DNA from: an uncultured Gemmiger sp.
GTDB lineage: Bacteria > Bacillota > Clostridia > Oscillospirales > Ruminococcaceae
Direction: 5' to 3'
Length of the DNA: 64,000 nt
Assembly: GCA_944388215.1 (NCBI GenBank)
Contig: CALXHT010000001.1
Coordinates: 248,001 to 312,000, forward strand
Below the pieces are notes generated by a model. That model saw only the letters and a list, made by a program, of their open reading frames with translations, did not search any database and had not been told where the DNA came from. Positions 1 to 64,000 of the stretch are shown here, piece by piece. The position numbers were made by a program, and so were the translations under genes. The stretch's first letter is position 1, and every line of letters begins with the position of its first letter.

Positions 1-1916
1 GGCACCGGGTTGAACACCGTGCGGATGCCCGCCCCGCCGGGGGCCGAGCAGGTCACCGTGAAATCCCGGCCCTTGCGGTCCCGCAGCGTGCCGCCGCCGG
101 GACACTGGGCGCAGCTGTGCACGTTGCGCAGCGGGCAGGCCCGGGTGAGCATCAGCGGAATGTGCCCGTAGCAGAGGGCCGCCGTGGGGATGGTCCGGCC
201 GTCCCGGACGGGGGCCACGGCCTGCATGGCGTTCACGGCCGTCTCGGGGTGGAGCAGCATCCCCTGCAGGCCCAGCCCGGCATAGCGGGCGGCGGCCATG
301 GGGTTGGTGATGTTCAGCCCCAGCCCGCCGTAGAGCGGCCAGTCTTTGGCCAGCAGCAGGTGGGCGGCGTTGTTGGCCACCGCTCCGGCAAAGCCGGCGC
401 CCCGCAGGGCGTGCAGCCGCTGGGCGGTGCGCTCTTCCAGCTTGCCGAACATGACCCGGGGCAGTTCCAGCAGGGTTTTCTGCCGCCAGCCTTCGGGCAC
501 CTTGTCGGCCTCGTCCAGGGGGAAAATCAGCCACTGCAGCTGTTCTGCAAAGGCCGCGGGGCACTGGGCCACGGTGGAAAACCGAGCAGACAGGGCCGGC
601 ACGGCGCCCACCGTATGGGCGGCAAAATGGGGCGGCAGGTAGGGCTGCACCGGGTGGGGCGTGATGACGGAGCGCTTTTCCAGCAGCGTCTCCAGCGCTT
701 CCCGGCGCAGCTCGTTCCAGACGCTGCCGGGCAGGAAACCAGGGGCGCCGGTGAGGGTGACGCCCGCGCAGAGGAACGGCGTACCGCCCGTCTTGCCCAG
801 CGCCCGCTCAATGGCGGGGGTCTGGTCCTTCTGGGCGGGCTGGGGCGCTTCCTCACTGTAGACGATGGCCTTGTGACCGTCCTCATCGGCGGCGGTCAGC
901 TTGACGCCCTCCTCCTCGAAGAAAACGGTAAACCGCACGGGGATGCGCTGCAGCTCCCGGCGGAACAGCTCCCGCGCCTTGGGGGTGGCGGCCCGGGTGG
1001 CGTCGGCATCGGCCTCGGTGCGCACACCGAACATGGTGCCGTCGTTGCGGCCGGTCAGGTAGCCGTCGGTGAAGCCGGAGCGGGAGAAGATGTCCCGCAG
1101 CAGGGCTTCGTCGTAGGGCTGGCCCTCCCGCACCGCACGGCAGGCCGCCACACAGGCGGCGGCATACTCCGGCGTGCGCAGGCGGCCCTCAATCTTGACG
1201 CTGGCCACACCGGCGTCCATCAGCTCCCGCAGATGGGGGATATGATCCATGTCCTTGAGGCTCAGATGGCAGGCCTTGCCCGGCTTGCCGGGAGCCAGCC
1301 CCGCGGAGGCGTCAAAGGGCAGGCGGCAGGGGCCCGCACAGGCGCCCCGGTTGCCGCTGCGCCCGCCCAGGAATGCACTCATCATGCACTGACCGCTGAC
1401 GCTCATGCAGAGGGCACCGTGGATGAACACCTCGCACTCGATGGGGCTGGCGGCGCAGATGGCCCGGATCTCCTCCAGCGACAGTTCCCGCGCCAGGATG
1501 ACCCGGTCGTAGCCCAGGGCCGCCAGTTCCTTCGCCCCGTCGGGGGTGTGCACGCTCATCTGGGTGGAGCCGTGCAGATGCAGCGTGGGCGCGATCTGTT
1601 TGATCAGCTGGGCGGTGGCCAGGTCGTCGGCAATGACGGCATCGGCCCCCGCCTCGGCCACGGCGCGCACCGCGTCGGCCAGGCCCTCCAACTCCCGGGC
1701 ATAGACCAGTGTGTTCAGCGTCACGTGGACCCGCACGCCCCGGGCATGGCAGAAGGACACCGCCTCCCGCAGTTCCTCCGGCGTGAAGTTGCCCGCCGTG
1801 CGCCGGGCGTTGAAGCCGGTAAGCCCCAGATAAACAGCATCAGCGCCGCTGAAGACAGCGGCGCCAAGCATTTCACGATTTCCTGCGGGGGCCAGGATCT
1901 CCAGCGGGCGGCTCAC
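1..1916 (-). CDS. U32 family peptidase / RlhA-like protein (C-terminus cut by window edge)
   Basis: The minus strand is open from a GTG at 1916 to the window edge, giving about 638 residues; the C-terminus lies outside. The start reads VSRPLEILAPAGNRE, the usual opening of U32 proteins. Near residue 165 the family signature is visible (CEVFIHGALCMSVSGQCMMS, then GGRSGNRGACAGPCR), with Cys residues known in the family. A long C-terminal extension suggests the larger U32 type that includes RlhA, which hydroxylates cytidine in 23S rRNA; collagenase activity is only a historical label. GTG is chosen because AGGAGG sits 7 bases upstream and the GTGA at 1913-1916 overlaps the zapA stop, implying translational coupling. 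Family assignment is firm, exact function is not. Confidence 0.88.
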   Translation of the reverse strand, partial: MSRPLEILAPAGNREMLGAAVFSGADAVYLGLTGFNARRTAGNFTPEELREAVSFCHARGVRVHVTLNTLVYARELEGLADAVRAVAEAGADAVIADDLATAQLIKQIAPTLHLHGSTQMSVHTPDGAKELAALGYDRVILARELSLEEIRAICAASPIECEVFIHGALCMSVSGQCMMSAFLGGRSGNRGACAGPCRLPFDASAGLAPGKPGKACHLSLKDMDHIPHLRELMDAGVASVKIEGRLRTPEYAAACVAACRAVREGQPYDEALLRDIFSRSGFTDGYLTGRNDGTMFGVRTEADADATRAATPKARELFRRELQRIPVRFTVFFEEEGVKLTAADEDGHKAIVYSEEAPQPAQKDQTPAIERALGKTGGTPFLCAGVTLTGAPGFLPGSVWNELRREALETLLEKRSVITPHPVQPYLPPHFAAHTVGAVPALSARFSTVAQCPAAFAEQLQWLIFPLDEADKVPEGWRQKTLLELPRVMFGKLEERTAQRLHALRGAGFAGAVANNAAHLLLAKDWPLYGGLGLNITNPMAAARYAGLGLQGMLLHPETAVNAMQAVAPVRDGRTIPTAALCYGHIPLMLTRACPLRNVHSCAQCPGGGTLRDRKGRDFTVTCSAPGGAGIRTVFNPV

Positions 1917-2290
1917 GGAGCCTCCTGCGCGCTCTGCGAACGGCGCAGACGGCGTTCCAGCTCGTCGATGCGGCGCTTCAGCGAAGCGTTCTCCCGGCGC
2001 ACTTCCTCGGCGGCCATCTTGGCGCTGGCGGCGTCTTCCAGGTAATCCTTGATCTGGCGGCGCATGTTGTCGGCGCTGCCGCTGGCCTTTTCCAGCTCGT
2101 CGCGGTAGTTCAGTGCCGTCATGACGGCGGCGGTGGTGATGGAGATGGAGTTGGAGGAGGCCATCAGCTCGTTCATATCCAGGTTCAGCCGGTCGGCCAG
2201 GTTCTGCATATAGTCCTCGCTCTCGGTGGTGTTGACCACATAGCTGGAACCGCAGATGTTCAGCCGCACTTTTGAGGTAGCCATTCCCAT
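1913..2290 (-). CDS. zapA: Cell division protein ZapA
   Basis: The 125-residue protein has the ZapA arrangement: an N-terminal globular part beginning MGMATSKVRLNICGSSYVV, with the DYMQNLADRLN segment typical of the family, followed by a C-terminal coiled coil rich in Glu and Arg (about residues 65-120). ZapA is a cytoplasmic protein that bundles FtsZ filaments and promotes Z-ring assembly. GGAG lies about 11 bases before the ATG at 2290; a second ATG two codons in is also possible. The stop overlaps the GTG start of the downstream U32 gene, an arrangement common in Clostridia. Confidence 0.88.
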   Translation of the reverse strand: MGMATSKVRLNICGSSYVVNTTESEDYMQNLADRLNLDMNELMASSNSISITTAAVMTALNYRDELEKASGSADNMRRQIKDYLEDAASAKMAAEEVRRENASLKRRIDELERRLRRSQSAQEAP

Positions 2291-2368
2291 AAAAATTGTG
2301 CTCCTTCCTGCTGTATGTTCAAAATGAGCCCCGCGTCAGGGTGCAGGGAATTGAAAAATCTTACCAAT

Positions 2369-2397
2369 ATTATAATACAAAACGGTCTTTTGCAAAA
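2369..2397 (-). promoter_or_regulatory. Probable sigma-A promoter of zapA
   Basis: On the minus strand TTTTGC (2392-2397) is followed after 17 bases by TATAAT (2369-2374) in an AT-rich stretch upstream of zapA. The -10 is perfect and the -35 is weak; an alternative TTGCAA -35 would leave only 15 bases. Confidence 0.45.
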
Positions 2398-2447
2398 GCC
2401 CTTTTTGTGGAAAAGTGTAAAAAAGCCGATAAACAGGCAATTTTCCC

Positions 2448-2476
2448 TTGCGCATTTAGCCAAACACGGCTATAAT
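2448..2476 (+). promoter_or_regulatory. Sigma-A promoter of glgP
   Basis: TTGCGC (2448-2453), a 17-base spacer and TATAAT (2471-2476). Transcription would begin near 2483, so an ATG at 2484 would sit at the very 5' end of the mRNA. This supports the later TTG start chosen for glgP. Confidence 0.7.
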
Positions 2477-2558
2477 CAATAATATGGCAATTTTGAATGC
2501 CGTTAAACTTTCAGAAAAATCAGTGATCCCAAAACAAAACAGTAAGGAGAGAACGATT

Positions 2559-4961
2559 TTGAAATACACCAAGCGTGAGTTTGAGAAGCTGCTCAAGGAC
2601 AAGCTGATGAGCGAATGCAATGTCACTCTGGACATGGCTTCCGCCGATCAGATCTACCGCTGCCTGGCCTCCATCACCCGTCAGATCATGTCTGACCGCC
2701 AGAAGCGGTTCCAGGCCAAGGTCCTGGGCGAGGGCAAGAAGCAGGTGTACTACCTGTGCATGGAGTTCCTCATGGGCCGCAGCCTGCGCACCAGCCTGTT
2801 CAACCTGGGCCTCAATGAGGTGGCCGAGAGCGTGCTGGCCGACGCCGACGTGAAGATCGATACCATCTACGACCAGGAGCCCGATGCAGGCCTGGGCAAC
2901 GGCGGTCTGGGCCGTCTGGCTGCCTGCTACCTGGACGGCATGGCCACCGACTGCATTCCCGGCACCGGCTACTCCATCCTGTACGAGTACGGCATCTTCA
3001 AGCAGAAGATCGTGGACGGCTGGCAGCAGGAAACCGCCGACAACTGGCTGCCCGGCGGCCAGGTGTGGATCAAGTCCCACCCCGACCAGGCCCAGGAGAT
3101 CCGCTTTGACGGCCAGGCCATCGAGACCTGGGAGGGCGGCTTCCATCACGTGAAGTACGAGAACTACAACTCGGTCATCGCCGTGCCCAACGATATGTAC
3201 GTGGCCGGTTACGGCAGCCAGGGCGTTTCCAAGCTGCGCCTGTGGCAGGCCAAGGCGCCCAGCTTCGATATGAGCAGCTTCAACGCCGGCAACTACAACA
3301 CCGCCATCAGCCAGTCCGCTTCCGCCGAGCTGATCTCCAAGATCCTCTACCCCAACGACAACCACACCGAGGGCAAGATCCTGCGTCTGCGCCAGCAATA
3401 TTTCTTCTCGGCCGCTTCCATCGCGGACATCCTGCAGAACCACCTGAACCAGTACGGCACGCTGGACAACCTGCCCGACAAGGTGGCCATCCAGCTCAAC
3501 GATACCCATCCCACCGTGGCCATCCCCGAGATGATGCGCATCCTGCTGGATGAGTGCAGCTACGACTGGGATACCGCCTTCGACATCTGCCGCAAGGTGT
3601 TCGCCTACACCAACCATACCGTCATGAGCGAAGCGCTGGAGAAGTGGAACGCCGACATCTTCCGCAGCACGCTGCCCCGTATCTGGCAGATCGTCTGCGA
3701 GCTGGACCGCCGCTGCCGCATCGAGCTGGAGAAGGCCTTCCCCGGCGACTACGGCAAGATCAACTATATGGCCATCCTGGGCGACAACCAGGTCCGCACC
3801 GCCAACATCTGCGCCTATGTGTGCCACGCCATCAACGGCGTGTCCAAGCTGCACAGCGAGATCATCAAGGACAGCGTCTTCCACGACTACTACCTGTTCA
3901 AGCCCAAGGCCTTCAAGAATGTCACCAACGGCATTGCCTACCGCCGCTGGCTGCTGGCTTCCAACCCCGGCCTGACCAACCTGCTGGAGGAGACCATCGG
4001 CGAGGGCTTCAAGACCGACGCCTCCGAGCTGAAGAAGTTCGAGAAGTACGCCGACGATGCCGCCGTGCTGGACAAGCTGGCCCAGGTCAAGCATGAGAAC
4101 AAGGTCACCTTTGCCAACTACCTGCAGAAGGCCACCGGCCAGGTCATCGATCCCAGCTCCATCTTTGACTGCCAGGTCAAGCGGATGCACGAGTACAAGC
4201 GTCAGCACCTGAACGCGCTGAACATCGCGGCCGAGTACCTCTACCTGAAGAACAACCCCAACGCTGAGTTTACGCCCAAGACCTACATCTTCGGCGCCAA
4301 GGCGGCCCCCGGCTACTATATGGCCAAGCAGATGATCCGGATGATCTGCAAGCTGGGCAAGATGATCGACGAGGATCCCGCCGTGCGCGACAAGCTGCGC
4401 GTGGTCTACCTGGAAGATTACTGCGTCACCCTGTCCGAGCGGCTGATGCCCGCCTCGGAAGTGTCCGAGCAGATCTCTCTGGCCGGCACCGAGGCTTCCG
4501 GCACCGGCAACATGAAGTTCATGCTCAACGGCGCCATCACGCTGGGCACCCTGGACGGCGCCAACGTGGAGATCGCCGACGCCGCCGGTCATGACAACGA
4601 GATCATCTTCGGCATGCTCACGCCGGAAGTGAACGCGCTGAAGGGCATGGGCTATCATCCCTCCGCCTTCATCTCGGGCGACAACACCGCCATGGCCGTT
4701 CTCGACATGCTGGAGAAGGGTTGGAACGGCGAGAACTTCAGCGAAGTGACCAACAACCTGCGCAACTCCGACCCGTATATGGTCATGGCGGACTTCAAGG
4801 ATTACCGCCGTGCCCAGCAGATGGTGCAGCAGCTGTACCAGGACAAGAAGAAGTGGAACCACATGAGCCTGATGAACATTGCCAATGCGGGCATCTTCAG
4901 CGCCGACCGTTCCATCATGGATTACGCGCGCGACATCTGGGGCGCCACGCCGGTCAAATAA
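2559..4961 (+). CDS. glgP: Glycogen/maltodextrin phosphorylase (GT35)
   Basis: The enzyme releases glucose-1-phosphate from the non-reducing ends of glycogen or maltodextrin in the cytoplasm, using PLP as cofactor. The 800-residue length and the motif EASGTGNMKFMLNGA are diagnostic; Lys653 in it is the PLP-binding lysine. GNGGLGRLAACYLD near residue 113 is another family block. The frame is open from an ATG at 2484, but TTG at 2559 is preferred: AAGGAG lies 9 bases upstream, the product then starts (M)KYTKREFEKLL, and the predicted transcript begins near 2483. A GH13 hydrolase follows at once, and a branching enzyme lies 18 kb downstream, so glycogen turnover is the likely context. Confidence 0.95.
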   Translation: MKYTKREFEKLLKDKLMSECNVTLDMASADQIYRCLASITRQIMSDRQKRFQAKVLGEGKKQVYYLCMEFLMGRSLRTSLFNLGLNEVAESVLADADVKIDTIYDQEPDAGLGNGGLGRLAACYLDGMATDCIPGTGYSILYEYGIFKQKIVDGWQQETADNWLPGGQVWIKSHPDQAQEIRFDGQAIETWEGGFHHVKYENYNSVIAVPNDMYVAGYGSQGVSKLRLWQAKAPSFDMSSFNAGNYNTAISQSASAELISKILYPNDNHTEGKILRLRQQYFFSAASIADILQNHLNQYGTLDNLPDKVAIQLNDTHPTVAIPEMMRILLDECSYDWDTAFDICRKVFAYTNHTVMSEALEKWNADIFRSTLPRIWQIVCELDRRCRIELEKAFPGDYGKINYMAILGDNQVRTANICAYVCHAINGVSKLHSEIIKDSVFHDYYLFKPKAFKNVTNGIAYRRWLLASNPGLTNLLEETIGEGFKTDASELKKFEKYADDAAVLDKLAQVKHENKVTFANYLQKATGQVIDPSSIFDCQVKRMHEYKRQHLNALNIAAEYLYLKNNPNAEFTPKTYIFGAKAAPGYYMAKQMIRMICKLGKMIDEDPAVRDKLRVVYLEDYCVTLSERLMPASEVSEQISLAGTEASGTGNMKFMLNGAITLGTLDGANVEIADAAGHDNEIIFGMLTPEVNALKGMGYHPSAFISGDNTAMAVLDMLEKGWNGENFSEVTNNLRNSDPYMVMADFKDYRRAQQMVQQLYQDKKKWNHMSLMNIANAGIFSADRSIMDYARDIWGATPVK

Positions 4962-4979
4962 TTTCCCTGTACACTTTTG

Positions 4980-5010
4980 CTGCCGCGGCCGCCTGACCGC
5001 GGCAGTTTTT
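4980..5010 (+). terminator. Intrinsic terminator after glgP
   Basis: The perfect 9-bp stem CTGCCGCGG (4980-4988) and CCGCGGCAG (4997-5005) is followed by five T (5006-5010). It separates glgP from the GH13 gene, so the latter has its own promoter or depends on read-through. Confidence 0.8.
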
Positions 5011-5032
5011 ACTTCTGAACAGGGGGCTTTGT

Positions 5033-6883
5033 ATGCCGCATACCTTTTACAACAGTTTTGACCCTGCCTGCAAGACGCCCTTCGGGGCCATCGAGGCGGG
5101 GCAGGAGGTCACCTTTGTGCTGACGGTGCCGGAGCAGCTGGGCTATGTGGATCCGCACCTGGTGCTGACCAAGGACAAGGAGGACCCCGTCCATTACCGG
5201 ATGACCTTCACCGGCCAGACGCCGCAGGTCAACCATTTTACCTTCACCATTGCGCCCACCACGCCGGGGCTGTACTTCTATTATTTCGACCTGTACACCG
5301 ACTTCCGCAAGATCTACCGCGGCAACGGCGGGGAAGGGGTGCTCAGCTGGACGGGCGGTGCCAGCTGGCAGCTCACCGTCTACGAGAAAGGCTTCACCAC
5401 GCCGGACTGGTTCCGCAACGGCACCATGTACCAGATCTTCCCCGACCGGTTCTGCGAGGGTGTGCCCAACAAGCCCATGCCCTTTGCCGACCGCATCTAC
5501 CGGGCCGACAAGACCGGCGAGCCCTACTTCTGGCCCACCGAGCAGGACGACGGCTACCTGAACATGGACTACTACGGCGGCGACTTCGCGGGCATCCAGC
5601 AGAAGCTGCCCTACCTGCGGGACCTGGGCGTGACCTGCATCTATCTGAATCCCATTTTCGAGGCCCACGCCAACCACCGGTACAACACCGCCAACTATCT
5701 GAAGGCCGACCCGCTGCTGGGCACCAACGAGGACTTCGCCGCCCTCTGCAAGGCCGCCCGGAAGGAAGGCATCCGCATCATTCTGGACGGCGTGTTCAGT
5801 CACACCGGTTCGGATTCGGTGTATTTCAATCGGGAGGGCCGCTACGGTCCCGGCGGCGCCTACCGTGACCGCCATTCCCCCTACCGCAGCTGGTACGATT
5901 TCGACTCGGGCTACCCCAGCGGCTACCGCTGCTGGTGGGGCTTCGAGACGCTGCCCGAGGTGCAGGAAGATTCGCCTTCCTACGAGGAATTTGTCTGCGG
6001 CAAGGGCGGCGTCATCGATACCTGGCTGAACCTGGGCGCCTCCGGCTTCCGGCTGGATGTGGCCGACGAACTGCCCGATGCCTTCATCGAGAAGATCCGG
6101 CAGGCCGTCAAGGCCCACGGGGAGGACAAGCTCCTCCTGGGCGAAGTGTGGGAGGACGCCACCACCAAGGAAGCCTGGGGCAAGCGGCGGACCTACCTGC
6201 GGGGCAAGGGACTGGACAGCGTCATGAACTATCCCTTCCGCAGCGCGGTGCTGGACTACCTCCGGGGCGCCGACGTGGCGGCGGTGGCGGAACAGCTGAT
6301 GACCATCTGCGAGAACTACCCGCCGCCGGCGCTGCACTGTCTGATGAACTTCCTCTCCACCCACGACACCGAACGGGCACTGACCGCCATTGCCGGCGAA
6401 CCCGCCAACGGGCGGGACCGTTTCTGGCAGAGCGGCCTCCGCATCGCCCCCTCCAAGGTGGACGAGGGGCTGCGCAGGCTGCTGCTGGGCTACGCCATGA
6501 TCTTCACGCTGCCCGGCGTGCCCTGCGTCTATTACGGCGATGAGATCGGCATGCAGGGTTACCGGGATCCCTTCAACCGCGCCTACTTCGACTGGAACTC
6601 CACCGAGGAACGGCTGCGCGGTCCCATGAAGAACCTGGCCCGGCTGCGCAAGGGCTGCGACGCCTTTGACGGCGGCAGCTTCGAGATCGTCCGGGCGGAG
6701 GGGGATGTGCTGCACTACCGCCGGGTGGGCAAGACCCAGACGGCGGAGATCATCCTCAACCGCGGCCCGCACCTGCTGGCCGAGACCGCCTTCGGCAAAT
6801 CCACCGAGGTCAACCCCGGCGGATTCACCGTCCTGGTGGAGGACAATGCCCCCCTGCATGTGGGATATTTTTCCATCTACTGA
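5033..6883 (+). CDS. GH13 alpha-glycosidase (neopullulanase/cyclomaltodextrinase-like)
   Basis: A 616-residue alpha-amylase-family enzyme with an N-terminal beta-sandwich of roughly 120 residues, then the (beta/alpha)8 domain starting near WFRNGTMYQIFPDRF. All catalytic residues are visible: nucleophile Asp342 in GFRLDVADEL, acid/base Glu371 in GEVWED, and Asp445 in STHDTERA. There is no signal peptide, so it should act in the cytoplasm on maltodextrins taken up or released from glycogen. The N-terminal domain and the lack of secretion favour the neopullulanase/cyclomaltodextrinase group, but exact linkage specificity cannot be read. GGGGG precedes the ATG by about 6 bases. It directly follows glgP. 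Confidence 0.88.
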   Translation: MPHTFYNSFDPACKTPFGAIEAGQEVTFVLTVPEQLGYVDPHLVLTKDKEDPVHYRMTFTGQTPQVNHFTFTIAPTTPGLYFYYFDLYTDFRKIYRGNGGEGVLSWTGGASWQLTVYEKGFTTPDWFRNGTMYQIFPDRFCEGVPNKPMPFADRIYRADKTGEPYFWPTEQDDGYLNMDYYGGDFAGIQQKLPYLRDLGVTCIYLNPIFEAHANHRYNTANYLKADPLLGTNEDFAALCKAARKEGIRIILDGVFSHTGSDSVYFNREGRYGPGGAYRDRHSPYRSWYDFDSGYPSGYRCWWGFETLPEVQEDSPSYEEFVCGKGGVIDTWLNLGASGFRLDVADELPDAFIEKIRQAVKAHGEDKLLLGEVWEDATTKEAWGKRRTYLRGKGLDSVMNYPFRSAVLDYLRGADVAAVAEQLMTICENYPPPALHCLMNFLSTHDTERALTAIAGEPANGRDRFWQSGLRIAPSKVDEGLRRLLLGYAMIFTLPGVPCVYYGDEIGMQGYRDPFNRAYFDWNSTEERLRGPMKNLARLRKGCDAFDGGSFEIVRAEGDVLHYRRVGKTQTAEIILNRGPHLLAETAFGKSTEVNPGGFTVLVEDNAPLHVGYFSIY

Positions 6884-6893
6884 TTCTTTCCAG

Positions 6894-6922
6894 AGCTCCG
6901 GCGGAAAACCGCCGGAGCTTTT
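6894..6922 (+). terminator. Intrinsic terminator after the GH13 gene
   Basis: The 11-bp stem AGCTCCGGCGG (6894-6904) pairs with CCGCCGGAGCT (6909-6919) around an AAAA loop, with a short T-run directly after. Confidence 0.8.
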
Positions 6923-7020
6923 GTCGGTACAGCGGGAAAACCGGCGCCGCCCGGACAGCAAGCCCCGTCAAATTGCACAGAAAAAGCAGAAAACGGACGG
7001 AAATTTTACATGTAAAAATC

Positions 7021-7049
7021 TTGACAGTACCAGCCGGTCATGTTAGAGT
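7021..7049 (+). promoter_or_regulatory. Sigma-A promoter of nfeD-SPFH
   Basis: A perfect TTGACA (7021-7026), a 17-base spacer and TAGAGT (7044-7049), about 40 bases before the nfeD start. Confidence 0.6.
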
Positions 7050-7087
7050 GTTGACAAAGCATACGATACGGAAGGAGGTTCCGTCTT

Positions 7088-7537
7088 ATGTCGGCTGAAA
7101 CGTTGTTCTGGCTGATCGCTGTGATCGCCTTTGTGGTGCTGGAAGCCGCCACCACGGCCCTGGTCTCTGTCTGGTTCGCGGTGGGGGCGGCGGCCGCTCT
7201 TGTGGTCAGTTTCTTCACCCCGTCGCTGCCGGTGCAGGCCGTGGTGTTTGCTGTTGTGTCGGCGGTGACGCTGCTCTTCATGGTGCCCACCCTGGCCAAG
7301 CGCCGCAAGGAGCGCAAAGCCCCCGTCACCAACGGCTCGCCACTGACCATCGGCAAGCAGGGTGTGGTGCTGGTGGACATCAACCCCGGCTACCTGGGCC
7401 GGGTGCGGGTGGACGGCCTGGACTGGCAGGCCCGCGCCGAGGTGCCCATGCCCAAGGATACGCCCTGCCGGGTGACCGATGTGGACGGGGCGGTTCTGAT
7501 TGTGTGTCCGGTGACCGTGCAGACGGCCACCGCCTGA
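7088..7537 (+). CDS. NfeD-like membrane protein
   Basis: The 149-residue protein has two or three hydrophobic segments in the first 70 residues, a basic loop (AKRRKERKA) and a C-terminal OB-fold-like beta domain of about 65 residues (GKQGVVLVDINPGYLGRVRVDG). This is the short NfeD (NfeD1b) layout. NfeD proteins are nearly always coupled to SPFH/stomatin proteins, and an SPFH gene follows 27 bases downstream here. The pair is thought to organise membrane microdomains or control membrane protein quality; the molecular role of NfeD is not established. GGAAGGAGG sits about 7 bases before the start. Confidence 0.85.
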   Translation: MSAETLFWLIAVIAFVVLEAATTALVSVWFAVGAAAALVVSFFTPSLPVQAVVFAVVSAVTLLFMVPTLAKRRKERKAPVTNGSPLTIGKQGVVLVDINPGYLGRVRVDGLDWQARAEVPMPKDTPCRVTDVDGAVLIVCPVTVQTATA

Positions 7538-7564
7538 AAACGGAAAAGAGAGAAGGAGGTCCCT

Positions 7565-8476
7565 ATGCCACTGCTGATTTTTGCCATTATCCTGATCGTG
7601 ATTCTGATCATTCTGGTGCGCTGCATTGTCATCGTGCCCCAGTCCAACGCCTACGTCACCGAGTGGCTGGGCGTTTACAAGGACACCTGGGGAGCCGGCC
7701 TGCACATCCGCACCCCCTTTGTGGAGCGTGTCTCCCGCAAGGTCTCCCTCAAGGAGGAAGCGGCGGATTTCCCGCCCCAGCCGGTCATCACCCGTGACAA
7801 CGTCACCATGATGATCGACACCGTCGTCTTTTTCCAGGTGTTTGACGCCAAGCTCTATGCCTATGGCGTCAACCGTCCCATCCAGGCCATTGAGAACCTG
7901 TCCGCCACCACCCTGCGTGACATCATCGGTTCCATGACGCTGGACGAAACGCTGACCAGCCGGGATGCCATCAACACCCGCATCACCGCCAGCCTGGACG
8001 AATCCACCGACCGCTGGGGCATCAAGGTCAACCGGGTGGAGCTGAAAAACATCGAACCGCCGCTGGAAATTCGCCAGGCCATGGAAAAGCAGATGAAGGC
8101 AGACCGTGAGAAGCGCGCCTCCATACTGCTGGCGGAAGGCGAAAAGCAGGCGGCCATCACCCGCGCCGAAGGCGAGAAGGAATCGGCCATCCTGCGGGCC
8201 GAGGCCGTGAAGCAGCAGCGCATCCGTGAGGCGGAAGGCGAGGCCCAGGCGCTGCTCACCGTGCAGAAGGCCCAGGCGGATGCCATCCGGCTCATCAACG
8301 AAGCCAACCCCAACCACAACTTCCTGGCGCTGCGCAGCATGGAAGCCATGGAGAAGGTGGCGGACGGCAAGGCCACCAAGCTCATCGTGCCCAGCGATAT
8401 GCAGAATCTGGCGGCCACCGTGGCGGCCATCCAGGAGATCTCCGGCGGCGCAGCCGGGGCAGCGGCCACCAAGTAA
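7565..8476 (+). CDS. SPFH/Band 7 domain protein (stomatin/QmcA-like)
   Basis: A 303-residue protein with one N-terminal membrane anchor (about residues 3-20, LLIFAIILIVILIILV), a Band 7 domain (about 25-180, with IVPQSNAYVTEWLGVYK and FVERVSRKVSLKE) and an Ala/Glu-rich coiled coil (about 175-235) with repeated AEGEK units. These proteins form large oligomers at the inner membrane. The closest types are stomatin/QmcA-like and not flotillin. AAGGAGG lies 5 bases before the ATG. It is cotranscribed with the nfeD-like gene, the standard partner. Confidence 0.9.
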   Translation: MPLLIFAIILIVILIILVRCIVIVPQSNAYVTEWLGVYKDTWGAGLHIRTPFVERVSRKVSLKEEAADFPPQPVITRDNVTMMIDTVVFFQVFDAKLYAYGVNRPIQAIENLSATTLRDIIGSMTLDETLTSRDAINTRITASLDESTDRWGIKVNRVELKNIEPPLEIRQAMEKQMKADREKRASILLAEGEKQAAITRAEGEKESAILRAEAVKQQRIREAEGEAQALLTVQKAQADAIRLINEANPNHNFLALRSMEAMEKVADGKATKLIVPSDMQNLAATVAAIQEISGGAAGAAATK

Positions 8477-8486
8477 AACCGCAGTA

Positions 8487-8527
8487 CACAAAGAGAGGGA
8501 CGACCCACCGGGTCGTCCCTCTTTGTG
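8487..8527. terminator. Bidirectional terminator between the SPFH gene and mocR
   Basis: A long hairpin, left arm CACAAAGAGAGGGACGACCC and right arm GGGTCGTCCCTCTTTGTG, pairs with only a two-base bulge. It lies between convergent genes and can serve both. Confidence 0.75.
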
Positions 8528-8529
8528 CG

Positions 8530-9924
8530 TTATGGTACCCAGGCCCGGGCCAGGGCGGCGGCCACGGCGGGAATGTCGTCCTCCTTCAGGGCGGAATAGC
8601 CTGCCACCACGGTGTCGGGCGGGCAGCTCTCCGGCCGGGCCAGGTAGTATTCCCGCAACCCGCGCAGCCGCACACCCTCCCGGGCGGCGGCCTCCACCAT
8701 GGCGGTCTCGCCTCCGGCGCCCGGCAGCGTCAAAAGAAAGTGCAGCCCGCTGTGCACACTGCCCAGCGTGACCCCCGGCAATGCCTGGCGCAGCGCGGCG
8801 GCAAAGGCTTCCATGCGCCGCTTGTAGACCAGACGCATCCGGGCCAGATGGCGGGTGAAATACCCGCCTGCCATGAAGGCGGCCAGCGTCTGCTGCTCGA
8901 AGCGGCCTACCGTGTTGGCATAGACCGCAAAATCCCGCCGGTACTGGGCCAGCAGGCTGCGGGGCAGCACCATGCAGGCGATGCGGATGCCGGGGGCCAG
9001 GCTCTTGGAGAAGGTGGTCAGGTAGACCACCGGCCCGTCGGGGCCCGCCATGCCCTGCAGGCTGGGCAGCGGTCGGGTGTCGAAGCGGAACTCCGAGTCG
9101 TAGTCGTCCTCCAGGATGTACCGCCCCGGCCGGGCGGCGGCCCAGGCCAGGATCTGGGCCCGGCGGGGGGCCGGCATCGTCACGCCGGTGGGGAAGTGGT
9201 GGCTGGGCGTCAGGTAGCACAGGTTGGCGCCGCTGGCTTCCAGCGCCTGGGCAGACAGACCCTCGGCGTCGATGTCCACCAGCGTACAGGGCAGGGCGTT
9301 GTTCTGCAGTACGGCCCGGGTGCGGGAATAGCCGGGGTTTTCCACCGCCGCCCGGCCGCCGGCAAACAGATGGGCCAGACACCCCAGCAGATACTCGATG
9401 CCGGCGCCCACCACGATCTGCCCGGGGGTGCATTCCACCCCGCGGTAGGCGGAAAGATATTTGGCAATCTCCACCCGCAGGGCCTCGTCGCCCTGCATCT
9501 CGCCACGCTGCAGCAGTTCCGGCCGCTGGTAGAGCAGCTCCCTCTGGATGCGCCCCCAGCTCCGGGCGGGGAACAGGGCGGTGTCCACGCTGCCAGTGGA
9601 AAGATCGTACCGCGGGGCCGGAACCGTCTCCGCCGGTTCCGGCGGGGGCGGTGCAGCACGCCGGGCCCCACGGCTGTGCAGCATGCCGTAGGTCTTCTGC
9701 ACATAGAAGCCGCTGCGGGGCCGCGCCTCGGCCAGGCCCTCGGCCGCCAGCATCTGGTAGGCGGCGTCCACTGTGTGGATGCTCACCCCCAGCTGGGCCG
9801 CCATGGTGCGCCGCCCCGGCAGCGCCGTACCGGGGGCGCGCTGCCCGCTGCGGATCTCGTCGGCCAGGGCGGCATACAGCTGTTCATAAAGGGGCGTCCT
9901 CTCCTCACTCTTCAGTTCAATCAC
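8530..9924 (-). CDS. MocR/PdxR-family regulator (GntR HTH fused to class I aminotransferase fold)
   Basis: The protein (464 residues from GTG at 9924) has an N-terminal GntR winged helix (about residues 1-70, TPLYEQLYAALADEIRSGQ, ending in SGFYVQKT) fused to an aminotransferase-like domain. The PLP lysine lies in TTFSKSLAPGIRI near residue 305. MocR proteins sense PLP or amino acids instead of catalysing. The frame extends to an ATG at 9951, but GGGAGG sits correctly before the GTG, giving (M)IELKSEERTPLYEQL. It is divergent from an ECF vitamin-transporter S component. The repeated AAACTGG motif between the genes suggests control of that transporter and of itself. Confidence 0.9.
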   Translation of the reverse strand: MIELKSEERTPLYEQLYAALADEIRSGQRAPGTALPGRRTMAAQLGVSIHTVDAAYQMLAAEGLAEARPRSGFYVQKTYGMLHSRGARRAAPPPPEPAETVPAPRYDLSTGSVDTALFPARSWGRIQRELLYQRPELLQRGEMQGDEALRVEIAKYLSAYRGVECTPGQIVVGAGIEYLLGCLAHLFAGGRAAVENPGYSRTRAVLQNNALPCTLVDIDAEGLSAQALEASGANLCYLTPSHHFPTGVTMPAPRRAQILAWAAARPGRYILEDDYDSEFRFDTRPLPSLQGMAGPDGPVVYLTTFSKSLAPGIRIACMVLPRSLLAQYRRDFAVYANTVGRFEQQTLAAFMAGGYFTRHLARMRLVYKRRMEAFAAALRQALPGVTLGSVHSGLHFLLTLPGAGGETAMVEAAAREGVRLRGLREYYLARPESCPPDTVVAGYSALKEDDIPAVAAALARAWVP

Positions 9925-9938
9925 GGCAGTTCCCTCCC

Positions 9939-9972
9939 AAACTGGCACCATAAAAAAATCAAAAACTGGGCA
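9939..9972. promoter_or_regulatory. Candidate MocR operator: direct repeats in the mocR-ECF intergenic region
   Basis: AAACTGGCA (9939-9947) and AAACTGGGCA (9963-9972) form an imperfect direct repeat whose shared AAACTGG cores start 24 bases apart. They lie between the mocR start and the -10 of the divergent gene. MocR regulators are known to bind direct repeats. The copy nearest the ECF promoter overlaps its poor -35, which fits activation. Confidence 0.4.
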
Positions 9973-9994
9973 TTTATTCGGAGCCAGAAAACGC

Positions 9995-10000
9995 TATAAT
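9995..10000 (+). promoter_or_regulatory. -10 element of the ECF S-component promoter
   Basis: A perfect TATAAT (9995-10000) has no recognisable -35 at 16-18 bases (ATTTAT at best). This is the pattern of an activator-dependent promoter. Confidence 0.5.
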
Positions 10001-10079
10001 AGGAGCATACCCTGCAGGAAAGAATTTGTCAACTCCTCCCGCCGGGGAGCGAGCTGCGTGATAAAGGAGTGTTTTCACT

Positions 10080-10727
10080 ATGGATACAGCAACGATGTGG
10101 CTGCTGCTCTTCGGGGCGGTGGCGGTGGCGCTGCTGATTGCGGCGCTGACCAGAACCAAGTTTACCGTACAGCGCATCAGTCTGGTGGGCGTGATGGCCG
10201 CCCTGAGCTTTGTGGCCTACGAATTTTTCCGCATTCCCTTTGCGGGCGGGTCCTCCTTCCACCTGGGCAATACCTTCACGGCGCTGACCGCCATGCTGCT
10301 GGACGGCGTGTCGGGCGGCCTGGCGGGGGCCATCGGTCTGGCCCTGGCCGACGTGATCGCCGGTGATCCCGGCTATGCCTTCACCACCTTCATCCTCAAG
10401 TTCATCATCGGTATCGTCTGCGGCGTCACAGCCCACCGGCTGGTGCATCTGCGCCAGCAGCGGCAGGGCAGCAAGGGGCGGTACCTGGCCATGGTCACGG
10501 TCAGCGCCTTCAGCGGCCTGCTGGTGAATGTCTTCACCGACCCGCTGGTGGGCTATTTCCGGGACCGGTACATCTTCGGCCAGCCGGTGGAGGTGGCCAC
10601 CGTCTTCATCAAGATCACCGGCGGCGTGACGCTGGTCAATTCGCTGCTTTCCACCGTCTGCGCGGTGGTGCTCTATCTGGCGCTGGAACCGGCGCTACGG
10701 CGTGCCCATCTTCTGCCCAAAGAATGA
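10080..10727 (+). CDS. ECF transporter S component, predicted vitamin B6-type substrate
   Basis: A 215-residue membrane protein with about six hydrophobic helices. The block GGSSFHLGNTFTALTAMLLD followed by GGLAGAIGLALADVI and the C-terminal GGVTLVNSLLSTV are typical of ECF substrate-binding (S) components, which borrow the shared EcfAAT energizing module encoded elsewhere. GGAG precedes the ATG by about 10 bases. Substrate cannot be read from sequence alone. The divergent PLP-binding MocR regulator and shared intergenic repeats point to pyridoxine or a related B6 vitamer (PdxU/HmpT type); hydroxymethylpyrimidine is an alternative. Confidence 0.82.
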   Translation: MDTATMWLLLFGAVAVALLIAALTRTKFTVQRISLVGVMAALSFVAYEFFRIPFAGGSSFHLGNTFTALTAMLLDGVSGGLAGAIGLALADVIAGDPGYAFTTFILKFIIGIVCGVTAHRLVHLRQQRQGSKGRYLAMVTVSAFSGLLVNVFTDPLVGYFRDRYIFGQPVEVATVFIKITGGVTLVNSLLSTVCAVVLYLALEPALRRAHLLPKE

Positions 10728-10733
10728 TTTTTT

Positions 10734-10769
10734 ACAGCCCTTCCGCTCCTGCGGAGGGGCTGTTTTTTT
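10734..10769 (+). terminator. Intrinsic terminator after the ECF S component
   Basis: Arms ACAGCCCTTCCGC and GCGGAGGGGCTGT close around TCCT and are followed by seven T. Confidence 0.85.
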
Positions 10770-10889
10770 GACACTAAAATATGTAAAAATTGAGAAAACA
10801 CTGGCGCTTCGGCCAAAAATAGTGTACAATAGCCACTGTATGCATCCAAGAACCGATAAAATGGAACATTCTGCGCGAAAGGAAAGGCA

Positions 10890-12194
10890 ATGGCACGCAA
10901 AAAGAACAAGCAGGCGGCAAAAATGCCGTTGGACATACGCAGCAAAATGTACATTGTGATGGCTGTATGCAGCCTGATGCTGCTGGTCAGTGTGGTGATC
11001 TCATTTCTGCTGGTGGGCGGACTGGACCGGATGGGGACGGAAGCCGACAGCGATTCGGCTGACAGCGAATCCCTGGTGACCGAGAGCGGCTATGACAAGG
11101 ACCAGAACACCATCGACGAGACGAAATACACCTCCACCATCCTGGAGAAGAGCGACGACGCCGGGCAGACCTACGTGGACGAAACCCTTTTCCTGGGCGA
11201 CAGCAACACCGCCCGGATGTACCGGATGTTTGACTACTGCAGCTACGACAACGCCATCGGCTCGGTGGGCATGAGCGCCCGGTCGCTGGCCGACTTTGCC
11301 TGTGTACAGATGAAGGGATCCTCCGGCTATGTGACGATGGCCAAGGCGGTGGCGATGATGCAGCCCAAACGGGTGATCCTGACCTTCGGCACCAACGACC
11401 TGAGCCCCAGCTATTCGGCGGACAGCTTCGTGAAAGCCTACCAGGAGGGTATCCAGACCATCGTGGATGCCTATCCCAGCGTGGACATCATCGTCAATTC
11501 CATCCCGCCGCTGGGGCAGGTGCACTCCAACCAGAACCTGACCCAGAGCCAGGTGGATGAGTACAACAAAGCCCTGGTGGAGATGTGCCAGAAACAGGGC
11601 TGGAAATTCCTCAACAGCGCCGAGGTGCTCAAGGATTCCTCCACCGGCTACGCCAAGAGCGGGTATGTGGAGGCCAGCGACGGCATCCACCTGACCAAGG
11701 CGGCCATGGACGATCTGTTTGAGTATGTGCGTACCCACAGCTACATCACCGAGGACGACCGTCCCACCGTAAAGAATGTGGGCAAGCATGTGGGCGATAA
11801 GGATGTGTCGGTGTCCACAGCATCCACCGTCACCACCACCTCGTCGGCCAGCTCCACGGCGCCCACCGAGGAGCCCCAGTCCGAATCGGTCTCCCAGGAG
11901 ACCGTGGTGCAGACACCGGAGCCCACCCCGCCGCCGGTGCAGGAGCCCACGCCCGAACCTGCCACGCCGGAACCCACGCCGGACCCGGCCACGCCCACGC
12001 CGGTGCCTGCCACGCCGACCCCGGACCCGGCCACGCCCGTGCCTGCCACGCCGGAACCCACGCCGGTCCCGGCTACACCGGAACCGGTGCCGGAAGCCTC
12101 GGCGCCCGCCAACCAGGAAGGCTCCACAACACCCCCGGACAACGGCGGAGCCGCTGATGCCAATGCGGGGATGCCGGACACGGCCCAAAGCTGA
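10890..12194 (+). CDS. Membrane-anchored SGNH/GDSL hydrolase with proline-threonine tail
   Basis: The 434-residue protein has a basic N-terminus, one membrane anchor (about residues 20-43), and an extracytoplasmic SGNH domain. Catalytic residues are visible: Ser105 in FLGDSN, the block FGTND, and Asp264/His267 in DGIHLT. Such domains in Gram-positives often act as esterases on cell-wall or polysaccharide acetyl groups; the substrate here is unknown. The last 85 residues or so are low-complexity, with repeated TPEP/ATPE/TPDP units (DNA 11936-12095), probably a flexible spacer, and there is no LPXTG motif. It is a single-gene unit flanked by terminators. Confidence 0.85.
   Translation: MARKKNKQAAKMPLDIRSKMYIVMAVCSLMLLVSVVISFLLVGGLDRMGTEADSDSADSESLVTESGYDKDQNTIDETKYTSTILEKSDDAGQTYVDETLFLGDSNTARMYRMFDYCSYDNAIGSVGMSARSLADFACVQMKGSSGYVTMAKAVAMMQPKRVILTFGTNDLSPSYSADSFVKAYQEGIQTIVDAYPSVDIIVNSIPPLGQVHSNQNLTQSQVDEYNKALVEMCQKQGWKFLNSAEVLKDSSTGYAKSGYVEASDGIHLTKAAMDDLFEYVRTHSYITEDDRPTVKNVGKHVGDKDVSVSTASTVTTTSSASSTAPTEEPQSESVSQETVVQTPEPTPPPVQEPTPEPATPEPTPDPATPTPVPATPTPDPATPVPATPEPTPVPATPEPVPEASAPANQEGSTTPPDNGGAADANAGMPDTAQS
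11936..12095 (+). repeat. Degenerate tandem repeat encoding Pro/Thr-rich tail
   Basis: GC-rich units such as CCCACGCCGG and CCTGCCACGCCG recur in frame and encode alternating TPEP, ATPE, TPDP and VPATP. Length variation by slippage is likely between strains. Confidence 0.75.
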
Positions 12195-12195
12195 C

Positions 12196-12236
12196 AAAAC
12201 GCCCTCTGCCTTCCCATGGGAACGCAGAGGGCGTTT
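12196..12236. terminator. Bidirectional terminator between the SGNH gene and rrf2
   Basis: AAAACGCCCTCTGC (12196-12209) pairs with GCAGAGGGCGTTT (12224-12236), and A- and T-runs on both sides serve the two convergent genes. Confidence 0.8.
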
Positions 12237-12246
12237 CTGTATACTT

Positions 12247-12663
12247 TTATTCCGGGGCAGGACCTTTTTGGGCGCGCAATGCAGCCAGCGTCACGCTATC
12301 CACATACTGGTTGATCAGATCGTTCAGCCCGCACCAGAACCCGATGGTCTGGCACTGGTCCCGCCGCGGGCATTCCATGTTGGCGCCCAGACAGGGGATG
12401 GCCGTCAGCTCGCCCTCCACCGCCCGCAGGATTTCCCCGGCGGTGATCTCGGCCTCGGGGCGGGCCAGCCGGTAGCCGCCCTGGGCGCCGCGCACACTGG
12501 TCACCAGTCCCGCCCGGGCCAGGGGGGTGATGATCTGTTCCAGATATTTCAGGCTGATCTGCTGGTTGTCGCTGATTTCCTTGAGCGGTACCAGCCCGTC
12601 GCCGTGATTGGCCAGCTCCACCATCAGACGCAGTGCATAGCGGTCGCGGGTCGAAAATTTCAT
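12247..12663 (-). CDS. Rrf2-family transcriptional regulator with three-cysteine Fe-S type cluster motif
   Basis: A 138-residue winged-helix protein starting MKFSTRDRYALRLMVELA, the Rrf2 opening. The recognition region ISLKYLEQIITPLARAGLV and the wing RGAQGGYRLA are clear. Cys91, Cys98 and Cys104 (C-X6-C-X5-C) match the cluster-ligand region of IscR/NsrR-type members, plus Cys111. CymR-type members lack these cysteines, so an Fe-S, NO or redox sensor is more likely than the cysteine-metabolism regulator CymR. No isc/suf genes are adjacent. A perfect palindrome at its own promoter suggests autoregulation. Confidence 0.88.
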   Translation of the reverse strand: MKFSTRDRYALRLMVELANHGDGLVPLKEISDNQQISLKYLEQIITPLARAGLVTSVRGAQGGYRLARPEAEITAGEILRAVEGELTAIPCLGANMECPRRDQCQTIGFWCGLNDLINQYVDSVTLAALRAQKGPAPE

Positions 12664-12682
12664 GCAGCGTTCCTCTTTCTGT

Positions 12683-12727
12683 GTAATAGATTACTATTAC
12701 CATACCATATTTGTAGGAAATTGGCAA
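12683..12727 (-). promoter_or_regulatory. rrf2 promoter with overlapping palindromic operator
   Basis: On the minus strand TTGCCA (12722-12727) and TATGGT (12699-12704) are 17 bases apart. The perfect inverted repeat GTAATAG-ATTA-CTATTAC (12683-12700) overlaps the downstream end of the -10, where a bound dimer would block initiation. Confidence 0.65.
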
Positions 12728-12795
12728 CCCCTTTGTGTATTTTTGCTCACCTTTGTATAATATTCTGAAAAATCCGCTGTTTTATGCAAAAAGTG

Positions 12796-12824
12796 TTGAC
12801 AGAACTGCACCGGGGCGCTATACT
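12796..12824 (+). promoter_or_regulatory. Strong sigma-A promoter of the met leader and metQNI
   Basis: TTGACA (12796-12801), a 17-base spacer and TATACT (12819-12824). Transcription would start near 12831, leaving a leader of about 340 bases before metQ. A small hairpin, CCCAA/TTGGG (12829-12847), lies at the 5' end. Confidence 0.8.
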
Positions 12825-12882
12825 CTTACCCAAGGAAGCCCTTTGGGTTTGCCGGAATGAGTGAGAAAGGGGTACACGGACA

Positions 12883-12978
12883 ATGAACTGCAGCTACCGC
12901 TTCGGCATGATGATGTGCATGTGCAGTTTGCTTCGGCAGCCTGTGCCTGCTTTCTCATGCGCTCATCCGAATGCGTGA
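12883..12978 (+). CDS. Met/Cys-rich leader peptide of the methionine transporter operon
   Basis: A 31-codon ORF beginning MNCSYRFGMMMCMCSLL and ending at TGA 12976-12978. Six consecutive codons, 9 to 14, read Met-Met-Met-Cys-Met-Cys (12907-12924), and Cys also occurs at 3 and 26. AAAGGGG lies about 10 bases upstream of the ATG. An intrinsic terminator starts 13 bases after the stop, and methionine importer genes follow. By analogy with trp, his and leu leader peptides, the ORF is expected to report charged tRNA-Met and tRNA-Cys levels. The peptide itself probably has no function. No S-box or T-box motif is seen in this leader, so the ORF would be the sensor. Confidence 0.65.
   Translation: MNCSYRFGMMMCMCSLLRQPVPAFSCAHPNA
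12899..12938 (+). repeat. Two copies of GCTTCGGCA: candidate antiterminator strands
   Basis: GCTTCGGCA occurs at 12899-12907 and 12930-12938, flanking the Met/Cys codon run. Each can pair along all nine bases (two G-U wobbles) with TGTCGAAGT at 12998-13006, the left arm and loop of the downstream terminator. A ribosome stalled early in the Met/Cys run would cover copy 1 and leave copy 2 free. Confidence 0.55.
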
Positions 12979-12991
12979 AGAAAGAAACACA

Positions 12992-13030
12992 GCGGGGTGT
13001 CGAAGTTGTTCGACGCCCCGCTTTTGTTTT
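12992..13030 (+). terminator. Attenuator terminator in the metQ leader
   Basis: GCGGGGTGTCGAA (12992-13004) pairs with TTCGACGCCCCGC (13009-13021) through 13 positions with one wobble around GTTG, followed by TTTTGTTTT. It precedes any major gene of the transcript and follows the leader ORF, so it should act as a regulated terminator. Confidence 0.8.
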
Positions 13031-13060
13031 GGCTTCTACCGGAAAAGGAGGAACTTTGTC

Positions 13061-13105
13061 ATGGAACGTGGTCCGGTGTACAAACAGCCCGGTGTCCGAA
13101 TGTGA
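13061..13105 (+). CDS. Second small upstream ORF in the metQ leader (14 codons)
   Basis: An ATG at 13061 is preceded by AAGGAGG at an ideal 8-base spacing and encodes 14 residues ending in VRM before TGA (13103-13105). It lies after the terminator and 68 bases before metQ. The ribosome binding site looks better than that of metQ, so it may be translated. It could be a vestigial leader or a second translational control. No homology can be claimed. Confidence 0.35.
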   Translation: MERGPVYKQPGVRM

Positions 13106-13173
13106 CGGCAGAAAGAGGGAACTGCCCTGTCCGGAAAAAACACCACCAACACAAAAAAGGAGACACAAGAATT

Positions 13174-14061
13174 ATGAAAAAGCTGATTTCTGTTACCCTG
13201 GCCGGCGCGCTGGCCCTGAGCCTGGCCGCCTGCGGCTCCACCGCTTCGGTTTCTGAGTCCGCCGCCTCTTCTGCGGACACCGCCTCTTCGGAGGCTGCTT
13301 CCACCGCCGAGACCGGCAGTGACCTGGCCGGCACCACCATCAAGGTGGCCGCCTCTCCCACGCCCCACGCCGAGATCCTCGGGGTGGCCAAGGACCTGCT
13401 GGCCGAGCAGGGCATCACGCTGGACATCATCGAATTCAGCGACTACGTGCAGCCCAACATGGTCACCGAGAGCGGTGAAGTGGACGCCAACTACTTCCAG
13501 CATCAGCCCTACCTGGATTCCTTCAACGAGGAGAACGGCACCCATCTGGTGAGCGTGGGGGACATCCACTATGAGCCGCTGGGCATCTATCCCGGCAAGA
13601 GCAAGAGCCTGGACGAGATTGCGGACGGCGCCGTCATCGCGGTGCCCAACGACACCACCAACGAGGCCCGTGCCCTGCAGCTGCTGGCTGCCCAGGGCAT
13701 CATCTCCATCCGGGAGGACGCCGGCCTGACCGCCACCGTCAATGACATCACCGAGAATCCCCACAACGTGCAGGTGGAGGAGCTGGAGGCAGCCCAGCTG
13801 CCCCGCACCCTGGCCGACGTGGACTACGCGGTGATGAACGGCAACTACGCCCTGGAGGCGGGCTTCTCGGTGAGCAAGGACGCCCTGGCCACCGAGGACG
13901 CCAATTCCGAGGCTGCCCAGACCTACGCCAACGTGCTGGTCGTCAAGGAGGGCAATGAGAACAATCCCGGCGTCCAGGCCCTGCTGAAGGCGCTGAAGAG
14001 CCAGGAGGTCAAGGACTTCATCAACGAGACCTACGACGGCGCCGTGGTGGCCCTTTTCTGA
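13174..14061 (+). CDS. metQ: Methionine ABC transporter substrate-binding lipoprotein MetQ
   Basis: The 295-residue lipoprotein binds methionine outside the membrane and delivers it to MetNI. A signal peptide ends in the lipobox LAAC, with Cys20 as the lipidated residue, followed by a Ser/Ala/Glu linker to about residue 48. The NlpA/MetQ domain begins TIKVAASPTPHAEIL and contains YFQHQPYLD, both characteristic. The start at 13174 is fixed by the signal peptide and by AAGGAGA upstream, although the frame is open further 5'. It is the first transporter gene after the attenuator and is separated from metN by a strong hairpin. Other NlpA family members bind related amino acids, but the metNI context makes methionine most likely. 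Confidence 0.93.
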   Translation: MKKLISVTLAGALALSLAACGSTASVSESAASSADTASSEAASTAETGSDLAGTTIKVAASPTPHAEILGVAKDLLAEQGITLDIIEFSDYVQPNMVTESGEVDANYFQHQPYLDSFNEENGTHLVSVGDIHYEPLGIYPGKSKSLDEIADGAVIAVPNDTTNEARALQLLAAQGIISIREDAGLTATVNDITENPHNVQVEELEAAQLPRTLADVDYAVMNGNYALEAGFSVSKDALATEDANSEAAQTYANVLVVKEGNENNPGVQALLKALKSQEVKDFINETYDGAVVALF

Positions 14062-14080
14062 TAAAAAACAACGAAATACC

Positions 14081-14144
14081 TTGCAACCGCGCGGCGGGTA
14101 AGGTACAATCAATAGGGAACGGGCGCAAAAACCCGTTCCCTATT
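14081..14144 (+). promoter_or_regulatory. Internal promoter and stem-loop between metQ and metN
   Basis: TTGCAA (14081-14086), 17 bases and TACAAT (14104-14109) form a good sigma-A promoter. A 13-bp perfect stem, AATAGGGAACGGG (14111-14123) with CCCGTTCCCTATT (14132-14144), starts just after the -10 and has no T-run. The stem could stabilise metQ mRNA 3' ends or cap the 5' end of a separate metNI transcript. Confidence 0.55.
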
Positions 14145-14165
14145 GTAGAGTGAGGGGGAAAACCC

Positions 14166-15164
14166 ATGATCGAATTGCAACACCTGACCAAGCGTTTCGC
14201 CACCAAGGGCGGCACGGTGGTGGCGCTGAACGACATCAACCTGACCATCCGGGACGGCGATATCTACGGCATCATCGGCATGTCGGGCGCCGGCAAGTCC
14301 ACGCTGGTGCGCTGCATCAATATGCTGGAGCGCCCCGACGAGGGCAGCGTCACGGTGGACGGCCACCGTATGGAGACGCTTACCGCCGCCCAGCTGCGTG
14401 CCGCCCGGCGGGACATCACGATGATCTTCCAGCAGTTCAACCTGCTGATGCAGCGCACCTGCCTGCGCAACATCATGTTCCCGATGGAACTGGCCAAAGT
14501 GCCCCGGGAAAAGGCCGAGACCCGCGCCCGGGAACTGCTGGAACTGGTGGGCCTGCCCGACAAGGCGGAGGCCTACCCGGCCCAGCTTTCGGGCGGCCAG
14601 AAGCAGCGCATTGCCATTGCCCGCGCCCTGGCCACCGACCCCAAGGTCCTGCTCTGTGACGAAGCCACCAGCGCGCTGGACCCCAACACCACCCACGCCA
14701 TCCTGCAGCTGATCCAGAAGATCAACCGGGAGCTGGGCATCACGGTGGTGGTCATCACCCACCAGATGAGCGTGGTGGAGGAGATCTGCAACCGTGTGGC
14801 CATCCTGGACGAGGGCACCGTGGTGGAAGAGGGGGACGTGCAGGCCATCTTCAGCCATCCCACCTCGGCGGCGGCCAAGCGGCTGGTCTACCCGGCGGGG
14901 GCGCCCAAGGCGGAATCCCTGCCCGGCCACAAGCTGGTGCGGGTGGCCTTCAACGGCACCCAGACCACCGACAAACCCCTGGTGGCCAGCCTGGCCATTC
15001 AGTGCGGCGCGCTGGTCTCCATCCTGGCGGCGGATACCCGCATTGTCAACGGCCAGACGCTGGGCAGCATGCTGCTGGCGCTGCCCGACGATGAGAACGC
15101 CGCCAAGGCCATCGAGTATATCAAGAACTATCCCGGCATTACCTATGAGGAGGTGAACGGCTGA
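14166..15164 (+). CDS. metN: Methionine ABC transporter ATP-binding protein MetN
   Basis: A 332-residue ATPase with Walker A GMSGAGKST (about residues 38-46), signature LSGGQKQR (about 141), Walker B VLLCDEATSALD, and the C-terminal NIL/ACT-like domain (about 255-332) that binds methionine and inhibits transport when cytoplasmic methionine is high. The NIL domain separates MetN from polar amino-acid ATPases. Its stop overlaps the metI start by one base (TGATG), so the two are translationally coupled. Confidence 0.95.
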   Translation: MIELQHLTKRFATKGGTVVALNDINLTIRDGDIYGIIGMSGAGKSTLVRCINMLERPDEGSVTVDGHRMETLTAAQLRAARRDITMIFQQFNLLMQRTCLRNIMFPMELAKVPREKAETRARELLELVGLPDKAEAYPAQLSGGQKQRIAIARALATDPKVLLCDEATSALDPNTTHAILQLIQKINRELGITVVVITHQMSVVEEICNRVAILDEGTVVEEGDVQAIFSHPTSAAAKRLVYPAGAPKAESLPGHKLVRVAFNGTQTTDKPLVASLAIQCGALVSILAADTRIVNGQTLGSMLLALPDDENAAKAIEYIKNYPGITYEEVNG

Positions 15165-15862
15165 TGGCAGAGTTCCTGGCAAGCAAAGAGTGGGCAACCT
15201 TCCTGCAGATTCTGCCCACCATTCCCTTTGAAACCTGGGAGACCATCTGGTCCACGGCGGTGGCCACCCTGCTGGCGCTGGTCATCGGCCTGCCGCTGGG
15301 TGTCTGCCTGGTCACCGGTGAGCAGGGCGGCGTGCGGCCGCTGCCGCGCTGGGTCATGAGCGTGCTCAACGCCTTCATCAACCTGCTGCGCAGCGTGCCC
15401 TTCCTGATCCTGATGATCATCGTCATCCCGCTGTCCCGTCTGCTGGTGGGCACCTCCATCGGCACACCGGCCTCCATTGTGCCGCTGGTCATTGCCTCCT
15501 TCCCCTTTGTGGCGCGCCTGGTGGAGACCAGCATCCGCGAGGTGGATGCCGGCGTCATCGAGGCGGCCCAGAGCATGGGCGCCACCCCGCTGCAGATCAT
15601 CACCAAGGTGATGATCCCCGAGAGCATGCCCAGCCTGATCTCCAACGTGACCATCGCCACCACCACCATCATGGGCTATGGCGCCATGGCCGGCATCATC
15701 GGCGGCGGCGGTCTGGGCAAGATCGCCATCAACTACGGCTACTACCGTTTCAATGTGGTGCTGGAGATCTTTGCCACCGTACTGCTGGTCATCCTGGTGC
15801 AGATCCTCCAGACGGTGGGTACCCGGCTGGCCATCCGCTGCGACAAGCGGATCCAGCGCTGA
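15164..15862 (+). CDS. metI: Methionine ABC transporter permease MetI
   Basis: A 232-residue integral membrane protein with five or so hydrophobic helices and the permease coupling motif, seen as EAAQSMGATPLQIITKV near residue 130. It opens MAEFLASKEW and continues WETIWSTAVATLLALVIGLPLG, typical of MetI. It completes the MetNIQ importer. No clear strong terminator on the plus strand follows directly. Confidence 0.95.
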   Translation: MAEFLASKEWATFLQILPTIPFETWETIWSTAVATLLALVIGLPLGVCLVTGEQGGVRPLPRWVMSVLNAFINLLRSVPFLILMIIVIPLSRLLVGTSIGTPASIVPLVIASFPFVARLVETSIREVDAGVIEAAQSMGATPLQIITKVMIPESMPSLISNVTIATTTIMGYGAMAGIIGGGGLGKIAINYGYYRFNVVLEIFATVLLVILVQILQTVGTRLAIRCDKRIQR

Positions 15863-16067
15863 AGAATCTGTTCCAGAATTTTCCGAATTCATAAAAGGTT
15901 CAAAATGGTGTGACAACTCGGACACAATCGGGGCGTATACTATAAGGGAAGTCAAGGTGAGCAACCCAAGACCCATTCACTGCTGCCGGACCATGCGAGG
16001 GGCGGATGCCCCGGCCCGGCACAGACAACCTATCAGGCGCCCCGCGCCATTGGAATAGAAAGCAAAA
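15863..16067 (+). other. 205-base gap after metI: possible small RNA or 3' UTR
   Basis: TATACTATAA at 15936-15945 looks like a -10 but lacks a -35 at normal spacing. The sequence after it contains a GGGGC/GCCCC hairpin nested in GCCGG/CCGGC (about 15988-16021) and no ORF. It could be the metI 3' UTR or a small RNA ending in the hairpin at 16068-16096. Nothing recognisable was found. Confidence 0.25.
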
Positions 16068-16096
16068 AGCCCTCCGGCGGTTTCCGCCGGAGGGCT
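16068..16096. terminator. Terminator between metI and the aldolase gene
   Basis: A perfect 13-bp stem AGCCCTCCGGCGG/CCGCCGGAGGGCT with a TTT loop. The T-run is good on the minus strand (for the aldolase gene) and poor on the plus strand. Confidence 0.75.
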
Positions 16097-16112
16097 CTTG
16101 CTGTATTACAGG

Positions 16113-17168
16113 TCAGGAAAGCTTCTGCACGTCGGCCACCAGCTGTGCCACCGCCTCGGGGCGGGTCGCCCAGCTGATGCAGATGCGCACCGCCGTGTGG
16201 CTGTCGTCCGGCTTGCCCATCTCGTTCATGGCGTAGTGCTCGGCCAGTTTGTCGTACCAGTCGTCGGGCAGCACAAAGAACTGCTGGTTGGTGGGGGAGT
16301 CGTACAGCAGGTCGATGCCCTTGGCCGTGAAGGCCTCCCGCAGGGCCAGCGCCTGCCGGTCCGCCTCGGCGGCCATCTGGAAGTAGGGGCTGCAGCCGCT
16401 GCCGTCCTCGCCGTTCAGCAGCGCCAGGAACTGGATGCCCAGCAGCCGGCCCTTGGCCAGCATGCCGCCGTGCTGTTTGATGGCATAGCGGAAATCCTGC
16501 TTCAGCTCGTCGTTGGTGATGACCACGGCCTCCCCGAAGAGGGCGCCGCACTTGGTGCCGCCCAGATAGAAGACATCGCACAGGGCGGCGTAGTCCTGCA
16601 GGCTCAGATCGTTGGCGGGGCTCATCAGGCCGTAGGCCATCCGGGCGCCGTCCACAAAGAGGTACAGCCCCAGCTCGTAGCAGGTGGCGGAAATGTCGGT
16701 CAGCTCCTCCTTGGTGTAGAGGGTGCCCACCTCGGTGGGGTTGGACAGGTACACCATGCCGGGCTGGACCTCGTGTTCGTGGCTGGGGTTGGCGCGGTGG
16801 GACTGCACCGCCGCCCGGATCTGGGCCGCCGTGATCTTGCCGGCGGTGGCGGGCAGGGCCAGGCACTTGTGGCCGGTGGCCTCCACCGAACCGGTCTCAT
16901 GGACGTGGATGTGGCCGGTCTCGGCGCAGAGCACGCCCTGCCAGGGCTTCAGCGCGGCGTCAATGACGGTCAGGTTGGCCTGGGTGGCTCCCACAAAGAA
17001 GTGGACGGCCGCCTCCGGCGCATCGCACAGCTTGCGGATCTGGTCGGCTGCCGCGGCGCAGTAGTCGTCCTCGCCGTAGCCGGGGGTCTGCTCCAGGTTG
17101 GTTTTCTGCAAAAGATCCAGTACGGGTTGGGCGGCACCCTCGCCGTAATCACACTCAAAACGAATCAT
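16113..17168 (-). CDS. Threonine aldolase/beta-eliminating lyase family PLP enzyme
   Basis: A 351-residue fold-type I PLP enzyme. Family marks are ETGHIHVHETGSVEATGHK (about residues 83-101), VDGARMAYGL (172-181) and the PLP lysine Lys206 in YLGGTKCGAL. These match low-specificity threonine aldolases (glycine plus acetaldehyde from threonine) and the related beta-eliminating lyases; the sequence does not separate them. It opens MIRFECDYGEGAAQPVL, the usual start of the Firmicute group. It is convergent with metI and divergent from the symporter gene, probably monocistronic. Confidence 0.85.
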   Translation of the reverse strand: MIRFECDYGEGAAQPVLDLLQKTNLEQTPGYGEDDYCAAAADQIRKLCDAPEAAVHFFVGATQANLTVIDAALKPWQGVLCAETGHIHVHETGSVEATGHKCLALPATAGKITAAQIRAAVQSHRANPSHEHEVQPGMVYLSNPTEVGTLYTKEELTDISATCYELGLYLFVDGARMAYGLMSPANDLSLQDYAALCDVFYLGGTKCGALFGEAVVITNDELKQDFRYAIKQHGGMLAKGRLLGIQFLALLNGEDGSGCSPYFQMAAEADRQALALREAFTAKGIDLLYDSPTNQQFFVLPDDWYDKLAEHYAMNEMGKPDDSHTAVRICISWATRPEAVAQLVADVQKLS

Positions 17169-17222
17169 CTGGGATTCTCCTTTCGATCACATACTCTTTA
17201 GTATAACACAGACGGGTAAACC

Positions 17223-17251
17223 TTGCAATGATCGGTAAAATGCGCTATAAT
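17223..17251 (+). promoter_or_regulatory. Sigma-A promoter of the NSS symporter gene
   Basis: TTGCAA (17223-17228), 17 bases, TATAAT (17246-17251). It overlaps an in-frame upstream ATG at 17228, which rules that codon out as the start. Confidence 0.75.
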
Positions 17252-17284
17252 AGGTCGTATTCGTGTGAGGAAAGAAGGAAACGT

Positions 17285-18661
17285 ATGGAATCTCAAAAAC
17301 AGCGGGAGCATTTTGCCTCCCGCCTCGGCTTCATTCTGGTCAGCGCGGGCTGCGCCATCGGTATCGGCAACGTCTGGAAATTCCCCTGGATGGCCGGTGC
17401 CAACGGCGGCGGTATCTTCGTACTGTTCTACCTGCTGTTCCTGGTCATCATGGGCGTGCCCGTGCTGACTATGGAACTGGCGGTGGGCCGCGCCAGCCGT
17501 CAGAGCGCGGTGGGCGCCTACAAGGCGCTGGAACCCAAGAAAAGCAAATGGCACATCCACGGCTGGTTCTGCATCATCGGCTGCTGCCTGCTCATGATGT
17601 ACTACACCACCGTGGCCGGCTGGATGCTGGATTACTTCTACAAGTTTGCCACCGGCGCCTTCTCCGGCATCGACAACAGCGCTGTGGACGGTGTCTTCAC
17701 CGCCATGCTGGGCAACCCGGCGGAACTGACCATCTTTATGGCCATCATCACGGTGGGCGGCTTCCTGGTCTGCTCCTTCGGCCTGCAGAAGGGTCTGGAG
17801 CGCGTCTCCAAGTGGATGATGCTGGCCCTGCTGGTGCTCATCGTAGTGCTGGCGGTGAACAGCATCCTGCTGCCCGGCGGCCAGGAGGGCCTGGCCTTCT
17901 ACCTGCTGCCCGACCTGGGGCGCGCCTCCGAGGTGGGCATCGGCAACGTGATCACCGCGGCCATGAACCAGTCCTTCTTCACCCTGAGCCTGGGCATCGC
18001 CGCCATGGAGATCTTCGGCAGCTACATGACAAAGGACAACACCCTGCCCGGCGAGGCCATCCGCATCTGCGCCCTGGACACCTTCGTGGCCATCTGCGCG
18101 GGCCTCATCATCTTCCCGGCCTGCTTCGCCTTTGGTGTGGAGCCCGACGCCGGTCCCTCGCTGATCTTCCAGACGCTGCCCCGCGTTTTTGTGAACATGG
18201 CGGGCGGACGGCTGTGGGGTGCGCTGTTCTTCCTGTTCATGACCTTTGCCAGCTTCACCACCGTGCTGGCGGTCTTTGAAAACATCATGGCCAGCTGCAT
18301 CGACTGCTTCGGCTGGACCCGCAAGAAGGCTACCCTGATCTGCGGCATCTTCATCCTGCTGGCCAGCATGCCCTGCGTGCTGGGCTATAACCTGTGGTAC
18401 TTCTCGCTGCCGCTGCCCAACGCGCCCTCCGGCGGCCAGGTGCTGGACATCGAGGACTTCCTGGTATCCAACCTGCTGCTGCCCATCGGCAGCCTGATCT
18501 ACCTGCTGTTCTGCGTCAGCCGCTGGGGCTGGGGCTACGACAAGTACATGGAGGAATGCAACACCGGCAAGGGCCTGAAAATGCCCCGGGTGTTCAAGCC
18601 CTACTTCCAGTTTATCCTGCCCCTGCTCATCGTGGTGATCCTGGTCCAGGGTCTGATCTGA
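17285..18661 (+). CDS. Sodium-dependent transporter, NSS (SNF) family
   Basis: A 458-residue polytopic protein with 11-12 hydrophobic helices. FASRLGFILVSAGCAIGIGNVWKFPW at the first helix contains the NSS motif, including the unwound GNVWKFP segment that binds Na+ and substrate in LeuT. Bacterial members import amino acids or related amines with Na+; the substrate is not predictable. The ATG at 17285 is preceded by GAAGGAAA, and upstream codons lie in the promoter. It is a single gene between a promoter and a terminator. Confidence 0.92.
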   Translation: MESQKQREHFASRLGFILVSAGCAIGIGNVWKFPWMAGANGGGIFVLFYLLFLVIMGVPVLTMELAVGRASRQSAVGAYKALEPKKSKWHIHGWFCIIGCCLLMMYYTTVAGWMLDYFYKFATGAFSGIDNSAVDGVFTAMLGNPAELTIFMAIITVGGFLVCSFGLQKGLERVSKWMMLALLVLIVVLAVNSILLPGGQEGLAFYLLPDLGRASEVGIGNVITAAMNQSFFTLSLGIAAMEIFGSYMTKDNTLPGEAIRICALDTFVAICAGLIIFPACFAFGVEPDAGPSLIFQTLPRVFVNMAGGRLWGALFFLFMTFASFTTVLAVFENIMASCIDCFGWTRKKATLICGIFILLASMPCVLGYNLWYFSLPLPNAPSGGQVLDIEDFLVSNLLLPIGSLIYLLFCVSRWGWGYDKYMEECNTGKGLKMPRVFKPYFQFILPLLIVVILVQGLI

Positions 18662-18666
18662 ACATA

Positions 18667-18696
18667 AAAAACAGCCGCCTTCGGGCGGCTGTTTTT
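18667..18696. terminator. Bidirectional terminator between the NSS and HD genes
   Basis: AAACAGCCGCC pairs with GGCGGCTGTTT around a short loop, with A- and T-runs on each side. Confidence 0.85.
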
Positions 18697-18704
18697 GTTT
18701 GGGT

Positions 18705-19478
18705 TCAGTGCAGTTTTTCCTCCAGCCAACGGTGCATCTCCTCCCGCAGGGCCGCAAAGGCTGCGGCGGTGTCGGGATTCTCGGTGGGGAAATCCAGCAG
18801 CTTCCACAGCCAGCCCTGCCGGGCCACGGCGCGCAGACTCTCGGGGTAGCACAGCTCAAACACCAGCGAGGCGTGCCCCACGGCGTTGTCGGCCGGGTAC
18901 TGTTTGAGGGCGCGCAGCACGCAGTGATGCTCATAGAAGGACTGCAGCACGGCGGGGGAGACAGGGCTCTGCTGCAGCGCTTCGGTGGTGACGTTGTAGA
19001 TCTCCTCCATGGGCACTTCCACGTTCACCCGCAGAATGTCCACCTTGTCGGCATCCCGCAGAATCTGGCAGAACTGCCGTGTGCGGTCGTCCAGTTCCCC
19101 GGGCAGACGGTAGGCGCTGTGCCAGGCCACCGCCGTGCGCAGCGGCTCGTCCTCCCGGTCGTCCGCCAGATAGTCACGGATGTGCCCCTCCTCAAAGAGC
19201 ACCCGGGCACTCATGGCGGCGTGGTCGGTGGACTGGGCATCGTTGAAGGTGCCGTACTGCCGCAGCTGCTCAAAGCGGCCCACATCGTGGAGCAGCCCGC
19301 ACAGCCAGGCCAGATCGATGTCGGCCCGGGACAGCGAGAGACTGGCGGCGATGCGGTCGCACAGGGCGGCCACGCGGTAGGTGTGGTCGATTTTCAGTTT
19401 GATTTTGGGGTCGGCGGCATTGTACCGGGCGGCATATTCGGCAAAAGCCTGCAGGGCCCGGGAACGGTCAAGGAACAC
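18705..19478 (-). CDS. HD-domain phosphohydrolase-like protein
   Basis: A 257-residue protein with the HD superfamily metal ligands visible: His32 in KIDHTYRV, His64-Asp65 in GLLHDVGRFEQ, His in the AWHSAYRLP segment and Asp in RDADKVDILR. HD proteins cleave phosphate from nucleotides or cyclic nucleotides; the substrate here is unknown. The second half (about residues 160-257) is not part of the core HD fold and looks helical. It is convergent with the symporter gene and probably monocistronic. Confidence 0.8.
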   Translation of the reverse strand: MFLDRSRALQAFAEYAARYNAADPKIKLKIDHTYRVAALCDRIAASLSLSRADIDLAWLCGLLHDVGRFEQLRQYGTFNDAQSTDHAAMSARVLFEEGHIRDYLADDREDEPLRTAVAWHSAYRLPGELDDRTRQFCQILRDADKVDILRVNVEVPMEEIYNVTTEALQQSPVSPAVLQSFYEHHCVLRALKQYPADNAVGHASLVFELCYPESLRAVARQGWLWKLLDFPTENPDTAAAFAALREEMHRWLEEKLH

Positions 19479-19616
19479 GGCGGAAAACCTCCTTTACGGG
19501 TGGAAAAAACCGGAAGCACGTTGTTTCCTTTATTGTACCACGATTTGCCAAAACTGCAAAACATACCAAAAACTTCAGACAAAATGCACATAAAAGCGCT
19601 ATACAGACGAAAAAAC

Positions 19617-19645
19617 TTGACATTTATGTCAAAAAACGCTATGCT
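19617..19645 (+). promoter_or_regulatory. tetR promoter with palindromic operator over the -35
   Basis: TTGACA (19617-19622), 17 bases, TATGCT (19640-19645). The -35 is embedded in a perfect palindrome TTGACAT-TT-ATGTCAA (19617-19632), a likely operator. TGTATACA just downstream is a second, shorter palindrome. Confidence 0.65.
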
Positions 19646-19693
19646 TTATGTATACAAACCTGCCCGAAGTTCCCTGGAAAGGTGGTGCATACG

Positions 19694-20260
19694 ATGAACG
19701 CCAAAGGCGACGCCAATCGTAGTGTGCGCATGACCAAACAGCGGCTGTACCAGGCGTTGATCAGCCTGCTGCAAACGAAGGACCTGCGGGAGATCACCGT
19801 TCGGGAGTTGACCGAGCGGGCCGGGATCAGCCGCGGTACATTTTATTTTCACTATGCCGATATTTACGCATTGATGGAACAGATGGAGGCAGCCCAGCTG
19901 GACCATCTGTGCGAACTGATGGATGCGCTGGTGCCCAATTTCTCCCAGGACGATGTGCCGCCGGCGCTGGTGGCGCTGTTCCATTACCTGAACGACAACC
20001 CGGATGTCTGCCGTGCGCTGTACGGCAAGAGCTGGGAGTCCGAGTTTACCCGCAGCGCCAAGGAGATGATTGCCAAGCGCTGTCTGGGACAGCTGACGCC
20101 GGACGGCGGGACCCCGCGGCAGCAGTATCTGCTGGCCTTTGCCATCAACGGCTGCTTCGGAACCATCGCCACCTGGCAGACAGCGGGCTATCAGACTTCC
20201 CCCGATGAGATGGCGGTCATCACCTGGCAGGCCATCCGCGCGGTGAAAGAACTGTTATAA
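19694..20260 (+). CDS. TetR/AcrR-family transcriptional regulator
   Basis: The 188-residue protein has an N-terminal TetR helix-turn-helix (about residues 12-57: VRMTKQRLYQALISLLQTK, ITVRELTERAGISRGTFYFHY). It has a C-terminal region resembling the DhaS/TetR_C_8 group of Firmicutes. The frame starts at a GTG at 19682, but the ATG at 19694 has the better spacing to AAAGGTGG. The ligand is unknown. No transporter is adjacent; the next gene is a PTS IIA behind its own promoter. The palindrome over its own -35 suggests autorepression. Confidence 0.87.
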   Translation: MNAKGDANRSVRMTKQRLYQALISLLQTKDLREITVRELTERAGISRGTFYFHYADIYALMEQMEAAQLDHLCELMDALVPNFSQDDVPPALVALFHYLNDNPDVCRALYGKSWESEFTRSAKEMIAKRCLGQLTPDGGTPRQQYLLAFAINGCFGTIATWQTAGYQTSPDEMAVITWQAIRAVKELL

Positions 20261-20274
20261 ACGGCAAAATATCG

Positions 20275-20303
20275 TTGCTTTCCGTGTGCGTGTGCGTTAT
20301 AAT
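20275..20303 (+). promoter_or_regulatory. Sigma-A promoter of the PTS IIA gene
   Basis: TTGCTT (20275-20280), 17 bases, TATAAT (20298-20303). Confidence 0.7.
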
Positions 20304-20356
20304 AGTCGCAGACTATCTGCCCGCGCCGCGGGTCAGACAAAGGAGAGTTGTACATC

Positions 20357-20869
20357 ATGGGATTTTTTGACTTTTTGAAGAAGAAGCCGGAGGCAGCTCC
20401 GGCGGCACCCTCTTTCCCGATGACGCTGGCGGCGGACGCCAAAGGCACAGTCCTGACGATGGACCAGATCCCCGACGAGGTATTTGCTCAGGGCATTCTG
20501 GGTAAGTGCTGCGGCATTGATCCCACCGAGGGCAAGGTGTACGCGCCCCTGGGCGGCACCATCAGCCAGGCTCCCGACAGCGGCCATGCCCTGGGCATCG
20601 AGGGCGTCGGCGGCGTGGAAGTGCTGATCCACGTGGGTGTGGATACCGTCGAGATGAAGGGCGACGGCTTCAGCCCCAAGGTCAAGGAGGGCGACAAGGT
20701 CAAGAAGGGCCAGCTTCTGCTGGAGATGGACCTGGACAAGATCGCAGCCGCCAACCATCCGGCGGTGGTCATCACCGTCATCACCAACACCGACGACTTC
20801 AAGGACGTGGAACTGGTGGCTTCCGGCAGCGTGGAGCCGGGCGCGGATCTGCTCAAGATCACCAAGTAA
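20357..20869 (+). CDS. Stand-alone PTS glucose-family IIA component
   Basis: A 170-residue IIA(Glc)-type domain. Active-site His92 lies in VLIHVGVDTVEMKGDGF, and the supporting His77 is in SGHALG; the family blocks VYAPLGGTI and GDKVKKGQLLLEMDL are present. It accepts phosphate from HPr and passes it to a IIB domain of a glucose, N-acetylglucosamine or related permease encoded elsewhere. The N-terminus (MGFFDFLKKK plus a Pro/Ala linker) resembles that of Crr-like separate IIA proteins. ATG at 20357 is chosen over an in-frame TTG at 20348 because AAAGGAGA lies at a workable distance. No other PTS gene is close. Confidence 0.92.
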   Translation: MGFFDFLKKKPEAAPAAPSFPMTLAADAKGTVLTMDQIPDEVFAQGILGKCCGIDPTEGKVYAPLGGTISQAPDSGHALGIEGVGGVEVLIHVGVDTVEMKGDGFSPKVKEGDKVKKGQLLLEMDLDKIAAANHPAVVITVITNTDDFKDVELVASGSVEPGADLLKITK

Positions 20870-20884
20870 GAACAGGCAACTTTC

Positions 20885-20913
20885 GGGGCGCACCTTGCGG
20901 TGCGCCCTGTTTG
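20885..20913 (+). terminator. Terminator after the PTS IIA gene
   Basis: GGGCGCACC pairs with GGTGCGCCC around TTGC; the T-run (TGTTTG) is weak. Confidence 0.55.
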
Positions 20914-20978
20914 TATGGTACAATAGCCTACGGCGGGGCAGCAGCCTGCGCCCAACCTGAAGAAAAGGAAGTTGCCCT

Positions 20979-21560
20979 ATGAGTGCGATTTTAGCCGTCT
21001 GCGGCGAAGCCTTCTGCGCCATGGTCAGTGACGGCCGTGTGGTGGAGGAACCCATCAACGGTGCCCAGCCCAAGGTCATCAGCGAGGATGTGCCCAAGGT
21101 GCGCAAAGTCAACCGGAATGTGCTGGTGGGTTTTGCGGGGGACACGCTGGCCGCCGTGCAGATCATCAATGCGCTGGACGAATACGAAACCCAATACCTG
21201 ACGCTGGAAAAGGTCGTCAAGATTCTTCGCCAGAAGGCGCCCTCGGTGCGGGTGCAGCCGGTGGGGGTGCGCCTGCTGGTGGGCGGCCGCAACCGCAAGG
21301 GTCAGTTTGTGCTCACCACGCTGGGCAGTGCCGAACAGTACGTGCCCCAGACCCAGCCCGCCCGGGAGGGCGCCTACCTGATCGAAGGTGCCTGCTCCCA
21401 TACCGAGATCGGTCCCTGGCTGGAACAGGAGGTCAAACCCCAGGCCGCCCAGTGGAAGAGCCTGGACGACGTGGCCCACACGCTGGACGGCTGCATCGCC
21501 AAGCTGGCCGAGCAGGACAAGAGCGTGAACACCACCTGTTTCCGGGAACTGGTCATGTAA
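20979..21560 (+). CDS. Proteasome-fold (Ntn-hydrolase-like) protein, HslV-like, stand-alone
   Basis: A 193-residue protein whose first part resembles proteasome beta subunits and HslV: AILAVCGEAFCAMVSDGRV, then KVRKVNRNVLVGFAGD. After Met removal the first residue is Ser. Counting from it, Asp is at 17 (SDGR), exactly as in the proteasome active site, and a Lys before VRKV aligns with the catalytic Lys33, with a longer loop between. B. subtilis HslV/ClpQ also uses N-terminal Ser. No hslU-like ATPase is adjacent, so it may act alone or be a pseudo-enzyme. The C-terminal half has no motif I recognise. The assignment rests on motif resemblance only. Confidence 0.6.
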   Translation: MSAILAVCGEAFCAMVSDGRVVEEPINGAQPKVISEDVPKVRKVNRNVLVGFAGDTLAAVQIINALDEYETQYLTLEKVVKILRQKAPSVRVQPVGVRLLVGGRNRKGQFVLTTLGSAEQYVPQTQPAREGAYLIEGACSHTEIGPWLEQEVKPQAAQWKSLDDVAHTLDGCIAKLAEQDKSVNTTCFRELVM

Positions 21561-21601
21561 AAATACCGCGCAGCAGCGCGGGAGAATCCCCGAAATGCCT
21601 G

Positions 21602-21635
21602 GATCCGTGCCCAAAAGAGGCACGGGTCTTTTTTT
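21602..21635 (+). terminator. Terminator after the Ntn-hydrolase-like gene
   Basis: GATCCGTGCC (21602-21611) pairs with GGCACGGGTC (21619-21628), followed by seven T. Confidence 0.85.
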
Positions 21636-21659
21636 GTGAAAAAATGTCGCCCGCAGGGG

Positions 21660-21689
21660 TTGACGAACCCTGTGTCCAGGTGGTAAAGT
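21660..21689 (+). promoter_or_regulatory. Promoter of the mgtE leader
   Basis: TTGACG (21660-21665), 18 bases, TAAAGT (21684-21689). Transcription near 21697 gives a leader of about 226 bases. Confidence 0.5.
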
Positions 21690-21696
21690 AGGGGCG

Positions 21697-21922
21697 GGCC
21701 AGAAAGCCCGACATTACAATATAACGAAAAAGTGAGGTGGTTGCCATGGATACGCCCAGTAGTCCCAGTCCCGTGTACCGATGTATCAATAAGGCAGCCA
21801 TCCTGTTGTTATATGGGGGAAAGCCCAGCCCTGCGCGCACCTGAGCGCCGGGCGGGGCTGTGCTTTGCATTGCCCCCGTATCCCATAGTTTGTGCTGCCG
21901 CCCAAAAGGAGGCAGTTTTTTT
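21697..21922 (+). promoter_or_regulatory. Structured mgtE leader: candidate Mg2+-responsive regulator
   Basis: Helices visible by eye are GGTGGTTGCC (21736-21745) with GGCAGCCATC (21793-21802), and a long arm closed by TATGGG (21812-21817) and CCCATA (21882-21887). The final hairpin pairs CTGCCGCC (21895-21902) with GGAGGCAG (21908-21915) and is followed by seven T ending directly before the mgtE ATG. It contains the mgtE ribosome binding site. GGGCGG (21850-21855) can pair with CCGCCC (21898-21903) as an antiterminator. Position and size fit an M-box riboswitch, but the consensus match is weak. A 32-codon ORF inside (ATG 21746, opening MDTPSSPSPV, SD GAGGTGG) offers a leader-peptide alternative like MgtL. 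Confidence 0.5.
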
Positions 21923-23284
21923 ATGTCTGATACTGCAATCATGACGCTGAAGACGATGCTGGCCAACCTGGACGACGCGAAGAAGTACCAGAGCCTGCGC
22001 GATGTGATGGAGACCCTGCCCGCCCCCGACCTGGCCGCCGTGTTTGAGGACCTGCCGCCGGAGAAGCTGCCGGTGCTGTTCCGGCTCTGCCCCAAGGACC
22101 TGGCCGCGGATATCTTCGCCGAGCTGACCGCCGAGACCCAGCAGAACCTGATCGACGGCCTGACCGACAAGGAACTGAAGGCGGTGGTGGACGAGCTGTT
22201 CGTCGACGATGCGACGGATCTGGTGGAGGAGATGCCGGCCAGCGTGGTGAAGCGCATTCTGGCCCAGGCCGAGCCTGCGACCCGCCGCATGATCAACGAA
22301 CTGCTCCAGTATCCGGAGGATTCCGCCGGCGGCGTGATGACCACCGAGTTCATGGAGCTGCGCCCCGACATGACGGTGACCCAGGCCATGGATTCCATCC
22401 GGGCCAACGGCATCGACAAGGAGACCATCAACAACTGCTACGTCACCGACACCGACCGCACGCTGATCGGCGTGGTTTCGCTGCGGGCGCTGGTGCTGGA
22501 AAAGGACCCCCAGCGGACCATCCGCGACCTGATGGATTCCAACGTGGTCAGCGTTTCCACCACCACCGACCAGGAGGATGTCTCCCAGCTGTTTGAGAAG
22601 TACGGCTTCCTGGCCATCCCCGTGGTGGATGCCGAGAAGCGCCTGGTGGGCATCGTCACCATCGACGACGCCATCTCCATTTTGCAGGACGAGGCCAGCG
22701 AGGACTTCGCCAAGATGAACGCCATCGGCCCGTCGGATAAACCCTACTTCAAGCAGTCCATGTGGGACCTCTACAAGAGCCGGGCCCCCTGGCTGGTCTT
22801 CCTGATGATCAGCGCCACCTTCTCCAGCCTGGTCATCCGCGGGTATGAGAGCGCCCTGGCGGCGGTCACCGTGCTCACCGCCTACATCCCCATGCTCACC
22901 GACACCGGCGGCAACGCGGGCAGCCAGAGCACCTCCACCATCATCCGCGGTATGGCGGTGGGGGATATCCAGCCCCACGACCTGCCGCGCATCCTCTGGC
23001 GGGAATGCCGCGTTGCGCTGCTCTGCGGCCTGACGCTGGCGGTGTGCAACTTCGGCAAGCTGCTGCTCTTCGACCGGGTCTCCGCCCCGGTGGCGCTGGT
23101 GGTCTGCCTGACGCTGATCTGCACGGTGCTGCTGTCCCAGCTTATCGGCGGTCTGCTGCCCGTGCTGGCCGAAAAGCTCAAGATCGACCCGGCGGTCATG
23201 GCGTCTCCGCTGATCACCACCATCGTGGATACCACCACACTGCTGGTCTACTTCAACATCGCCAAGGCCCTGCTGAAAATCTGA
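21923..23284 (+). CDS. mgtE: Magnesium transporter MgtE
   Basis: A 453-residue MgtE with all domains: N-terminal helical superhelix (about residues 1-130), tandem CBS pair (about 135-255, with YPEDSAGGVMTTEF at its start), connecting plug helix, and five C-terminal membrane helices (about 285-450). The pore motif PMLTDTGGNAGSQS holds the selectivity region. MgtE is a Mg2+-gated Mg2+ channel, closed by Mg2+ binding to the CBS/N domains. The start is set by GGAGG ten bases upstream and by the preceding U-run hairpin; the frame is open 21 codons further 5'. Confidence 0.95.
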   Translation: MSDTAIMTLKTMLANLDDAKKYQSLRDVMETLPAPDLAAVFEDLPPEKLPVLFRLCPKDLAADIFAELTAETQQNLIDGLTDKELKAVVDELFVDDATDLVEEMPASVVKRILAQAEPATRRMINELLQYPEDSAGGVMTTEFMELRPDMTVTQAMDSIRANGIDKETINNCYVTDTDRTLIGVVSLRALVLEKDPQRTIRDLMDSNVVSVSTTTDQEDVSQLFEKYGFLAIPVVDAEKRLVGIVTIDDAISILQDEASEDFAKMNAIGPSDKPYFKQSMWDLYKSRAPWLVFLMISATFSSLVIRGYESALAAVTVLTAYIPMLTDTGGNAGSQSTSTIIRGMAVGDIQPHDLPRILWRECRVALLCGLTLAVCNFGKLLLFDRVSAPVALVVCLTLICTVLLSQLIGGLLPVLAEKLKIDPAVMASPLITTIVDTTTLLVYFNIAKALLKI

Positions 23285-23314
23285 ATTCCCTGAACAGTGT
23301 GTTCAAATTTGTCC

Positions 23315-23350
23315 TTGTACCATACCCCCGGGGTATGGTACAATTTTTTT
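23315..23350 (+). terminator. Near-perfect palindromic terminator after mgtE
   Basis: TTGTACCATACCCC (23315-23328) and GGGGTATGGTACAA (23330-23343) are exact reverse complements around one C, followed by seven T. TACAAT at 23339-23344 within it could also act as a -10 for glgB. Confidence 0.8.
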
Positions 23351-23397
23351 ATCTTTGGCTTACCGCCCTTTGCAACACCAGGAAACGGAGAATGCGC

Positions 23398-25179
23398 ATG
23401 GAACTGCAGGACTTTTACGCCGGCCGGGCCTTTGATGCCTACACCTTTTTCGGCGCCCATCCCAAGGCCGGGGGCGCGCGGTTTGCCGTCTGGGCGCCGT
23501 CGGCCCGGCGGGTACAGGTGGAAGGTCCCTTCGGCACGGCGGCACTCAACCAAACCCATCCCGGGGTATGGGAAGGGGAGGTGCCCGGCGCAGAACCGGG
23601 CATGCCCTACCAGTACCTGGTCACGGGGGCGGACGGCTGGACGGTGGGCCACTGCGACCCCTACGGCTTTGCCATGACGCTGCGCCCCGAAGGCCACAGC
23701 ATCCTGGCGGAGATGCCGGGCGGCTTCACCGACGACGACTGGATGGCCGCCCGCACCAAGGGCTTTGACCGGCCCATGAACATCTACGAGGTGCACGCCG
23801 GCAGCTGGAAGCGCAAACCGGACGGCAGCTGGTACAGCTATGCCGAGCTGGCCGAACTGCTGCCCGCCTACTGCCGGGAGAACGGCTACACCCACCTGGA
23901 ACTCATGCCGCTGGCCGAGCATCCCTTTGACGGCAGCTGGGGCTACCAGGTGACCGGCTTTTTCGCGCCCACCAGCCGCTACGGCAGCCCGGCGAAACTG
24001 GTGCGGTTCATCGACGCCTGCCATCGGCAGGGCATCGGGGTGATCCTGGATTTTGTGCCGGTGCACTTTGCGGTGGACGGCTACGGCCTGAAAAATTTTG
24101 ACGGCACCCCGCTCTATGAGGACCCGTCCCAAGGGGCAGGGCAGAGCGAGTGGGGCAGCTGCAACTTCCATCATGCCCGGGGGGAGGTGCGCAGCTTTCT
24201 GCAGTCCTGCGCCGACTACTGGCTGGGGGTCTTCCACGCCGACGGCCTGCGGGTGGATGCGGTCTCCCGGCTGATCTACCGCCAGGGGGACCCGGCCCAG
24301 GGGCTCAACCAGCCCGGGTTGGAATTTCTGCGGTTCATGAACGACGGCCTGCAGCGGCGGCATCCCACGGCGCTGCTCATCGCCGAGGATTCCAGCGCCT
24401 ACCCCCAGGTCACGGCGCCGGCAGCCCGGGGCGGCCTGGGCTTTGACTACAAGTGGGACCTGGGCTGGATGAACGACACGCTGGACTATTTCCGCAAGAG
24501 CAGCGACGAGCGGAAGACCAACCTGGACCGGCTGACTTTCTCGATGCTCTACGCCTGGAACGAGCGTTTCATTCTGCCCTTCAGCCACGACGAGAACGTC
24601 CACGGCAAGGCCACCATCGCCCAGAAGATGTACGGCGGCTACGACGGAAAGTTCCCCCAGGCCCGGGCCCTCTACCTCTATATGGCGGTACATCCCGGCA
24701 AAAAGCTGGATTTCATGGGCAACGAGTTCGCCCAGCTGCGGGAGTGGGATGAAAACCGGGAACAGGACTGGATGATCCTCTCCTTCCCCAACCACGACGC
24801 CTTCCGCCATTTCCGGGCGTTGCTCCACCGGCTCTACCTGGACAACGAGGCCCTCTGGGCCCGGGAATACGACCCGGAGGCCTTCCGCTGGGCGGACTGC
24901 GACCACGGGGCCCGGAATGTCTGCGCCATGGTGCGCCGGGGGTGGCAGAGCATGGTGCTGGCCGTCTTCAATTTCGGGGCGGAGGAACAGCCCGCCTACA
25001 CCCTGGACCTGCCCGCCGGCCGCTGGACGCTGCTCCTGGACACCGACTGGCAGTGCTGGGGCGGCACCACGGTGCAGCAGAACCAGAAAAAAACCGGCAC
25101 CATCTCCCGCCGCCGGCCCTTCACGGTGGCCCTGCCGCCCTACAGCGGCAGACTCTACCGTCTGGAACCAAAACAATAA
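23398..25179 (+). CDS. glgB: 1,4-alpha-glucan branching enzyme (GH13)
   Basis: The 593-residue enzyme makes alpha-1,6 branches in glycogen. The N-terminal beta-sandwich (about residues 10-100; YTFFGAHP, FAVWAPSARRV) precedes the GH13 barrel. Catalytic residues are visible: nucleophile Asp287 in DGLRVDAVS, acid/base Glu330 in AEDSS, and FSHDENVHG for the third Asp. The order and spacing match GlgB. GGAG 7 bases before the ATG at 23398 sets the start; an ATG two codons earlier is possible. glgA/glgC are not in the window, while glgP is 18 kb upstream on the same strand. The short length (about 600 against 630-730) reflects the lack of an extra N-terminal domain. Confidence 0.93.
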   Translation: MELQDFYAGRAFDAYTFFGAHPKAGGARFAVWAPSARRVQVEGPFGTAALNQTHPGVWEGEVPGAEPGMPYQYLVTGADGWTVGHCDPYGFAMTLRPEGHSILAEMPGGFTDDDWMAARTKGFDRPMNIYEVHAGSWKRKPDGSWYSYAELAELLPAYCRENGYTHLELMPLAEHPFDGSWGYQVTGFFAPTSRYGSPAKLVRFIDACHRQGIGVILDFVPVHFAVDGYGLKNFDGTPLYEDPSQGAGQSEWGSCNFHHARGEVRSFLQSCADYWLGVFHADGLRVDAVSRLIYRQGDPAQGLNQPGLEFLRFMNDGLQRRHPTALLIAEDSSAYPQVTAPAARGGLGFDYKWDLGWMNDTLDYFRKSSDERKTNLDRLTFSMLYAWNERFILPFSHDENVHGKATIAQKMYGGYDGKFPQARALYLYMAVHPGKKLDFMGNEFAQLREWDENREQDWMILSFPNHDAFRHFRALLHRLYLDNEALWAREYDPEAFRWADCDHGARNVCAMVRRGWQSMVLAVFNFGAEEQPAYTLDLPAGRWTLLLDTDWQCWGGTTVQQNQKKTGTISRRRPFTVALPPYSGRLYRLEPKQ

Positions 25180-25212
25180 AAAACCGCCTGCCCGGCATGG
25201 GGCAGGCGGTTT
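25177..25212. terminator. Terminator between glgB and galM
   Basis: AAACCGCCTGCC (25181-25192) pairs with GGCAGGCGGTTT (25201-25212); the T-run is strong on the minus strand for galM and short on the plus strand. Confidence 0.8.
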
Positions 25213-25217
25213 GCGGT

Positions 25218-26267
25218 TTATTGGGGTGCCAGATCGAAGCGGTAGATGGTGGTGGAGCTGTAGGGAGTATCGGGCAGCACCGTGGTGTCCGGGAAATCCG
25301 GATGGTTGGGTGCGTCGGGGAACTCCTCGGTCTCCAGGCAGACCGCGTCCCGCTTCTGGTAGTGGGCACCGTCCTTGCAGTCGGTGACCGGCGCCAGGGA
25401 GTTGGCCGAGTAGAGCTGCATGCCGGGCAGGGTGGTGAGCACCTCCATCCGGATGCCGGTCTGGGGGCCGGTCACCCAGGCGGCGTGGCGCAGGCCGGTG
25501 TCCCGGATGATGTAGCAGTGGTCGTAGCCGCCGCCCTGATTCAGGGCAGGGTAGTCCGCCCCGATGTCCAGGCCCAGCGTCTTCTCCTCGGTGAAGTCCA
25601 TGGGGGTGCCGGCCACCGGAATGCGCCGGCCGGTGGGAATGCTTCCGTCGTCGGTTTCCAGGTAGGCGTCGGCGTCCACGCTGACCCGGTGGCCCAGGGC
25701 GGTGCCGCTGGCGTGGCCGTTGAGGTTGAAGTAGCTGTGGTTGGTCAGGCTGCAGACGGTGGGGGCATCGGTGGTGGCGGTGTAATGGATCATCAGCCCG
25801 CTCTTGACCAGCTTGTACTGGATCTCCAGCTCCACATTGCCGGGGAAGCCGTCGGTGCCGTCGGGGCTGCTAGCCGTCATGGTGACGCTGTCGTTCTCGC
25901 CGGCGGTGGGCTCCACGTCGAAGAGGGTGGCGCCGAAGCCGTGCAGGCCGCTGTGCAGGCAGTTGCCGTTCTCGTTGGCGGTCACATGGACGGTCTCCTC
26001 ATACAGCGGGAACTGCGCCCCGCCGATGCGGTTGGCAAAACGGCCGATGGCCCGGCCCATGTAGTCGGTGTTGCGCTCATAGTCGGGCACGGTGGGGTAG
26101 CCCAGCACCACGTCCACCGGGTTGCCGTTGCGGTCGGGTACCAGGATCTTGTGAATCAGGGCTGCGTAGGTCAGCAGGTGGACTTCCAGCTGATCGTTTT
26201 TCAGCACCACCAGCCGGACGTTCTCTCCGGCGGCGGTTTTGCCGAAATCGGTGATGGAAACAGACAT
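25218..26267 (-). CDS. galM: Aldose 1-epimerase (mutarotase)
   Basis: A 349-residue enzyme interconverting alpha and beta anomers of hexoses in the cytoplasm. Family motifs include GRFANRIGGAQF (about residue 75), the catalytic His in LTNHSYFNLNG (about 170-180), and the catalytic Glu in ETEEFPDAPNHPDFP near residue 310. Length and motif order match GalM of the Leloir pathway. The upstream neighbour, on the same strand with a gap of 12 bases, is a YerC/TrpR-like regulator, so the two probably form an operon. AGGAGG precedes the ATG. Confidence 0.93.
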   Translation of the reverse strand: MSVSITDFGKTAAGENVRLVVLKNDQLEVHLLTYAALIHKILVPDRNGNPVDVVLGYPTVPDYERNTDYMGRAIGRFANRIGGAQFPLYEETVHVTANENGNCLHSGLHGFGATLFDVEPTAGENDSVTMTASSPDGTDGFPGNVELEIQYKLVKSGLMIHYTATTDAPTVCSLTNHSYFNLNGHASGTALGHRVSVDADAYLETDDGSIPTGRRIPVAGTPMDFTEEKTLGLDIGADYPALNQGGGYDHCYIIRDTGLRHAAWVTGPQTGIRMEVLTTLPGMQLYSANSLAPVTDCKDGAHYQKRDAVCLETEEFPDAPNHPDFPDTTVLPDTPYSSTTIYRFDLAPQ

Positions 26268-26279
26268 GACAGTTCCTCC

Positions 26280-26597
26280 TTAGGCTTCGTTGTCCGGTTT
26301 CTGCCGGGCCAGGTCTTCCCGGACACTGGCGGCGACGCTGCCGGTGCCGTAGTTGAGCATGCGGTTGACCCGGCTGACCGTGGCGCTGGAAGCGCCGGTC
26401 TCCCGCCGGATCTCGCTGTACACCTTGCCCTGCAACAGGCACCCGGCCACGGCATAGCGCTGTTCCAGGGTGCGCAGTTCGGTCACGGCGCACAGGTCAT
26501 CAAAAAAGCGGATGCATTCATCCAGGGTGTTCAGCCGCAGAATCGCCTCATACAGAGCGGTGCTGCGTTCTTCTTTCTGCGGAGTTTGCGGGCGCAT
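26280..26597 (-). CDS. YerC/YecD family (TrpR-like) DNA-binding protein
   Basis: A 105-residue all-helical protein of the TrpR superfamily, YerC/YecD branch. The helix-turn-helix reads QGKVYSEIRRETGASSATVSRVNRML (about residues 59-84). The frame extends to 26633, but AAGGAGG lies five bases before the ATG at 26597, giving MRPQTPQKEERST. The ligand and targets are unknown; YerC is widespread in Firmicutes. It is transcribed with galM. Confidence 0.85.
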   Translation of the reverse strand: MRPQTPQKEERSTALYEAILRLNTLDECIRFFDDLCAVTELRTLEQRYAVAGCLLQGKVYSEIRRETGASSATVSRVNRMLNYGTGSVAASVREDLARQKPDNEA

Positions 26598-26755
26598 AGG
26601 CGCCTCCTTCTGTTTTTGTAAAAATTGTTCCAAGATTGGAGTGTTGTTTAATTCATTCTAGCAAATGTGCCCAATTTAGTCAATACTTTAAACAGGAAAA
26701 GCACCCGCTGCCGAAGGCAAAAGTCCCTTTTGCGGGACACCCACCGCCCACCCTC

Positions 26756-26784
26756 TTGCACCTTTGGGCAAAGCAGGGTATGAT
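26756..26784 (+). promoter_or_regulatory. Promoter of the DUF3592-like gene
   Basis: TTGCAC (26756-26761), 17 bases, TATGAT (26779-26784), 35 bases before the start codon. Confidence 0.6.
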
Positions 26785-26819
26785 AGTACCATATTGTATA
26801 AAAGGGAAGGAAACACACC

Positions 26820-27206
26820 ATGCCGATGCCACTGATGATCGTCTACCGGGTGCTGGGCATCCTGCTCCTGGCCATGGCGGCTGCCGCCGTGTGGGAGAAG
26901 TACCGCACGGTGCGGGGGGCCACCCTGCTGCCGGGCCGCATTCTGGACTGCCGCAAGGCCAACCGCACCAATCCGCGTCAGGGCGCGGGGGGATACCGCT
27001 ATCTGGTGGAGATCCACGCAGGAGGGGAGCGGCTGGAACTGGAGACCAATGATTCCTTCTGGTTCAGCCATGACAGTCAGAAGGGCAAGAGCGTGCTGGT
27101 GTGGTATAACCCCGGCCGTCCGGTGCTGGAGCGCAAGAGCCTGGGCACCGAGGTGCTGGCGGCGGTGATGGCGGCCATCGGCGTGGCGCTGCTGCTTTTA
27201 CAGTAA
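26820..27206 (+). CDS. DUF3592-like small membrane protein
   Basis: The 128-residue protein has a hydrophobic helix at each end (about residues 6-24 and 108-127) enclosing a soluble beta-rich part (RYLVEIHAGGERLELETND, GKSVLVWYNPGRPVLER). This is the DUF3592 layout. Function is unknown. AAGGAAA precedes the ATG. The gene has its own promoter and no close partner; rmuC follows behind another promoter. Confidence 0.65.
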   Translation: MPMPLMIVYRVLGILLLAMAAAAVWEKYRTVRGATLLPGRILDCRKANRTNPRQGAGGYRYLVEIHAGGERLELETNDSFWFSHDSQKGKSVLVWYNPGRPVLERKSLGTEVLAAVMAAIGVALLLLQ

Positions 27207-27251
27207 GGCGGAAAAGCGAGCGCCATCGACGAGAAGATTGAACAGATGTAC

Positions 27252-27281
27252 TTGGTATCAGACGGCCGGATGTGCTATACT
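27252..27281 (+). promoter_or_regulatory. Promoter of rmuC
   Basis: TTGGTA (27252-27257), 18 bases, TATACT (27276-27281). Confidence 0.55.
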
Positions 27282-27313
27282 GGGCGCAAGGCCGCCGGAA
27301 GGATTGCGACACT

Positions 27314-28678
27314 ATGGATTGGATTTTGTATCTGCTGCTGGCCCTGGCGCTGGTGGGGGATGTGCTGCTGGTGGTGCTGCTGGCACGCAGCGGCCGCAAA
27401 CCGCCCCGGGGCGATACGGCGGATGACTTTGTGCGGGCCATGACCCCGGTGCTGCAGGGGGAGACCGACCTGCTGGCCGAACAGCTGCGGGCAATGCAGG
27501 GGGAGATGGGCCGTACCACCACCGCCACCCTGCGGGACTTTTCGTCGGTGCTGGCGGAAAACCAGCGGCAGAGCGCCGCGGCCAGCACCGCCCGGCTGGA
27601 GTCCATCGACCGGGCGGGGACGGCCCGCCAGAAGGCGGCCAACGACGCCCTGCTGGCCCAGCTGACCATGCTGGAACACCGGCTGAAGAATCTGGAGGAT
27701 TCCAACGCCACCCGGCTGGACGGGGTGCGCGGAGCGCTGGTGCAGGGGCTCAACGTCATCCGGGCGGACAACAACAAAAAGCTGGAGGAGATCCGCGGCA
27801 CCGTGGAGGAAAAGCTGCAGGATACGCTGCAAAAGCGGATCAACGATTCCTTCCGCACCGTCAGCGCCCAGCTGGAGCAGGTTTATAAGGGCCTGGGTGA
27901 GATGCAGAACCTGGCGGCCGATGTGGGAAGCCTGAAGCAGGTGCTGTCGGGGGTCAAGACCCGGGGCATCCTGGGCGAGGTACAGCTGGGGGCGATTCTC
28001 GAGCAGATCCTGGCCCCCGGTCAGTATGACACCAACGTGGCCACCGTGCCGGGCAGCAACAACCGGGTGGAATTCGCGGTGAAGCTGCCGGGCCAGAGCG
28101 GCACCGTCTGGCTGCCCATCGACGCCAAATTCCCCGGCGACACCTACGCCCATCTGCAGGCAGCCCAGCAGCGGGGCGATGCGGCGGCCACCGCGGCCAT
28201 GCGCAAGGCGCTGTTCAGCGTGCTGCGGCAGGAAGCCAAGGATATTCACGACAAGTACATCGAAGTGCCCTACACCACCAGTTTCGGCATCCTGTTCCTG
28301 CCCTTTGAAGGGCTGTATGCCGAGGTGGTCTCCAGCGGCGTGACCGAGACGCTGCAGCGGGACTACCAGATCACGGTGGCGGGACCGTCCACCATGGCAG
28401 CGCTGCTTAACGCCCTGCAGATGGGCTTCCGCACGCTGGCCATCCAGAAGCGCTCCGGCGAGGTGTGGACGGTGCTGGGGGCGGTCAAGACGGAATTTGA
28501 AAAGTTCGGCGCCGGTTTGCAGCAGATGCAGCGGCACCTCAACCAGACCGGCTCCGATCTGGAGGAGCTCATCGGTCCGCGCAGCCGGGCCATCACCCGC
28601 AAGCTGGAGGCTGTGCAGCAGCTGGACCCCGATACGGCGGCCGGGCTGCTGGGCCTGCAGCAGGATTCCAAACCCTGA
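27314..28678 (+). CDS. rmuC: DNA recombination protein RmuC homolog
   Basis: The 454-residue protein has an N-terminal membrane anchor (about residues 2-22), a long coiled coil (to about 190) and the RmuC nuclease-like domain: GILGEVQLGAILEQIL, then VWLPIDAKFPGDTY (PD-(D/E)XK-type core) and TSFGILFLPFEGLYAEV. RmuC limits DNA inversions and rearrangements between short inverted repeats in E. coli; mechanism is unknown. ATG at 27314 is used because it starts the anchor helix and lies downstream of the promoter. degV follows 49 bases later, possibly cotranscribed. Confidence 0.9.
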   Translation: MDWILYLLLALALVGDVLLVVLLARSGRKPPRGDTADDFVRAMTPVLQGETDLLAEQLRAMQGEMGRTTTATLRDFSSVLAENQRQSAAASTARLESIDRAGTARQKAANDALLAQLTMLEHRLKNLEDSNATRLDGVRGALVQGLNVIRADNNKKLEEIRGTVEEKLQDTLQKRINDSFRTVSAQLEQVYKGLGEMQNLAADVGSLKQVLSGVKTRGILGEVQLGAILEQILAPGQYDTNVATVPGSNNRVEFAVKLPGQSGTVWLPIDAKFPGDTYAHLQAAQQRGDAAATAAMRKALFSVLRQEAKDIHDKYIEVPYTTSFGILFLPFEGLYAEVVSSGVTETLQRDYQITVAGPSTMAALLNALQMGFRTLAIQKRSGEVWTVLGAVKTEFEKFGAGLQQMQRHLNQTGSDLEELIGPRSRAITRKLEAVQQLDPDTAAGLLGLQQDSKP

Positions 28679-28727
28679 ACGGCGTGTTGCCGTTTTACCC
28701 ATCTGGAAAGGAAAGTGAGGGAATATC

Positions 28728-29576
28728 ATGATCCGTATCATTACCGATTCCGCCGCCGACCTGACGGCCCAGGAGATGGCGCAGCCCGGCGTCAGCGTGG
28801 TGCCCATGTCCATTACCTTTGAGGACGGCACCTCCGTGGAGGACGACGGCAGCATGACCAAGGACGAGTTCTTCAAGCGGCTGGCCACCGACAGCAAGCT
28901 GCCGCGCACCAGCCAGCCCAGCCCGGCCGCCTTCATGGAGGCTTTCGCCGACGCCGAAGTGGCCGGGGACGAGGTCATCGTCATCACCGTGGGCCAGAAA
29001 CTGTCGGGCACCTACCAGTGCGCCGTGATGGCAGCCCATGATGTGGATGTCCCGGTGTATGTGGTGGACTCCGAGACCGCCACCCAGGGCGAAGCCGTCC
29101 TGCTGCGGGAGGCGCTGCGTCTGCGGGATATGGGCCTTTCCGCCCAGCAGATCGTGGAGGTGCTGGAGCGTTTCAAAAAGCGCATCCGCATCATTGCGGT
29201 GGTGGACAGCCTCAAGCACCTGCAGAAGGGCGGACGCGTCCCGGCGGCGGTGGCCATTGTGGGCGGCGCCCTGGGCATCAAGCCGGTCATTGCGGTGTAC
29301 GAGAGCGCCGTCAGGCTGGCCGGCAAGGGCCGCGGCCGTCCCGGTGCGCTGGTGGCCCTCTTCAAACAGCTGGATGAGCTGGGCGGCATCGACACCAACT
29401 ACCCCTGCGTGGTGCTCTACAGCGACGACAAGGCCACGGCGGCCCCGGTGCACCACTACCTGACCCAGAACCTCATGCTGGAGGGTGTGCGCACCTGCCA
29501 GATCGGCCCCACCATCGGCACCCACATCGGCCCCCGCTCGGCGGGCATCGTCTTTGTGGCCAAGGAAACCGTCTGA
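28728..29576 (+). CDS. DegV family (FakB-like) fatty-acid-binding protein
   Basis: The 282-residue DegV protein opens MIRIITDSAADLT, the diagnostic start, and has TSQPSPAAFMEAF and ITVGQKLSGTYQCA, which line the fatty-acid carboxylate site. In Firmicutes DegV/FakB proteins present exogenous fatty acids to the kinase FakA. Many genomes carry several copies of unknown preference. fakA is not in the window. Confidence 0.92.
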   Translation: MIRIITDSAADLTAQEMAQPGVSVVPMSITFEDGTSVEDDGSMTKDEFFKRLATDSKLPRTSQPSPAAFMEAFADAEVAGDEVIVITVGQKLSGTYQCAVMAAHDVDVPVYVVDSETATQGEAVLLREALRLRDMGLSAQQIVEVLERFKKRIRIIAVVDSLKHLQKGGRVPAAVAIVGGALGIKPVIAVYESAVRLAGKGRGRPGALVALFKQLDELGGIDTNYPCVVLYSDDKATAAPVHHYLTQNLMLEGVRTCQIGPTIGTHIGPRSAGIVFVAKETV

Positions 29577-29586
29577 TATGCAATAC

Positions 29587-29619
29587 AAAAGCCCCGCGGA
29601 CCGGTCCGCGGGGCTTTTT
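29587..29619. terminator. Perfect palindromic terminator between degV and oadG
   Basis: AAAAGCCCCGCGGACC and GGTCCGCGGGGCTTTT are exact reverse complements with no spacer bases, between convergent genes. Confidence 0.85.
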
Positions 29620-29631
29620 GTGCGGGAGAAA

Positions 29632-29766
29632 TCAGGATTCGTCGCTGTGATGGGTGACCCGGTTCAGCAGATAGACCGCCAGGATGATGACGCCAATCAC
29701 GATAAAGATGCCCAGCATCCCCACCAGCAGCATCGGCAGGGTGGTGGCAAGGGAAGCAATATTCAT
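29632..29766 (-). CDS. Minimal OadG-like gamma subunit of a Na+-pumping decarboxylase
   Basis: A 44-residue ORF begins MNIASLATTLPMLLVGMLG and contains one membrane helix (about residues 10-34), then a short polar tail ending THHSDES. AGGAGG precedes the ATG. It follows oadB by 13 bases. OadG-type subunits are single-helix proteins that hold the decarboxylase complex together, usually 80-120 residues with a Pro/Ala linker; this one retains only the membrane part. Position and topology support the call; sequence identity is too limited for certainty. Confidence 0.65.
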   Translation of the reverse strand: MNIASLATTLPMLLVGMLGIFIVIGVIILAVYLLNRVTHHSDES

Positions 29767-29779
29767 ACGGCAATCCTCC

Positions 29780-30913
29780 TTACATGCCCATCAGAGTGAG
29801 GATCAGACCGCCGGCGATGACCGACGCAATCTGCCCCGAGACGTTGACGCTGATGGAGTACATCAGCAGGAAATTCTGGTTGTCCTCGGCCAGGCCCAGC
29901 TGGTTGACCACACGGCCGCTCATGGGGAAGGCCGAGATGCCGGCGGCGCCGATCATGGGGTTGATCTTTTTGCCCTCCGGCAGGAAGATGTTGAGCAGCT
30001 TGGCAAAGAGCACGCCGCCCGCCGTGTCGAAGATGAAGGCCACCAGGCCCAGGGCCAGGATCAGCAGCGTGTCGGGCTTGACGAACTTGTCGGCGGTCAT
30101 CTGCCCGGCCACCGTCAGGCCCAGCACGATGGTGATGAGGTTGGCCAGCACGTTCTGGGCGGTCTCGGACAGGGAGTTCAGCACGCCGCATTCCCGGATC
30201 AGGTTGCCGAACATCAGGAAGCCCACCAGCGCCACGCTGGCCGGGGCCACCAGACCGGCCAGGATCGTCACCACGATGGGGAAGAGGATCTTGGTGGTCT
30301 TGGTCACGTTGCCCTTCTTATAGGGCATGCGGATGAGCCGCTCTTTTTTGGTGGTGCACAGGCGGATGACCGGCGGCTGCACGATGGGCACCAGCGCCAT
30401 GTAGCTGTAGGCCGCCACCATGATGGCGCCCAGGTATTTGCTGCCCAGCGTGTTGGCCACGAAGATGGCGGTGGGACCGTCGGCGGCACCGATCACCGCG
30501 ATGGAGGCCGCATCGGGCAGGTCGAAGAAGAGCCCGGCCACCGCCAGGGTGAAGAAGATGCCGAACTGGGCCGCTGCGCCGAACAGCATGAGCCAGGGCT
30601 TTTCCAGCAGCGGGCCGAAGTCGATCATGGCGCCGATGCCGATGAAGAGCAGCAGCGGGAACAGTTCGTTGGACATGCCCGCTTCAAACAGGGCGGTGAT
30701 GGGCCCTTCGGTGTCCCCCTGGGTGATGGCGCCGGACAGCGGCAGGTTTACCAGGATGGCGCCGAAGCCCATGGGCACCAGCAGGCTGGGTTCCATTTTC
30801 TTGACGATGCCCAGGTAGACCAGCAATCCGCCGATGATCCACATGACCACCATCTGCCAGGTCAGGTTGCCGAAGTTGGCAAACAGTCCGGCGAAGGTTT
30901 GCAGAACGTTCAT
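29780..30913 (-). CDS. oadB: Na+-translocating decarboxylase beta subunit (OadB/MmdB/GcdB type)
   Basis: A 377-residue membrane protein with nine or more helices. Family blocks include GIGAMIDFGPLLEKPWLML, IGAADGPTAIFVANTLGSKYLG (with the conserved Asp of the Na+ path), and GAAGISAFPMSGRVVNQLG near the C-terminus. It couples decarboxylation of a carboxybiotin carrier to Na+ export. The acyl substrate is set by the alpha subunit, which is not in the window. The frame is open to 31069, but AAAGGAGG directly precedes the ATG at 30913, which gives MNVLQTFAGLF. A riboswitch-like leader lies upstream. Confidence 0.93.
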   Translation of the reverse strand: MNVLQTFAGLFANFGNLTWQMVVMWIIGGLLVYLGIVKKMEPSLLVPMGFGAILVNLPLSGAITQGDTEGPITALFEAGMSNELFPLLLFIGIGAMIDFGPLLEKPWLMLFGAAAQFGIFFTLAVAGLFFDLPDAASIAVIGAADGPTAIFVANTLGSKYLGAIMVAAYSYMALVPIVQPPVIRLCTTKKERLIRMPYKKGNVTKTTKILFPIVVTILAGLVAPASVALVGFLMFGNLIRECGVLNSLSETAQNVLANLITIVLGLTVAGQMTADKFVKPDTLLILALGLVAFIFDTAGGVLFAKLLNIFLPEGKKINPMIGAAGISAFPMSGRVVNQLGLAEDNQNFLLMYSISVNVSGQIASVIAGGLILTLMGM

Positions 30914-30947
30914 GGGAATTCCTCCTTTATTTTGCACGGGGAGCAAC

Positions 30948-31093
30948 AAAAAAGACCTTTGCCGCAATCGCGTACCGACTGCGGCAAAAGTCTCAGTGCT
31001 TGGGTAGGACCCCGGGGCGTACACAACGCCCGTGGTGACGAGGCCGAACGCACGGCTGGCCGCTGCCATACCGTGCCGCTTACTCCCTTTTGC
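30948..31093 (-). promoter_or_regulatory. Riboswitch-like leader of oadB, resembling yybP-ykoY (Mn2+), with terminator
   Basis: On the minus strand, P1 pairs GCAAAAG (31087-31093) with CUUUUGC (30984-30990). Inside are GGAGUAAGC (31078-31086), a GCACGG/CCGUGC stem (31071-31076 with 31050-31055), CGUCACCACG (31031-31040) and GAGAC just before the 3' P1 strand. The order and strings match the yybP-ykoY class. The 3' P1 strand is part of the left arm of a 13-bp terminator (30980-30992 with 30954-30966) followed by six U. P1 formation would therefore prevent termination, giving an ON switch. The class assignment is by eye and the J and P3 regions deviate. Confidence 0.6.
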
Positions 31094-31103
31094 TGTATTT
31101 TTC

Positions 31104-31132
31104 AGTATAGCAGGTTGCCCTGGAAATTACAA
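31104..31132 (-). promoter_or_regulatory. Promoter of the oadB leader
   Basis: On the minus strand TTGTAA (31127-31132), 17 bases, TATACT (31104-31109); transcription begins near 31097, just before the aptamer. Confidence 0.7.
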
Positions 31133-31189
31133 GCACCCGGGATGCACAAAATCAGCCGGGAGACTTTCGGCAGGCTGCATAAAAAATGT

Positions 31190-31218
31190 TTGACAAATGC
31201 TTTTATTACAGGTATTAT
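31190..31218 (+). promoter_or_regulatory. Promoter of the sigH-like gene
   Basis: TTGACA (31190-31195), 17 bases, TATTAT (31213-31218), 36 bases before the start codon. Confidence 0.75.
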
Positions 31219-31253
31219 AAAGGTGTTCGCATCTGCCGGATGGAGAAGTTTTC

Positions 31254-31796
31254 ATGCAAAAAGTGGACGATGACCTGCTTGTGCGCGCACAGCAGGGGGA
31301 CGATACCGCCCTGGCCGCACTGATTGCCCGTATGATGCCCGCCATCCGCAAGGGGGCGGCGATTTACCGGGCTCCCGGCCTGGATTTTGAGGACGCCGTG
31401 CAGGAGGGCCTGATCGGACTGTTTCAGGCCGTGCGGAGCTACCGGCCGGCCGCCGGTACGCCCTTTGCCTCCTACGCCGCCGCCTGCATCCATCATGCCC
31501 AGCAGGACGCCCAGCGCGGGGCCCTGCGCAAGAAGCATGCACCGCTGAACTTCAGTGTACCGCTGCCCGATGCCGAGAACATTCCCCAGCCGGGGCCGGA
31601 GGAACTGGCCATCGCGGGGGAACGCTACGCCGACACCCTGCAACGCATGCAGACCGAACTTTCTGTGCTGGAACGTCGGGCCCTGGTGGCCAGTTTACAT
31701 GGCCAGCCGGTAGCCCAGACAGCCCGCGACCTTGGCATCACACCCAAGGCAGTGGCCAATGCGCTGGCCCGCGCCCGCCGCAAGCTGCGCGGGTGA
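31254..31796 (+). CDS. Sigma-70 family factor, SigH-like
   Basis: A 180-residue sigma factor. Region 2 spans about residues 5-90: DDDLLVRAQQGDDTALAALI, and LDFEDAVQEGLIGLFQAVRSYRPAAGTPFASYAAACI. This is a close match to the sigma-H/sigma-30 pattern. Region 4 (about 130-178, LSVLERRALVASLHGQPVAQTARDLGITPKAVANALARARRKL) provides the -35-binding helix-turn-helix. In Bacilli SigH drives early sporulation and competence genes; the target set here is unknown. It is alone, not next to nusG/secE as in Bacillus. Confidence 0.87.
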   Translation: MQKVDDDLLVRAQQGDDTALAALIARMMPAIRKGAAIYRAPGLDFEDAVQEGLIGLFQAVRSYRPAAGTPFASYAAACIHHAQQDAQRGALRKKHAPLNFSVPLPDAENIPQPGPEELAIAGERYADTLQRMQTELSVLERRALVASLHGQPVAQTARDLGITPKAVANALARARRKLRG

Positions 31797-31921
31797 ACCT
31801 TTTGGATTCAGGCGTTTGCCTGGTCATATATCAACCTGCCCCCAGTAGCGCCTAAAATCAGTTCGTTATGCGTTGGTTTAGATTCTTCCGCGGGCAAATA
31901 CAAACAGAGGAGATACCCATT

Positions 31922-32200
31922 ATGTTCGAAGACAAGACTTTGGTATGCAAGGAATGCGGCAAGGAGTTCGTCTGGACCGCCGGCGAGCAGGAGTTCTACG
32001 CCAGCCGTGGTTTCGAGAACCAGCCCCAGCGCTGCAAGGCCTGCCGCGATGCCCGCAAGAACGCTACCCGCGGTGAGCGTCAGATGTACGATGCCGTTTG
32101 CGCCAGCTGCGGCAAGGCTTGCAAAGTTCCCTTCCAGCCGCGTGAGGACCGCCCGGTCTACTGCAGCGAGTGCTTTGCCAAGATGAAAGAGAACGGCTGA
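31922..32200 (+). CDS. Zinc-ribbon domain protein
   Basis: A 92-residue protein with two zinc ribbons: Cys-X2-Cys near residues 9-12 (VCKECGKEF) with QRCKACRDAR at about 39-42, and ASCGKACKVPF with YCSECFAKM in the second half. Proteins of this kind are common in Clostridia and have no proven function. GAGGAG precedes the ATG at 31922; an upstream in-frame ATG at 31868 has no ribosome binding site. Confidence 0.8.
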   Translation: MFEDKTLVCKECGKEFVWTAGEQEFYASRGFENQPQRCKACRDARKNATRGERQMYDAVCASCGKACKVPFQPREDRPVYCSECFAKMKENG

Positions 32201-32242
32201 TTTTGCGCGTGTAAACGTGTAACACGAGTTTGAATTTCCATT

Positions 32243-32282
32243 CCGCGCCCCGGTCGGTTCCGACTGGGGCGCGGTTTGTTTT
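32243..32282 (+). terminator. Terminator after the zinc-ribbon gene
   Basis: CCGCGCCCCGGTCGG (32243-32257) pairs with CCGACTGGGGCGCGG (32260-32274) around TT, followed by TTTGTTTT. It ends one base before the ribosome binding site of the next gene, so that gene could be controlled by read-through. Confidence 0.8.
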
Positions 32283-32295
32283 GGGAGGTGTGCCT

Positions 32296-33741
32296 GTGAC
32301 CCGGTGTCTCACAGGGAAAAAACTGCTGTGGTGTATGGGTATCGCCGCCGTACTGCTGTTTTTGTGCAGCAAATCTTCCCCTCTGTTTGCCTTCAATGAC
32401 TGGATGGACGCCAACATCTTCTTCACGATGGGCAAGTCCATGTTCAGCGGCCGGGTGCTCTACCGGGATGTCTTCGACCACAAGGGCCCGGTGCTGTATT
32501 TCCTCTACGGCATCGGCTGGCTGATGGACCACACCGGCTTCACCGGGGTGCTGATTCTGGAAGTGGCGGCCTTCGCGGTGTTTCTGGCCGTCAGCCTGGA
32601 CACCGTCGCCCTCTTTACCGCCAAAGCACCCCATCCCGCCTGGGCGGTGCTTCCGGCGGCGGGCATTGCCGCCAGCCGGGCCTTCTCCCACGGGGGCAGC
32701 GCCGAGGAATTCCTGCTACCCTTTTTGGCGGTGGCCCTGTACGGGCTGCTGCGCACGGTGCACCGGCGGCAGGAGATGCCCCTGGCGGCCGTGCTGGGGC
32801 AGGGGGTGCTGGCGGGATGTGCCCTCTGGCTCAAATATACCGTGCTGGGCTTCTATCTGGTGTGGGCGGCGGTGCTGGCGGCACTCTACCTGCGGCAGGG
32901 GAGAACCCGTGCCCTGGCCCGCAGCTGCGGGGCGTATCTGGCCGGTATGGCGCTGGCCACGCTGCCCTGGGTGGTTTACTTCGGTGTGCACGGGGCGCTG
33001 GACGACTGGTTCACCGCCTACTTTTACGATAACCTCTTTCTGTATACGGGCAACAGCGGCGGCTGGACCGCGCTGCCGCAACACCTCTGGTGGGCGGTGC
33101 GGGATGCCCTGCCTGCCGCCGGGCTGACGCTGCTCTTTCTGGTGGGCGCCCTGGCTGCCCGCCGCCGGGCTGTGGCCGGTGGGGTCTGCCTGCTGGCGGC
33201 GGGGCTGGCCCTCACCAGCCTGATGGGCGGGTATCTTGTCTACTATGGTCTTGTGCTCGCGGTCTTTGCGCCGCTGGGTCTCGTGCCGCTGGTCCGCCTT
33301 TCCGCCCGGGTGGAAGGACCGCGGCCTGTGAGGATGCTGCTGCCCTGGGCGGGGCTGGCGGCCGCGGCGGCCTTTGCCTGGCTGGCCAGTCCCAACGCGC
33401 CGCTGCGGGGCAGGGGGGCGGAAAGCCTGCCCCAGCTGCGCTTTGCCCGGACGATGGCGGCGGACGAAGAGGCCAGTCTTCTCAACTACGGAACCCTGGA
33501 CGGCGGATTCTATACGGCGTCGGGTCTGCTGCCGCCGGGGCGGTATTTCTGCGTGACCAACATGCCGCTGGAAGCCCAGTGGACCGAACAGAACCGCCTG
33601 CTGGAAGAGGGGACCGTGACCTACGTGGTGGCCCTGGTGGATGACCTGGAACAGCGGTTCCCCTCGTACCATTGCATCGATGAGGCCTCCTATGACGGCG
33701 GCGAGGGCACCGTGACCTGGTATCTCTACCGCCGGGCGTGA
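32296..33741 (+). CDS. Polytopic membrane protein, GT39/ArnT-like glycosyltransferase type
   Basis: The 481-residue protein has about ten hydrophobic helices and a C-terminal soluble domain of roughly 100 residues. The first extracytoplasmic loop carries NDWMDANIFFTMGKSM and YRDVFDHKGPVLYFLYG, which resembles GT-C enzymes (GT39/ArnT) where an acidic residue in this loop is catalytic. Such enzymes use polyprenyl-phosphate sugars for surface glycans. GTG at 32296 is chosen, with GGGAGG 7 bases upstream; the frame is open further 5' but through the preceding terminator. Substrates are unknown. Confidence 0.65.
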   Translation: MTRCLTGKKLLWCMGIAAVLLFLCSKSSPLFAFNDWMDANIFFTMGKSMFSGRVLYRDVFDHKGPVLYFLYGIGWLMDHTGFTGVLILEVAAFAVFLAVSLDTVALFTAKAPHPAWAVLPAAGIAASRAFSHGGSAEEFLLPFLAVALYGLLRTVHRRQEMPLAAVLGQGVLAGCALWLKYTVLGFYLVWAAVLAALYLRQGRTRALARSCGAYLAGMALATLPWVVYFGVHGALDDWFTAYFYDNLFLYTGNSGGWTALPQHLWWAVRDALPAAGLTLLFLVGALAARRRAVAGGVCLLAAGLALTSLMGGYLVYYGLVLAVFAPLGLVPLVRLSARVEGPRPVRMLLPWAGLAAAAAFAWLASPNAPLRGRGAESLPQLRFARTMAADEEASLLNYGTLDGGFYTASGLLPPGRYFCVTNMPLEAQWTEQNRLLEEGTVTYVVALVDDLEQRFPSYHCIDEASYDGGEGTVTWYLYRRA

Positions 33742-33746
33742 AGCAT

Positions 33747-33775
33747 TTGCGCTTTTGCCCCGGTTGCGGTATAAT
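33747..33775 (+). promoter_or_regulatory. Promoter of the DUF2142-like gene
   Basis: TTGCGC (33747-33752), 17 bases, TATAAT (33770-33775), starting five bases after the previous stop codon. Confidence 0.7.
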
Positions 33776-33818
33776 AACAGCGGCCCACGCAAATCCTGAA
33801 AGAAAGGCGGCGATCCCC

Positions 33819-36086
33819 ATGTCCTTATCTTCCCGAGTGTGGCGGGGTGTGCTCGCCCTGGTGGCGGCGCTGGTGGCAGCCGGCGCGGTCTGGCTGCTCT
33901 GCCGCTGGGTGGGCTACGACCTGCAGGACAGGCTGGGCAACCAACCGGTGTTTGAGATCCTCAACGATGACTACACCCAGATCATCGACCTGCCGGAGGA
34001 GGGCCTCACCCAGGAGGTACCCCTCCAGGCCGGGCAGGCCTTTTACGGGGTGCGGCTGAATTTCAGCACCCATGGCCAGCTCTACAAGTCCGGCATGGTC
34101 ATGGTGGATGTCACCAACGAGGAAGGCACCCTCATCGCCCAGATGGCGGGCAACTTCCTCAACATCTTCGACGACAATTTTACCGCCTTCACGATGGACG
34201 AGCCCTATATACCCGAGAAAGCGGAAACGCTGACGGTGCACCTTTATAATGCGGTGCCCTGGGACGGGCCACTGGGGCTCTGGGCCAGCGAAGGGGCGGT
34301 GGACGGCATGGACCTGCTCCGCGGCGACACCGACGGCGAGCCGCTGGACGCCACGCTGGCCATCCAGCTGGTGGCGGATTACTCGGGCAACTGGCCCGCC
34401 CGGCTGGCCCAGGGGCTTGCCGCCCCGCTGGCGGTGGCTGCGTTTGCGGCAGTGCTGCTGGCGATTCTGCAGGCGCCCCTGGCCCTGCTGGTGGCGGTGG
34501 CCGGTCTGGCGCTGGGCTGCGGCTTCCTGCGGGTGACCCCCGCCCTGGTAGCCCCTGATGAATACACCCATCTGGCGGCGGCCTATGAGCTGGCCGGCCG
34601 GTGGAGCGGCCAACAGACCGCTGACGAGAGCGGCCATCTGCTGGTGCGCAGCTGCGATGTCTCCTATTTCGGCACCAAAACCGGCGAGATCGGCATCTTC
34701 GCCTACAAAGCCCAGGCCCAGGCGGCCGCCCAGGACACCGGCAGCCCCAACACACTGACCGAGGTCAGCGAGGCGGAGGCCGGCCAGGGCGGCGGCAACT
34801 ACTGGGCCCAGGCGCTGGGCATCTGGCTGGCGCGGCTGAGCGGCAAAAACTTCTACACCATGCTGGGCTGGGGCCGCACGGCCAACCTGCTCCTGTACCT
34901 GATCCTGGCGGTGGCGGCGGTGGCAGCGGCCCCCGGCGTGCTGCGCGGGCTGTTCGCCTGTGTGGCGCTGCTGCCCATGTCCCTGCAGCTGGCCGCCAGC
35001 CTTTCCCCCGACGCGGGGGTGCTGGGCACGGTCTTCCTGTTCACCGCCCTCTGCATGCGGCTGCGCACCCAACACGCCGCCCGCTGGCAGCTGGTGTTGC
35101 TGGCGGTGCTGGCGGCGGCGGTGGCCCCGGCCAAGGCCATCTATCTGCCTGTGATTCTGCTCTGCCTGGCCATTCCGGCCGAGCACCTCGACCCGCGCCG
35201 TGGGGCGGAAACGCCCACTGTATCGCTGCGCGGCCTGTCGGTCCGCCCGGGACGCCTGGTCCAGCTGGGCATTCTGCTGCTGGCGGCGGTGCTCTGGATG
35301 GCCGCCAACCTGTCGGAGCTGGCCTACGCGGCCCGGGATATGAACCGGGCGGTGCTGGCGGCCGGGGGTCTGGCGGTGGTGGTGCTGGCGGCGGTGCTCT
35401 GTGCCGTCTACCTGCGGGTCTGCCGCACCCCCACGGCACGGCGCTGGTTTGCCCGGGGCGTGGCGGCTGCGGTGGTGCTGCTGGGGGCGGGCGGCGTCTT
35501 CGCCCTCTCCCGCATGGGCGGCGGGCTTACCCCCGACCAGCTGCTGATGGTCAACCCCAACGGGGACTCCATCTGGACCTTCTCCTTCGGGTATATCTGC
35601 CGCAATCTGCCGGCCACCGTCAAGCTGCTGCTGCGCACTTTGCCTGAACAGGGCGGTCTCTGGCTCCAGGGCCTGCTGGGCACCACGCTGGGCGAGCCCA
35701 TCGTCTACCGCATCGATGTCAGCTGGCTGATCGCCATCGGCCTGTTGCTGGCGCTGCTGGCGGCGGCGCTGCCCCGGCAGGAGAAAAAAACGCTGCTCAC
35801 ACGCCCCGCGGCGTGGGGGATGGCGGGCATTCTCTGCTGCGTGGCGGCGGCGGTTCTGGCCGCGGCCCTCAACTGGACGCCCATCAATTACCAGACACTC
35901 TTCGGCATGCAGGGCCGCTACCTGCTGCCGGTCCTTCCGCTGGCGCTGGTGCTGGTGCACCACAACCGCCGGCTTGTGCTGCGCCGCAGTGCCGCTCACG
36001 GGGCGGCCATGTGGGTGGCGCTCCTCACCTTGTTGACCCAGCTCCAGGGGTTCGGTCTCTACGCCTCCTGGCAGCCGGTTTCATAA
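33819..36086 (+). CDS. DUF2142-like large polytopic membrane protein
   Basis: A 755-residue protein: one N-terminal helix (about residues 8-30), a 170-residue extracytoplasmic beta-rich domain, then about a dozen membrane helices. FLRVTPALVAPDEYTHLAAAYELA and YWAQALGIWLARL are DUF2142-like; the loop motif PDE(Y/P)xH occurs in GT-C-type proteins. The C-terminal end (NYQTLFGMQGRYLLPVLP) is also typical of the family. It probably handles lipid-linked sugars or surface polymers, but this is inferred. AAAGGCGG precedes the ATG. It sits after another GT-C-like protein, suggesting a shared surface-glycan role. Confidence 0.72.
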   Translation: MSLSSRVWRGVLALVAALVAAGAVWLLCRWVGYDLQDRLGNQPVFEILNDDYTQIIDLPEEGLTQEVPLQAGQAFYGVRLNFSTHGQLYKSGMVMVDVTNEEGTLIAQMAGNFLNIFDDNFTAFTMDEPYIPEKAETLTVHLYNAVPWDGPLGLWASEGAVDGMDLLRGDTDGEPLDATLAIQLVADYSGNWPARLAQGLAAPLAVAAFAAVLLAILQAPLALLVAVAGLALGCGFLRVTPALVAPDEYTHLAAAYELAGRWSGQQTADESGHLLVRSCDVSYFGTKTGEIGIFAYKAQAQAAAQDTGSPNTLTEVSEAEAGQGGGNYWAQALGIWLARLSGKNFYTMLGWGRTANLLLYLILAVAAVAAAPGVLRGLFACVALLPMSLQLAASLSPDAGVLGTVFLFTALCMRLRTQHAARWQLVLLAVLAAAVAPAKAIYLPVILLCLAIPAEHLDPRRGAETPTVSLRGLSVRPGRLVQLGILLLAAVLWMAANLSELAYAARDMNRAVLAAGGLAVVVLAAVLCAVYLRVCRTPTARRWFARGVAAAVVLLGAGGVFALSRMGGGLTPDQLLMVNPNGDSIWTFSFGYICRNLPATVKLLLRTLPEQGGLWLQGLLGTTLGEPIVYRIDVSWLIAIGLLLALLAAALPRQEKKTLLTRPAAWGMAGILCCVAAAVLAAALNWTPINYQTLFGMQGRYLLPVLPLALVLVHHNRRLVLRRSAAHGAAMWVALLTLLTQLQGFGLYASWQPVS

Positions 36087-36117
36087 AAATACAACAAATC
36101 AGAAAGGAAAACTTCCC

Positions 36118-36324
36118 ATGACTGTTACGAAAGATACCATCATCGCCGAAATCCTCAACCACGATCCCGCCCAGGGCTGCGTGCCCATCTTCCTGGCCAC
36201 CGGTATGCACTGCCTGGGCTGCATGGCGGCCCACGGTGAGACCGTGGAGCAGGCCTGCGCCGTCCATGGTGTGGACGCCGACGCCCTCGTGGCCCGGCTG
36301 AACGATTACTTTGCACACCAGTAA
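36118..36324 (+). CDS. DUF1858 domain protein
   Basis: The 68-residue protein opens MTVTKDTIIAEILNHDP and has MHCLGCMAAHGETVEQAC, the CxxC motif and helices of DUF1858. This domain occurs alone or fused to Fe-S and hybrid-cluster-type proteins; its role is unknown, possibly redox or metal related. GGAAAA precedes the ATG. Its 3' end overlaps the proposed TTG start of trmK by 14 bases. Confidence 0.85.
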   Translation: MTVTKDTIIAEILNHDPAQGCVPIFLATGMHCLGCMAAHGETVEQACAVHGVDADALVARLNDYFAHQ

Positions 36325-36985
36325 TCCCCCGCGGCTGGATGCCCGTCTGGCGGCTGCCTTTGCCTATGTAAGGCCGGGGCACGCCGCGGCGGACATCGGC
36401 TGCGACCATGGCAAATTAAGCGCCGCACTGGCGGGCAGCGGTCGCTGCCCGCTTGTTTTGGCTTGTGACCTGCGCCCCGACCCGCTGGACAAGGCCCGCC
36501 GCCGCTGTGCCCCCTACGGGGAGAAGGTGCAGTGCCGGCTGGGCAGCGGCCTGTCGGTGGTGGCGCCGGGCGAGGTGGAGGATATCATCATCGCCGGCAT
36601 GGGGGCCGAGACCATCATCGAGATCCTCGAGGCGGCGCCCTGGGTGTTGGATGCCCGCTACAACCTGGTGCTGGTGCCGGCCACCAAGCACAGCATTCTG
36701 CGGCGGTGGCTGGCCCGCCGGGGCTTTGCCCTGTGTGCCGAGACGCTGGCCCAGGCGGCGGGGCGGTGGTATGCCGTCATGAATGCGCGGTATGCCGGCA
36801 CGGCCCATGAACCGGACGGCCTGGAATGCCTCTGCGGCAAAACCGAGGGCCAGCCCGGTTTCGGGGCGTACTGCGCCCAGCAGAATGTGAAACTGAAAAA
36901 ATACCGTCTGGGGCTTGCCCCCGGCGCCGAGGCCGACGCGGTGGACGCCCTGATACAAGAATTGGAGAAACGCTCATGTCTGTAA
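36311..36985 (+). CDS. trmK: tRNA (adenine(22)-N1)-methyltransferase TrmK
   Basis: A 224-residue class I methyltransferase using SAM to methylate A22 of tRNA. The SAM motif AADIGCDHGKLSAALA (about residues 26-41) and IIIAGMGAETIIEIL (about 91-105, motif IV region) are TrmK-specific. The C-terminal third is helical as in B. subtilis YqfN/TrmK. The start is uncertain: no ATG is near, and the TTG at 36311 inside the DUF1858 gene gives the full N-terminus (RLDARLAAAFAYV). Its end overlaps the nif3-like gene by 10 bases, the pairing seen across Firmicutes. Confidence 0.88.
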   Translation: MHTSNPPRLDARLAAAFAYVRPGHAAADIGCDHGKLSAALAGSGRCPLVLACDLRPDPLDKARRRCAPYGEKVQCRLGSGLSVVAPGEVEDIIIAGMGAETIIEILEAAPWVLDARYNLVLVPATKHSILRRWLARRGFALCAETLAQAAGRWYAVMNARYAGTAHEPDGLECLCGKTEGQPGFGAYCAQQNVKLKKYRLGLAPGAEADAVDALIQELEKRSCL

Positions 36986-37734
36986 CGGTACAGGAAATTT
37001 TGCAGGAACTGAAAACCTTTGCCCCGCCGGAACTGGCCTGCAGCTGGGACAATGTGGGGCTGCTGGTGGACGCCGGCCGCCCGGTGGACAAGGTGCTCAC
37101 GGCGCTGGACATCACGGCGGAGGTGGTGCAGGAAGCGGCGGCCGCGGGCTGCCAGCTGGTGGTCAGCCACCACCCGGTGATCTTCCATCCCATGGCGCAG
37201 ATCACGGCGGAGGATGTCCCGGCAATGCTGCTGCAAAAGGGCATTTCGGGCATCTGCATGCACACCAACCTGGACGCCACCGCCGGCGGCGTCAACGATA
37301 CGCTGGCGGACCTGCTGGGCATCTCCCGGGAGGATCGCCGCAACTTTGCGGAAAACTGCGGCCGCATCGGCACGATGACCCCCACCACCACCGAGGCCAT
37401 CGCCCGGTTCTGCGCGGAAAAGCTGCACAGCGGCGTCAAGTATGTGGACAGCGGCAGACCGGTCACCCGGCTGGCGGAGGTCAGCGGTGGCGGCGGCGGA
37501 TACCTGCAGGACGCCATCGACGAGGGCGCCGACTGCCTGGTCACCGGCGAGGCGGCCCACCACATTGCGCTGCTGGCCCGGCAGAAGGGGGTCGGCCTGG
37601 TGGTGGCCGGCCACTGGGGCACCGAGCAGGGCATTGCCGATGTGCTGGCGGCCCGGCTGCAGGCGGCCTTCCCCCAGCTGGAGGTGCGCCATGCGGCAGC
37701 CGATACCGACCCCTATACTTATTTGAACGTTTGA
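36976..37734 (+). CDS. Nif3-like dinuclear metal centre protein (DUF34)
   Basis: A 252-residue DUF34/NIF3 protein without the central PII-like insert of the longer B. subtilis YqfO. Metal-binding motifs are visible: VVSHHPVIFHP (about residues 62-72), MHTNLDATAGGVND (about 94-107) and AGHWGTEQG near 212. It is linked by gene order to TrmK; a GTP cyclohydrolase I-like role once proposed is not accepted, and the true function is unknown. ATG at 36976 lies inside the end of trmK (overlap 36976-36985). Confidence 0.9.
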   Translation: MSVTVQEILQELKTFAPPELACSWDNVGLLVDAGRPVDKVLTALDITAEVVQEAAAAGCQLVVSHHPVIFHPMAQITAEDVPAMLLQKGISGICMHTNLDATAGGVNDTLADLLGISREDRRNFAENCGRIGTMTPTTTEAIARFCAEKLHSGVKYVDSGRPVTRLAEVSGGGGGYLQDAIDEGADCLVTGEAAHHIALLARQKGVGLVVAGHWGTEQGIADVLAARLQAAFPQLEVRHAAADTDPYTYLNV

Positions 37735-37765
37735 TGCCGGCCTGCGGGCCGGAAGGAGTGAAACT

Positions 37766-39520
37766 ATGTCTCTGGATGCCGCCACGCTGGCGCTGGTCAC
37801 CGACGAACTGAAGACAACGCTGCTGGATGCCAAGATCGACAAGATTTTTGAGCCCACCCGCGACGAGGTGCTGGTGACGCTGCGCACCCGCACCGAAACC
37901 CACCGGCTGCTGCTGTCGGCCCGCAGCGGTTCCGCCCGCGTCTGCCTGACCAAGGAAACCTTTGAAAACCCGCTGACGCCCCCGGGCTTCTGCATGCTGC
38001 TGCGCAAGCACCTGACGGGCGGGCGGCTCATCGACCTGCGCCGGGAACCGGGGGACCGCATCGTCTATTTTGATTTCCGCTGCACCAACGAGATGGGGGA
38101 TCTGGTCACCAACACGCTGGCGGCGGAACTGATGGGGCGGTATTCCAACCTGGTGCTGGTCCAGAACGGCCGCATCATCGACGCCCTGAAGCGGGTGGAT
38201 TTCGAGGACAGCGAGGTCCGGCAGCTGCTGCCCGGCCTGCCCTACACGCTGCCGCCCAAACCCAACCGGCCGGATTTCCTGGCAACCAGTGCGGCGTCCA
38301 TGGTGGCGGCCGCCTGCCAGAAGGACCTGCCGGTGGCCTCGGCCCTGGGCAAGGTGGTGGCGGGCGTGGGGCCCATCGTGGTGCGGGAGGCTGTCTGCCG
38401 CGCCCTGGGGGAGACACCTGCCCTGGCCTGCGAACTCTCCGAAGGGGAGCATCGCATGCTGGCGGAGGCGCTGGACGCCCTGAAGGAGGAACACGCCGCC
38501 GGCGGTACGCCCACGGCGGTGCGGCTGCCCCAGCCGGACGGCACCGCCAAGCCGGTGGAGTTCAGCTTCTTTGTGCCGCGGCAGTACGGCACCCAGGCCA
38601 TCCTGACCCAGTACCCCACCTACAGCGAGATGCTGGAGGATTACTACGCCACCAAGGACCGGGCGGAGCGGCTGCGGCAGAAGAGCCGGGAACTGTACAA
38701 GGCGGTGCACAACATGCACGAGCGCGCCGTGCGCAAGCAGGCCGCCCGGCGGGAGGAGCTGGCCCAGTCCGCCAAGGCGGACACCCTGCGCCTCTGCGGG
38801 GAGTTGCTCCAGGCCAACCTGTGGGCCATCCGCAAGGGGGACCGCCAGGTGACGGTGCAGAATTACTATACCGGCGAGGATATGACCATCCGGCTGGACC
38901 CCCGCCTCGGTCCCAACGAGAACGCCCAGAAATATTTCAAGGACTACAAAAAGAAGCAGACCGCCCACACCATGCTGCAGAAGCTGCTGGTGGAGGGCGA
39001 AGCCGAGATTGAATATCTGGGCACCGTGCTCTACGAGGTGGAATCCGCCCCCGGCGAGGTGGCCCTCAACGAGATCCGCGCCGAACTCAAGAGCCAGGGT
39101 TATCTCAAGTACTACAAGCAGCGGGACCGCAAACAGAAACCGGCGGATTTCCTGCGGTACACCTCCAGCGACGGCTTCGAGATCCTGGTGGGCCGCAACA
39201 ACCTGCAGAACGACAAGCTGACGCTGCACACCGCCCGGGGCAAGGACCTGTGGTTCCATGTGCAGAAGGCGCCGGGCAGCCACTGTGTGGTGATGAGCCG
39301 GGGACTGGATATCCCCGACACCACCAGGCAGGAGGCGGCCGAGCTGGCGGTGCTCCATTCCAGCCAGAACGGCGGCGCCAAGGTGGCGGTGGATACCACC
39401 GAGGTGAAGAACATCTGGAAGGCCAACGGTGCCAAGCCCGGCATGGTGCTGTACAACGTCTACACCACCGTCTACGTCACCCCGCGCCCCGGCCTGGAAG
39501 AACAGCTGAAAAAGCGCTGA
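37766..39520 (+). CDS. rqcH: Ribosome quality control protein RqcH (NFACT family)
   Basis: The 584-residue protein contains NFACT-N (residues 1-210, LLLSARSGSARVCLT), a helical coiled-coil middle (about 290-430, with NAQKYFKDYKKKQTAH) and NFACT-R/DUF814 (about 455-565; DGFEILVGRNNLQND, KDLWFHVQKAPGSHCVV). RqcH binds stalled 50S subunits and adds C-terminal alanine tails to nascent chains to mark them for degradation. Older annotation calls it fibronectin-binding protein FbpA. GGAAGGAG precedes the ATG. Confidence 0.93.
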   Translation: MSLDAATLALVTDELKTTLLDAKIDKIFEPTRDEVLVTLRTRTETHRLLLSARSGSARVCLTKETFENPLTPPGFCMLLRKHLTGGRLIDLRREPGDRIVYFDFRCTNEMGDLVTNTLAAELMGRYSNLVLVQNGRIIDALKRVDFEDSEVRQLLPGLPYTLPPKPNRPDFLATSAASMVAAACQKDLPVASALGKVVAGVGPIVVREAVCRALGETPALACELSEGEHRMLAEALDALKEEHAAGGTPTAVRLPQPDGTAKPVEFSFFVPRQYGTQAILTQYPTYSEMLEDYYATKDRAERLRQKSRELYKAVHNMHERAVRKQAARREELAQSAKADTLRLCGELLQANLWAIRKGDRQVTVQNYYTGEDMTIRLDPRLGPNENAQKYFKDYKKKQTAHTMLQKLLVEGEAEIEYLGTVLYEVESAPGEVALNEIRAELKSQGYLKYYKQRDRKQKPADFLRYTSSDGFEILVGRNNLQNDKLTLHTARGKDLWFHVQKAPGSHCVVMSRGLDIPDTTRQEAAELAVLHSSQNGGAKVAVDTTEVKNIWKANGAKPGMVLYNVYTTVYVTPRPGLEEQLKKR

Positions 39521-39536
39521 ATTGTAAATTTTTCAC

Positions 39537-39572
39537 AAAAGCCACATGCCGTATGTGCGGTATGTGGCTTTT
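39537..39572 (+). terminator. Terminator after rqcH
   Basis: AAAAGCCACATGCC pairs with GGTATGTGGCTTTT with minor mismatches; the T-run is part of the right arm. Confidence 0.65.
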
Positions 39573-39625
39573 ATGGTATACTGGAGAAAAAGCGGATGAA
39601 AATTTTGGGAAAGGGGCGAATCTGT

Positions 39626-40696
39626 ATGAAACGTATGATCCCGGTGCTGGGAGCGCTTTTGCTGTTGACAGCCTGCACCCCGGCGGAAAGTGGCCTCCCT
39701 GCGGCCACGCCTGCCCCGGAACCTACGGCGGTTCCTTCGCCCCTGCCTGCAGCGTCGCCCACGCCGTCGCCAACGGCTGTGCCGGTGGCGGAAGCCTCCC
39801 TGCCTGAAACCACACTGGAAGAATGGACTTCTGTCATGCCGGAGCAGAAGCCCGGCTATACCGTGACGGAAGGTCCTCTGGAACTGCTGGACTATGTGGC
39901 CTGGCCGGACCAGCCGGTGGAGCTTCAGATCGATAGCTGGAAGGGGACGCTGGAAGAAGCGGCGGAGGCCTTTGGGGTGCCGCTGGAAACCCTCCAGGAG
40001 ATGAATCCCGATCCCGAGACATCCAATCATACCAGCGATGGCTCTACCATTTATTACAACCTGAAGCTGCAGGAGAACTATCAGGTCCCGCGGCCCGATA
40101 TCAAGGAGGTAACCGTTTCGACCCCCTGGGTGGCCAGCCGGTGGGAGCAGACGGCAAGCTATGAGGTGCCGGCGGCGCTCAGTGACCAGGCGGCAGCCTG
40201 CATGGCATCCGCCTACAATTTCAAGTATAACCACTACGGCATGTCGGGCGGCATCTGGCCGGCGGACTATGACGAGGAAACCGGCTGGTACACTACCAAA
40301 GAGGGCGGCCTGTATACCACCTACAGCGATCTGACCCGGTACCTTGAGGCGGTGTACAGCCCGGCGGTTTGTGAGGGAATTCTGGGCGGCCCTGTTGCAG
40401 AGGAAAATCCTGATGACTGGCATCCCTACTATCAGGGAGAGAATGACGCGATTGTCTTCCAGGGCGGCGACCGAGGCTCCAACATCAGACACTGCGGCAC
40501 AAGTTTCACTGAGCCGGAACTGCAGCCCGACGGCAGCATCCAGTTCTGGCAGCTGTCCCTGACGGTGGAGAGCGATGACTTTGTGGGCTGGGGAGAGGGG
40601 ATTACCTACACGCCCGATACGGCCAGTGCCTCCATCGTGCGGCTGGAACCCTCCGAAACCGGCTGGCGGGTGGCGTCGCTGGAACTGCCCAACTGA
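39626..40696 (+). CDS. Lipoprotein of unknown function with Pro-rich linker
   Basis: The 356-residue protein has a lipoprotein signal, MKRMIPVLGALLLLTAC, with Cys17 as the lipidated residue, then a Pro/Ala/Thr-rich linker to about residue 60 (ATPAPEPTAVPSPLPAASPT). A segment near residues 95-150 (WKGTLEEAAEAFGVPLETLQEMNP) faintly resembles LysM. The C-terminal 200 residues are globular with no motif I recognise. ATG at 39626 is set by the signal peptide; the frame opens at 39596. It is a single gene downstream of rqcH. Confidence 0.75.
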   Translation: MKRMIPVLGALLLLTACTPAESGLPAATPAPEPTAVPSPLPAASPTPSPTAVPVAEASLPETTLEEWTSVMPEQKPGYTVTEGPLELLDYVAWPDQPVELQIDSWKGTLEEAAEAFGVPLETLQEMNPDPETSNHTSDGSTIYYNLKLQENYQVPRPDIKEVTVSTPWVASRWEQTASYEVPAALSDQAAACMASAYNFKYNHYGMSGGIWPADYDEETGWYTTKEGGLYTTYSDLTRYLEAVYSPAVCEGILGGPVAEENPDDWHPYYQGENDAIVFQGGDRGSNIRHCGTSFTEPELQPDGSIQFWQLSLTVESDDFVGWGEGITYTPDTASASIVRLEPSETGWRVASLELPN

Positions 40697-41033
40697 CGGA
40701 ACATACGGCTTTGAACGGAAACAAACCGTATAATTCAATGCAATAATACGAACTGTATTGCATAAAGAAGGAATTTCTGCACAAACTATGCCGTGGCGTT
40801 CAAAAACTGCCCACCGGTGCGCTGGTCCCGCCGCCGGGCCCGGAATGGGGAGACTGCTTCTTCGCACCCGCCGGCAGGGCGGGGAAGACGCTCCGCCCAC
40901 TCTAAAAACGGGTGCCTGTGAGCAGCGGAGGATGAGGGCAAACCGAAAAACGCCCTCCGGTGACATAGGAAATCTTCTTTCGGCAAAACGCAGAATTTTT
41001 TCAAAAAAATTTAGAAAATCGCCCAAAAAACAC
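40697..41033. other. 337-base non-coding gap before the S10 operon promoter
   Basis: It contains ATACGG/CCGTAT and ATGCAATA/TATTGCAT inverted repeats (40738-40745 with 40756-40763), a GGGCGG/CCGCCC hairpin near 40870-40900 and GAGGGC/GCCCTC near 40930-40965. No credible ORF or RNA family is recognised. Confidence 0.4.
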
Positions 41034-41062
41034 TTGCAACGCCGGGAAACGTGTGCTATAAT
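41034..41062 (+). promoter_or_regulatory. S10 operon promoter
   Basis: TTGCAA (41034-41039), 17 bases, TATAAT (41057-41062), with an A/T-rich stretch upstream (40998-41030) that could be an UP element. Transcription starts near 41069, leaving a 340-base leader before rpsJ. Confidence 0.8.
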
Positions 41063-41068
41063 CATTCT

Positions 41069-41407
41069 CGGCTGCGAAAGGCTTGGGCGGAATGTCACAA
41101 GCGTTCTGCGCAAGCCGCGATATGCGTTGATGCGGGAGGTTGCCGTCCGCCGATAGGTTGACGGGTTTTTCCGCGGAGTATGTCCGATCTTAGAACCGGG
41201 CGAAAGAATTACGGAAACAAAGGGATATGTACGGCGCTGCATTCTGCGGCACGGACCAATGTTCAACTAACTTTGTGATGATTCTTTCCGGGAGAACTGT
41301 GTGTAAACGGTTCACCGGATTTTGTCATGCGAGAAAGTTGAACGCCCGGAAACGTGTGTGATTTATCGGCTCGCCTAAGGCACAAATTTTATTAGGAGGC
41401 GAAAGCA
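41069..41407 (+). promoter_or_regulatory. Long structured leader of the S10 operon
   Basis: Helices visible are CCGTC/GACGG nested in GCGG/CCGC (about 41131-41178). Also visible is a nested element in which GTTCAACT (41261-41268) pairs with AGTTGAAC (41336-41343) around TCCGG-GAGAAC/GTTCACCGGA (41287-41319). No terminator T-run is obvious. Position suggests autoregulation by an operon-encoded protein such as L4, as in other bacteria; the sequence alone does not prove it. Confidence 0.45.
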
Positions 41408-41719
41408 ATGGCAGTCAAAGAAAAAATCAGAATTCGTTTGAAGAGCTATGATGCATCCCTGATCGATGCCGCGGCACAGAAGATCGTGGAGACCGCGAAG
41501 CGCACCGGCGCTCGCGTGTCCGGCCCGATCCCCCTGCCCACCGACAAGGAGATCGTCACGATCCTGCGCGCTGTCCACAAGTACAAGGACAGCCGTGAGC
41601 AGTTCGAGACCCGCACCCATAAGCGTCTGATCGACATTCTGAAGCCGTCCAACAAGACGGTGGAGGCTCTCATGAGCCTGCAGCTCCCCGCGGGCGTTGA
41701 CATCGAGATCAAGCTGTGA
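41408..41719 (+). CDS. rpsJ: 30S ribosomal protein S10
   Basis: A 103-residue S10, standard length, with the family core [20 protein letters not shown] and [11 protein letters not shown]. It is a 30S head protein and also the NusB partner (NusE) in antitermination. It is the first gene of the S10-spc-alpha supercluster; AGGAGG lies nine bases before the ATG. A 165-base gap separates it from rplC, unusually long within this operon. Confidence 0.98.
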
Positions 41720-41884
41720 TCGAACTTCTTACATTATAATGCGCCGGTACGCGCAGCCGTGATCTGCGAACCGCCGGCACCCAATGTGAGAGACGAAAAC
41801 ACCGATCTCGCTGTGAACCCTACAGCGGAGAGGTCATGTTGATGGGAAACCACCAACCAATAACCTTTACAGGAGGACAAAACA
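41720..41884 (+). other. 165-base structured gap between rpsJ and rplC
   Basis: Hairpins include GCCGGT/ACCG-CCGGC around CGCAG/CTGCG (about 41743-41781) and TCTC-GCTGT/ACAGC-GGAGA (about 41805-41833). TATAAT at 41735-41740 lacks a -35. Possible processing or regulatory region; no ORF. Confidence 0.4.
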
Positions 41885-42517
41885 ATGCAAAAAGGTATCA
41901 TCGGCAAGAAGCTGGGCATGACCCAGCTGTTCGACGCCAACGGCAAGGTCGTCCCGGTCACCATCATCGAGGCCGGCCCCTGCACCGTCGTGCAGAAGAA
42001 GACCGTTGAGTCTGACGGCTACCAGGCCGTGCAGATGGGCTACGGCGAAGTGAGCGCCAAGAAGGTCAACAAGGCCGCCAAGGGTCACTTCGACAAGGCC
42101 GACGTTGCCCCCAAGCGCACCCTGCGCGAGTTCCGCTTCGATGACATCGCCAGCCTGAACGTGGGCGACATCCTCAAGGCGGATGTCTTCGCAGAGGGCG
42201 ACAAGGTCGACGTGGTCGGTACCAGCAAGGGCAAGGGCTACCAGGGCGTTATCAAGCGCTTCGGCCAGCATCGCCTGCGCGAGAGCCACGGCACCGGTCC
42301 TGTGGCCCGTCATGCCGGTTCTAACGGTTCCACTTCCACCCCGTCCCGCGTGTTCAAGGGCAAGCGTCTGCCCGGCCACATGGGCGCTGTGCGGGTGACC
42401 GTCCAGAACCTGAGCGTCGTCAAGGTCGACGCTGAGAATAATCTCATCGCCATCAAGGGTGCGATCCCCGGCCCCAAGGGCTCGGTCGTGACCATCCACG
42501 ACAGCGTGAAAGCGTAA
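41885..42517 (+). CDS. rplC: 50S ribosomal protein L3
   Basis: A 210-residue L3 with start [17 protein letters not shown] and the loop [20 protein letters not shown] that approaches the peptidyl transferase centre, including the glutamine-region contacts. It is an early 50S assembly protein. AGGAGG precedes the ATG; rplD follows after 14 bases. Confidence 0.98.
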
Positions 42518-42531
42518 AGGAGGAAAACACA

Positions 42532-43152
42532 ATGGCACAGTTTGATGTCGTCGATATGAACGGCAAGAAGGTTTCCACCGTTGAGCTTTCCGACGCCGTC
42601 TTCGGGATCACCCCGAACGAGAAGGCTGTCCACGAGGCAGTCGTCAACTTCCTGGCCAACCAGCGCCAGGGCACCCAGAACACCAAGATCCGCAAGGAAG
42701 TCCGCGGCGGCGGCAAGAAGCCTTGGCGCCAGAAGGGCACCGGCCACGCTCGCCAGGGTTCCATCCGCGCTCCGCAGTGGACCCACGGTGGTGTCGCTCT
42801 CGGCCCCAAGCCCCGCAGCTACTACTACACCATCAACAAGAAGGTCAAGCGTCTGGCCCTGCTCAGCGCCCTGTCCGACAAGGCTGCCAACGGCAACCTG
42901 ATCATCGTGGACAAGATCGCCGCTGACGAGTACAAGACCAAGACCGTGGTTGCTTTCCTGGCCGCCGTGGGCGCCGGCAAGAAGAACCTGATCGTCAACG
43001 ATGCTCTCGATGAGAAGTTCGTCAAGAGCGCCGCCAACATCCCCGGTGTCAAGACCGCCGCGACCGGCGTCAACACCTACGACGTGGTCAACGCCGACAA
43101 GCTGATCCTCAGCGTGGACGCCGCCAAGAAACTTGAGGAGGTATATGCGTGA
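42532..43152 (+). CDS. rplD: 50S ribosomal protein L4
   Basis: A 206-residue L4. The extended loop, RGGGKKPWRQKGTGHARQGS, lines the exit tunnel and is a site of macrolide resistance mutations in other species. L4 is the S10-operon autoregulator in E. coli and may bind the long leader here. The stop overlaps rplW by one base. Confidence 0.97.
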   Translation: MAQFDVVDMNGKKVSTVELSDAVFGITPNEKAVHEAVVNFLANQRQGTQNTKIRKEVRGGGKKPWRQKGTGHARQGSIRAPQWTHGGVALGPKPRSYYYTINKKVKRLALLSALSDKAANGNLIIVDKIAADEYKTKTVVAFLAAVGAGKKNLIVNDALDEKFVKSAANIPGVKTAATGVNTYDVVNADKLILSVDAAKKLEEVYA

Positions 43153-43445
43153 TGAAATTCGCACAGGACATCGTTCTCGCCCCCGTCATCACCGAGAACT
43201 CCATGGCTGGTCTGGCCGATAAGAAGTACACCTTCAAGGTTGCCACCGATGCCACCAAGATCGACATCGCCAAGGCAGTGGAAGAGCTGTTCGGCGTCAA
43301 GGTTGCCAAGGTCAACACCATTTCGGTGCGCGGCCGCTATCGCCGTCAGGGCATGCACGCCGGCTACACTGCCAAGAGCAAGAAGGCCATCGTGACCCTG
43401 ACTCCCGACTCCAAGGAGATCGAGTTCTTCAACAGCATGGTCTGA
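43152..43445 (+). CDS. rplW: 50S ribosomal protein L23
   Basis: A 97-residue L23, located at the exit tunnel, which docks trigger factor and SRP. It opens MKFAQDIVLAPVITENS; RGRYRRQGMHAGYTAKSKKAI is the extended loop. ATG at 43152 overlaps the rplD stop (TGATG); GAGGAGG lies ten bases upstream. A 101-base hairpin-rich gap precedes rplB. Confidence 0.97.
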   Translation: MKFAQDIVLAPVITENSMAGLADKKYTFKVATDATKIDIAKAVEELFGVKVAKVNTISVRGRYRRQGMHAGYTAKSKKAIVTLTPDSKEIEFFNSMV

Positions 43446-43450
43446 TGACC

Positions 43451-43510
43451 CGGCAGGTCTCCTGCCGTCAAGAACCCCGCCGAGGGGTTCGCTTATGGGG
43501 ATATGACCCC
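43451..43510 (+). repeat. Three consecutive small hairpins between rplW and rplB
   Basis: CGGCAG/CTGCCG (43451-43456 with 43462-43467), GAACCCC/GGGGTTC (43472-43478 with 43484-43490) and GGGG/CCCC (43497-43500 with 43507-43510). None has a T-run; mRNA processing or stability elements are plausible. Confidence 0.5.
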
Positions 43511-43546
43511 GATAAAAATTCATAAGATAACAATAAGGAGAACATC

Positions 43547-44377
43547 ATGGCTATTAAAAAGTACAAGCCGACTACCCCCGGCCGCCGTGGCATGACTGTT
43601 ACCGATTACAGCGTGCTGTCCAAGGTCGCGCCGGAGCGCAGCCTGCTCGAGTCCAAGAAGAAGCATGCCGGCCGCAACAACACCGGCAAGATCACCGTCC
43701 GCCATCACGGCGGCGGCAACCGCGTCAAGTACCGTGTCATCGACTTCAAGCGCAACAAGTTTGATGTCCCCGCCACCGTCAAGACGCTGGAATACGATCC
43801 CAACCGTTCCGCCTTCATCGCTCTGGTGGAGTACGAGGATGGCGTCAAGAGCTACATCCTGGCTCCCGATGGCCTGAAGGTCGGCGACAAGATCATGGCC
43901 GGCCCCAACGCCGATATCAAGCCCGGCAACGCTCTGCCCTTCGAGAACATCCCCGTCGGTACCATGATCCACAACATCGAGCTCTACCCCGGCAAGGGCG
44001 GCCAGCTGGTCCGTTCCGCCGGTGTGATGGCCCAGCTGATGGCCAAGGAGAATGGCTACGCGCTGGTCCGTCTGCCCTCCGGTGAGATGCGCAACGTTCG
44101 TCTGAACTGCATCGCCACCATCGGTGTGGTTTCCAACCTGGATCACGAGAACGTCAACCTGGGCAAGGCCGGCCGCAAGCGCCACATGGGCGTCCGTCCC
44201 GGCAGCCGTGGTTCCGTCATGAACCCCTGCGATCACCCGCACGGCGGCGGCGAGGGCCGCGCTCCGGTTGGTCATTCCGGTCCCCGTACTCCGTGGGGCA
44301 AGCCCGCTCTGGGCCTGAAGACCCGCAAACACAAGGCACGCAGCGACAAGTTCATCGTCAAGCGCGCCAACGGCTAA
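43547..44377 (+). CDS. rplB: 50S ribosomal protein L2
   Basis: A 276-residue L2, a core 23S rRNA-binding protein needed for subunit joining. [17 protein letters not shown] and the C-terminal [15 protein letters not shown] block with its conserved His are diagnostic. AAGGAG precedes the ATG. rpsS follows after 16 bases. Confidence 0.98.
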
Positions 44378-44393
44378 GGGAGGTAATTGAACA

Positions 44394-44669
44394 ATGTCTA
44401 GAAGCACCAAGAAGGGCCCTTACGTTCTGCCTTCCCTGATGAAAAAGGTCGAGGCCATGAACGAGAGCGGCAAGAAGAGCGTCGTGAAGACCTGGAGCCG
44501 TTCCTCCACCATCTTCCCCGAGTTCGTCGGTCACACCTTCGCCGTCCATGACGGCCGCAAGCATGTGCCCGTCTACGTTACCGAGGACATGGTCGGTCAC
44601 AAGCTGGGTGAGTTCGCTCCCACCCGCAAGTTCACCGGTCACGGCGGCGGCAAGACCGCCGGCAAATAA
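44394..44669 (+). CDS. rpsS: 30S ribosomal protein S19
   Basis: A 91-residue S19, standard length, opening [11 protein letters not shown] and containing [19 protein letters not shown]; it binds the 30S head with S13. GGGAGG lies before the ATG. Confidence 0.98.
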
Positions 44670-44686
44670 GAGAGGAGGAACATCGA

Positions 44687-45022
44687 ATGGAAGCACGGGC
44701 AATTCTCCGTTACGCCCGCATTAGTCCCCGCAAGGTTTCGATCGTGATGGACCTCATCCGGAACAAACCCCTGGACGAAGCGCTGGCTATCCTGCAGTAC
44801 ACCCCGAAGGCCGCCTGCGAGCCCCTTCTCAAACTGGTGAACTCTGCTGCCGCAAACGCGGAAAACAACTTCAACATGGACCGCAACAACCTGTACGTTG
44901 CAGAATGCTATGTCTGCCCCGGCCCCACCCTCAAGCGCATTATGCCGCGCGACCATGGCCGTGCGTACCGCATTCTGAAGCACACCAGCCACATGACCGT
45001 TGTGCTGAAAGAGAAACAGTAA
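44687..45022 (+). CDS. rplV: 50S ribosomal protein L22
   Basis: A 111-residue L22 with start ARAILRYARISPRKVSIVMD and the beta-hairpin CPGPTLKRIMPRDHGRAYRI that lines the exit tunnel. AGAGGAGG precedes the ATG; rpsC follows after 12 bases. Confidence 0.97.
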   Translation: MEARAILRYARISPRKVSIVMDLIRNKPLDEALAILQYTPKAACEPLLKLVNSAAANAENNFNMDRNNLYVAECYVCPGPTLKRIMPRDHGRAYRILKHTSHMTVVLKEKQ

Positions 45023-45034
45023 GGAGGTAAACAA

Positions 45035-45739
45035 ATGGGCCAGAAAGTCAATCCCCACGGCATGCGCGTGGGTGTAATTAAAGATTGGGACAGCCGCTGG
45101 TTTACCTCTAAGCAGGCATTCGGCGACACCCTGGTCGAGGATCACAAGATCCGCAAGACCCTGAAGAAGCAGCTGTACGCTGCCGGCGTTCCCAAGATCG
45201 AAATCGAGCGTACCGTCGACAGCCAGACCGGTGCTCCCCGCGTGAAGGTCAACGTCTTCTGCGCGAAGCCGGGCATCGTGATCGGCAAGGGCGGCTCTGA
45301 GAGCGCCAAGCTGGAGAAGCAGCTTGCCAAGCTCACCGGCAAGGCTGTGAACCTGAACATCATCGAAGTCAAGGGCACCACCACCAACGCCCAGCTGGTG
45401 GCCGAGGACGTTGCTTCTCAGCTGGAGCGCCGCATCGCGTTCCGCCGCGCCATGAAGCAGGCGATCCGCAACGCCATGCAGCCCCGTGACCGCAGCGCTA
45501 CGCCGGCCAAGGGTATCAAGGTGACCTGCTCCGGCCGTCTGGCCGGTGCCGATATCGCCCGCACCGAGAGCTACCATGAGGGCACCATCCCCCTGCAGAC
45601 TCTGCGCGCCGACATCGACTACGGCTTCGCCGAGGCCAACACCACCTATGGTAAGGTTGGCGTCAAGGTTTGGATCTACAAAGGCGAGATCCTGAAGGGC
45701 GCCAAAGCCCCCGCCAAGAAGGAAGGAGGCAAACAGTAA
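45035..45739 (+). CDS. rpsC: 30S ribosomal protein S3
   Basis: A 234-residue S3 at the mRNA entry site. [20 protein letters not shown] is the standard start, and the KH motif [16 protein letters not shown] is visible near residue 86. The stop shares one base with the rplP start (TAATG). Confidence 0.98.
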
Positions 45740-46179
45740 TGTTACTGCCGAAACGTGTTAAGTACCGCCGCGTCCAGCGCGGCCGCATGACCGGCAAGGC
45801 CGTGCGCGGCAACAAGGTGAATCAGGGCGATTACGGCCTGATCGCCCTGGAGCCCTCCTGGATCACCTCCAACCAGATCGAGGCGGCTCGTGTTGCGATG
45901 ACCCGTTATATCAAGCGTGGCGGCAAGGTCTGGATCAAGATCTTCCCCGACAAGCCCGTTACCGAGAAGCCGGCCGGCACCCGAATGGGTTCCGGTAAAG
46001 GCAGCCCGGAGTACTGGGTAGCCGTTGTGAAGCCGGGCCGCGTGCTCTTCGAGCTGGCTGATGTCAGCGAGGAGACCGCCCGCGAGGCTCTGCGCCTGGC
46101 CAGCCACAAGCTGCCGGTCCGCTGCAAATTCGTCAAGCGCGAAGGCCTTGACGCTGTAAAGGAGGGTGACGCTGAATGA
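45739..46179 (+). CDS. rplP: 50S ribosomal protein L16
   Basis: A 146-residue L16, essential for the A-site region of the 50[20 protein letters not shown], and [20 protein letters not shown] with the conserved arginine-region loop, are diagnostic. Start ATG 45739 overlaps the rpsC stop; the end overlaps rpmC by four bases (ATGA). Confidence 0.98.
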
Positions 46180-46373
46180 AAGCCACTGAACTGCGCGAAA
46201 TGACCGATGTCGAGCTGAACAAGCAGCTCAAGGACCTGAAGGCCGAACTCTTCAACCTGCGCTTTCAGCACGCCATCAACCAGTTGGACAACCCCATTCG
46301 GATCGAGACCGTGAAGAAGGACATCGCCCGCGTGATGACCGTCCTGGCCGAGAAGAATGCGAAAAACGCGTAA
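46176..46373 (+). CDS. rpmC: 50S ribosomal protein L29
   Basis: A 65-residue helical L29 near the exit tunnel, containing [19 protein letters not shown] and [19 protein letters not shown]. It is coupled to rplP through an ATGA overlap; GGAGGG lies inside the end of rplP. Confidence 0.97.
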
Positions 46374-46388
46374 GAGGGAGGGTAAAAC

Positions 46389-46643
46389 ATGGAACGTAAT
46401 CTGAGAAAGACCCGTGTGGGCACTGTTGTCTCCGACAAGATGGACAAGACCATCGTCGTCGCCGTCAAGGACAGCGTCCAGCACCCTCTGTACAAGAAGA
46501 TCTTGAAGCGCACCAAGAAGTTCAAGGCCCATGACGAGAACAACGAAGCCGGCATCGGCGACCGCGTCGAGATCATGGAGACCCGCAAACTCTCCAAGGA
46601 TGTCAACTGGCGCCTGGTCAAGATCATCGAGAAAGCGAAATAA
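46389..46643 (+). CDS. rpsQ: 30S ribosomal protein S17
   Basis: An 84-residue OB-fold S17 with [21 protein letters not shown] and the C-terminal [11 protein letters not shown]. Standard length; GAGGG before the ATG. A 33-base gap follows before rplN. Confidence 0.97.
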
Positions 46644-46676
46644 TCAGCCTGGTACTTTGAAAGGAGGACCTGAAAG

Positions 46677-47045
46677 ATGGTTCAGATGCAAACTTATCTC
46701 AAAGTGGCCGACAATACCGGTGCCAAGGAGTTAATGTGCTTCCGTGTACTGGGCGGTACCCGCAAGAGATACGCAAACATCGGTGACATCGTGGTTTGCA
46801 GCGTCAAGAAGGCTGCTCCCGGTGGTACCGTGAAGAAGGGCGACGTGGTCAAGGCCGTCATCGTCCGTAGCAAGCATGGCCTGCGCCGTGACGACGGTTC
46901 CTACATCCGTTTTGATGAGAACGCCGCCGTCATCGTCATGGCCGACAAGAGCCCCAAGGGCACTCGTATCTTTGGACCTGTGGCGCGTGAGCTGCGCGAC
47001 GCCGGTTTCACCAAGATCCTGAGCCTGGCTCCCGAATCGCTGTAA
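46677..47045 (+). CDS. rplN: 50S ribosomal protein L14
   Basis: A 122-residue L14, exactly the usual bacterial length, with [21 protein letters not shown] and the C-terminal [18 protein letters not shown]. It forms intersubunit bridges and is the binding site of RsfS. AAAGGAGG precedes the ATG. Confidence 0.98.
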
Positions 47046-47061
47046 GGAGGTTTTAATAAGA

Positions 47062-47376
47062 ATGAACAATCTTCATGTTAAAACCGGCGACAACGTCATG
47101 ATCATCTCCGGCAAGGATAAGGGCAAGACCGGCAAGGTCCTGCAGACTTCCCCGAAAGAGGGCAAGGTCATCGTCGAGGGCCTGAACATGGTCACCAAGC
47201 ACGTCAAGCCTCGCCGTCAGGGTGAGCAGGGCGGCATTGTCAAGGCCGAGGGCGCTATCTACGCCTGCAAGGTGCAGCCTGTCTGCCCCAAGTGCGGCAA
47301 GCCCACCCGCGTTGCCCATTCCGTCAAGGACGGCAAGAACGTCCGTATCTGCCGCAAGTGCGGCGCTGAACTGTAA
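47062..47376 (+). CDS. rplX: 50S ribosomal protein L24 (C+ zinc form)
   Basis: A 104-residue L24 with an N-terminal KOW motif ([20 protein letters not shown]). The C-terminal tail carries [10 protein letters not shown] and [10 protein letters not shown], a four-cysteine zinc ribbon found in the C+ form of L24. AAGGAGG precedes the start. Confidence 0.97.
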
Positions 47377-47390
47377 GGGAGGAGTACACA

Positions 47391-47930
47391 ATGGCACGTT
47401 TGAAAGAACAGTATGTCAACGAGATCGCTCCGGCCCTGAACAAGAAGTTCGGCTACAAGAGCGTTATGCAGATCCCCAAGCTGGATAAGGTCATCATCAA
47501 TGTTGCCGCCGGCGAAGCCAAAGAGAACGCCAAGGTCATCGATGCCATCATCTCCGACCTGGGCCAGATCACCGGCCAGAAGGCCGTGGTTTGCAAGGCC
47601 AAGAAGAGCGTTGCAAACTTCAAGCTGCGCCAGGGCATGCCCATCGGCGCCAAGGTCACCCTGCGCGGTGAGCGTATGTACGAGTTTGTCGACCGCCTGT
47701 TCAACGTCGCGCTGCCCCGTGTGCGTGACTTCCGCGGCATCAACGGCAACTCCTTCGACGGCCGCGGCAACTACGCCTTCGGCCTGAAGGAGCAGATCAT
47801 CTTCCCCGAGATTGACTTCGACAAGGTCGACGCCATCCGCGGCATGGACATCTGCTTCGTCACCACCGCCAAGACCGACGAGGAAGCCAAGGAGCTGCTG
47901 AAGGCTCTGGGCGCTCCGTTCGCTAACTAA
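47391..47930 (+). CDS. rplE: 50S ribosomal protein L5
   Basis: A 179-residue L5 that carries 5S rRNA into the 50S. Features are [41 protein letters not shown] and [21 protein letters not shown]. Standard length. rpsZ follows after 14 bases. Confidence 0.98.
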
Positions 47931-47944
47931 GGGAGGGAACCATC

Positions 47945-48130
47945 ATGGCAAAAACTTCTATGAAGCTCAAGCAGCAGCGTCCTGCCAAGTTCTCGACCCG
48001 CGCTTACAACCGCTGCAAGATCTGCGGCCGTCCCCATGCTTACCTGCGCAAGTACGGTATTTGCCGTATCTGCTTCCGTGAGCTGGCCTACAAGGGCGAG
48101 ATCCCCGGCGTCAAGAAGGCTTCCTGGTAA
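47945..48130 (+). CDS. rpsZ: 30S ribosomal protein S14, type Z
   Basis: A 61-residue short S14 with the zinc motif [20 protein letters not shown] (CX2C-X12-CX2C). The C+ form (rpsZ/rpsN1) is the main S14 of Firmicutes. A 66-base gap before rpsH holds no clear element. Confidence 0.97.
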
Positions 48131-48196
48131 GCCCTTGATCGCTTCTGTCTGAACGAAAATCAACTTTGAGAAACACAACCTAAGGAGGTTAGTGGC

Positions 48197-48595
48197 ATGC
48201 AAATCACCGATCCCATCGCGGACCTGCTTACCCGCATCCGCAACGCGAGCACTGCCAAACACCCTTCCGTGGATATCCCTGCTTCCAACCTGAAGAAGGC
48301 GATCTGCCAGATCCTGGTTGACGAGGGTTACATCAAGGGTATGAAAGTGACCGAGGACAACAAGCAGGGGACCATCACCCTGACCCTCAAGTACCAGGAA
48401 AACGGCACGCCGGTCATCGCTGGCCTGAAGCGCGTTTCCAAGCCGGGCCTGCGTATTTACACCAACTGCGAAGATATGCCCAAGGTCATGAAAGGCCTGG
48501 GCACCGCGATCATCTCCACCTCGAAAGGCGTCATGACCGACAAGGCTGCCCGTGCTGCCCATGTCGGCGGTGAAGTCCTCGCCTTTGTGTGGTAA
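48197..48595 (+). CDS. rpsH: 30S ribosomal protein S8
   Basis: A 132-residue S8 with start [17 protein letters not shown] and C-terminal [27 protein letters not shown]. In E. coli S8 represses the spc operon through the rplE region; no equivalent site was tested here. AAGGAGG precedes the ATG. Confidence 0.98.
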
Positions 48596-48612
48596 GAAAG
48601 GGGCAATAGACA

Positions 48613-49161
48613 ATGTCGAGAATTGGAAGAAAACCCATCGTCATTCCCGCGGGTGTGGAAGTCAAGGTCGACGCGGCCGAGCACGCCATCACCGTGAAGG
48701 GCCCCAAGGGTACCCTGCATTCCAAATACCATCCCCTCATGAACGTGAACGTTGAGGGCAATGAGATTTTGGTTACCCGCCCCAATGACGAGAAGGAGGC
48801 CCGCAGCCTCCACGGCCTGACCCGCACCATCATCCACAACATGGTGGTTGGCGTCACCGAAGGCTTCAAGAAAGACCTGGAGATCCAGGGCGTCGGCTAC
48901 CGTGCTGCCAAGCAGGGCAACAAGCTGGTCCTGACGCTGGGCTTCTCTCACCCCGTTGAGGTGGAGGAGACCGACACCATCAAGATCGAACTGAAAGACG
49001 CGCTGCACTTCAGCATCGTCGGTATCGACAAGCAGGAAGTCGGTCAGTTTGCCGCCGAAGTCCGCGGCAAGCGCCCGCCCGAGCCGTACAAGGGCAAGGG
49101 TATCCGCTATGTTGGCGAGTATGTCATCCGCAAGGAAGGCAAAGCCGGCAAGGGTAAATAA
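48613..49161 (+). CDS. rplF: 50S ribosomal protein L6
   Basis: A 182-residue two-domain L6 near the GTPase centre. MSRIGRKPIVIPAGVEV and C-terminal RGKRPPEPYKGKGIRYVGE are diagnostic. A GAAAGGGG site precedes the ATG. Confidence 0.98.
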   Translation: MSRIGRKPIVIPAGVEVKVDAAEHAITVKGPKGTLHSKYHPLMNVNVEGNEILVTRPNDEKEARSLHGLTRTIIHNMVVGVTEGFKKDLEIQGVGYRAAKQGNKLVLTLGFSHPVEVEETDTIKIELKDALHFSIVGIDKQEVGQFAAEVRGKRPPEPYKGKGIRYVGEYVIRKEGKAGKGK

Positions 49162-49179
49162 TAGGAGAGGAGAAACATT

Positions 49180-49539
49180 ATGGTCAATAAGGCTGATAAG
49201 AACGAAGCTCGTCTTCGCCGTCATCGCCGTGTCCGCGGCAAGATCAGCGGCACCGCCGAGCGTCCCCGTCTGGATGTTTTCCGCTCTGCCAAGCACATCT
49301 ACGCCCAGGTTATCGATGATACCAAGGGTGTCACCCTGGCCAGCGCGTCCAGCATGGACAAAGATTTCAATGCGTACGGCGGCAACATCGAGGCTGCCAA
49401 GAAGGTTGGCGAGGCCATCGCCAAGAAGTGCCTGGAGAAGGGCATTACCGAAGTGGTCTACGACCGCGGCGGTTTCGTCTACCAGGGCCGTGTGCAGGCG
49501 CTTGCTGAGGGCGCCCGCGAAGCCGGCCTGAAACTGTAA
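49180..49539 (+). CDS. rplR: 50S ribosomal protein L18
   Basis: A 119-residue 5S rRNA-binding L18 containing [36 protein letters not shown] and the C-terminal [28 protein letters not shown] precedes the ATG. Confidence 0.98.
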
Positions 49540-49557
49540 GAGGAGGGAGAAGATACA

Positions 49558-50061
49558 ATGGCCATGCAGAGAAGAGAACAAGATGACGGCATGATCACCA
49601 AGGTCGTCTCCATCAACCGCGTTTCCAAGACCGTCAAGGGTGGCCGCGTCATGAAGTTTGCTGCGCTGATCGTTGTCGGCGACGGCAAGGGCAACATCGG
49701 CTACGGCGTCGGCAAGTCCGGCGAAGTTCCCGAGGCCATCCGCAAGGGCGAGGGCGCTGCCAAGAAGAACATGCGCAAGGTCTGCCTGAAGGGCAGCACC
49801 ATTCCCCACGAGATCGTTGGTGAGTTCGGCGCCGGCCGCGTTCTGATGCGTCCCGCCGCTCCCGGTACCGGCGTTCTGGCCGGCGGTCCCGTCCGTGCGG
49901 TGCTGGAGTGCGCCGGCATCAAGGACATTCGTGCCAAGAGCCTGCGCTCCAACAACCCCATCAACGTCACTGCTGCCACCTTCGCAGGTCTGTGCGGCCT
50001 GACCGACGCCGAGAGCGTCGCGGCCAAGCGCGGCAAGACTGTTGCCGAGATCCTGGGTTAA
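49558..50061 (+). CDS. rpsE: 30S ribosomal protein S5
   Basis: A 167-residue S5 involved in decoding fidelity (spectinomycin and ram mutation sites). Features are [38 protein letters not shown], and [28 protein letters not shown] precedes the ATG. Confidence 0.98.
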
Positions 50062-50074
50062 GGAGGGTACTACA

Positions 50075-50254
50075 ATGGAGAAAGTTACCATTCGTCTCGC
50101 CAAAAGCCTGATCGGCCGCGGCAAAGAGCAGATCGCCGTTGCGCACTCTCTGGGCCTGAACCGTCCCGGTGAGGTTACCGAGCAGCCTGACAACGCGGCT
50201 ACCCAGGGCAAGATCGCCAAGATCGCCCACCTGGTCGTCGTGACCAAGGCGTAA
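50075..50254 (+). CDS. rpmD: 50S ribosomal protein L30
   Basis: A 59-residue L30 with MEKVTIRLAKSLIGRGKEQI and C-terminal GKIAKIAHLVVVTKA. ATG at 50075 follows AAGGAGGG. Standard bacterial length. Confidence 0.97.
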   Translation: MEKVTIRLAKSLIGRGKEQIAVAHSLGLNRPGEVTEQPDNAATQGKIAKIAHLVVVTKA

Positions 50255-50271
50255 TGCAAGGAGGTGCAAGC

Positions 50272-50709
50272 ATGAAACTTCATGAACTGAAAGCGTCCGC
50301 TGGCGCCCGCAAGGCCGTGACCCGCAAGGGCCGCGGTGCCGGTTCCGGCAACGGCAAGACCGCCGGCTTCGGCCACAAGGGCCAGAAAGCCCGTTCCGGC
50401 GTCAAGAAGGCCGGTTTCGAAGGCGGCCAGATGCCTCTGCAGCGTCGTCTGCCGAAGCGCGGTTTCAACAATATTTTCGCGACCAAGTATGTTACCATCA
50501 AGGTATCTGACCTCGAGAAGTTCGAGGCCGGCGCGACTGTGGATGCCGAGGCCCTGCTGAAGGCCGGCATCATCTCCAAGACGCTGGACGGCGTCAAGGT
50601 GCTGGGCAATGGCGAGCTGACCAAGGCTGTCAACGTCAAGGTCGCTGCCTACACTGCCTCTGCCAAAGAAAAAATCGAGAAAGCAGGCGGGAAGGCTGAG
50701 GTGATGTAA
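50272..50709 (+). CDS. rplO: 50S ribosomal protein L15
   Basis: A 145-residue L15 with MKLHELKASAGARKAVTRKG and the Gly-rich GRGAGSGNGKTAGFGHKGQK. AAGGAGG precedes ATG 50272; an in-frame upstream codon at 50254 is not preferred. secY begins one base after the stop. Confidence 0.97.
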   Translation: MKLHELKASAGARKAVTRKGRGAGSGNGKTAGFGHKGQKARSGVKKAGFEGGQMPLQRRLPKRGFNNIFATKYVTIKVSDLEKFEAGATVDAEALLKAGIISKTLDGVKVLGNGELTKAVNVKVAAYTASAKEKIEKAGGKAEVM

Positions 50710-50710
50710 G

Positions 50711-52015
50711 GTGTTTGAAACCTTTCGGAATGCCTGGAAGATCGATGATCTTCGCAAACGGCTCCTGTTCACCTTGCTGATCCTCGTTCTGTTCCGTCTG
50801 GGCTGCGCGATTCCTGTGCCGTACATCACGGCCAGCGCGCTGACCAACATGTTTGCCGGCGGCACCGGTGATATGCTGGAGTACCTGAACATGATGTCCG
50901 GCGGCGCCCTGAGCGAATGCACTGTCTTCGCCCTGGGTGTGCAGCCCGCCATCAACGCCTCCATCATCATGCAGCTGCTGGCGGTAGCCATTCCGTACCT
51001 GGAAAACCTCACCAAGGAAGGGGAGGAAGGGCAGCGCAAGATGCGCCGCATCACCAACTACGTTGGCGCGGCCATCGGTCTGATGCTGTCCATCGGCTAC
51101 TACTTCATCATCCGCAACATGAGCGCACTGAAGTACACCGACGGTTTCGCCGGGATCTTCTCCGCCGTGGTTATCATTCTGGCCTTCACCGCCGGTTCGC
51201 AGCTCTGCACCTGGCTGGGCAACCAGATTGATTCCAAGGGCATCGGCAACGGTCTTTCGCTGCTGATCTTCGCCGGCATCGTGGCCCGCTGGTCCTCCGT
51301 CTACAGCGCGGTGACCAACATCGTGGGCCGTGCGCAGAACGGTGAACCCCAGTTCTACATCTTCCTGCCTGCCCTGGTGGTGCTTGCCCTGGTGGCGGTG
51401 ATCTTCGTGGTGGTCCTGACCAACGCGGAGCGCCGCATCCCCGTGCAGTACGCCAAGCGCGTGGTGGGCCGCAAGATGTACGGCGGCCAGGCCAGCTACA
51501 TCCCCATCAAGGTCAACATGACCGGCGTCATGCCGATCATCTTCGCCTCGACGCTGTGCAGCCTGCCCGGCCTCGTCTTCCGGTTCATCAACCTGGATGC
51601 CGCTGCTCATCCGTATTTGTATGCGTTCTTCAGCGCATTCAACTACAACAGCGCGCTCTACCTCATCGTTTATGTCCTGCTGATCGTGGCATTCAACTAC
51701 TTCTATGTTGCGATTCAGTACAATCCCGTAGATATCGCCAACCAGCTCCGTAAAAACAACGGTACGATTCCCGGTATCCGTCCCGGCAAGCCCACCAGTG
51801 ATTTCATCACCAAGACGCTGTCCAAGATCACCCTGATCGGTGCGATCTTCCTGGCCATCGTGGCGGGCCTGCCCATCATCCTGGGCAACATCACCGGCAC
51901 CTCCATCCAGTTGGGTGGTACCAGCCTGCTGATCGTTGTGGGTGTTGCGCTGGAAACCGGCCGTGCGCTGGAAGGTTATATGACCGCTCGTTACCACAAA
52001 GGGTTCCTGGAATAA
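50711..52015 (+). CDS. secY: Preprotein translocase subunit SecY
   Basis: A 434-residue channel protein with ten membrane helices. FETFRNAWKIDDLRKRLLFTL, LFRLGCAIPVPYI and the central plug/gate region are typical, as is the cytoplasmic loop PVQYAKRVVGRKMYGGQ used by SecA and ribosomes. It starts with GTG at 50711; the ribosome binding site lies within the end of rplO (GGCTGAGGTG). Placement after rplO is conserved. Confidence 0.97.
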   Translation: MFETFRNAWKIDDLRKRLLFTLLILVLFRLGCAIPVPYITASALTNMFAGGTGDMLEYLNMMSGGALSECTVFALGVQPAINASIIMQLLAVAIPYLENLTKEGEEGQRKMRRITNYVGAAIGLMLSIGYYFIIRNMSALKYTDGFAGIFSAVVIILAFTAGSQLCTWLGNQIDSKGIGNGLSLLIFAGIVARWSSVYSAVTNIVGRAQNGEPQFYIFLPALVVLALVAVIFVVVLTNAERRIPVQYAKRVVGRKMYGGQASYIPIKVNMTGVMPIIFASTLCSLPGLVFRFINLDAAAHPYLYAFFSAFNYNSALYLIVYVLLIVAFNYFYVAIQYNPVDIANQLRKNNGTIPGIRPGKPTSDFITKTLSKITLIGAIFLAIVAGLPIILGNITGTSIQLGGTSLLIVVGVALETGRALEGYMTARYHKGFLE

Positions 52016-52030
52016 GAAAGGGAATGTGCG

Positions 52031-52663
52031 ATGAAAATGATCCTTTTGGGCGCCCCTGGCGCCGGGAAGGGTACTCAGGCCGAAATCCTCTGCGATAAGC
52101 TGGGTATCCCCACCATCTCGACCGGTAATATTCTGCGTGCTGCCGTCAAGGAAGGCACGCCTATGGGCCAAAAGGCGAAGAGCTTTATGGACGCAGGTGC
52201 TCTGGTGCCGGACGATGTCATCGTCGGCATCGTGAAGGAGCGCCTGGCGCAGCCCGACTGTGCCAACGGATTCATCCTGGACGGCATGCCGCGCACCATT
52301 GCACAGGGCGAGGCCCTGGAGCAGATGGGCGTGGAGATCGACAAGGTGATCAACCTGGTGGTTGCCGATGAGGCGATCATCCAGCGTATGTCCGGCCGCC
52401 GCGTCTGCGCCAACTGCGGAGCAAGCTATCATATCATCAACAAACCCAGCGCCAAAGAGGGCGTGTGTGACCGCTGCGGCGGTGAGCTGGTCATCCGCAA
52501 GGACGATGAGCCCGCCACTGTGCTGGACCGGCTGAAAGCCTATCACGAGCAGACCGAGCCGCTGGTGGAATTCTACCGGCAGCGCGGCAAGCTCGTCGAG
52601 GTTCCCGACCAGGGTTCCATCGAGGCCACCACCGCGTTCCTTCTCAAGCTTTTGGAGGCTTAA
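52031..52663 (+). CDS. adk: Adenylate kinase
   Basis: A 210-residue kinase (AMP + ATP to 2 ADP). P-loop GAPGAGKGTQAE at residues 7-18, AMP site STGNILRAAVKEGT, and LDGMPRTIAQGEAL. The LID carries CANCGASYH with CDRCGGEL, a four-cysteine zinc site typical of Gram-positive Adk. It lies in the usual secY-adk-map order. Confidence 0.98.
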   Translation: MKMILLGAPGAGKGTQAEILCDKLGIPTISTGNILRAAVKEGTPMGQKAKSFMDAGALVPDDVIVGIVKERLAQPDCANGFILDGMPRTIAQGEALEQMGVEIDKVINLVVADEAIIQRMSGRRVCANCGASYHIINKPSAKEGVCDRCGGELVIRKDDEPATVLDRLKAYHEQTEPLVEFYRQRGKLVEVPDQGSIEATTAFLLKLLEA

Positions 52664-52670
52664 TTCATCC

Positions 52671-53444
52671 ATGATCCAAATCAAGAATGCCGTCGAACTG
52701 GAAAAGATGCGGAAAGCCTGTGCCATCAGCGCGGCTGCACTGAAGGCCGGCGGCGAAGCGATCGAGCCTGGTATCACCACGGCGGAGATCGACAAAATCA
52801 TCTACGACTTTATCGTGCGCCACGGTGCAAGACCCAACTTCCTGCACCTGTACGGCTTCCCGGCCACGGCGTGCATCAGTGTGAATGACACCGTCATTCA
52901 CGGCATCCCCAACCGGCAGCAGCAGATCCGCCCCGGCGACATCGTTTCGATTGACACCGGCTGCAAGATCGACGGCTTCAACGGCGACAACGCCTGCACC
53001 TACGGGTGCGGCAAGCTGGACCTGGAAGCCCAGCGGCTGCTGGATGTGACCAAGGAAAGCCTGCACCGCGGCATCGCCATGGCGCTGGCCGGCAACCGGA
53101 TCGGGGATGTGGGCCATGCGGTTCAGGCGTATGTCGAGGAGAACGGCTTCTCGGTGGTGCGCAGCTTTGTCGGCCACGGCGTCGGCAAGGAACTGCACGA
53201 GGACCCGGAAGTGCCCAACTACGGCACCCCCGGCCGTGGCCAGCGCCTGGTGCCCGGCATGTGCATCGCCATCGAACCGATGGTCTGCCAGCACAAGTAC
53301 GCGGTAAAGACGTTAAAGGACGGCTGGACGGTCAAAACCGTTGACGGCGGCCTGGCGGCTCACTTTGAGCACACCGTCGCCATCACGACGGCCGGTGCCG
53401 AGATCCTGACCCACGGCTGGGAGGAACCCGGATGGACTTTGTAA
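52671..53444 (+). CDS. map: Methionine aminopeptidase type I
   Basis: A 257-residue enzyme removing initiator Met. All five metal ligands are visible: Asp in VSIDTGCKIDGFNGDNACT (two), His in FVGHGVGKELHEDPEVP, Glu in AIEPMV and Glu in HFEHTVAIT. The short cytoplasmic form lacks an SH3-binding extension. Its end overlaps the KOW-domain gene by 13 bases. Confidence 0.97.
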   Translation: MIQIKNAVELEKMRKACAISAAALKAGGEAIEPGITTAEIDKIIYDFIVRHGARPNFLHLYGFPATACISVNDTVIHGIPNRQQQIRPGDIVSIDTGCKIDGFNGDNACTYGCGKLDLEAQRLLDVTKESLHRGIAMALAGNRIGDVGHAVQAYVEENGFSVVRSFVGHGVGKELHEDPEVPNYGTPGRGQRLVPGMCIAIEPMVCQHKYAVKTLKDGWTVKTVDGGLAAHFEHTVAITTAGAEILTHGWEEPGWTL

Positions 53445-53683
53445 GAGGTCAGCTGGTACGCTCCAAGGCCGGACGGGACAAGTCCCGCACGTTGGCTGTT
53501 TTGGCTGTGGACGGGCCGATGCTCTGGCTGGCGGACGGAAACCTGCGCAAGGTAGGGGACCCGAAGCGGAAAAAGGCCAGACATGTGGCGCCCACGACCA
53601 CTGTTCTTGCGAACGAGCTTCTGAAAAGCGATCAATCACTCAGTGATGCCATTGCCGCCTATGATGCGGCGCGCGCAGACTGA
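53432..53683 (+). CDS. KOW-domain RNA-binding protein (L14e/L27e-like)
   Basis: An 83-residue protein opening [20 protein letters not shown], a KOW/SH3-like RNA-binding start like archaeal-eukaryotic L14e, with [22 protein letters not shown] in the middle. It lies between map and infA in many Firmicutes. It could bind rRNA; the role is unknown. GGGAGG precedes the ATG inside the map 3' end. Confidence 0.85.
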
Positions 53684-53709
53684 CGGAACCCTTCAAGGAG
53701 GCAATCAGC

Positions 53710-53949
53710 TTGTCTAAAGAAGATGTCATTGAAGTAGAAGGTATCGTACGGGAGGCCATGCCCAACACCGTGTTCAAGGTGGAGCTGCTCAACACCAAAG
53801 ACGGCAAACCCAACGGACACACCGTGCTGGCACACATTTCCGGTAAGCTGCGGACCAACTTTATCCGTATTTTGCCCGGCGACAAAGTCACGATGGAAAT
53901 GTCACCCTACGACCTGACCAAGGCCCGGATCACCTGGCGTTCCAAGTAA
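53710..53949 (+). CDS. infA: Translation initiation factor IF-1
   Basis: A 79-residue OB-fold IF-1 starting at TTG 53710, with AAGGAGG at ideal spacing. Family core: [41 protein letters not shown]. It is about seven residues longer than the usual 72 because of an insert (NTKDGKPN) in a loop between strands. It blocks the A site during initiation. Confidence 0.96.
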
Positions 53950-53988
53950 AATTGAATCGCCTTGTGTTTTGAAAAGGAGGTTAACATC

Positions 53989-54102
53989 ATGAAGGTAAAA
54001 CCTTCCGTGAAACCCATTTGCGAGAAGTGCAAGGTCATCAAGCGCAAAGGTCGCGTGATGGTCATCTGCTCCAATCCGAAGCATAAGCAGCGTCAGGGCT
54101 AA
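53989..54102 (+). CDS. rpmJ: 50S ribosomal protein L36 (C+ zinc form)
   Basis: A 37-residue ORF beginning [19 protein letters not shown], with zinc ligands Cys11, Cys14, Cys27 and His32. Length and motif match rpmJ, which normally follows infA. AAGGAGG lies 8 bases before the ATG. A 114-base gap with two hairpins follows before rpsM. Confidence 0.96.
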
Positions 54103-54216
54103 AGGTCCGCGGAGCCAATCCGCGGAAACCGTACCCAAAACGCTTGGGGGCCAAGTGCGTAGATTCCCGGCGCAGGCCCCGACTAGGACATGGGATGTTA
54201 TCTATGGAGGTGCTTT
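54103..54216 (+). other. 114-base gap with hairpins between rpmJ and rpsM
   Basis: TCCGCGGA appears twice around GCCAA (54106-54126) and CGCTTGG/CCAAGTGCG follows (about 54139-54157). No T-run. Possibly an alpha-operon leader element recognised by S4, by analogy to other bacteria. Confidence 0.35.
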
Positions 54217-54588
54217 ATGGCACGTATTGCTGGTGTTGATCTGCCTCGCGAGAAGCGGATCCAGGTTGGTCTGACTTATGTTTACGGTATTGGTCAGTCC
54301 ACTGCCGACGAGATTCTCGCCGGAACCGGAATTAACCCTGATACCCGCGTCAAGGACCTGACTTCCGACGAGGAAGCCAAGATCCGTGACTACATCGACA
54401 AAAACAACATCATGGTAGAGGGCGACCTGCGCCGCAACGTCGCGCTTGACATCAAGCGTCTGACCGAGATCCAGTGCTACCGTGGTGTGCGCCATCGCAA
54501 GGGCCTTCCCTGCCGCGGCCAGCGCACCAAGACCAATGCGCGTACCTGCAAAGGTCCCAAGCGCACCGTCGCGAACAAAAAGAAGTAA
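54217..54588 (+). CDS. rpsM: 30S ribosomal protein S13
   Basis: A 123-residue S13 of the 30S head. [21 protein letters not shown] and [20 protein letters not shown] are diagnostic. GGAGG precedes the ATG at 54217; an upstream in-frame ATG at 54190 lacks a good site. Confidence 0.98.
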
Positions 54589-54602
54589 GGAGGAACTGAG
54601 AC

Positions 54603-55007
54603 ATGGCTGCTAACAAAGCTACTGCGGCAAAAACCCGCACTAAGAAAAGAGAGCGCAAGAACATCAGCGCCGGTGCTGCTCACATTCAGAGCACGTTCAA
54701 CAACACCATCGTGACCATCACCGATACCCAGGGCAACACCGTTTCCTGGTGCAGCACTGGTGCGCTGAACTTCCGCGGTTCTCGTAAGAGCACCCCTTAC
54801 GCCGCCCAGAGCGCTGCCGAGGTCGCCGCCAAGGCTGCCATCGAGCATGGCATGAAGACCGTCGAGGTCTACGTCAAGGGCCCCGGTTCCGGCCGTGAAA
54901 GCGCCATCCGCGCCCTGCAGGCAACCGGTCTGGAAGTCACCATGATCCGTGACGTGACTCCCATTCCCCACAATGGCTGCCGCCCGCCCAAACGCCGCCG
55001 CGTTTGA
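54603..55007 (+). CDS. rpsK: 30S ribosomal protein S11
   Basis: A 134-residue S11 of the platform, containing [21 protein letters not shown] and the C-terminal [26 protein letters not shown] precedes the ATG. Confidence 0.98.
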
Positions 55008-55027
55008 TTGAAAGGAGAATTTGAGTT

Positions 55028-55630
55028 ATGGCTAAAAATACCCAACCGATCGCCAAGCGTTGCCGTGCTCTCGGCATTTCTCCTGCTGTTATGGGTTACG
55101 GCAAGAAGACCACCAATCGTAACCCCGGCGGCCAGATGAGAAAGAAGAAGAGCGAGTACGCCACCCAGCTCAACGAGAAGCAGAAGGTCAAGTTCGTCTA
55201 CGGTATCCTGGAAAAGCAGTTCCATACCTACTACGAGACCGCTACCCGTATGCCCGGTCAGACCGGTGTCAACCTGCTGGTTCTGGTCGAGCGCCGTCTC
55301 GACAACGTCGTCTACCGTCTGGGCTTTGCCAAGACCCGCCGCGACGCTCGTCAGCTGGTTTCCCACAACCATTTCACTGTCAATGGCAAGCGTGTCAACA
55401 TCCCCTCTTACCTGGTTAAGCCGGGCGATGTGATCGAAGTCATCGAGTCCAGCCGTTCCTCCACCAAGTTCAGCAAGCTGCTGGGCGAGGATGCTCCTGT
55501 CGTGCTGCTGCCCTCCTGGCTGGAGCGTGACAAGAACGCTCTGAAGGGCACCGTTGTGAAGATGCCCGTTCGCGAGGACATCGATGTGCCCATCGCTGAG
55601 CACCTCATCGTCGAGTTGTACTCCAAGTAA
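55028..55630 (+). CDS. rpsD: 30S ribosomal protein S4
   Basis: A 200-residue S4, a primary 16S assembly protein. The S4 RNA-binding domain (about residues 91-150) holds RRLDNVVYRLGFAKTRRDARQ. The N-terminus lacks the zinc cysteines (C-minus form). rpoA follows after a 75-base gap holding a CTGGC/GCCAG hairpin. Confidence 0.98.
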   Translation: MAKNTQPIAKRCRALGISPAVMGYGKKTTNRNPGGQMRKKKSEYATQLNEKQKVKFVYGILEKQFHTYYETATRMPGQTGVNLLVLVERRLDNVVYRLGFAKTRRDARQLVSHNHFTVNGKRVNIPSYLVKPGDVIEVIESSRSSTKFSKLLGEDAPVVLLPSWLERDKNALKGTVVKMPVREDIDVPIAEHLIVELYSK

Positions 55631-55705
55631 TCCTCTTAGCAATTTTCTACGATTTTTCCAACCTGACTGGCGCCTTGCGGTGCCAGTGAAACAAGGAGGG
55701 TTTTT

Positions 55706-56665
55706 ATGATGGAGATCGAACGCCCCAAGATCGAAACGGCCAGCCTTTCCCCGGATGGTCGCTACGGTAAGTTCGTCGTCGAGCCGCTGGAGCGCGGTTT
55801 CGGCACGACCTTGGGCAACAGCTTGCGTCGTGTGCTTCTGTCCTCTCTGCCCGGTGTGGCTGTCACCAGCGTCAAGATTGACGGTGTGGTGCACGAGTTT
55901 TCCACCATCGAGGGCGTACGGGAGGACGTGACCGAGATCGTCCTGAACCTGAAGGGCATTGCCGCCAAGATCTACGGCGATGGCCCCAAGACCGTCCGTG
56001 TTGAGGCCGTTGGTCCCTGTGAACTCATTGCCGGCGCCATCAAGGGCGGCGATGACCTGGAAATCCTCAATCCCGAGTGGCATATCGCCACCCTGGGCGA
56101 GGGTGCCAAGCTGGTCATGGAGCTGACCTTCGACAAAGGCCGTGGCTATGTCCCCGCGGAGCGCAACAAACTGGCGCTGATCGAGAAGAACGACATCAGC
56201 ACCCTGCCGGTGGACAGCATCTATACCCCCGTGCTCAAAGCCAACTACACCGTGGATCACACCCGTGTAGGCCAGATCACCGACTATGACAAGCTCATCA
56301 TCGAGGTCTGGACGGACGGCACCTGCAATGCGCAGGAAGCCCTGAGCCTGGCGGCCCGTGTGCTGACCGAGCATCTGAACCTGTTTGTCAACCTCTGCGA
56401 TGAGACCGGCGAGACCGAGATCATGGTGGACAACGACGATCAGGGCCGTGAGAAGGCGCTGGAGATGACGATTGAAGAGCTGGATCTGAGCGTCCGTTCC
56501 TTCAACTGCCTCAAGCGCGCCGGCATCAACACGGTGGGCGACCTCATCAACAAGAGCGAAGACGAAATGATGAAGGTCCGCAATCTGGGCCGCAAGAGCC
56601 TGGAAGAAGTCATGGCCAAGCTGGACAGCCTTGGTTTCTCTCTGACCAAGGACGATGAAAACTAA
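55706..56665 (+). CDS. rpoA: DNA-directed RNA polymerase alpha subunit
   Basis: A 319-residue RpoA. The N-terminal dimerisation domain (about 1-230) has [20 protein letters not shown]; the C-terminal DNA-binding domain (about 250-315) has [29 protein letters not shown] precedes two adjacent ATGs; the first is used. Confidence 0.98.
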
Positions 56666-56708
56666 CCCCCCGCGACACGCGGATACCAAGTATAAGGAGT
56701 GAAACGGA

Positions 56709-57050
56709 ATGCCCGGTACCAGAAAACTCGGTCGTACCACCGACAGCCGCAACGCCATGCTGCGCGCGATGGTGACCTATCTGTTTGAGAACGGCAAGAT
56801 CGAGACCACCGTTACCCGCGCCAAGGAAGTTCGTTCCATGGCCGAGAAGATGGTCACCCTCGGTAAGCAGGAAGATCTGCACGCAAAGCGTCAGGTTTTC
56901 TCCTACATCACCAAGGAGGACATTGCCAAGAAGGTCATCGATGAGTATGGCCCCAAGTACGCCGACCGTAACGGCGGCTACACCCGCATCTACAAGATCG
57001 GCCCCCGCCGCGGCGATGCCGCCGAGATGGCGATCATCGAACTGGTCTGA
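56709..57050 (+). CDS. rplQ: 50S ribosomal protein L17
   Basis: A 113-residue L17, last gene of the supercluster. Features: [40 protein letters not shown], and [22 protein letters not shown] strong terminator follows within 20 bases. Confidence 0.98.
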
Positions 57051-57067
57051 TTGACTGGTGTTTTGAG

Positions 57068-57100
57068 CAGCGTTTGCGTAACAGCAAGCGCTGTTTTTTT
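57068..57100 (+). terminator. Terminator of the ribosomal supercluster
   Basis: CAGCGTTTGC (57068-57077) pairs with GCAAGCGCTG (57084-57093), followed by seven T. Confidence 0.9.
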
Positions 57101-57367
57101 GTTGTTTTGAGGCTTGCAGACCTGAAACCGGCACCGTAAAAACAGGGGAAAAAGGGCGAATGCAAATTTTTTGTAAAATCCGACAGAATTCTTGCAACAG
57201 CGCCTGAATATTCATATTTAAAATGCAGAAAATGCCAATTTTGTCGAAAATCTTGCGTGGCAGGGCTGATTTTGTACAGTCTGTGTGATACAATACTAAT
57301 AAAAGGGGCTGTGTGCCCCCTGAAGACGAATAACAATTTTTATGATGGAAGTAAGGAGCAAACACGT
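57101..57367 (+). other. 267-base AT-rich gap upstream of the PRPP synthetase gene
   Basis: TACAAT at 57289-57294 is a likely -10 with a weak CTGATT -35 at 17 bases. No ORF, no clear hairpin apart from GGGG/CCCC near 57304-57320. Confidence 0.4.
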
Positions 57368-58537
57368 ATGGCTGAACAAAATCTTGGCCCGCGCGATTTT
57401 TTTGCCAAAGAAGATGCAATTGCTGATCTGGGCTTGATCGCCTGCCCCGGTGCCGAAGAACTCTGCAAACTGGTGGATGGACACCTGGTCCGCTGGGCGC
57501 GTGAGGTCGGCATGGAAGTCGATTCGTTCATCATTCCCTCCGATTGCCCGCGTTTTCAGTCCGGCGACGCCAAAGGCCTGGTAAAGGCCTCCACCCGCGG
57601 CGATGACCTGTATATCTTCGTGGATCCGGGCAACTACAGTGTTACCTATCAGCTGTTCGGGTATGAGAATCATCTCTCGCCCGACGACCACTTCCAGAAC
57701 CTGATGCGCCTGATCCAGGCTGTTTCCGGCCGTGCCCACCGCATCAGCGTCATCATGCCCAGCCTGTACGGCGGCCGTCAGCATCGCCGCGTCAGCCGGG
57801 AGAGCCTGGACTGCGCCTTTGCGCTGCAGCAGCTGCGCGCCACCGGTGTGAAGAACATCATCACCTTCGATGCCCATGACCCCCGCGTCATGAACGCCGT
57901 GCCCACCATGAGCTTCGACAACGTCATGCCCACCTATCAGGTGCTTAAGTGCCTGCTGCACCATGTGCCGGATGTCAGCTTCCACAAGGACCACTTCATG
58001 ATCGTCTCTCCCGATGAGGGCGCCATGAACCGCAACATGTACTATTCCAGCGTGCTGGGCTGCAACCTGGGCATGTTCTACAAGCGCCGCGACTACAGCC
58101 GTGTGGTCAACGGCCGCAACCCCATCGTGGCCCACGAGTACCTGGGCGAGAGCGTCAAGGGCAAGGATGTCTTCATTGCCGACGACATCATCGCCTCCGG
58201 CGAATCCATGCTGGATATCGCCTACGAGCTGAAGATGCGCGGTGCCCGCAACATCTTCACCTGCGCCACCTTCCCGCTCTTCACCGCCGGCCTGGAGAAG
58301 TTCGACAAGGCCTACAACGACGGTATCCTCAAGGCGGTGCTGGGCACCAACCTGACCTACCGCAAGCCCGAACTGCTGGAGCGCGAGTGGTACTACGACG
58401 TGGATGTCTCCAAGTACACCGCCTACTTCATCGCGGCCATCAACCACGACAAGAGTGTTTCCAGCATCATCGACCCCATGACCAAGATCCGCGCGCTGCT
58501 GGAAAAGCACGGCATTCCCATGGGCGGTCAGGAATAA
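57368..58537 (+). CDS. prs: Ribose-phosphate pyrophosphokinase, long form
   Basis: A 389-residue phosphoribosyltransferase-fold protein. The PRPP loop KDVFIADDIIASGESML (about residues 273-289) and FDAHDPRVMNAVP (about 172-184) match PRPP synthetases, as does the paired-domain layout. It is about 75 residues longer than classical Prs (about 315) and the catalytic flexible loop segment (YGGRQHRRVSRESL) deviates from the standard YARQDRK pattern. It makes PRPP from ribose-5-phosphate and ATP, if active. GTAAGGAGC precedes the ATG at 57368. Confidence 0.82.
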   Translation: MAEQNLGPRDFFAKEDAIADLGLIACPGAEELCKLVDGHLVRWAREVGMEVDSFIIPSDCPRFQSGDAKGLVKASTRGDDLYIFVDPGNYSVTYQLFGYENHLSPDDHFQNLMRLIQAVSGRAHRISVIMPSLYGGRQHRRVSRESLDCAFALQQLRATGVKNIITFDAHDPRVMNAVPTMSFDNVMPTYQVLKCLLHHVPDVSFHKDHFMIVSPDEGAMNRNMYYSSVLGCNLGMFYKRRDYSRVVNGRNPIVAHEYLGESVKGKDVFIADDIIASGESMLDIAYELKMRGARNIFTCATFPLFTAGLEKFDKAYNDGILKAVLGTNLTYRKPELLEREWYYDVDVSKYTAYFIAAINHDKSVSSIIDPMTKIRALLEKHGIPMGGQE

Positions 58538-58551
58538 CCAAACGATACAAT

Positions 58552-58580
58552 TCGGCTCGCGCAGGCGGGCCGATTTTGTT
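58552..58580 (+). terminator. Terminator after prs
   Basis: TCGGCTCGC and GCGGGCCGA pair around GCAG with one wobble, then TTTTGTT. Confidence 0.75.
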
Positions 58581-58607
58581 GCAGCAAGGCTGCAGACTGA
58601 GTATAAT
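58579..58607 (+). promoter_or_regulatory. Promoter of murD
   Basis: TTGCAG (58579-58584), 17 bases, TATAAT (58602-58607), starting immediately after the prs terminator. Confidence 0.7.
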
Positions 58608-58645
58608 AAGAGGGACGAAATTCAACAGCAGGGGAGAAATGTATC

Positions 58646-60043
58646 ATGCTGCCCATTGAACAGTTGCAGGAATTGATTCACGGCAAGAAGGTTGCCTTTA
58701 TCGGCGCAGGCGTGAGCCACAAGCGCTGCATCGAACAGTTTGTGGCGATGGGGGCCAAGGTGACCCTCTGCGACCAGAAGAAGAGCCTGGAGGACTTCGG
58801 CGACTATGCCGATACGCTGCGCCGCCTGCAGGTGAATCTGAGCCTGGGCGAACACTATACCGACGGCTTTGCCGGCCAGGACATCATCATGCGCACGCCG
58901 GGCTACGAGTACTACAAGCCCGAGCTGCAGGCGGCCCTGAAGGCGGGAGCCATGGTCACCAGCGAGGTGGAGCTCTTCTTTGAGTTCTGCCCCTGCGAGA
59001 TCATCGCCGTCACCGGTTCGGACGGCAAGACCACCACCACCACGCTGATCTCCAAGATGATGGAGGCAGCGGGCCGCAAGGTCTTCCTGGGTGGCAACAT
59101 CGGTGCGGCCCTGCTGCCCCAGCTGGCCGATGTGACCCCCGACGCCGTGGCCGTGGTGGAGCTGTCCAGCTTCCAGCTCATCAGCATGCGCCGCAGCCCC
59201 AAGGTGGCGGTGGTCACCAACGTGACGCCCAACCATCTGGACCATCACAAGGATATGCAGGAATACATCGACGCCAAGCGCAACATCCTGCTGTGGCAGG
59301 TGCCGCCCTGCCGTGCGGTGCTGGGCTATGAGAACGACATCACCCGGGGCATGCAGAAGGACTGCAAGGGTGAGCAGGTCTGGTTCACCCGCCTGCACGA
59401 GACCGACAACGGCGCTTTCCTGCGGGCGGAGGACGACATGCTCTGCTACGCCGGGAACGGCACCGTGACGCCGGTGGTCTCCCGCAAGGAGGTCAAACTG
59501 CGGGGCCTGCACAACGTGGAGAACCTGCTGGCGGCCATTGCGGCGGTGTGGGGCCGGGTGCCGGTGGAGGCCATGCATCAGGTGGCGTCCACCTTTACCG
59601 GTGTGGAACACCGCATCGAGCCGGTGCGCACGCTGGACGGCGTGACCTACTACAACGACTCCATTGCCTCCAGCCCCACGCGGACCATCGCGGGGCTGCG
59701 CAGCTTTGATCAGAAGATCATCCTCATCGCCGGCGGCTACGACAAGAAGATCCCCTACGAGCCTCTGGCCCCCGAGATCCTGGCCCACGTCAAGACGCTG
59801 GTCCTCATGGGCGCCACCGCGCCGCGCATCGAGAAGGCCGTGCGGGAGCATCCCGATTTTGCCGCCAGCGACCTGAAGATTGTCCATGCCGACAGCATGC
59901 AGGACGCCGTGGAGAAGGCCCGTGCCGCTGCGGTGCCGGGGGATGTGGTGAGCCTGTCGCCGGCGTCCGCCTCCTTTGACCTCTACCCCAACTTCGAGGT
60001 CCGCGGCCGCGACTTCAAGCGGATCGTCATGGCCCTGCAATAA
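58646..60043 (+). CDS. murD: UDP-N-acetylmuramoyl-L-alanine:D-glutamate ligase
   Basis: A 465-residue Mur ligase adding D-Glu to UDP-MurNAc-L-Ala in peptidoglycan synthesis. The ATP loop VTGSDGKTTTTTLISKMM (about residues 120-137), LSSFQLISM, NVTPNHLDHHKDM (a catalytic His) and the C-terminal domain with YDKKIPYEPLAPEI match MurD. It lies outside a dcw cluster and heads an apparent operon with the GNAT and Met-gamma-lyase-like genes. AGGGGAG precedes the ATG. Confidence 0.93.
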   Translation: MLPIEQLQELIHGKKVAFIGAGVSHKRCIEQFVAMGAKVTLCDQKKSLEDFGDYADTLRRLQVNLSLGEHYTDGFAGQDIIMRTPGYEYYKPELQAALKAGAMVTSEVELFFEFCPCEIIAVTGSDGKTTTTTLISKMMEAAGRKVFLGGNIGAALLPQLADVTPDAVAVVELSSFQLISMRRSPKVAVVTNVTPNHLDHHKDMQEYIDAKRNILLWQVPPCRAVLGYENDITRGMQKDCKGEQVWFTRLHETDNGAFLRAEDDMLCYAGNGTVTPVVSRKEVKLRGLHNVENLLAAIAAVWGRVPVEAMHQVASTFTGVEHRIEPVRTLDGVTYYNDSIASSPTRTIAGLRSFDQKIILIAGGYDKKIPYEPLAPEILAHVKTLVLMGATAPRIEKAVREHPDFAASDLKIVHADSMQDAVEKARAAAVPGDVVSLSPASASFDLYPNFEVRGRDFKRIVMALQ

Positions 60044-60067
60044 TCTATGACCCTGTAAGGAATCCCT

Positions 60068-60850
60068 ATGATTCAATCCGTTACCAACGCCACCCAGCGG
60101 GCCGAGTTTGCCCGCCGCATCCGCCGCCAACCATACTTTGAGGCCACCATGGGCACCCACTGTGCGCTGTTCGGGCAGCACCCGGCCAGCGGATGGTGCT
60201 TCTATCTGCTGCCCGGCAGGGGAGCCCTGGCGCTGCGGGGCGGTACCGCCACCCTCTGCGGAACACTTCCCCGGGGGGAGGCCGGGGAGGAGGCCACGGA
60301 GGAATTGGAGGGATTCCTGCGTTTTCTGGGGGTGGAGCGTCTGCTCTGCCCCCGCCCGGTTCTGCCGGGCTGGCAGCAGGAACCGCCCCTGCGGCTGTGG
60401 GAACTGCCCCGGGGAACGCAGCTGCCGCTGCCCGCCCCGCTCCCCGCGGCGCTGACGCTGGCGGAACAGCCCGCCATGCTGCCGGTGAGCCGCCTGGTCT
60501 TCCCGGACAGCGAGGCGGAGCAGGAGGCCTTCTACACGCTGGCCTGCACCTCCATCGCCCATGGAATCGGCTGCTGCCGGGCCCTGCTGGACGGCAGCAC
60601 CCCGGTCTGCACAGTGGGCTGCTACGAGCAGAGCGACGCGGAAGCCTATCTCTCGGCGGGGGTGACGGCCCCCGAATGGCGGGGCAGGGGACTGGCCGGA
60701 TGGCTCATCGTCCGGACGGCCAACGAGCTGGCCGGGCAGCGCACCGTCCGCTTTGCCAGTGCCCCGGAACTGGAGGCTTTCTACACCCGCCTGGGCTTCA
60801 CGCCGGCGGGCAGGATACAACAATTTACACGGAAATGGGAAACAGTATGA
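60068..60850 (+). CDS. GNAT-family acetyltransferase
   Basis: The 260-residue protein has a GNAT fold in its C-terminal half: AGVTAPEWRGRGLAGWLIVRTANELAG includes the acetyl-CoA loop RGRGLAG (motif A), and FYTRLGFTPAG is the end motif. The N-terminal 130 residues are a second, divergent domain. The acceptor is unknown. It lies 24 bases after murD, and its stop overlaps the next start (ATGA). Confidence 0.82.
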   Translation: MIQSVTNATQRAEFARRIRRQPYFEATMGTHCALFGQHPASGWCFYLLPGRGALALRGGTATLCGTLPRGEAGEEATEELEGFLRFLGVERLLCPRPVLPGWQQEPPLRLWELPRGTQLPLPAPLPAALTLAEQPAMLPVSRLVFPDSEAEQEAFYTLACTSIAHGIGCCRALLDGSTPVCTVGCYEQSDAEAYLSAGVTAPEWRGRGLAGWLIVRTANELAGQRTVRFASAPELEAFYTRLGFTPAGRIQQFTRKWETV

Positions 60851-62106
60851 TCGAACAGTTTTACAATCTCAAGCCGGAGGTGCTGGCGCTGGACCGCCAG
60901 GCACTGGAACTTTGCCGGGCGCAGTTCGCCCACGTGGAGGAGATCCGGGATTACAACCAGCTCAAGATGCTGAAAGCCTTCACCGACTGCGGCGTGGAGG
61001 CGCGGCATTTCTGGGGTTCCAGCGGCTACGGTGTCTGGGATGACAGCCGCAACAAGCTGGAGGAGGTGTTTGCCCGCTGCATGGGCGCCGAGGCCGCCCT
61101 GGTGCGGCCCCAGTTCATGAGCGGCACCCACACGCTGACGGTGGCACTGTTCGGCCTGCTGCGCACCGGCGACACGCTGCTGGCGGCCACCGGCCGCCCC
61201 TACGACACGCTGGAGGGGGTCATCGGCATCGGGGAGGCCGGCAAGGGCTGCGGCACGCTGCGGGAATACGGCGTGCAGTACGACGAATGCCCGCTGCTGC
61301 CCGACCACATGCCGGACTACGACCTGATCGCCCGGAAGGCAAAGACCGCCACGGTGGTGCACATCCAGCGCAGCCGGGGCTACACCCAGCGCAACGCCTT
61401 TGACCTGGAGACCATCCGCAAGGTGGCGGAGGTGGCCCGCCAGGCAAACCCCCAGGCGGTCATCTTCGTGGACAACTGCTACGGCGAGTTCACCCAGAGC
61501 CGGGAACCGCTGGCGGTGGGGGCGGACCTGATCGCCGGCAGCTTCATCAAGAACCCCGGCGGCGGCATCACCCCCACCGGCGGCTACATTGCGGGCCGGG
61601 CCGAACTGGTGGAAAAGTGCAGCCACCGCTTCACCGCGCCGGGCATCGGCGCCGATCTGGGCTGCACCCAGGACAGCCTGCGGGACACCTTCCTGGGCTT
61701 CTACTATGCCCCCGGGGTGGTCTGCGAGGCCCTGAAAACCGCCATCTACGCCCAGTGCCTGCTGGAGCTGGCGGGGGTGCACCCGGTACCCCGCTACACC
61801 GAGGACCACAACGACATCGTGACCTGCTTCGATTCGGGCAGCGCCGAGGCCCTGACCGGGTTCTGTGCCGGTATCCAGCACAACAGCCCGGTGGACAGTT
61901 TCGCCTCGCCGGAACCCGCCGATGAGCCCGGCTACACCGACAAGGTGGTCATGGCGTCGGGCAGCTTCACCGAGGGCAGTACTATTGAAATCTCCTGCGA
62001 CGGCCCCCTGCGCCCGCCCTACACCTGCTATCTGCAGGGTGGCGTCAACTTCACGGCAGGCCGCGCCGCGGTGCTCAACGCCGTGCAGAATGCCTTCTTT
62101 GCGTAA
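60847..62106 (+). CDS. Methionine gamma-lyase-family PLP protein (aluminium-resistance type)
   Basis: A 419-residue fold-type I PLP protein. GYGVWDDSRNKLEEVFA, RPQFMSGTHTLTVALFGLLRTGD and the lysine region LIAGSFIKNPGGGITPTGGYIAG fit the PF06838-type group annotated as methionine gamma-lyase or aluminium-resistance protein. Enzyme activity for this group is poorly established. Start ATG 60847 overlaps the GNAT stop; an in-frame ATG lies four codons upstream. Confidence 0.87.
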   Translation: MIEQFYNLKPEVLALDRQALELCRAQFAHVEEIRDYNQLKMLKAFTDCGVEARHFWGSSGYGVWDDSRNKLEEVFARCMGAEAALVRPQFMSGTHTLTVALFGLLRTGDTLLAATGRPYDTLEGVIGIGEAGKGCGTLREYGVQYDECPLLPDHMPDYDLIARKAKTATVVHIQRSRGYTQRNAFDLETIRKVAEVARQANPQAVIFVDNCYGEFTQSREPLAVGADLIAGSFIKNPGGGITPTGGYIAGRAELVEKCSHRFTAPGIGADLGCTQDSLRDTFLGFYYAPGVVCEALKTAIYAQCLLELAGVHPVPRYTEDHNDIVTCFDSGSAEALTGFCAGIQHNSPVDSFASPEPADEPGYTDKVVMASGSFTEGSTIEISCDGPLRPPYTCYLQGGVNFTAGRAAVLNAVQNAFFA

Positions 62107-62155
62107 GGGAGTATCCCCCGGCAGGGCAGGGGAGCGCCCCCTGTTGAACCAACAT

Positions 62156-62197
62156 AAAAAAATCCCGTGTGCCGGTTTCCGGCACACGGGATTTTTC
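62156..62197. terminator. Bidirectional terminator between the lyase gene and ireB
   Basis: AAAAATCCCGTGTGCCGG pairs perfectly with CCGGCACACGGGATTTTT around TTT, between convergent genes. Confidence 0.9.
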
Positions 62198-62209
62198 TGT
62201 TGGAGGATT

Positions 62210-62461
62210 TTATCCCTTGACGTAATCGCGCACCAAGGCTTGCAGCAAATCGTCACGGTCAATGCGGCGGATAATCGCACGCGCATTTTTATAAGTCGTA
62301 ATATAGGTCGGATCCTCCGAAAGGATGTAGCCTACCAGCTGGTTGATGGGGTTGTAGCCCTTCTCTTCCAGCGCACGATAGACCTGCAGAACAGCCTGTT
62401 TGATTTCCATATCGCGGTCGTCACGGATGGAAAATACGGCAGTCGGCTCAGAGATCGGCAT
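62210..62461 (-). CDS. ireB: IreB family regulatory phosphoprotein
   Basis: An 83-residue protein, full length for IreB/UPF0297. Features are SEPTAVFSIRDDRDMEIKQ, VYRALEEKGYNPINQLVGYI and the C-terminal SEDPTYITTYKNARAIIRRID. In Enterococcus IreB is a substrate of the Ser/Thr kinase IreK. It usually precedes ruvX; here a terminator follows directly, so it is monocistronic. Confidence 0.95.
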   Translation of the reverse strand: MPISEPTAVFSIRDDRDMEIKQAVLQVYRALEEKGYNPINQLVGYILSEDPTYITTYKNARAIIRRIDRDDLLQALVRDYVKG

Positions 62462-62496
62462 ATCCAGTTCCCCCTTCTCAGCGTATTCATACCTAT

Positions 62497-62525
62497 ATTA
62501 TAACAAAAGGGTATACAATTTGCAA
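62497..62525 (-). promoter_or_regulatory. Promoter of ireB
   Basis: On the minus strand TTGCAA (62520-62525), 17 bases, TATAAT (62497-62502). Confidence 0.75.
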
Positions 62526-62565
62526 TGGCCTCGTCGCAAATTTTTATACAAAATTATGAATACTG

Positions 62566-63696
62566 TCAGCGGGAAATCACTTCACCCCTGCGGATGACCT
62601 GCAGGATGTTCAGCTCCTCGTCGGCCAGGATCACATTGCCCCAGCGGCCGGCATCCAGACTTCCGTAGTCGGCATCCACACCGATGCTGCGGGCCGGGTT
62701 CAGCGAAGCCGCCCGCACGGCGCTGGCCAGCGGCACACCCATATCCCGCACCGCATGCTTCATGCAGTCATACAGGCAGGTGGCACTGCCGGCAATGGTG
62801 CCGGGGTGTTCGGTCAAAGTGGCCCGGGGACCGCGCACCGTCACGGCCTGGCCGCCCAGGGAATACTGGCCGTCCGGCAGGCCGCAGGCCATCATGCTGT
62901 CGGCGATCAGGATCACATGGTCGTCGCCGAAGGTGCGGAAGGTGAAGCGCACCATGGCCGGGTGGATATGTACGCCGTCGGTGATGAGCTCCACCTCGGC
63001 GCCCTCCTCCAGGGCCGCGATGATGGGACCGGGGGCGCGGTGGGTGATGCCCGGCATGGCGTTGTACAGATGGGTCATGTGGGTGGCGCCGGCCGCAAAG
63101 GCTTCCTTGGCGGTCTCATAGTCCACGCAGGTGTGGGCAATGGAGATGCGTACCTCGTTGTGGCATTCCCGGATGAAATCCAGGTTGCCCGGCACCTCGG
63201 GAGCCACGTCCACCAGCCGGATCAGCCCGCCGCTGCGGGCCTGCAGCCGGCGGAACATGCCGGCGTCGGCGGCCATCACATACTTGGGGTTCTGGGCGCC
63301 CACCTTGTCGGGGCTGATGTAGGGGCCTTCCATGTTGATGCCCACCAGATCGGCACCCCGCTCGTTCTTGTGGGCGGCGGCCACGTCCATGATGCCGTTG
63401 AGGATCTCCTCGCTGAAGGTCATGGTGGCGGGGCAGATGGCCAGCACGCCCTTGCTTGCCTCAAAGTCGGCAATGGCTTGCAGCCCGGCCTCGTCGGCGT
63501 CGCAGAAATCATGGCCCACGGCGCCGTGGAAGTGGATGTCCACCAGACCAGGCAGGGCATAGGCACCCTTTGCGTCCAGGATCTCCTCGCCCTCCAGGGG
63601 CTCCGCGCCGAAGACGATGCGGCCCTCCCGGATGATCAGATCTTTCTCCACAAAGCGGCAGCCGTCCGAGAAAACCTTCGCATTACGGATAATCAT
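62566..63696 (-). CDS. nagA: N-acetylglucosamine-6-phosphate deacetylase
   Basis: A 376-residue amidohydrolase removing acetate from GlcNAc-6-P. The metal site LVDIHFHGAVGHDFCDA, NMEGPYISPDKVGAQNP, and the His/Asp motifs RISIAHTCVDYE and LIADSMMACG are visible. It follows nagB by 17 bases on the same strand, giving the GlcNAc-6-P to fructose-6-P route. AGGAGG precedes the ATG. A PTS IIA of glucose type elsewhere in the window could feed this pathway. Confidence 0.95.
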   Translation of the reverse strand: MIIRNAKVFSDGCRFVEKDLIIREGRIVFGAEPLEGEEILDAKGAYALPGLVDIHFHGAVGHDFCDADEAGLQAIADFEASKGVLAICPATMTFSEEILNGIMDVAAAHKNERGADLVGINMEGPYISPDKVGAQNPKYVMAADAGMFRRLQARSGGLIRLVDVAPEVPGNLDFIRECHNEVRISIAHTCVDYETAKEAFAAGATHMTHLYNAMPGITHRAPGPIIAALEEGAEVELITDGVHIHPAMVRFTFRTFGDDHVILIADSMMACGLPDGQYSLGGQAVTVRGPRATLTEHPGTIAGSATCLYDCMKHAVRDMGVPLASAVRAASLNPARSIGVDADYGSLDAGRWGNVILADEELNILQVIRRGEVISR

Positions 63697-63713
63697 ATTC
63701 GTTCCTCCTGCCC

Positions 63714-64000
63714 TCAGATCAGGCTCAGAGCTTCCTCATCGCCCACCAGAATGAAATCGGGATGCATCTGCAGGATGCTGGCGGGCACCTCCGGTGTGAC
63801 AGGGCCGAAGAACGCCTTCTTGACGATCTCTGCCTTGCCCTTGCCGTTGGCCACCATCAGCACCTTGCGGGCCTGCATGATGGTCTTGATGCCCATGGTG
63901 TAGGCCTGCTTGGGCACCAGGTCTTCCTGGCCGTCAAAGAAGCGCTTGTTGGCCTCGATGGTTTCCGGCTTCAGGTCCACACAGTGGGTGCCCAGCTCGA
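63714..64000 (-). CDS. nagB: Glucosamine-6-phosphate deaminase (C-terminal part, cut by window edge)
   Basis: The last 95 or so residues are present, reading ELGTHCVDLKPETI at the edge and continuing TMGIKTIMQARKVLMVANGKGKAEIV, a block typical of NagB, followed by the C-terminal HPDFILVGDEEALSLI. NagB converts glucosamine-6-P to fructose-6-P and ammonia. The N-terminus lies beyond base 64000. The operon order is nagB-nagA. Confidence 0.93.
   Translation of the reverse strand, partial: ELGTHCVDLKPETIEANKRFFDGQEDLVPKQAYTMGIKTIMQARKVLMVANGKGKAEIVKKAFFGPVTPEVPASILQMHPDFILVGDEEALSLI

Follow-up and report, generated by a model that had tools for sequence, protein, structure and literature searches.

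The metQNI operon of this Gemmiger genome is very probably controlled by a ribosome-mediated (leader-peptide) transcription attenuator that would read the supply of methionyl-tRNA. In Firmicutes, the control of methionine genes is usually ascribed to SAM riboswitches and T-boxes. The leader described here was found in a stretch of 64,000 nucleotides, referred to as the window, and an attenuation architecture had already been proposed for it in a first-pass annotation made from the sequence alone. Comparison across the genus supports that proposal and points to a conserved leader ORF with its Met codons, a promoter, a terminator and an antiterminator pairing (region 2 with region 3). The features of the locus are collected in Table 1.

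Table 1. Features predicted at the metQNI locus (positions within the window)
Feature	Position	Strand	Remarks
Rrf2-family regulator gene, divergent from the leader	12247-12663	-	Pfam and NCBIfam
Sigma-70-type promoter, TTGACA-17-TATACT	12796-12824	+	11/12 matches in each of the 29 aligned leaders
SD-occluding stem, 5' strand	12863-12869	+	Pairs with 12950-12956; minimum-energy folds
Shine-Dalgarno (SD) site of leader ORF1, AAAGGGG	12866-12872	+	Purine-rich in the leader alignment; 10 nt to the start
Leader ORF1, peptide MNCSYRFGMMMCMCSLLRQPVPAFSCAHPNA	12883-12978	+	31 codons; Met-Met-Met-Cys-Met-Cys at codons 9-14
Control codons ATG ATG ATG TGC ATG TGC	12907-12924	+	
Region 1, 5' strand of hairpin P2	12917-12925	+	Overlaps the control codons; pairs with 12942-12950
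Region 2, 5' strand of the antiterminator	12932-12943	+	Copy 2 of GCTTCGGCA plus a 3' extension
Region 3, 5' arm of the terminator	12993-13004	+	Common to antiterminator and terminator
Intrinsic terminator hairpin, T-run behind	12991-13022	+	14 bp, 4-nt loop; stem 12991-13004 / 13009-13022
Shine-Dalgarno site of mini-ORF2, AAGGAGG	13045-13051	+	
Mini-ORF2, peptide MERGPVYKQPGVRM	13061-13105	+	Ends with CGA (13097-13099), ATG (13100-13102), TGA
metQ, MetQ/NlpA substrate-binding lipoprotein	13174-14061	+	Putative regulated gene
metN, ATPase with NIL domain	14166-15164	+	Putative regulated gene
metI, permease	15164-15862	+	Putative regulated gene

Organization of the metQNI leader

Most elements reported in the first-pass annotation were recovered as described, namely the promoter, the leader ORF with its run of Met and Cys codons, and the genes behind it, which were identified as MetQ/NlpA, MetN and MetI. 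The terminator with its T-run also stands, although its stem is 14 bp long and not 13 bp. Two copies of GCTTCGGCA (12899-12907 and 12930-12938) and the complementary TGTCGAAGT (12998-13006) had been listed as pairing partners; their positions are right, and copy 2 with its 3' extension corresponds to region 2. Copy 1, on the other hand, had been given a functional role and has to be discarded, as it is not conserved: three relatives (L002-L004) read CGTTTTGGT, CGCTCTACC and CGCTTTGGC at that place. A second conserved reading frame behind the terminator, mini-ORF2, had been overlooked.

The fold of positions 12830-13030, including the terminator, gave z = -4.2 against shuffled sequences. No NCBIfam or Pfam family matched the four leader or mini-ORF peptides searched at E 1. 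Elsewhere in the window, an S10-Clostridia ribosomal protein leader (41119-41203, 48.4 bits) was the sole Rfam match above threshold.

Conservation of the leader ORF in the genus

A full-length metQ match was obtained in 31 of 34 genomes of the genus, and the three genomes where none was found (G018, G024 and G028) are drafts. From the 30 metQ loci retrieved, one (L005, genome G001) was dropped because it starts inside the gene and its upstream DNA is missing; in that genome the leader match sits on another contig than metQ. The aligned set therefore comprises 29 leaders, the window's own and those of 28 other species of the genus, including one (L028) that the initial regular expression had missed. 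Each of these 29 carries ORF1, and the 31st genome with metQ (G011, locus L288) has a shorter form of it with GMMCMC, which brings the readable metQ leaders with ORF1 to 30 of 30.

Promoter, ORF1 and terminator were all found in each of the 29 aligned leaders. The SD-led start of ORF1 lies 18, 21, 24, 27 or 30 nt ahead of the Met run, the in-frame start in the 29 leaders being partly a product of the way the search was constructed. The run itself reads MMMxMx in every leader (MMMCMC in 22, MMMCMY in six and MMMRMC in one). Alignment of the leaders, suggested with the original annotation as a check, thus shows Met codons and terminator kept in 29/29 and the antiterminator pairing maintained. 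The expected conservation of both Met and Cys codons holds for Met, as no Met of the run varies, but not for Cys, since the second Cys is replaced by Tyr in 6/29 leaders and the first by Arg in 1/29.

At E 0.001, a profile of the ORF1 peptide matched only the window's own genome among 394 genomes of the order. A gapped pattern that keeps the same frame with other control codons was also run on 35 genomes of the genus; this pattern, which misses the window's own subgroup, returned metQ and metG leaders plus other matches resembling coding sequence.

RNA pairings and proposed mechanism

The terminator follows ORF1 in 29/29 leaders, 10-16 nt past the stop codon in 27 of them and 19 and 24 nt past it in the other two. 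Its stem is paired in 98.6% of the alignment cells, and six of its ten pairs show changes on both sides. Concerning the antiterminator, regions 2 and 3 are paired in 90.3% of the cells, against 30-50% for slid versions of the same pairing. One of its pairs (87:169) was seen as UA, GC, UG, CG and GU, and the covariation score is above that of all 500 shuffles, whereas the double changes, found in 1 of 11 pairs, are fewer than the shuffle mean of 2.1. Hairpin P2, formed by regions 1 and 2, is paired in 99.5% of the cells, with one-sided changes and no double changes; the replacement of Cys by Tyr (UGC to UAC) gives an A-U pair in P2 where other leaders have G-U or G-C. In addition, a stem of at least four pairs between the SD stretch of ORF1 and a stretch near the end of the ORF, which would occlude the SD site, appears in 21 of the 29 minimum-energy folds.

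These elements suggest a mechanism in which the ribosome would decide between the two structures. When methionine is plentiful, the ribosome would translate the Met run close behind RNA polymerase, reach the stop codon and stand there between regions 2 and 3, probably ending near the base of the terminator; the terminator could then form and transcription would halt ahead of metQ. When charged Met-tRNA is scarce, the ribosome would stall on the Met run and hold region 1, leaving region 2 free to pair with region 3, so that the terminator would be blocked and metQNI transcribed. We infer the stalling and its cause, where the ribosome stands once it reaches the stop codon, and which way the operon responds. 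An early folding of P2 may be an alternative route to termination.

The stalled state was simulated by folding the RNA up to region 3 after removing the sequence up to the leading edge of the ribosome, which was assumed to lie 12 nt from the first nucleotide of the A-site codon. With the stall on control codons 2-6, the downstream RNA prefers the 2:3 pairing in 29/29 leaders, and on codon 1 in 28/29. It should be noted that in 26/29 leaders the free RNA, folded as far as region 3, favours 2:3 even with no sequence removed. For this reason, the terminated state cannot rest on P2 being the more stable partner, and termination calls for either a kinetic argument or a ribosome standing at the stop codon. 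Since ATG is the sole codon for Met and is also used for initiation, the translatability of such a leader under methionine shortage becomes a testable question.

Methionyl-tRNA synthetase leaders and the SAM riboswitch

The ORF1 profile also gave weaker matches in five genomes of the genus, as a second copy in four of them and as the only copy in G024, and these adjoin the methionyl-tRNA synthetase gene (metG) on its upstream side. Of 30 metG loci retrieved, 29 were readable (L067 had no start and was dropped), and seven of these carry an ORF1-type leader (L049, L050, L051, L069, L076, L077 and L078). Their runs contain two Met, or three in L050; L069 is without region 2, and in L078 the frame is shifted behind the Met codons while the nucleotides of region 2 are retained. 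An ORF2-type mini-ORF stands alone in another 6/29 loci (L053, L057 and L072-L075), and neither element was seen in 16/29, including the window's own metG (L059). The fact that related leaders precede the methionyl-tRNA synthetase gene makes the charging of Met-tRNA the likely signal. The lack of an ORF1-type leader at the window's own metG and the short Met runs of the metG leaders count against the attenuator.

The picture given by the first-pass annotation, in which S-box RNAs were simply not seen, is corrected by the presence of a SAM riboswitch elsewhere in the genus. It occurs once each in 32 of 35 genomes, and all six loci read (L241-L246) precede metK, the family having been checked for one of them (L241). 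Sensing seems to be divided in this genus: metK would respond to SAM, and the methionine transporter, joined in some species by methionyl-tRNA synthetase, would respond to Met-tRNA charging through a leader peptide.

Met-rich leaders in other bacteria

Leader-type control of methionine genes, as predicted from these comparisons, clearly extends beyond the window's genome. A scan for the exact run in 84,980 species genomes returned 34 loci, with about two chance matches expected by our own estimate. Nine of them were taken as lying outside Gemmiger. Six are clostridial and show a Met/Cys-rich ORF ahead of metNIQ-type genes, named by resemblance, and one from the Porphyromonadaceae (order Bacteroidales) precedes an O-acetylhomoserine sulfhydrylase gene. 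The matches in Pseudoalteromonas (L122) and in Acinetobacter (L131, at the edge of its stretch) were set aside as chance.

A survey unbiased by the run was based on MetN, which was found in 70 of 291 genomes of the class, at 71 places of which 70 were fetched; one (L178) had less than 120 nt upstream and was dropped, leaving 69 usable loci. An SD-led ORF with at least three Met in seven codons precedes metN in nine of these 69 loci, against 0.2 in dinucleotide shuffles. A hairpin with a T-rich tail lies between ORF and gene in eight of the nine, the tail being weak in L149; in L205 the scanner picked a hairpin inside the ORF, and a second one, with a T-run, can be seen farther downstream. Rfam, run on 60 of the 70 metN loci, placed a T-box ahead of metN in six and a SAM riboswitch in two, and neither was detected at any of the eight Met-leader loci scanned.

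Regarding the Bacteroidales match, a search of 148 genomes of its order located the sulfhydrylase in 49. From 30 loci retrieved, 28 were usable (no start was found in L213 and L234), and seven of these, the starting locus L211 among them, have a short ORF rich in Met. Mononucleotide shuffles without an SD filter, a weaker control than the clostridial one, gave 0.15. Furthermore, an RNA model of the Gemmiger leader (R1) matched 40 genomes among 295 relatives. Of 12 places fetched, five proved to be Met leaders, in G011 and in four genomes of other genera (G034, G125, G137 and G150), and seven looked like chance; the leaders of the other genera precede metQ-, metN- or sulfhydrylase-like genes. 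The Met-rich leaders ahead of metN and of sulfhydrylase genes, which are independent of the Gemmiger leader, also speak for the attenuator. Their spread over several families of Clostridia and over Bacteroidales-type genomes points to a wide class of small ORFs ahead of methionine genes, which is absent from the family libraries used in this analysis.

Alternative signals and regulators

Sensing of cysteine, or of methionine and cysteine jointly, is the best of the alternatives, though an unlikely one for Gemmiger. The Cys codons would also be control codons, and the transporter or pathway would handle methionine and cysteine alike. Among the residues of the nine clostridial leaders, which were chosen on Met alone, 30 of 300 (10%) are Cys; the share is 2.5% in 69 control ORFs from those regions, likewise short and SD-preceded. 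Another leader (L200) lies upstream of genes resembling cystathionine lyase/synthase and cysteine synthase, followed by metN. A single Cys within or next to the run is retained by five of the seven Gemmiger metG leaders, and the Streptomyces metL leader likewise ends with CMCRRMCAF (PMC8079986). Against this, the Cys positions of the Gemmiger metQ leaders vary while the Met positions of the run never do, a conserved RNA stem takes in both Cys codons, and the second target is methionyl-tRNA synthetase, with two of its seven leaders (L076 and L078) having no Cys in the run. Since the Cys codons vary and lie in a stem that the change to Tyr preserves, Met is the better-supported signal. Cysteine may be sensed as well in some bacteria, but in Gemmiger the comparative evidence favours methionine.

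The divergent Rrf2-family gene raises the question of whether promoter control by its product could be the real switch, with leader and terminator setting a basal level. Its family was assigned with both Pfam and NCBIfam, the IscR and CymR models match below their cut-offs, and the divergent arrangement would suit such a role. This reading is improbable, as it leaves unexplained why the Met codons never vary, why the terminator covaries, why the antiterminator is maintained and why related leaders precede metG. The regulator could, nevertheless, add promoter control alongside the attenuator.

An aptamer-type riboswitch or a T-box, in which the RNA would bind methionine, SAM or uncharged tRNA directly and the ORF would be incidental, could account for the strongly conserved nucleotides outside the Met run, P2 and the SD-occluding stem among them, and is nonetheless very improbable given that the leaders of other families have Met codons and layout in common but little sequence, that the ORF1 profile finds its own genome alone in an order where Met-rich leaders do exist, that the SAM riboswitch of the genus lies ahead of metK in the six loci read, and that no Rfam family reached its gathering score at the locus, including the SAM riboswitch (RF00162) and the T-box (RF00230). 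The absence of S-box and T-box at this locus, as noted before, is therefore borne out by the Rfam scan; its sub-threshold matches there (E 0.03, 0.06 and 0.24) are a Pseudomonas sRNA, a snoRNA and a microRNA, far under the cut-offs.

Mini-ORF2 and the CGA-ATG pair

Besides the attenuator, 26 of the 29 metQ leaders of the genus contain mini-ORF2, which is absent from L012, L023 and L024; none was seen in L288 (G011) either. Its consensus is M-x-x-[GS]-[PS]-x-[CY]-[KRG]-Q-P-G-[VI]-R-M followed by a stop or Cys, and the form found at metG has Phe in place of Val/Ile. In 32 rows, Q is conserved in 31 and P and G in all 32 despite CAG/CAA, CCC/CCG and GGT/GGC/GGG changes, figures to be read with the fact that the rows were chosen by a pattern already requiring CGAATGTG, which fixes most of these bases. 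In these pattern-selected rows, mini-ORF2 has one property of nascent-chain arrest peptides, in that the amino acids near its end are kept through synonymous changes.

The last Arg codon is always CGA, a codon used for 2 of the 725 arginines in the genes tallied. A pattern accepting any CGN codon found mini-ORF2 in 26/29 metQ loci, the same 26 as the CGA pattern. Among matches to the ORF2 pattern with CGT, CGG or CGC, the ten loci read show the motif LQPGVRMCV inside a long ORF that we take to be rpoB; the likeness to ORF2 is thus a coincidence, and these matches were rejected. Outside the genus, a pattern requiring Arg before Gln found no ORF2 in 394 genomes of the order, a result that says little because this pattern misses the window's own copy.

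Mini-ORFs that end in CGA-ATG also stand a short way upstream of genes for metQ, metG or sulfhydrylase-like proteins. Of the 70 metN/metQ loci of the class, 4 have CGAATGTG in their upstream DNA, against 0.44 expected by our own estimate, and in these four (L145, L149 with MKFYFEELVRANFRFGRM, L153 and L202) it falls in the reading frame of a short ORF, at its end or close to it. Mini-ORF2-like ORFs follow the terminator in L277 and L283, and L278 has CGA-ACG. CGA-ATG is found within Met-rich leaders as well, twice in L191, three times in L200 and once in L202 (the same occurrence as that of CGAATGTG); among 13 Arg-Met pairs in ten hand-picked leaders, six use CGA. In L200 (300-520), the leader ORF with its three CGA-ATG pairs is followed by a hairpin with a T-run. 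By eye, a GAGGGA stretch, often TTGAGGGA, was noticed behind mini-ORF2 in about nine loci (L001-L004, L006, L007, L009, L011 and L014), often flanked by short complementary arms.

It is conceivable, as a tentative proposal on which we would place somewhat less than even confidence, that the two leader ORFs work in series: the Met-run attenuator first, and then mini-ORF2 as a Met-tRNA sensor acting after transcription through the CGA-ATG pair. With the rare CGA codon in the P site while the following ATG is read, a single Met codon might become a sensitive sensor of Met-tRNA, and it would act on translation or mRNA stability. The CGA-ATG pair is seen again ahead of Met leaders and within them in several clostridial families. 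In Salmonella, CGA is reportedly read more slowly than CGU and CGC, and that screen for slow codon pairs also returned two Pro-Gly pairs, which its authors connect with Shine-Dalgarno-like sequence (PMC4046918). A methionine sensor built on CGA-ATG would be a deduction from these patterns, and mini-ORF2 may be more novel than the attenuator itself.

Comparison with known systems

In the literature covered, to which subscription papers mostly did not belong, no Met leader was reported ahead of methionyl-tRNA synthetase, in Clostridia or in Bacteroidota. For Actinobacteria, no conserved RNA structures upstream of methionine operons were reported in 2005 (PMC1262725), and leader-like short ORFs were noted in 5' UTRs of Bacteroides thetaiotaomicron, with no mention of Met in the passages on them (PMC7366714). 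One precedent was found, the predicted Met/Cys-rich leader metL ahead of metNIQ in Streptomyces lividans, which resembles the Gemmiger leader. There metL is described in one strain, on a leaderless transcript and with a typical Rho-independent terminator said to be missing (PMC8079986). The Gemmiger leader differs in its SD-led ORF, its covarying terminator and kept antiterminator, its second target metG in some species and mini-ORF2.

Other systems share parts of the design. In beta-proteobacteria, the metXZ RNA element was found by comparison and proposed to control methionine genes through a terminator and antiterminator; the section describing it mentions no ORF (PMC4239095), and its genes and phylum are other than those of Gemmiger. 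The His leaders of hisS and hisZ in Bacilli are closer in another sense, as there a Firmicute leader peptide replaces the T-box ahead of aminoacyl-tRNA synthetase genes (PMC2965389). Those leaders read histidine and belong to Bacilli, whereas the Gemmiger leader would read methionine in Clostridia and has a transporter as its main target.

The trp, his and leu attenuators of Proteobacteria are laid out alike, with control codons, regions 1-4 and a terminator, and follow the same logic of stalling (PMC2965389). The Gemmiger leader departs from them in using Met and in that its free RNA does not favour region 1:2 over 2:3. Moreover, about 32 nt separate region 2 from the stop codon behind it, and a ribosome standing there would keep region 2 apart from region 3 and not cover region 2. 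The metQNI leader would thus represent a mechanism of a known kind, well supported by sequence comparison, with an amino acid that is almost undescribed for it.
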